64,000 nt of DNA. Origin: Hypomesus transpacificus. Taxonomy: Eukaryota; Chordata; Actinopteri; Osmeriformes; Osmeridae. The translations under genes were made by a program, and so were the position numbers. Positions within the stretch are counted from its first letter, which is position 1; every line of letters begins with the position of its first letter. The notes below the pieces were generated by a model. That model searched no databases and was not told where the DNA came from. It worked only from the letters and a program-made list of their open reading frames with translations. This document shows, piece by piece, positions 1 through 64,000 of the stretch. The DNA lies in contig NC_061063.1 of NCBI RefSeq assembly GCF_021917145.1, forward strand, positions 5,811,944 through 5,875,943, in the 5' to 3' direction.

Positions 1-2138
<2,138 letters not shown>

Positions 2139-2537
2139 CCGCAGCCTGGGGACCAGCTGACTGCTCCTAGAACTTCACATGACTCAGTCCTTATCCCAAA
2201 GTGTTTTTGTGTTTGAAAGCTGCAATGGAGGTTTGTGTGTGCACACATGTGTGTCTATGAAGTGCTGCACTAGTGTTAGGGTTGGGCTTTTCACCTACCA
2301 GACAATCTACCATAGAAATGAACCATATATTGTATTAACTAATGCACTGCTTGTGGTTATGTTCACACTGGGTGTTTGTGTTCACCACTTTGTGTGTCAC
2401 GAGCACAACTGTGATAGTAATTAACCTCCTGAAATTGCTCCTTAAATTCCTCGCACAGATTGGTTGAGTTACTGGTCCGTAACTCGTCAGCCAATGACAA
2501 GAAACCAAACCCTTCTACTGTACCTGAAAACGACTTG

Positions 2538-2543
2538 AATAAA
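2538..2543 (+). terminator. tpi1 polyadenylation signal
   Basis: Canonical AATAAA about 400 bases after the tpi1 stop codon, on the coding strand. It is the first such hexamer after the stop in a T/G-rich context, and so the likely 3' end signal. Confidence 0.65.
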
Positions 2544-2756
2544 AGGTTTATGTGCTACTGAATGCTATTAAATTTATTTGTTTCAATGTACATAGCTCTG
2601 GCCATCTGTGTGCTTGTGAAGGCAATCTGTTCATGTAAGAGACCCTGTGTGTGTGTGTGTCAACTGTGGTGTTAAGCTGTAACAATTAGACCCCCTAGTG
2701 GCTGAAGGTAGCACCTTCATAAAACATGCAGTGAGTCAGGCTGAAAAACCTGTCAA

Positions 2757-2815
2757 GCATTAGTGGGTCAGTGGTAGAATTCTCGCCTGCTGAGCGAAGG
2801 CCAGCCGTGGGTAGC
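2757..2815 (+). pseudogene. tRNA-Gly-derived relic
   Basis: The first half closely matches a vertebrate tRNA-Gly: GCATT acceptor start, then GGTCAGTGGTAGAATTCTCG (D arm into anticodon stem). The anticodon loop reads CTGCTGA instead of CTGCCAC, one anticodon-stem pair is lost, and no convincing GGTTCGATTCC T-arm follows. It is therefore not a functional tRNA. It is either a decayed tRNA copy or the head of a tRNA-derived SINE. Confidence 0.55.
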
Positions 2816-3140
2816 CAGACAGCATTTCTGTGATCTTATGCAACCTTTTTCTGCAGGCATTTAAGAGACGAGGATTGTGGGTGCATGCCTGGGTTTGCTA
2901 TGCGACCAAGGTACCATTTTTTCATGAATTTCCTAAACATAATTAGTGTAGCAATGCATGTAAGTAACGCATGGGTGCCCTTTACTTTTGATATAGACTA
3001 GTACATTCTGTGTCATCCTTCACATTTACAGAAGTTTAAGTGATACAAATCAATAATATTGTTAGTGGGAACTGGGTAACTCCACCACACAGGAACAGTG
3101 AACACAGAGACAGGCCTGGCATGATAGAAGTATCCACCTC

Positions 3141-3159
3141 TTTATTTCACATCTTTATT
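3141..3159 (-). terminator. eno2 polyadenylation signals
   Basis: Two AATAAA hexamers on the minus strand (3141-3146 and 3154-3159 as TTTATT on the plus strand) lie about 810 bases beyond the eno2 stop codon. This fits the 3' end of the eno2 transcript. Confidence 0.55.
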
Positions 3160-3780
3160 TTTCTGTGACAGACATTTAATACAGAAACTGTATTTTCACA
3201 CAGCTATTCTACAGATATAGGAACTCAAGGATGGGAGGTGGGCGGGACGGGCTTCAAGCATGGGGGTACCAAGCCAATCAGAGCCACACAAGGGGGTAGG
3301 AGTGAGGAAGTAACCAATAGCAACAACAGGAACAAGAAGAGGGATGCAGAGTGAGGGGAGGATTGTTCCTGGAGAGGGGGGTGGTGAGACATAGGGAGAG
3401 AGAGAGGAGAGGGGGATGGAGAGTGCAGTTTTCATGTCGTCATGGGTGAATGAGTGCATGACTGTGCAACACAATGTCATGTATGTGTGCGTCTTTGTGT
3501 ATTTCTGTCATCCAAGTCAATATAAATATCTATATAAATATTTATCTTGTTTATCATAATCATCGGTTCCAGTTGTGCTTCAAGCTTCATATATTTGATC
3601 TACACAAATCTCTCCATCCACGTTTGTCAATCTGCTGGCATGTCAGTTTAGTCTGCCTGTCAAAAGATTGGTCAGTTCTGTCTGTAGTCCCATCGGTCCT
3701 GTGTGTGTGTCTGTAGTGCTGTTGGTCCTGTCTGTCTGTGTGTGTGTGTGTGTGTCGGTGGTGGGTGTTTGGCTGGGTCA

Positions 3781-3968
3781 GCTGGGTCTCACAGGAGTGG
3801 TCTAACAGAGGATGGGTCTCACAGGAGTGGTCTAACAGAGGATGGGTCTCACAGGAGTGGTCTAACAGAGGATGGGTCTCACAGGAGTGGTCTAACAGAG
3901 GATGGGTCTCACAGGAGTGGTCTAACAGAGGATGGGTCTCACAGGAGTGGTCTAACAGAGGATGGGTC

Positions 3969-3975
<7 letters not shown>
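3781..3975 (-). repeat. 30-bp minisatellite starting at the eno2 stop codon
   Basis: Six and a half head-to-tail copies of a 30-bp unit with almost no divergence (first full unit 3781-3810, half unit 3961-3975). Read on the minus strand, the half unit begins in the last two eno2 codons: CTG TGA, the terminal Leu and stop, lies inside the repeat. Every later unit therefore carries another CTGTGA in the first 190 bases of the 3' UTR. The period is a multiple of three, which explains the spurious open frames on both strands here. Confidence 0.95.
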
Positions 3976-8908
<4,933 letters not shown>

Positions 8909-11900
8909 CCTGGGGAGGGAGAGATGGAAAGTGACAGACAGAAAGGCAGAGAAAGAGGGACAGATAGACAGAGAGATCCGAATCAGCTCAAGGCTCAGAA
9001 TCAGCTCAAGGCTCATGATAACGTCTTTTGTACATAAAGAGTTGATGTCCGTGTCAGAAAACGCTGTGTCCAGGTTGCAGTTGACCCACGCACACCCGAT
9101 CCGTCCGGCCTGGCTCTCTGGAAGACCCAGCACGTCTCTCTCTAGACTGTCTGTCCACACTGGGCTCAGGCTAACCCTTCCAGCACATCCGGCTGACCTC
9201 ATCACAACACATTACAGCTACTGTTCTATGACCTTTTTCAAGCGGTTGCTGGGTCCAGTTGCTAAATCCAGTCACGAGGTGTGGGAACACGCAGCCTCCA
9301 TCAACGCCATCGGTGGACATTGTCCAAACTTTCAGAGCCCCGTCCATCTGGTCAAGACTCACAATTCCCTTGAGCCTTAATCAAGGTTTTCCTATCCCAT
9401 AGGTAATACCAATCCAGTTGATAAAGCCTCACTTTCAGTCTCATCCCTGAGTGACAGGAGGAAGAACCCGTTTTACATCTGCAGTGCCCTCCTCCATTCT
9501 CCTCACCTCAAACGCTTGTCATGTACAGCAGGTCCTCAAATACATATCTCTCAACATGGGGACGGATGTAGGTACTTCTGTGGTCCCTGTATCTATAGAG
9601 GACTTGTTTGCTCTGATGTCAGGTAGCATTTCTAAACGGCAGCCGTGCGTTTAATAGTATCTCCCCCACACAGACGCTCACACACGCAGCGAGCATCAGA
9701 ACGGGCTTTGAGGACACCCGTGTTGCCGCCACACCTTTGGTAGACTGCAGCTCTCAGCACAAATAAGGAGCAAGCGTAAGAGGGGAGGAGGGAGAGAGAG
9801 GGAAAGAGGGAGGCGGAGGGGTGGGGGTTGCAGAGCGAGCCATGATGGGGAGAAAAAAATAGATAAATAATTAAATGTTATCTTTTGGCTGAGGAAAAGA
9901 GGAGGATGAAAGATGGAGGGAGAGGAGGAGAAAGATTGGAACGTTGTAGTGGAAAGGAGAGCAGGCACCCTTGGAGAGAAGAAGGAAGAGGGCACATTTT
10001 AGCAGGACTTGCACAGGCTGGACACACGCTGACACACACGAACACACACACACATACACACACACAAGAAGAAGTGTCACAGGCACAGACAGGCACATAC
10101 ACATGAAAACAGACAGATGAAAACACATTAGTGAGGCACACACTTTCACACACACACACACACACACACTCCTTGCTAGCACAAACACCGTCCACCCACT
10201 TACTAAAACAGACAGCTCACAAATACTGCTACAAATGAAGGCACCCAAGTCCTTTTCCCTCCTCACTCTCTTTCTTTCAGTTTCATCTTTATCTCTCTCT
10301 CCTTTTCTCTTGCTCTAAAGCACATACTCCATCACCATCATAAGTATCCCCTCACACATCCATGCTCGTTCTGCTGTCTGCATTGGATGCCTATACTGTA
10401 CATACATTACAGGAACATAGCCATGCGTTAAGGAATATCCCCACAAGCGCACTCTTACACATATACCCACACACACAGCTGAGGCAGCATCCAAATACTC
10501 ATACTCTGCACAATACTGGATAGTATACTGATACACTATATCCAGACTGTCACACATACACATATACACACACGCACACACACATTGACAGTGTATCAGT
10601 GGACATACATTGAGTAGGAAGCCTAAAAGCTCTGACACACCAACGTAACACCTCACACATGTGCCATAGCATTTTCATTACACCTTCCTACACACACAAA
10701 CACACATGCACACACACACAGAAACTGTAGCAGCAACATCTCCCCCACCCACACACATCAACCCCTGAGCTTCCCTGTCCAAATCAATACAAGAGGTTTT
10801 GGACAAACCAGACATGAGAGAAAATCGACTCACTTGTATGAATGAGAAAAGAGTGGGATGAGAGAAAGAGAGGAAGATGAGAGGAGAGAGGATGTTCATC
10901 CTTACCTGCTGTCTGTGTGTTTCTACTACAGGGCAAGCGAGAAAATGCTGGCGATGGAGAGAGCGAGATGGGAGGGAGATAAACTGAGAGGAGGGTGGGG
11001 GGGGAAGCCGAGGGAGAGAGAGACGGAGAGCTGAGAGGAGGAAAACAGAGGGAGGGGGTAAAACGTGTGACAGAAGGGGGAGGGGATGGAGACATGACTC
11101 ACAGGAAGATGTTGAGAGAGGGAGAAAAGGAGGGATGGGAGGAGAAAAAGGAGGTTGGGGACTGATTAATTAGGAGGAACTATGGATGGAGGAGAAATGT
11201 TAGGGAGAAAACGATAGGGTGCTGCATCTAAGCTGCACATTAGGGGTAAAAATAGACAGAGGAAGAAAAAGAGTCTGTCTGTTCTATTCCTCCTTCTCAT
11301 TCTCCCCTTCTTCCTTCTCTCTCTCTCTCTTTCTCTCTCTCGCTCTGTCTCACTCTATCTGTTTTTCTCTCGTGGTGCCATAGATGTAGAGTCATGCATG
11401 TGTAGGGCAAGCTTGCATGTACAGTTACATAATCTATGCTACAGAACACTAGTACAGCAGCAGGAAAGCAGTCTGTACAAAGAAGAACCACATTGATACA
11501 GCACATTACCACGCACACACACATCCATGTTTCCACAAACACAAATAATGCACTTGGAATACATTTACCGGAAGTCTTACATTTCTTTGTGGAATCTCCA
11601 TCACCACGTTCTCCGACCTCGACTTCAAATCTGTGTCCAGACCAAATATAAATATGACTATTTTATTGTGTTTCTATTAATGAATCATTGTGCACTTTCG
11701 GTTCCTACGAAACAACATCAAATGTTGAAGCTTGCTGGGGGCACAGTGTTAAAGGCCCATATTGACGTACATACAAATGGACAGGATAGGTTATATGAGA
11801 GTGTGAGCATATTTGTGTGTGTGTGTGTGGTTAAACAGGGCATCCCTAGATAAAAAAAAACATTTTGAGATAATCTATGATTAAAACAGTTGATTTTAAT

Positions 11901-13560
11901 GGGAGTATGTTTGGAATACGAACACCACGTCCTTGACATCCATTTTATAGTTTGCCATGGGTAAAGAGAGGAAGAACGAGGGAGAGTGGGGAAAATAGCG
12001 AGAAAGAGAGGGTTTTGGTTCGCAATTAGCTCATTTTCTGGTAGGTCACATCTGAAGGTCGCTTGACCTTTTTGTCAACAAGCTCTTCTCCAATACTTCT
12101 CCCAATCTGGGCAGTTCCAACCAATCAGACAGACAGCCTTGACTGCCTAACAGCAATGATAACAGCAATGACATTTGACTGCTCTCGGCCTCCGTCCAAC
12201 TACTATTTTGAACATGCAAGATTGACAAGTGGCCCTCCTTCTAGTCACCAGACTGGTTCCCCAGTCTCTGTTCTAGCCTGCACAGCTGCTCCTATCTTCC
12301 CCTCCTGGCCTTGATGTGTGTGTGTGTGTGTGTCTGTGTGTGTGTGTGTGTGTCTGGCCTCCCCTCTTAGGGGTTGGATTTCAGAGAAGAAGAGACAGAG
12401 AGAAATGGGGAGAGAGAGAAAGGGAAAAGGAGAAAACTAAAGTAGGGAGACAAGGATGCAACAAACAGGGTGATATTTACAGCAGCAGGAACTTGGTTTC
12501 CCATCCTGCTGGGATGACTGTTGGCATGTTCATCTTTGTAATTATCCTAGCTAAAATATACAATTTTGTTAAAATAATACTAATTTCATGTGTTGTCGTT
12601 CATAACATTCCAAAGGCTTCAAACCAAAGTAAAACATTAAAAAAAGGAGTGGATGTCATTTGTAATTGCAGACCTACTGTTTGACATTTGTTTGCTTTCC
12701 ACACCCCACATATCCTTGACAAACAAAGATTACTCTGATTGTGACATTAATTATATGATTGGCTTGCAAAATGCAAACAGGTTTTTGAGGTAGGTACCAG
12801 GAAAGATGTTGCACTCTCTGTACTCCAGTGCCATCTTGTGGCCATGTTAATTATCCCTCAATCGTTGCCATGTAAACTCAACATCTTCCTGTAAAACAAG
12901 CACTGTGTAATCTACACTGTGGAAATCAGGGGCCACTGAGAAACAACATAACGTAACCATCCTCTAGGACTTATCTGGCCCTTGCAGGAAGACAGTGCCA
13001 CTGTGCCAGCTGTGACTCAGACCTAGTAGACACTGTTCAGGTAGATGATTTCCTCTCACTTCACTCACAATACAAGCCTGGTGAATGTCCCAAATGTCTC
13101 TTGAAAAATGTATCCTGCACTGCTTAGGCTTCGTTTTTTACTCTACAAACCAGGCCTAGACTTCCTCTGAACAAACCCCTCTGAATGTTCATGCTAAAAC
13201 TGATTATTCCCTCAAACTCCTCTTCTGTGGGATACAGGTAGTAATTGTGCTAATTCTCTTGCAATCAGTGTGACTCATCACAGCCACCACCTGTCTCAAT
13301 GTCAAGACCCCCAACTTTCCAATACTCTGGTAGTTGTCTGGAGCAATGAATGACTAGGTATACACTTCGTCCGTTTTACAAAACGTTTTTTTTAATTAGT
13401 ATTATTTTTACAAACATTACCAAACACGTTAATTATAAATGTAAGATTTGACCTAGGGTTACGTGTTTTAATTTCTCTAAATATTTCCGTCCTATGAGTC
13501 CAATGGGCTGAACTCCGTGGCACGCCTCTTTTATGTGATTTGATTTCCAGTCAGAAAACC
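8909..13560. other. eno2 upstream / intergenic low-complexity DNA
   Basis: No conserved coding exon was recognised on either strand. The stretch is dominated by purine-rich GGAGAGA tracts and CA/GT repeats (for example 8731-8784, 10030-10170 and 12316-12356). By inference it contains the eno2 non-coding first exon and promoter, because the eno2 coding start sits directly behind an acceptor at 8909. No TATA box or other decisive element could be assigned. Confidence 0.5.
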
Positions 13561-13599
13561 CCGGACGTATAGGCTACGCCCGTGGTAGACTGTGACAAG
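13500..13599 (+). other. possible non-coding first exon of the cdc42 paralogue
   Basis: A strong donor (ACAAG|GTAAGAAA) ends a stretch at 13599, in a modest GC-rich context rich in CG dinucleotides. The coding start of the downstream GTPase (15002) lies immediately behind an acceptor, so an upstream leader exon is required and this is the best candidate seen. The 5' limit is unknown. Confidence 0.3.
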
Positions 13600-17726
<4,127 letters not shown>

Positions 17727-18830
17727 AGCCGAGGAGAGAGGCGAGGGCGGGCCACGTGGGCATAGGGACAGACCGAGAGATCTGGGAAGAGGGAGGGAGG
17801 GAGGGTGGGTGGGAGCAAAAGAGGACGAGCGAGACACTCGTTTAAATAGTGCCTTCAGTGGATGACAGAGGGGATATGTGGTTTTAGGTGTGAGGGGTTG
17901 ACAACGAGCAATGTCTAGATACAGACAGACCTGGTGTGTGCTCCCTGCATCGCTGGCTTCAGTAACACAGCTGATCAAATCTCTGTACCAGTACCTAGAA
18001 GAAGAGACTTTAGCAATAGTAACGAGATGTCCATATTCTCTGTTGCCTTAAAAGTTACACACACACACAAAAGTTTCGAGAGATTTCGGGAGGAATAGTG
18101 CAGAGTTGCGTGCTTATTTTCTGTTTGATAAATCCTTAACTGACTGGAGAGAAAGTGCTTCAACCAACACAGTCTAAACACACATACACACACACACCCA
18201 CCCTCTCACACTTTCAGACTAGTGCTATTTCTGCTGCACATCTGTCCTAGTTGACACCACCAACATTGCAGCCTCCAGTACCTGCTTCTGAGAGGCAATC
18301 TTATATTTCTGCTGAGATCAACAACTCTTCTTCTCCTGTTTGCCTTTGCCTTTACTCCACTGGAACCTCAAGTGCTTTTAACTTCCTCTTGGTTGACTGC
18401 TGCCCCCTTCAGACGTTAACATGAACTGAGTTTTCCACTTTTGGCCTTTTCTTTTGGAGATTATAGTGTATTAATGATTATATTATGAGTATTATATTTT
18501 TCCTTACTCTTTGTTTTGGAGGGGATGTTGCAGTGGTAAGCTGTTTTGGCATTTGAGGTTTCTTTTTTTTTTTTTATATATTTTTTTATTATTATTTGAT
18601 GGATGTGTGCCAATGGTCTCAGCGTCATTTGGTCTGGTTTCATTTGACATAACAATCATGAAATGCCTCGTAATACCTACTACCGTGCTGGTAGTGATCA
18701 GTAGTAATAACAGCAAAAGCAATAACGGTTGACAAATAACAAACATAGCTCTGTCAGAACTGCCTCATACGATTGTTGTTGAATCAGGGGTGATTTGAAA
18801 TAATAAAAAAAAGTACTTGAACCTCTTGAA
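17727..18830 (+). other. 3' UTR of the cdc42 paralogue
   Basis: Non-coding sequence after the TAG, ending near an AATAAA at 18802-18807 in an AT-rich context. A CA repeat lies at 18058-18068 and T-runs at 18563-18590. No other gene was seen. Confidence 0.55.
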
Positions 18831-21080
18831 CTTGTTTTGAATTTGAAGTCTGTGAAAGTAATACGCATAATTCAAATTATTATATAGTTGTGTGTCTAAT
18901 ATATTGTAGTCTTGGAGCAAGGAGGCCATTGTCATACCAGCTCCTCACTACAGGCTACTGGAAACCCCTATGTAGCCAAGATGAAACCCAGCAGTTTTGT
19001 TTCCAGTGACATTTTAAGATCAAAATGTAATCTATAGGGTTAGCAGATTAGATATATTTTATGTTGCAAACAGTTGCATGTTGCAATATGAGTCATTTTG
19101 AATTACCAAACATTGGAAATGGCTTTGATTAAAGTGGCTATGACAGTCAAAACCATTGGAGGTGATAAAGTAAGCTGACCTGAAAGCTAAGCCCACGTGA
19201 GACATGGAGGAGGCCTTCTTGGTGCTGGGGCAGCAGCGTGGCATAGAGCTGGAAGATGGGATGGATCGTGACTTCGGCCCTATTCCACCGTCACTCATTG
19301 ACAAATCTTTTTTTTTTTTTTTATTGAACACATTTTGTTTGTTCACACCATAAGTGAGGACACTGACACAGTCATCCTGTTTGTGGGCTGACCAATGGGC
19401 TTGGAAGGCTGATGGTCAATCAGCAGTGAAAATGGAGAGGGGATGGCCCCATCCTGGACATCAAAGCCACCGTCAAAGTGTTGGGTGACTGATATCAGGG
19501 TCTTCTACCCCAGTGGAAAAGGTGATGTGATGAAAGTACTCCAATGAAGTACCATACCCAGTCTCCGTCCAGTGCTTGGGGAACCTGATGCTACTCAAGT
19601 CAATGAATAACTCACTACCAGATCGGCAGATGGAGGAAAATCCACCTGAACTGAAGATCTTTCTCCAATTGATATGCATGACACGCATGGCAGCAGCCAA
19701 AGAACTGCACTGCCGTGCTGCAAGTCTCAGTTGCCCTGACTATTACAAGTGAAGGAGGTGAGGTCCGCTGCTGCAAACCCAATCCCAATACATGAAGAGG
19801 AAGAGGCTGAGGAGAGAGGTGATGAAGAGGGGGAAAGCCTTTGAGTGTGAAGTTGTGGTTGTTGTTCTCAATGAACTTATTGCTGTTTCCTATATTCAGT
19901 GTTTTCTTAGCTAAATATCCTAAATTATGGAAATGATCAGATGTTTGATACCATCTACATGTTTTTAACTTGCAAATGAAAACAATTTTTTTAATGAATT
20001 TGCTGATAAGGGCAAGAAAATAGGCTAGAAATGTTTTGTTATATTTTATACACACAATGCCGTACGTAACCATTAGAATGTGATCATTTTAGAATGTCTT
20101 CTTTTTCGTAAGAATTAGTTAATTCTGGAGAAAAAACAACAACATGCAATTCTTTTTAAGCAACCAATTTGAAACTCGTCCCTTGGGCCAGATGACATTT
20201 CCATAATAAAAGTTCATAAGCAACACCATTACTAGGTTCAAGACATTTCCAGTAGACTACTAGGGGGCAGTGTTTCATATGTTTTGAAAGGACCCATGCA
20301 AATGGCCCATATTCAGCTCCAAGGCCCATTTTGATTGGCAATCTAAAATGGATCTTGTCCCAACCCGGCATGACATGTCCTAAGCCAACTGGCTTCCCTC
20401 CTCAGCGATGTGTGGCTCTCAGCTGACTTGTGGAATGGACCTAACCATGAAGGCTGTGACCCTGGGCCTCTGTCAAGGCCCCCTAGAAGGTGGCCCTGCT
20501 CGAAGGAGTTCTTTATTTTTTTTTACAATTCAACAAGGATTGTTTCCACCATTGACATAATCTAACACTGATTAATTGTTTTCCTAATGGATTGATAAGT
20601 GTGACCTTGTTGCTCAGGCAGTCTACACGGTAGACACTGTCTGCCACATTTACCCCATTTTTTAGAACGTCCATTCTCATTGACGGTCTTTGGCACTGCT
20701 CCATTCACTGAAGTGCAGCAGAATAAAATGGCGGGGAAAAGCACAGAATGATTAGATTTATATGCTTCATTTAAACATTTATGTACCAGGGCTTGACAAC
20801 ACAATAGCCAATGTTTTAGCACTTGAATAATGTGTTTCAAGCACTCGTGTGAGGCAGAGGATGGAGCTAACTCAAATGTTGTAGATACTGAGACTGTCAA
20901 CAGCTAGACAGAGCATGAGAAAGGTGTTTGAGAGGGGTAGAGAAAAAGTAGAATCCATGGAGATATAAGCTGCCGGTCATCCATCTTGTGTACATGCGTG
21001 TAAAGGTGGGCGTGTGTTGTAATCTAGTCAGTCACACGTCCTGCCTGTCCCAGTGTGCCTGACTCAGTTTGTGGTGGTGG
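18831..21080. other. intergenic region with an unidentified coding-like remnant
   Basis: No intact gene. Between about 19204 and 19740 short frames read like eroded protein (for example MEEAFLVLGQQRGIELEDG, EDTDTVILFVG and IRVFYPSGKGDVMKVLQ). They are broken by stops, frameshifts and a T-run. This could be a decayed retrocopy or chance, and I could not assign a family. The rest is AT-rich with no recognisable feature. Confidence 0.3.
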
Positions 21081-21088
21081 TATGTGAA

Positions 21089-21681
21089 TATTATGGGATG
21101 CCCATTTGACCTCATTATAAGTGCGTTGCTATTGGCAACCATGGGTTGGGAGGGGGAGGCGGGAGGGGGGAGGGGGGAGGGGGGAGGGGGGAGGGGGGAG
21201 GGGGGAGGAGAAGAGGGGCATTATGGGATAGAAACCTGACCTCTCTTTTTTTCCCTCTCTCTCGCTGTCTCCGAGGACACACGGTTTGCCTAAACAAAGA
21301 TACATAAGGAGACATGGTGGGAAGAGATTGCCAAAGCCCACACTGGCAGAGCCATCACCATACCTGTTTACAGAGCTGGTATAAATAGTTACATCCACTC
21401 ACATTCAATATATATAGAGACCACTACACTTACACAATGGACAATAGCATGCAGTATATATACATTTCAGCCTAGAGGATGTACTCATTGTGTACGTGTT
21501 GTTGTGTGTGTGCGTTCGAATAGCATGAATGTCTCTGGCCACTGGAGTCGAAAAATCTGTCCGTCTCACTTCCTTGTTCCCTGATATGGCTGGTTTCCAT
21601 GAATACGGTGACGGCAAGGCAGCCTATGGTCTTATTATGGGATGCTCTTTGTTTTGTCACAACGTGTCCTGGTATGGGATG
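21089..21681 (+). promoter_or_regulatory. ZNF410-like motif group A (4 sites)
   Basis: Exact TATTATGGGATG at 21089-21100 and 21633-21644. Degenerate copies at 21219-21230 (CATTATGGGATA) and 21670-21681 (TGGTATGGGATG). The reverse complement CATCCCATAATA is the recalled ZNF410 binding motif. All copies share one orientation and lie upstream of chd4. A palindromic GTTGCTATTGGCAAC (21125-21139) and long G-runs lie between them. Confidence 0.75.
21148..21212 (+). repeat. G-run array with quadruplex potential
   Basis: About eight consecutive GGGGGGA-type units on the plus strand inside the upstream chd4 motif region. The pattern satisfies a simple G-quadruplex rule many times over. Related G-runs occur at 21691-21840, 22437-22565 and 25460-25545. 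Confidence 0.8.
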
Positions 21682-22310
21682 GGTGGGTGGGGGAGGGGGG
21701 TGAAAAGAGTATGTGTGAGTGTTGAGGAGGGGGGGGGGGTGGAAAGGGTGTGTGTGCATTGGGGGGGAGTGTTTGTGTTGGGGGGAGGGGCAGAGAAAGA
21801 GTGCACGTGCATGCGTGTGTTAAGATGGGGGGGGGGGGGGGTGGTAATGTTGACGTGTGTGTGATGTAAGCTAAGCACCATGAGTACAACTGGTAGGTGA
21901 GAATAACCTCTTCGATTGTTTGGACTACATCCCAAAACTACTAACTGGGCAAAATCCAATGTACACCATACAACATAAAATAACAGAAGTAATAACGTAG
22001 GGACACAGCCTAGGCCACCATGCTTATTTTGGGGCCTAAAGTTTGTGCTGTCTACTTGTCACATAGTCTGTATGGAACGTGCGTACAGTTTTTTTCTCTG
22101 GACTGCCAACCTAAGGCGAGAGCAAGAGAAAAAGAGTTCAAATGGTTTTGGAAAGGAACCTATAGCGCATGGTTAGGTCTGTTGCAGACATCACTGTATG
22201 CAGTGTATTTTGAGAAACCGGCCTCCTTGTGTGTGTGCGTGTGCTTACAGTTTGAAGACATACTGTACTCTAAGAGAGGGGTGCGCGTGAGAGAGCGAGA
22301 GAGAGAGAGG

Positions 22311-22347
<37 letters not shown>

Positions 22348-22417
22348 AGGGAGAGAGAGAGAAAGAGAGGGAGGGAGAGAGACAGAAGAGAGCCGGGGAG
22401 TGAATTAGCACTCAGAT

Positions 22418-22745
22418 TATTATGGAGTGGCAGAGGTGGGGGAGGAGGGGGGAGGGAGGGCAGCCGCTCTGCTTATTATGGGATGCCGGCGTTGTTAGGC
22501 GTGGGGGAGGGGTGGAGGCGTGGAAGTAAGGGGGGGGGGGGGGGGGTTGGCTGAACGAGGGGGAGGAGGGGTAGCGGAATATTATGGTCTGGCCTAGGCC
22601 TGTTTTGTGTGCTAAGACTCTTCCCTCCACCCTCCCTTCTTCCCTTCCCTCCCACCCGTGCTTGAGAATGCGTGTGCGTTACTAAGGGAGTACTGTGTGC
22701 GCATTGAGATCAAGGCAGGCTTGACGTGTGGTATATTATGGGATG
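22418..22745 (+). promoter_or_regulatory. ZNF410-like motif group B (4 sites)
   Basis: Exact TATTATGGGATG at 22474-22485 and 22734-22745; the variant TATTATGGTCTG at 22580-22591; a degenerate TATTATGGAGTG at 22418-22429. Same orientation as the other groups, in G-rich sequence. Confidence 0.78.
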
Positions 22746-23961
22746 TCTATCCTCAGGTGCGTATTGAATGAAAGGAAAGAGACAGACGTAAGAGACAAAG
22801 GGAGTTGTCTGTTGGTCTGTCTGGGGATCTCACAAGAACCACATTGTCTCATATCATTTCCTAATAGTGGAGTTGAATGTGTTGCTCTTTCCAAATCATC
22901 TTTGCAAACAGTGATCCCAATTTTTATGAACTAAGGGTAGTTTATAGTCAAGGAACTGCAACTGGTTATTATTAATGTTACATTATGTGCAGAGAGTGGC
23001 GACACTGACAACACACACATACACGCATGCAGGAGTGTCCACAGAAGAAACCCATTTTCGACCCATTTTCTTTTTTTCCATCCACGACGTTCCTCTTCCA
23101 AGGACAGCCAGGAGAGGTGCGGAGCCATATCAGCGTTGCCCTGGGACCATTCCAAGTGCTCATGCCCATGTCTTAGTCAGGGACAGAGCAGGAGAAAAAT
23201 CTGGTTCAGTATTGAGACTTGATATACTTGTGACCTTGACCTCTCACTCTTCTTAATTCTTTGTTTGGCTGTTTATACTTATTCTAGACACCATGAGACC
23301 GTTTTTCAAATAGAGATCGGGTACAGTCCCCCCCCCAAAAAAATTGTATATAAACAGAGACTTCTCTTTCTTAGATTTAGACTAGGCCCAATGGAGTCCA
23401 ATTAACCAGTATGTACATTTGGCTCAAAATGTTTATAGACCACTGAACTCCATGAAGGTGTGGAGGAACAGTATCCCTCTAGTTTGAACTAATCTGTGGG
23501 ATTCTCCACAGATTGAGGCAGTCATGAATGTGTTTGGCTTGAATGATGTTAGATCCAGTCAAGCCAACACATAATGGAGCAAGCGTTCCTCATTCACATG
23601 AATGAAAGGAAGAAATTGTGGGAATACAACTAGAGCAAGACAGGAAGCCATATTATCATCAGCAACAGCAATGAACACTCTTTTCCCCTCACAGTGGAAC
23701 TGTCTCTTCACTGACAAGGGAAATGTGCTCTCACAATTCTTATTGTGTCAGCCAGGAGTCTCTTACTCTACCTGCCTGCCAGTCAGTCAGATAGCTGCTC
23801 TCTTATCTGTCTGTCCACAGTCCTCTCGTCTATCAGTGAGTCAATATGATTCCATCCATATGTTCTGTCTTGCCTGGTGACAGTCTTACATTAAAGGATG
23901 TCTGGAATGGAGAGGGTGTGGGGGTGTGTAGAGAGGAGGGGGGAGGGGGGGGTTGAAGGAG

Positions 23962-24206
23962 TATTATGGTCTGTATTTTGGCTTACATGGTAATCTGACC
24001 CCGCCTGTAACCCCCACCCCCTCGCGAGTGCTTATCTCCATGGCAACAACCGGTACAGGAAGAATATTATGGTCTGTAGTTTCTCTTTGCTCAAAAATGA
24101 TATTATGGGATGTTGCTTGTCGGCCGCCTGTGTGGGGGAGGGGCAGCAGCGTGCTGGTCCCCATGACAACCGCCCCCATATCCCTCTGATTGGTGATTAT
24201 GGGATG
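23962..24206 (+). promoter_or_regulatory. ZNF410-like motif group C (4 sites)
   Basis: Variant TATTATGGTCTG at 23962-23973 and 24065-24076, exact TATTATGGGATG at 24101-24112, and a one-mismatch GATTATGGGATG at 24195-24206. X-box-like CTCCATGGCAAC (24036-24047) and CCCCATGACAAC (24159-24170) sit between the sites. Confidence 0.8.
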
Positions 24207-25318
24207 TTACCCAACCCCCCTTCCTCACCACCACCACCCCCCACCTCACCCCTTCCCCCCATATGCACACATGAACACTGTGTTCACAGTGAAAGAGGGG
24301 GGGGGGGAAGAGAGAGAGAGCTTGTGTGATAGAGAGACAGAACTTGGGAGTGTGCATGTGCTCCATTTCCGTGGTTCTTTGTGACAGCACTCTGCTACAC
24401 CGTGTGAGAGCAAGAAACCCAGGAAGAGACTAACCAGCCAGTCAGCAGTCAGTCAGTAAGACAAAGGGAGGGCTGGTGGGAGGAGACAGGGGAGAGGGAC
24501 AGAGTAGTCACAAAATGAAGGTGTGCTGAGTCAGAGATATGTGAGAGAGTCCTAGAAAAGGTATTGAAATGTATGGAGCTTGAGCGAGAACTGTCAGTCT
24601 AGAATCGTGTAGGCGATCCAAGTCACGGAAGTGACAGCTTTTCTTATCTGTGCAGACTAGACAGAAACAGGACCTTCTGAGTTTGTTGTCCCAAATCGAC
24701 TACAGCAGTTCATTATATTTAAAGCCTCACTCGCAAACAGACACATAGAAAGCCACAACAGACACAAACACACACACATACACACTCACACACACAGTTA
24801 GTCAGCTGTTGGCTCCTGCAGTTAGAAACATTGAGGGATGGAGAAGAAGAACATGGCTGTGAATAAGGCCTTGATCCTACTCTGCTGTTTGCCTGTCTGG
24901 GCCCCTAGAAATGACCTCTCAACCTCTATGATCTAAGACCTATCCCTAAATAATGCCACCTGCCCTCTTAAGTGCTTGCTCATTGGACAGGGTGGTGCGT
25001 TGTCTACAAAAACGTATGTGGTATGAATGACAATGTTTGGCACTACAGCAATAGAATAAGGTATGGTCCCTGAGTGAAGACCTGTAAAACATGCTTTCTG
25101 GTAGAAGTGCCCATCTAATAGATATAAGACTGTGGTTGTGCCTATGTGACTGACTGTGCATGGTTGGTTGGTTGGTTGTTACTGCTCTTTAATGTACAGT
25201 GCAGTGTCTCTGCATACATATAGATGGTGAGACTCAAGTTAAATGCAGTCATGTGGCGCACAGTTGCCATGTGACGGCTCTCTTTTTTTCCATCCCTTTC
25301 TCTTTTTGGAGTTATGCT

Positions 25319-25558
25319 TATTGTGGGATGTCAGTGACTGTGCTGATTATTATTATGGGATGTCAGACGGGGGTGGGAGGGGGTGAGCGTTTCCATGGTA
25401 ATGTCGGTTGCTAAGGGGGGCACGGAGGAATGGGGAAGAGACTGCATGTGCGTGTGTGTGGGGGGGGAGGGGGGTGGATTATTATGGTCTGTACGTTGCA
25501 AGGTAACTATGCAGAGTGGGGGAGGGGTGAGTGTGTGTGGGGGGGTTATTATGGGATG
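25319..25558 (+). promoter_or_regulatory. ZNF410-like motif group D (4 sites), proximal to chd4
   Basis: One-mismatch TATTGTGGGATG at 25319-25330; exact TATTATGGGATG at 25351-25362 and 25547-25558; variant TATTATGGTCTG at 25480-25491. Interleaved X-box-like elements are GTTTCCATGGTAAT (25389-25402), GTTGCTAAG (25407-25415) and GTTGCAAGGTAAC (25495-25507). The last site is about 760 bases before the chd4 start codon, so this group probably lies at the promoter. Confidence 0.8.
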
Positions 25559-26316
25559 TCTGCCCCCTGATCTCTTTGTGTGTATGCGCGCGGGGTGTAG
25601 TGAGAGGGAGACGGCGACGTCGTGTGCAACGCAGGACAACATACGAAAAAAGATTAGAATAACGTTACAGAATTTATTAATTTATACATAGTTGTCCCAA
25701 AAATACACAAACTATTGAAAGAAAATTTACATAACGCTGTATTATACTGTTTTAATACAGTGGAATCAAGTTGTGAGTATTATTCTTTTTTGGGCTTCTT
25801 TGTTTCAGCTTAGTTTACATTATCTCCATGAAACGGAAGAACTGGAAGGAGTGATAATACATTACAGAACGTTTAGAATGTATTCCTGGAATCTTCTTTT
25901 ATTCTCTTACCTCGCCGGTAATGCTAGCTAGTAAAGCTAACGGGTATGCTAGCTAATGGGACGGAAAAGTAGTTGGAAGATGGCATGTGTCAGATGGCTT
26001 AATGTACGCATAAATTGAAATAGTTTAGTTACATTATCCATCTTTATTGTTGTATTGTAAGCACTATTCTTCTTGTGCATGTGTATTTATTATTTCTGAC
26101 ACTGCGAGTTCTAAATATTCACTTCCGTTTTCTTTTTGTTCTTTTTATTTCCACCCCTTTCCGAAACCTGTCCCTCATCTGGCACGACCTGGACTGGACG
26201 AATACAAGACTGGGACATAAGAACTCCGGAGGCGAAACGGATTTGCTTGCCAACTTTCTGTAAACTTTATTTTGGTTAGCTTGGAGTTTGGCTAACTAAA
26301 TTTAAAGTTTGCAATA
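25559..26316 (+). promoter_or_regulatory. chd4 promoter / 5' leader region
   Basis: Sequence between the last ZNF410-like site and the chd4 ATG. It contains CG dinucleotides around 25585-25630 and then AT-rich DNA. No TATA box or certain start site was recognised. The ATG at 26317 is not directly preceded by an acceptor, so the 5' UTR probably reaches it within one exon. Confidence 0.45.
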
Positions 26317-42818
<16,502 letters not shown>

Positions 42819-42992
42819 CCTGTGGCCTAGGAGTGACCCTTCCCCTTCCCTTAACCACACCCCGCCTCACCACCTCGACATTCCTGATTGGCGCAGCAGA
42901 CGATGACTCCACCCAAGCTTGAAGCCACACCCCTTTTACCTTTACATACGGACTTGCAGAGTTTCTATTGGCTGACCCTTGGACGCTGTGGA

Positions 42993-43108
42993 AATAAATG
43001 CTATTTTATTTTTGTCGTTTTTTTTTTTTTTTCAATTTCTGTATTAATATTATTGATATAATGTTATTATGATGGTTTTTTGGGACCTAAATAAAAATAT
43101 GTAATAAA
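42993..43108 (+). terminator. chd4 polyadenylation signals
   Basis: AATAAA at 42993-42998, 43090-43095 and 43103-43108, starting 175 bases after the chd4 stop codon. This implies a short 3' UTR. A T-run at 43018-43033 lies between them. Confidence 0.65.
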
Positions 43109-43204
43109 GTATTTTGCTGCTTATTAATGGGGATGTGGGGGCTAGATATTAATAGGGCTCTGTAGAACATACATTTAGGCTTATGATCCTACAATATAGA
43201 TAAA

Positions 43205-43520
43205 ACAGGGTTCCCACGTTTTGAACTTTAAGTTTAAGGTCTTAAAATGTCTTAAAAACGACCAGATTTTCATCACAGGTCTTAAATTTCATTTGGTCAG
43301 GTCTAAAAAAAGGTTTTACCCTCATTAATTTTCAAAAACGCTGGCTGCAGAAAGTTATTACAAAGTAGCAAAAAAGTATTGAGTTGCAGCCTACAAAGCG
43401 GAGCTCTAGAGTCCAGGTTCGAATTACGGGGGAGGGGGTTGACCCCCCTAATTAAGACTTGGACTCCCCCAAGAGGTAAAAACAGGTCAGGGGGTCGACG
43501 CATTTAAATATAGTTCTTAC
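43205..43520. mobile_element. degenerate dispersed element
   Basis: Contains phrases such as TTCCCACGTTTTGAACTTTA, GTCTTAAAATGTCTTAAA and GGTCTTAAATTTCATTTGGT that I recognise from high-copy fish repeats, followed by a GGGGGTTGACCCCCC palindrome-like block. No protein is encoded. Class and boundaries are uncertain. Confidence 0.35.
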
Positions 43521-43800
43521 CTGCAATTGTAAATATAACTACGCCCTGGAGAAGAAGCTGACCCCCCCGATTATCTTTGTATATTCACACTATTTTATAA
43601 CCAAACTAAAGAGAATCTTCCTGAGATTAACAAGTGTTGGGTGGAGAGGAGAGAGACAATATTTATTAAACTATATGAAGGTGAGCTAACAGGGGCACCC
43701 TGCTTTCTTCTGGTTTTCTGACACCCCAACTCTGCAGGTTGTTACAACTTGATAGTTCAATGTTAAATTTAAATGTTAAGTGGACATTGTTATGATTTGT

Positions 43801-43865
43801 GACAGCTCAGTGGGTAAGGATGTGGGCTACTGTGTGAGGGGTCTTGTGTTCAAATCTGGCTGAAG
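43801..43865 (+). mobile_element. tRNA-derived SINE head
   Basis: AGCTCAGTGGGTAAGGATG resembles a tRNA A box and GTGTTCAAATCTGGC a B box, about 30 bases apart, without a proper cloverleaf. Typical of a tRNA-derived SINE internal promoter. A second one lies in opposite orientation at 44055-44119. Confidence 0.5.
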
Positions 43866-44054
43866 GATTTTCCTACAGCTCGATTTTTTGCTCTTCGACA
43901 TAAATAAATTGATAAAAGGTTAATTTATTTTTAGACTCTTGGTTAAGCCTTTCCTGGTTGGGTACCTGGAAAGACAGTTGGGAGAAGGGATCTGGACAGT
44001 CGGGAAGTGTGCTGCGGGGATCTGGGCCCATGGATGTGTTTGGCACTTTGCTCT

Positions 44055-44119
44055 GTGCTGGATTTGAACCCAGGTCGTTGTGGTTTAGGCCCTTGTTCTC
44101 ACCCACTACACCTCCTTCT
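44055..44119 (-). mobile_element. tRNA-derived SINE head (inverted)
   Basis: On the minus strand GGTGTAGTGGGTGAGAAC (A-box-like) and GGGTTCAAATCCAGC (B box) are correctly spaced. It faces the copy at 43801-43865, so the two could be independent SINE insertions or the two ends of one composite element between chd4 and vamp1. Confidence 0.45.
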
Positions 44120-44231
44120 AATCATACTTACAAAACAAGTGAAAGTTTGCTGAAAGAACTCGTTCACAAAATACAGTGGTGTTCAGTTGACTTTTTTCTT
44201 GAATAGATCCAAGGACAATGTGATTCATGCC

Positions 44232-44237
44232 TTTATT
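44232..44237 (-). terminator. possible vamp1 polyadenylation signal
   Basis: TTTATT on the plus strand (AATAAA on the minus strand), about 620 bases beyond the vamp1 stop codon. It is the most plausible signal before the SINE-rich spacer. Confidence 0.35.
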
Positions 44238-44853
44238 AGAACAAGCACATGCCAACCAAACAGCTTATGCTTTTGCAGATATATAATCAAAGCGACTTAT
44301 CAAAAATATTCCATCAAGCTCAGACTTTACTTAGAATTCTATACAGACGATTATTTGTCGACAGACAATTGTCTGTAGAATGGAGATTGTTATTCCCAGG
44401 TCAATATTGGATAATGTCACTTCATCCTTTCTCTCAGTGTAACGTAAAACATTTCTCTTTACAGTAACCACATCACATTGGAGCGAGATATGCTAGTGTG
44501 AACATAGTGACCACAGACCCACAGAATGACTAGACGGGAAAATGGAGGTTAACAAGACGAGGTAAAACACTAAACACTATTACAAACATGGCGTCACCAT
44601 GGCAGGAGCACACAGAGTCTAAAAAGAGTCATCAGAGAGGGAAGGGCAACAATGAGGTTGAGACATCAAGAGCACTCTGGAAAACGCATTCAGTCAGTCC
44701 TTCATACATGGTTATGAAATGACAGAAAATGTACATTGAGGAGGCAGGCATCAGTGAAAAGGGATGGATTAGGAGACGGAAAACGGCTGACACAGGGATG
44801 AAGAGACTCAAAAGAGGAGAAAGGCTTGTCCGTTCTGTATGGCTGAGACCCGC

Positions 44854-45594
44854 TCAATAGAAGAAATACACTGCATGAGAAGAAAAGAGGAAATGTCAAG
44901 AAATAGTAATATTTGGTTCATGTAATACAATGAATCACAGACATGAATGACATAAGTAAACTGTTGCTGAGTTTATAAACTAGGATACTCACAGAAGACA
45001 ACTCCCACGCATATAACACCTATAACTGCCATGATAATCATCATCTGAAAACAGAAAATTTAAAGGATTTTAGCTCAATACATTCTACATGTCCTCTCTT
45101 CCCCAACATATGTATATACACAACCACATACACACACATTCCAAACTGTTGAGCCACTGGTCCAGTACTTCATGTTGATTTACTGAGTGCTGGCTGCAGG
45201 TTGGTGGACCATGTAAGCAGGTGCAGCAGCCTGGGCTGACAAGGAGAGGTGTGCTCATACATCACACCGAAATAGGAGCCATGATGGAGGGCTATAAATA
45301 CTGCCTGAGCCGGGGATGAAGGGATGATATTAAATAGGAGCAAAAAGTGAAATAACTGATGATGGGGGCGGGGACCAGATGACAAGGATTAGAGGAGAAC
45401 AAGGGGTTAGAGTGAAGAGGGCGGGGTTGATTGTAAGTGACGTAGCATGTGTGACAGAATTTTTAGCGTGTGAGAGATCACGGGTGAAAAACATTCTGGA
45501 GAATAGGACAGACTGTTTGAGTGTATGTGTATGAGAGAGAGAAAGAGAGAGAGAGAGCAGGAAAAAGAAAAAGAGAACATGATGGGGGAGAAGG

Positions 45595-45665
<71 letters not shown>

Positions 45666-48333
45666 AGCTTGAGAGAGGAGAGCATGAGTGAGGGTTGATG
45701 ATTGGGGGGGTTGCATCACGAGCCACAGCTGGGATTTAATCCTGTCCCCTCTGTAATCCAGATTGAGATTTTCTAACCTGCCCCCTCCCCCTTCCCCTAC
45801 GGAGACATTTCATTGGATGGGCAACAAGCCAGCCATCTGTGCCCACAGAGAAAGAGACAGAGACAGAGAGAGAGATAACAGAAGCACAGAGAGGGAGAGA
45901 GAAAGAGGGGGAAGATTGACGTGGGACGGGTTAGGTTTATATTTTCATACTGTGAGAGAGAGGGATTGACAGATAGTTGGATGGAAAGATTGGAAATCTA
46001 ATATGTTAAGTGAGTAGGAAGGAGAGAGCAGTGTACAAATTCAGGCCTAAAATGAAGCCCCTCAGTGGTGAGGCAGGCACAGTCACACAAACACACAGGA
46101 CACCAGGCCACAACCAGGACTCACAGGTAGAAGAGAGATAGTTATAAAAAAACAGGGCGAATGTGTCTGTGTAAAGGGGAGCTGGTCTATACAAAATGGC
46201 TGACTGTGGAGCACCTTCTCATAATGTGCTAATATGTTACGTCATGGTAGCTTGCACTGTGCAAGCCTCAGAATAAAACCACAAAGTTGTTCTAATGGTT
46301 CAAGGCCTGACCTACTTGAAGGTTATCTTACAAATTGTTGGTATTAATTAATACCAGTCCTTTGGGAGATTTTGTCCTTTTCAGAAATTATTTGGTCTCA
46401 CTCTCAATTACTGTGGTTCAGATTACAGATATGGTGTAATAACTTATATCCAGACCTTCTGCCTACATCTATAAATTGGCTTGCAACAAACACACTCACT
46501 CACTTACTCACTAAGTCACTCTGTCTTTTTCTCACACTTACATATACACACATGCACACACTCACCTTGCAGTTTTTCCACCAGTACTTGTTCTTGAGCT
46601 TGGCAGCACTGCTCTCGAACTGTGAGGCGCCAGCCTGTAGGGCATCGGCCCGGTCGTCCAGCTCAGAGAGCCGCTGGTCCCTCTCCAGAACCTTGTCCAC
46701 ATTTACGCGCATGATGTCCACCACCTGCAGGGGGCAACAGGGACTCTGGTCAGCAATCAGCAACACACTGGTCGAAGATTCTCAGAGACCACAGGAGAGG
46801 TGAGTATAATATGGACATCGACAGTCCACGGGACCATGTATTGAAAAGGCTACAGATCAGCGTCGTTGACAATCGTTGAGTGCCTCATCGTTTAGTCCAG
46901 GGATTTTTCCTGTGATGTGACAGGTCATGGTTATTGCTGAAGAAGACATGATAAAGGATCTGAGAGGGAAACCTCAGGTCCACAGGGTGAAACCCTCCTT
47001 CTGCCTGTTGGTGATGTCAGTCACGGGCGCAGAGCAGCAGTGGGAATGCATCTCCTCTTGGCCAATGATTGACCTCTCTCCTCCTCCAACCATCATTATT
47101 CCCTTGAACTATCACCCTATCCGTTGTTCCAAATAATCTTTCACCATCCATCCATCCCCTCATCCTTTAATTTATCTTCCCTTTTTACCCTTTCTTTCTA
47201 TGACTCCAATGATCATTTCATTCTTCTCATCACCCACACACAACACAAACTGGGTCTTGCCTCGTCCACTTGTGCCTGGGTTTGCTGTAGTCGTCGGTTA
47301 CTGGTGAGGTTGGGGGCCGGTGCTGGTGGCCCCCCCTCTCCCTCCGGGGCCCCTGGTGTCCCCGGTGTGGATGCTTCTGGAGTAGACCTGGAAGGGTGTG
47401 TGCAGAGGTATGGGGAGGGCGAAGCAGAAGAGAAGTTGGGAGAGAGTAGGGACATAAAGAATCATCACACAACAACATTATTAATTGCATGTGTGAAAGC
47501 ATCCTTTGTTGAAATAACCCTATAGTTGATAACCTGCTGGAAGAGAATGACTGAGTTTTGGATAAGACATCAGCCCCACTGAGACTGTGAGTCTACAAGG
47601 CAATCCTGTACAACTCAGGCCTATATGAAAAGGAATACACTGATAAATAACATCTTAACACGTCAAAGGGATTATACATCTGAGACTACCCTCATGGTTT
47701 TGGATAACATCGCAAAATTATGTCTAGACAAGACAATGTTAAGACATCGACATAAATGGAGGCCTTGACACGCTGTCAAAGTTTTTCTTACATTCACGAC
47801 CGATAATTACATTTATATTTAAATCTGAATGAGACAGGCTTGGTTTTCCACTAACAAAATGGAGTGAGATTAGTTGAAAAACATCGGATACAGCGCTTCA
47901 CAGAATAATGTGTAGAACGATAAACCTGCCAAATGGATACCCAGATGAGCACTTACCACAACTAAAATACCACAAATAAAGTAGAAATGATTCGTAATAT
48001 TGATTTACAATCGTACATTTGACATTGTTTTAATACGCTGATGAGTAATGGGTCATAGCGAATGACTCATTTTGGCACCGATATTGAGACTGTTTGTGAC
48101 AGTTTGTATTTCTGTATTATCATTTAAAACAAAAAATGTTAAGTGAGGCATTTAAATGGCTACAAGATAAACAGATGCAAAATATAATTATATCCTAAAG
48201 TAACTACCTGACATCAGCAAAACTAACCAAAATACAAGATCCCCTTAAAGTTATAATGCCATAGAAAACAGCAAAATGTTAATGAATACTACCATTTGTA
48301 AATTTAAAAAAGAACAATTCCGTTTACTCACAT
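44854..48333 (-). CDS. vamp1: synaptobrevin-1 / VAMP1, 5 exons
   Basis: Vesicle R-SNARE of synaptic exocytosis, tail-anchored in synaptic vesicles. Minus-strand coding pieces: 48332-48333 (AT of the start codon), 47261-47387, 46566-46724, 44993-45044 and 44854-44870, giving 118 residues, the VAMP1 length. A Pro-rich head is followed by [17 protein letters not shown], the SNARE motif [20 protein letters not shown] to [20 protein letters not shown] with the central zero-layer Arg, and a 22-residue membrane anchor [20 protein letters not shown]. The KNCK juxtamembrane residues favour VAMP1 over VAMP2, as does linkage to gapdh, iffo1 and chd4. The start codon is interrupted by intron 1 (AT|G), and intron 2 has a GC donor (GACGAG|GCAAGA). 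The last exon encodes only five residues and the stop. Confidence 0.92.
45597..45662. repeat. GA microsatellite in vamp1
   Basis: Pure (GA)n of about 60 bases in the intron between the SNARE-motif exon and the membrane-anchor exon. Confidence 0.9.
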
Positions 48334-48433
48334 CTCTGTGGAACGCAGCTCAATGGTTTAAATCCGAGGTAACGGGAGAGCAAAAGGGGAGCGTGTAGGT
48401 TCAATGAGAGAGAGATAGAGAGAGCGAGCGAGC

Positions 48434-48488
<55 letters not shown>

Positions 48489-48720
48489 TGAAAGAGAGAG
48501 AGAGCGAAAGAGAGACTAAGGTTGCTCCAGATCAGAGAATAATATACATAAAATTAAAAAAACATTACTAAATTCAAACGCGTTCTTTCACTTTCTCAAC
48601 ACACTCCCCTTATATAACTGTAAGAGCGGGTTGAGGCCGGTGAGGATAGAACCTTCCTAGACAGTTTGACGCACGTTTGTCGCGACACCGCACGGCAGTG
48701 TGCGCATCTGTGGCAGTGAC
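48334..48720 (-). promoter_or_regulatory. vamp1 5' leader and promoter region
   Basis: Upstream of the split start codon on the minus strand. Contains a GA/CT microsatellite at 48412-48514. No TATA box or defined start site was recognised. CG dinucleotides rise around 48640-48700, which suits a promoter. Confidence 0.4.
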
Positions 48721-49679
48721 AGTTGGCTGAATGAGTCCCAATCGATGCTTGGAAAAACAACTTGATTCTAAACGTCTAATTTCAGATTATATAATTACAC
48801 ACTAGTTTTCAATGAAATGACAACTGCAGTACAAATTGTTACAACAATTATAAAAATGTATGCGAAGAGAATGGAGGTACTGTGCTTTAGATTATTTGTA
48901 ACACCTGCTCTTTCTTTTTGTTACCCATGCAGACACACACAGTTTTCCCTGAAAGTGTGTGCAGGCCTGGGGATATTCTTGCACAGTGGCATCTGGATAG
49001 GAAGTCAGTGTACCATCAGAGTTAGAGTTAGGGTTAGAATACCACCAACAGTCAAAGTGTAAAAAGTGTTTACGTTCATTCCTAGAACAGTGGTTCCCAA
49101 CCCTGGTCCCCAGGGCACCCCTGTCCTGCATGTTTTAGAGGTTTCCCTACTCCAACAAACCTGATTCAAATGAATGGTCATGAGCAGGCTTCTGCAGAGC
49201 TGGATAACGACCCATTCATTTGAATCAGGTGCGTTGGAGGCATATGAAGGAGGAGTGGAGCTCAATACCAGCACTCACTCAGCACATCAGTACCCAGCTA
49301 CAACACACAGCCTTTCAGAGTCCCCTCGCAGACTAACTTCCAGCTTCCTAGTGGTACTCCTTTCTGCTCCAGTGGGAAGGCCTCTGCTGAGCTGCATGCA
49401 TTAGTTCCTTTCCTGCTGAAATAGCACTGGATTTTCCCTAATGGTCTCTTCATGCTGTTTTGGCTCTCTGTCATTGATTAGCTATTTAGTTGTTTTCCCC
49501 ATTTCACTTTGTTCTTGCTTAGTTCTTAGGAAAGAGAATTACAAGACCATTAGGGAGCAAAGAGGGAGAAAGTAAGACAGAGACAGAAAAAGACAGAGAC
49601 AGTGTGACTGGAGGGGCAGCATAAATAGAAATAAGTCAAGACAAAGTCCTCAGTCAGACCAGAGACTCATTCAAGTCCT
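48721..49679. other. vamp1-iffo1 spacer
   Basis: No gene was seen. Includes a short degenerate GGGTTAGAGTTAG-like stretch (49019-49036) and a MITE-like inverted repeat (49085-49270). Confidence 0.5.
49085..49270. mobile_element. MITE-like element with internal inverted repeat
   Basis: Starts with ACAGTGGTTCCCAACCCTGG, a signature I know from common fish repeats. Arms 49150-49177 and 49212-49239 are inverted copies of each other (CTCCAAC...CCTGATTCAAATGAATGG), with a 34-base loop. No coding capacity, so a non-autonomous DNA transposon is the best guess. Confidence 0.6.
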
Positions 49680-51616
49680 TTTATTCTGTTTCCAGTTTCC
49701 ATGATGGTAGAGGTTGTTATACACACAGTCAGCTCACAATCTGTCACTACTGTCCCTGCCACAGGATGGATATCTGAGACTGAAAGTAAAGTTTCCTCAC
49801 CTCACAAACACTAAGCCACCATCTTGTCATCACTCACACAACAGTTGTCAAAAGTCATTTTTATGTTTTACGTACATTTATTAATCTTTTCAAAAGTTGA
49901 CTTGCTTGCTCAACTGTACTGAATGCAATGCTATCGGATAAAGAAGAGTTATTGTTGTCTGTTGCCGGCTATGTCGATTAAGTTGTTGCTTTTGTACTTT
50001 TTATGCTTTGTTTCATTGTGGTTTCTGTACATTCCGTGGACTCTCATGAGCAAAGTCTAGACTGAGGACAGACTATATCAAGTGAATATTCATGTTGCTA
50101 TTGTAGAAAAAGTGTTGTTGTTTTTGATTGCCCAAGGAGGTGAACAAGTGAACTTCCACCACACTGCTATACATACAGACACAGAAGCATCCACGCTGAC
50201 AAGACATGCACACCTACTGTACAGATTCTTTTCATTTTTGTGCACACTTTAGATATTAGCTCCCTTAACATATGAGTTCCATTCGAGTCGTATTGCCTCC
50301 CCTCAGTGATTAAATACATTGTACAATTCTGTTCTACAGTGTGTTCACCTGTACATGATATTTACATTCATTAACATCTACAGTGAAAGCGTACACACTT
50401 CAGCCTTTGATACAGCCTTGCTGTTGATTACACAGGTTTGAGCAGCTTCACAAGCCTGGATTTACAAACTGTACATCGAGGAAGCAAAACACAGGTTTTT
50501 AAATATTTTTTCAAAATGTAAATAAATGATTATAATAAAATACTATGCATTTGATGTGTCAGGAAATTCGAGGGTGGATGCCTTATCAGGGACTGCATAG
50601 TCACTGAACCTTCTAGTGCTACGACTGTCCTACCATGGTGAGCTTCTCTGCTCTGTCCTGGCCAGCAGAGCTGTAGTTACTGTGGTGGAGAGAACAGGGC
50701 GTGACATCATCAGCCCAGAGGCTACTGAGGCAAGTAGAGACAAGTTTAGGTCTATATCAGGACCCCTCGACAGTAATGGTTCCTAATTTCTTAAATGTCA
50801 CTTTTGTCCTATAACCTTATAGGATATCTGGCTTTAATTTCAAAACTGCACTCAATGGGTTGTGTTACAAAACATTCAATATCTTTGTGTTTGTATCCTC
50901 AGACTGTTGGTGATTGTGTTGTTGTTGATTAATGGATCCAGGATTGCTGTATACTGAAATTAGCACTGCACATGTGCTATTAAAGGGGCAGGGCTAGTGA
51001 CTGGCTTGTGGCTGCATATTATTGGGATGAAGATTAAGATGGGGGGAAACTAACATTTAATTAATCAAACAACGGCAAATTGTTTTTAATTTAATGCACT
51101 TAATCTTTCTAAAACATTGTACTATTTCTATCTGCATTGTGTTATTTTAAACGAAGTGGTTTATAGCAGGACATTAAATCTTGTTCAATTTTGTTAAATC
51201 CTGTCTCAACAGGATGATTACTGCATTGACAAGGTTGAAAATGTGCAGTTATTTTTAATTGTGCATTTTGTCTTTTTTGACCAGCCAGTGTCTGGAATAT
51301 AAGGCATCTTTATCAACATAAACTGTGTGCAAATCATTCAGGCTGCACTTCCCTCTGTAAAGCTAGTTGCAGTGTGCAAAATAAACGAAAGTATTCATTT
51401 GTATCGCTCATGTCTTCTTATTATAGGATACCTTTAAAGTGCTATTTAATTTCCTTGCAGTGTACTGAGTAGTATCAACCTCCAACCACAGGAGGGCAGT
51501 AATGACACTGCTTCACTAGGTCCCGGTAGTAAGACTCCGAGTCTCCTGGTTACATGATTTAAGACTAAATGTAAACAGCCCGGTGCAGATGATATTTGGA
51601 GATTTGGAGACGAGTG
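49680..51616 (-). other. probable iffo1 3' UTR
   Basis: AT-rich, non-coding DNA after the iffo1 stop codon on the minus strand. A TTTATT (AATAAA on the minus strand) at 49680-49685 could end the transcript, implying a UTR of nearly 2 kb. No other gene was recognised. The true end is uncertain. Confidence 0.35.
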
Positions 51617-57646
<6,030 letters not shown>

Positions 57647-58260
57647 ATTAGAGTATGAAAATCTGAAATGCTCGAAATCCGGCATGGAAAAGTGTCCTTT
57701 ATTTAGCTTGACAGCTAATTCCTAACGCAGATAAGTTAGTTAAAATGTATTTGATTTACTTACGACTAAGGCTACGGCAAAGAAAAACTGCGCCAATGCC
57801 ACAAAAATATGTCCCGGATAGCAAAGATGCGTTTTTTTTTTTTTTTTTTTTTAAAGCTGTGTTGTCCAGATTAAAATGAACTACGCACCTGGCATGGAAC
57901 ATCCACTAACTTTAGCGTTGGTATAAGGGTAGTCCTAGCAGCGATGTAGCAGTATTAACAGCCTGCCAGGAATGAATAAGCGACGGACTGCGGCTCATAA
58001 CTACCGCTGGAACTGGAGTAGAAGCGCACCTACGGATTTCGAAGGACCTAGTGAACGACATTTAATAGGCTTTAACACCTACAATTTGAATTGTCCTGCA
58101 CTAGTCAGTTTTAGAATTAATATAGCCTAATCGAGGGGTTTAAAATCCACGGTGACGCAAGGCGCGATTACGTTTAGACTGCCTGAAGACAGTTTAATAA
58201 CGTATAAATCATTACCAAATGTACAAATATCTGGGCATTGTTTTCAGTCAAACCAGACTT
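57647..58260. other. iffo1 5' leader/promoter and gapdh-iffo1 spacer
   Basis: Upstream of the iffo1 start on the minus strand. A T-run (57832-57852) interrupts otherwise unremarkable sequence; no TATA box is evident. A frame beginning at 57685 in phase with MNPLL gives a 13-residue longer N terminus, but MNPLL matches the known start better. No other gene was seen. Confidence 0.45.
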
Positions 58261-58271
58261 ATTCACAGACT

Positions 58272-58277
58272 TTTATT
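58272..58277 (-). terminator. gapdh polyadenylation signal
   Basis: AATAAA on the minus strand (TTTATT on the plus), about 220 bases after the gapdh stop codon, a distance expected for the short gapdh 3' UTR. Confidence 0.7.
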
Positions 58278-58493
58278 GTGACAGTGCAAAGTTGACAACG
58301 ACAGTGCAGCAGACCACAGGTGTCAAGACACATTCCGTAAGCAAAGTCAGTCATCCTACCCAGGTCTTCCAAATGTACAGAAAAGATGACTTTTTAATAT
58401 AAAAATGTTATTGAATTCATCGATGGGTTCATTCTCTAGTTGACTTCAGGTGGGGCCCAGGTCTGGAGAAGGTCGTAGGTCAGGGTGGAGACA

Positions 58494-62288
<3,795 letters not shown>

Positions 62289-62311
<23 letters not shown>

Positions 62312-62336
62312 TTTGCCTGTTCTGTTCAAGTCCTCA
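62289..62336 (-). other. gapdh: gapdh exon 2 (end of 5' UTR plus start codon)
   Basis: The acceptor TTTGTTTTTCAG precedes 25 untranslated bases and then ATG at 62311, in the context CAAAATGG. The donor AATGG|GTGAGT ends the exon at 62289. Confidence 0.75.
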
Positions 62337-62707
62337 CTGAAAAACAAACAATTCTATTTAACAATGAATTAAACAATGGGAAATTAACTTTGCAGTATTT
62401 TTACTAGGCTAAAACACCAGAATCCAATCTACAAATCTTTAATGCTTTCGTTTACCGAAACCATTTCAAGCTAAAAAGATGCAGAAATCCTTGAACTAAG
62501 AAAACCTATGAAAGGATGCCCGTATTTTCAGTGACAATTAGAGTTATAACGCCAAAAGTCAACTGCTGTTATTTACGTTGTTATACATTGGATACCGCAT
62601 GAATCCTAATATTATGAAAGAATGAATGCATAAAAAAACACCGCATTAGATGCACGAACACAGGGAAAGCTAAAAAGTAAAAAACACAAACAAAAGTTGA
62701 AAAGTAC

Positions 62708-62782
62708 CGTTTATGAAGGGCCTCTGTCTTTCCACTTTGCAAGTGAGAGCGGGGACGATAAACAATGTGCACACTTTTTATA
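62708..62782 (-). promoter_or_regulatory. gapdh: gapdh TATA box and non-coding first exon
   Basis: On the minus strand TATAAAAAG occupies 62774-62782. About 30 bases downstream begins a short leader exon (start near 62750) ending at a donor AAACG|GTACTT at 62708. The spacing fits a TATA-driven gapdh promoter, the usual arrangement for this gene. Confidence 0.65.
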
Positions 62783-64000
62783 CACGCTGAGCCCCTGGAC
62801 ACTCCCCTCATGGACACACGTTCCCAGAGAGAGCACGCCCCTTGATAATGTCAAGGTCGTTGTTGCTTGTCAATCTAGAATAAGTTCCCTACAGTAGGCC
62901 TACATCAGAGATTTCCCGAGCAACTGTACTGGGCAGCCAATTGGCAGCTTCTTCACTTGGCCAACTTTGCGCGACTGACCGACTTTTGCTTTGCAAAATA
63001 AAAACTCAGACTGAAAACTAAATGCTTTTGCTTTTAGCATTGCTTTTATCTATTATTTGGCCAAGAGCCCAAAACTCCAGAGCTGCCTACTTGAAGCTGC
63101 CTCGAATTCAGATAATGAGCCCTTGGGCCATGTGATGAGGCTACGTGAAGTACAGCACGATGAGGGCTACACTTATTTGAAGAATGGAATTGAAATATAC
63201 CGTTTCATTGTCAGTCAGTGACATATGTCTACTTCATAATTTAAGATAAAATATTTTGTTTTCGCAATATATAAATGCACATCTTCTGCTCCATGTTTCA
63301 GGATGTGTAGGGAACTGGTAAAGGAGATTGGAGCCTAGTTACTGAAACTCTTCCTTATCCTAGTCACACACCATCCCTATGACCTGCAGATGCAGTGCCA
63401 ACTAAGAGAGAGAGAGTGAGAGAAAGGATCCATTTCCACCGACAGCTGACATTTAGAGGAAAGACTTTAAGGCCCTTGACAAAAACCTGCCAACACCCTG
63501 CCACCCTCTCCCCCTCACCTTCCCACTTTCCTCCTTTCATATTGTGTAGAGTGAGGGGGCATGGAACAGCCCGGAACACCAGTCTGCTTCAGGGAAAATC
63601 ATGTACCTACCCCACACTGTAAAGTTTGGTGTTACAAAATTACATATGTTTGGGATCATATAAAGTCCTGTCCATGTAAATGAATGAAATAGAAAGAAAC
63701 ACTGGATGCATGGTTGGAGAATGTGGCCTCGTCTGTGGCGTTTATGGTCTGAGCAGAGGCACATATCAAATGAGAGGAAAGCTAAAGGTTAGGTCATTGT
63801 CTGGATATACATGATTTGGCTGAATTCCCCCACTCCAAGTCCATTCCTCCTGGGTCATTCACTAGTTCCTCCTTGCTAATTATCCTCATCTCGTAATTCA
63901 TGTCAAATGTCAATAAGACACACTTGTTCCGGCAGTACAACAGTACTTAGGAATGGTTTGCTTGACCCGATGTTAGTTTCCTCAAGGATCATGATGACTC
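62783..64000. other. gapdh upstream region
   Basis: No coding exon recognised. AT-rich, with a short GA run at 63403-63424. Probably holds distal gapdh promoter sequence and the spacer to the next gene, which lies outside the window. Confidence 0.4.

Follow-up and report, generated by a model that had tools for sequence, protein, structure and literature searches.

Clustered ZNF410-type motifs upstream of chd4 in Hypomesus transpacificus: a candidate fish counterpart of the mammalian ZNF410–CHD4 system

What is the significance of many copies of a single 12-bp word, all in one orientation, upstream of a fish chd4 gene? In mammals ZNF410 controls essentially one target, CHD4, through clustered sites (clusters reportedly described by Lan et al. 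and by Vinjamur et al., both in 2021), and so narrow a range of targets is, to our knowledge, rare for a vertebrate transcription factor. Here we analyse a window – the whole stretch of 64,000 nucleotides, contig NC_061063.1, positions 5,811,944 to 5,875,943 – from Hypomesus transpacificus, for which a preliminary description had proposed that both the cluster and the single-target wiring are conserved in fish. Two exact 12-mers define the sites: class 1 (TATTATGGGATG) and class 2 (TATTATGGTCTG). The class 1 word, read as its reverse complement, is taken to be the ZNF410 motif; a literature search found no text stating the motif. On the strength of sequence comparison, the sites very probably make up a homotypic ZNF410 array, equivalent in this fish to the ZNF410–CHD4 clusters of mammals, at which Znf410 would bind, activate chd4 and set its dose.

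The array upstream of chd4 in the window

Exact and mismatch scans recovered all 16 sites of the preliminary description, every one on the plus strand: seven class 1 words, four class 2 words and five near copies, spanning 21089–25558, that is, 0.8–5.2 kb upstream of the predicted chd4 start codon. The first group (21089–21681) contains class 1 sites at 21089–21100 and 21633–21644, plus near copies CATTATGGGATA (21219–21230) and TGGTATGGGATG (21670–21681; two mismatches, the weakest of the set). The second (22418–22745) contains near copy TATTATGGAGTG (22418–22429; two mismatches to either class), class 1 sites at 22474–22485 and 22734–22745 and a class 2 site at 22580–22591. The third (23962–24206) is made up of class 2 sites at 23962–23973 and 24065–24076, a class 1 site at 24101–24112 and near copy GATTATGGGATG (24195–24206; one mismatch), and the fourth (25319–25558) of near copy TATTGTGGGATG (25319–25330; one mismatch), class 1 sites at 25351–25362 and 25547–25558 and a class 2 site at 25480–25491. 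The arrangement in four groups of four stands by position, but only with the near copies included: exact sites number two, three, three and three. GGTCTG, proposed as a half-site class, is instead part of a full-length variant of the same 12-mer, the class 1 and class 2 words having 10 of 12 bases in common.

Neither word has an exact copy elsewhere in the window. When up to two mismatches to TATTATGGGATG are allowed the window holds 23 matches, 16 inside 21089–25558 and seven outside; the same scan of the shuffled window gave a mean of 4.46 and a maximum of 13, and 23 was reached in none of 100 shuffles. Four copies of TATTATGGTCTG compare with an expectation of 0.28. Within the 4.5 kb, random sequences of matching composition held 0.35 near copies on average, against the five observed, and none of the 300 generated held as many as five. 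The originally quoted expectation (0.008 occurrences per 64 kb) is correct if the sequence is uniformly random, but it understates the true frequency of 408 class 1 words in 437 Mb. From the genomic frequencies the array span is expected to hold 0.004 class 1 and 0.002 class 2 words.

These figures bear on the possibility that the array is an artefact of chance or of repeats, being a minisatellite or a member of a repeat family rich in the word. The words do form short tandem arrays elsewhere and there are simple repeats in the array region, but given so low an expectation for class 1 words in the span, irregular spacing, alignment of sites at a second chd4 gene and the unrelated flanks of single copies elsewhere (see below), we regard this explanation as highly improbable.

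The array region is rich in G and GA repeats, and simple repeats are present. Comparison of positions 17700–26500 with Rfam gave zero matches to structured RNAs at the gathering threshold.

The chd4 gene lies on the plus strand from a start codon predicted at 26317, about 0.8 kb past the last site, to approximately 42700, as delimited by the start and by exon matches to a second copy of the gene. One exon matches human CHD4 (PDB 6ryr) with an E value of 4.5e-36, the next match being CHD1 (3.4e-14). The gene has a CHDNT domain above cutoff and a CHDCT2 match below its cutoff; for one further frame of the region a domain-family search found no family. Nearby frames match triosephosphate isomerase, enolase and a Ras-superfamily GTPase, with a GAPDH match barely above cutoff and an intermediate-filament match below its cutoff. 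The gene neighbourhood resembles that of human CHD4.

A second chd4 gene and the genome-wide distribution of the words

A second chd4 gene, on another contig (C2), matches the window gene exon by exon, and a small-GTPase gene of the same kind precedes both. The simplest account of the two genes is that they arose in the teleost genome duplication, a dating that we infer. Upstream of the C2 start codon (11998894) is a cluster of seven exact sites and three near copies, all 10 on the plus strand: class 1 at 11996186, 11997231, 11997937 and 11998191; class 2 at 11997851, 11997962 and 11998122; near copies at 11995742, 11995825 and 11996024. The sites lie within 0.7–3.2 kb of the start codon, the cluster ending 0.7 kb upstream of it, and span 2.5 kb. 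Over C2:11986000–12000000, 11 of the 12 matches with up to two mismatches are on the plus strand; the three near copies compare with a mean of 0.16, and at least three were seen in none of 300 random trials.

Alignment of the two upstream regions identifies one block, 25267–25586 on the plus strand, that is conserved at C2:11997892–11998231 (E 9e-22; 68% identity over 359 columns). Each gene has four sites in the block, and the four pairs keep their order: near copy 25319 with class 1 site 11997937, class 1 site 25351 with class 2 site 11997962, class 2 site 25480 with class 2 site 11998122, and class 1 site 25547 with class 1 site 11998191. The second of these pairs, in which the window has the class 1 form and C2 the class 2 form, differs by two substitutions according to BLAST, while MAFFT places a four-base gap inside the motif; as judged by either alignment, both forms occupy the same place in the conserved order. 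Two pairs are weaker (E 0.009 each): 21089 with the C2 near copy TATTATTGGATG (11995742), and 21219 with 11995825, where the 12 bases are identical. A seventh, 22474 with 11996186, is ambiguous – 22418 aligns there too, and a global alignment puts the block elsewhere. Alignment to C2 yielded no counterpart of the near copy at 21670, and the 23962–24206 group has no convincing match in DNA upstream of the C2 gene. With firm alignment for only four of the 16 window sites, conservation between the two chd4 genes of this one genome is partial.

The class 2 site at 25480 and its C2 counterpart are both followed, 15 bp downstream, by a conserved X-box-like pair. A partner rule involving X-box/RFX sites was rejected: in the two regions such sites occur at chance level (8 vs a mean of 6.5, and 3 vs 4.0), and few single motifs have an X-box half-site nearby (3 of 51 loci vs 0 of 20 controls).

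Across the genome (437 Mb, 376 contigs) the class 1 word occurs 408 times and the class 2 word 206 times. A class 1 search subdivided by flanking bases located 407 of the 408 places; among these, four groups contain at least three words with neighbours no more than 5 kb apart. Two are tandem arrays (contig C13, period 4.59 kb; contig C78, 27 bp) and two are not: the window chd4 cluster (seven words in 4457 bp) and the C2 cluster (four in 2005 bp). The clusters at the two chd4 genes are the densest non-tandem class 1 clusters among the 407 of 408 places, with no equally dense non-tandem cluster away from them. Among the 100 of 206 class 2 places listed, the only groups of at least three (identified by eye) are those at the two chd4 genes and in short tandem arrays on contigs C4 and C7.

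A search with one chd4 exon identified four closely similar genes, namely both chd4 copies (100 and 97%) and two further genes (C25:5773648 and C9:12390041; 83–84%), which by similarity are presumably of the chd3/chd5 types. Neither of these other Mi-2-type genes has a cluster or a class 1 word within 40 kb (407 of 408 places), the nearest listed word lying at a distance of about 46 kb for the C9 gene and about 695 kb for the C25 gene. Arrays at both chd4 genes, and none at the two other Mi-2-type genes, would date the wiring before the split between fish and mammals.

The claim of single-target wiring fares less simply. Among the 407 located class 1 places, non-tandem clusters occur only at the two chd4 genes, but class 1 words as such are 3.5–5.9 times commoner genome-wide than single-base neighbour words: their 408 occurrences compare with 209 for one set of three words (about 70 each) and 350 for another three (about 117 each), and composition alone predicts 38–73. 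Single-motif loci are somewhat richer in G+C than control loci (0.456 vs 0.406), a difference that could account for some of the excess. The word may be frequent through retention of single Znf410 sites away from chd4, or for some other reason. Interspersed repeats were considered as a source of the words and rejected: the motif falls in a stretch matching another locus at only seven of 38 loci (two duplicate pairs plus three overlapping or chd4-paralogous loci), and at 53 loci (two duplicate pairs aside) matches at the motif span 16–46 bases. In 51 single class 1 examples (two duplicates left out) the motif sits inside otherwise unrelated DNA. Given the class 1 excess, and the ZNF410 ChIP-seq peaks, numbering thousands, that PMC9426921 cites for one human line, exclusive targeting may be wrong.

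Orientation raises a separate issue. If the array is real and bound by Znf410, its one-strand orientation could still be a functionless relic of local duplication. Short G-rich flanks adjoining the sites are shared between groups (38 bases at 82% for those at 23962 and 25319; 36 bases at 81% for those at 22418 and 25349), in a region that is itself rich in G and GA repeats. Yet the orientation is the same at all 16 window sites and all 10 C2 sites, in genes that separated long ago, although aligned sites are not independent. In addition, of the near copies around 31 single-site loci, six share the strand of the site and 27 lie opposite (14 of the 27 from one minisatellite), and since they lack a same-strand bias, one-strand arrays are not the rule. 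We take a relic to be a serious contender for the orientation, while leaning somewhat against it.

The fish znf410 gene and the two site forms

A protein search for znf410 gave 278 matches; among the 150 of 1442 candidates that were scored there is one clear znf410 orthologue, on contig C6, its best exon 76% identical (other matches listed, 44–59%). A second znf410 could exist beyond the 150 of 1442 candidates that were scored. Four exons together encode all five fingers. Over the finger region alone – the 144 residues compared with the human DNA-binding domain (PDB 6wmi) – 120 residues are identical, as are all 20 at the contact positions (helix positions -1, 2, 3 and 6 of the five fingers); elsewhere in the helices there are two substitutions (finger 1, F to L; finger 2, K to Q). 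Because these helix residues are unchanged, fish Znf410 should read the same DNA. No exact class 1 or class 2 word, such as autoregulation might employ, was found in the 30 kb around znf410.

The proposed wiring of ZNF410 to CHD4 in fish is supported by the clusters at both chd4 genes and by the unchanged contacts, but with the amendment that one znf410 would face two chd4 genes. Most likely, the five fingers bind TATTATGG(GA/TC)TG sites; many nearby sites would let Znf410 act strongly at one kind of locus and activate chd4, and this activation would set the amount of the NuRD remodeller. Duplication of chd4 would have carried the array along with both copies, alongside the single znf410 found among the 150 of 1442 candidates scored.

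A single factor probably serves both site classes of the array, yet the GGTCTG class might be bound by a different, co-operating factor, with Znf410 at the GGGATG sites. The flanks differ slightly (A at -2 in seven of seven class 2 sites vs five of 11 class 1 sites, both chd4 genes taken together), class 2 words form tandem arrays of their own elsewhere, and their link to Znf410 is by inference. Set against this, the classes agree at 10 of 12 bases and point the same way, they are interleaved at both chd4 genes, and class 1 at 25351 is paired with class 2 at 11997962, although in one alignment only, the second aligner opening a gap in the motif. On balance a separate class 2 factor seems unlikely.

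If Znf410 alone reads both classes, a more elaborate scheme can be imagined, in which one contact-switching finger accommodates the two forms, a strand-polar chd4 array mixes them, and, with arrays kept at both chd4 copies and one znf410 found, one regulator sets the joint NuRD dose. On the C-rich strand class 2 reads CAGACCATAATA, and finger 4 (Glu -1, Ser 3, Lys 6) would fit GAC by the usual zinc-finger code, given the finger register on DNA that we assume. The finger 4 lysine of human ZNF410 makes a cross-strand guanine contact, according to a review (PMC12264921). We offer this scheme tentatively and consider it, taken whole, rather doubtful. GGTCTG sites provide natural variants for mapping the reading range of ZNF410, a question relevant to the use of ZNF410 as a route to higher fetal haemoglobin. 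The fish would also open tests of the number of sites needed, of the role of orientation, and of why chd4 dosage would need its own regulator.

Comparison with mammalian ZNF410 and its CHD4 clusters

A review (PMC9181152) places ZNF410 at eight loci in human cells, with only CHD4 highly enriched and dose-sensitive; loss of ZNF410 lowers CHD4 by about 70%, and the motif clusters of the CHD4 promoter and distal element are described as unique in the genome and highly conserved. Reviews likewise describe action of ZNF410 at clustered CHD4 motifs in mammals (PMC9181152; PMC13398628; PMC12452803), and according to PMC9426921, 23 of 2,894 predicted conserved ZNF410 sites are at CHD4. The search, with most subscription papers beyond its reach, found no title on ZNF410 sites at fish chd4.

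Set beside this system, the fish arrays show both likenesses and differences. In mammals the clusters occupy a promoter and a distal element, whereas the fish sites extend over 4.5 kb in the window and 2.5 kb on C2, and in the fish there are two chd4 genes, each with an array. A second site class and one-strand orientation characterize the fish arrays. As to likenesses, the target gene is the same, many copies of one motif lie upstream of it, the finger contact positions of the protein are unchanged, and the densest clusters of the genome (in the fish, the densest non-tandem ones) are those at CHD4 or chd4.

The class 1 word across the genome

In the H. transpacificus genome as a whole, the ZNF410-type 12-mer TATTATGGGATG is 3.5-5.9 times as frequent as neighbour words that differ from it at a single base. 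In the example loci extracted around its occurrences (L001-L008 and L016-L065) the flanks are mostly unrelated to one another; the base immediately following the word is T in 29 of 51 examples.

Tandem repeats

Class 1 or class 2 words (the latter a 12-mer variant with GGTCTG) lie within the units of short tandem arrays that repeat every 19-36 bp, on contigs C78 (locus L086), C7 (L087, L088 and L096), C22 (L089) and C4 (L095). Contig C5 carries, near 1263118, a minisatellite of 14 copies (L045:1607-2053) spaced ~33 bp apart – 13 are GGTTATGGTCTG and one is GATTATGGTCTG – and adjoined by a single TATTATGGGATG.

In the window, repetitive open frames mark tandemly repeated stretches inside chd4 (~31400-32316 and 36600-37018), which are probably intronic minisatellites, and further such frames lie outside the gene (~3690-4000 and 52015-52314).

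An X-box-like sequence at both chd4 genes

At both chd4 genes, that of the window and that of contig C2, a class 2 site is followed 15 bp downstream by an X-box-like sequence: GTTGCAAGGTAAC, kept in the form GTTGCGAGGTAAC, at window positions 25495-25507 and at C2:11998137.
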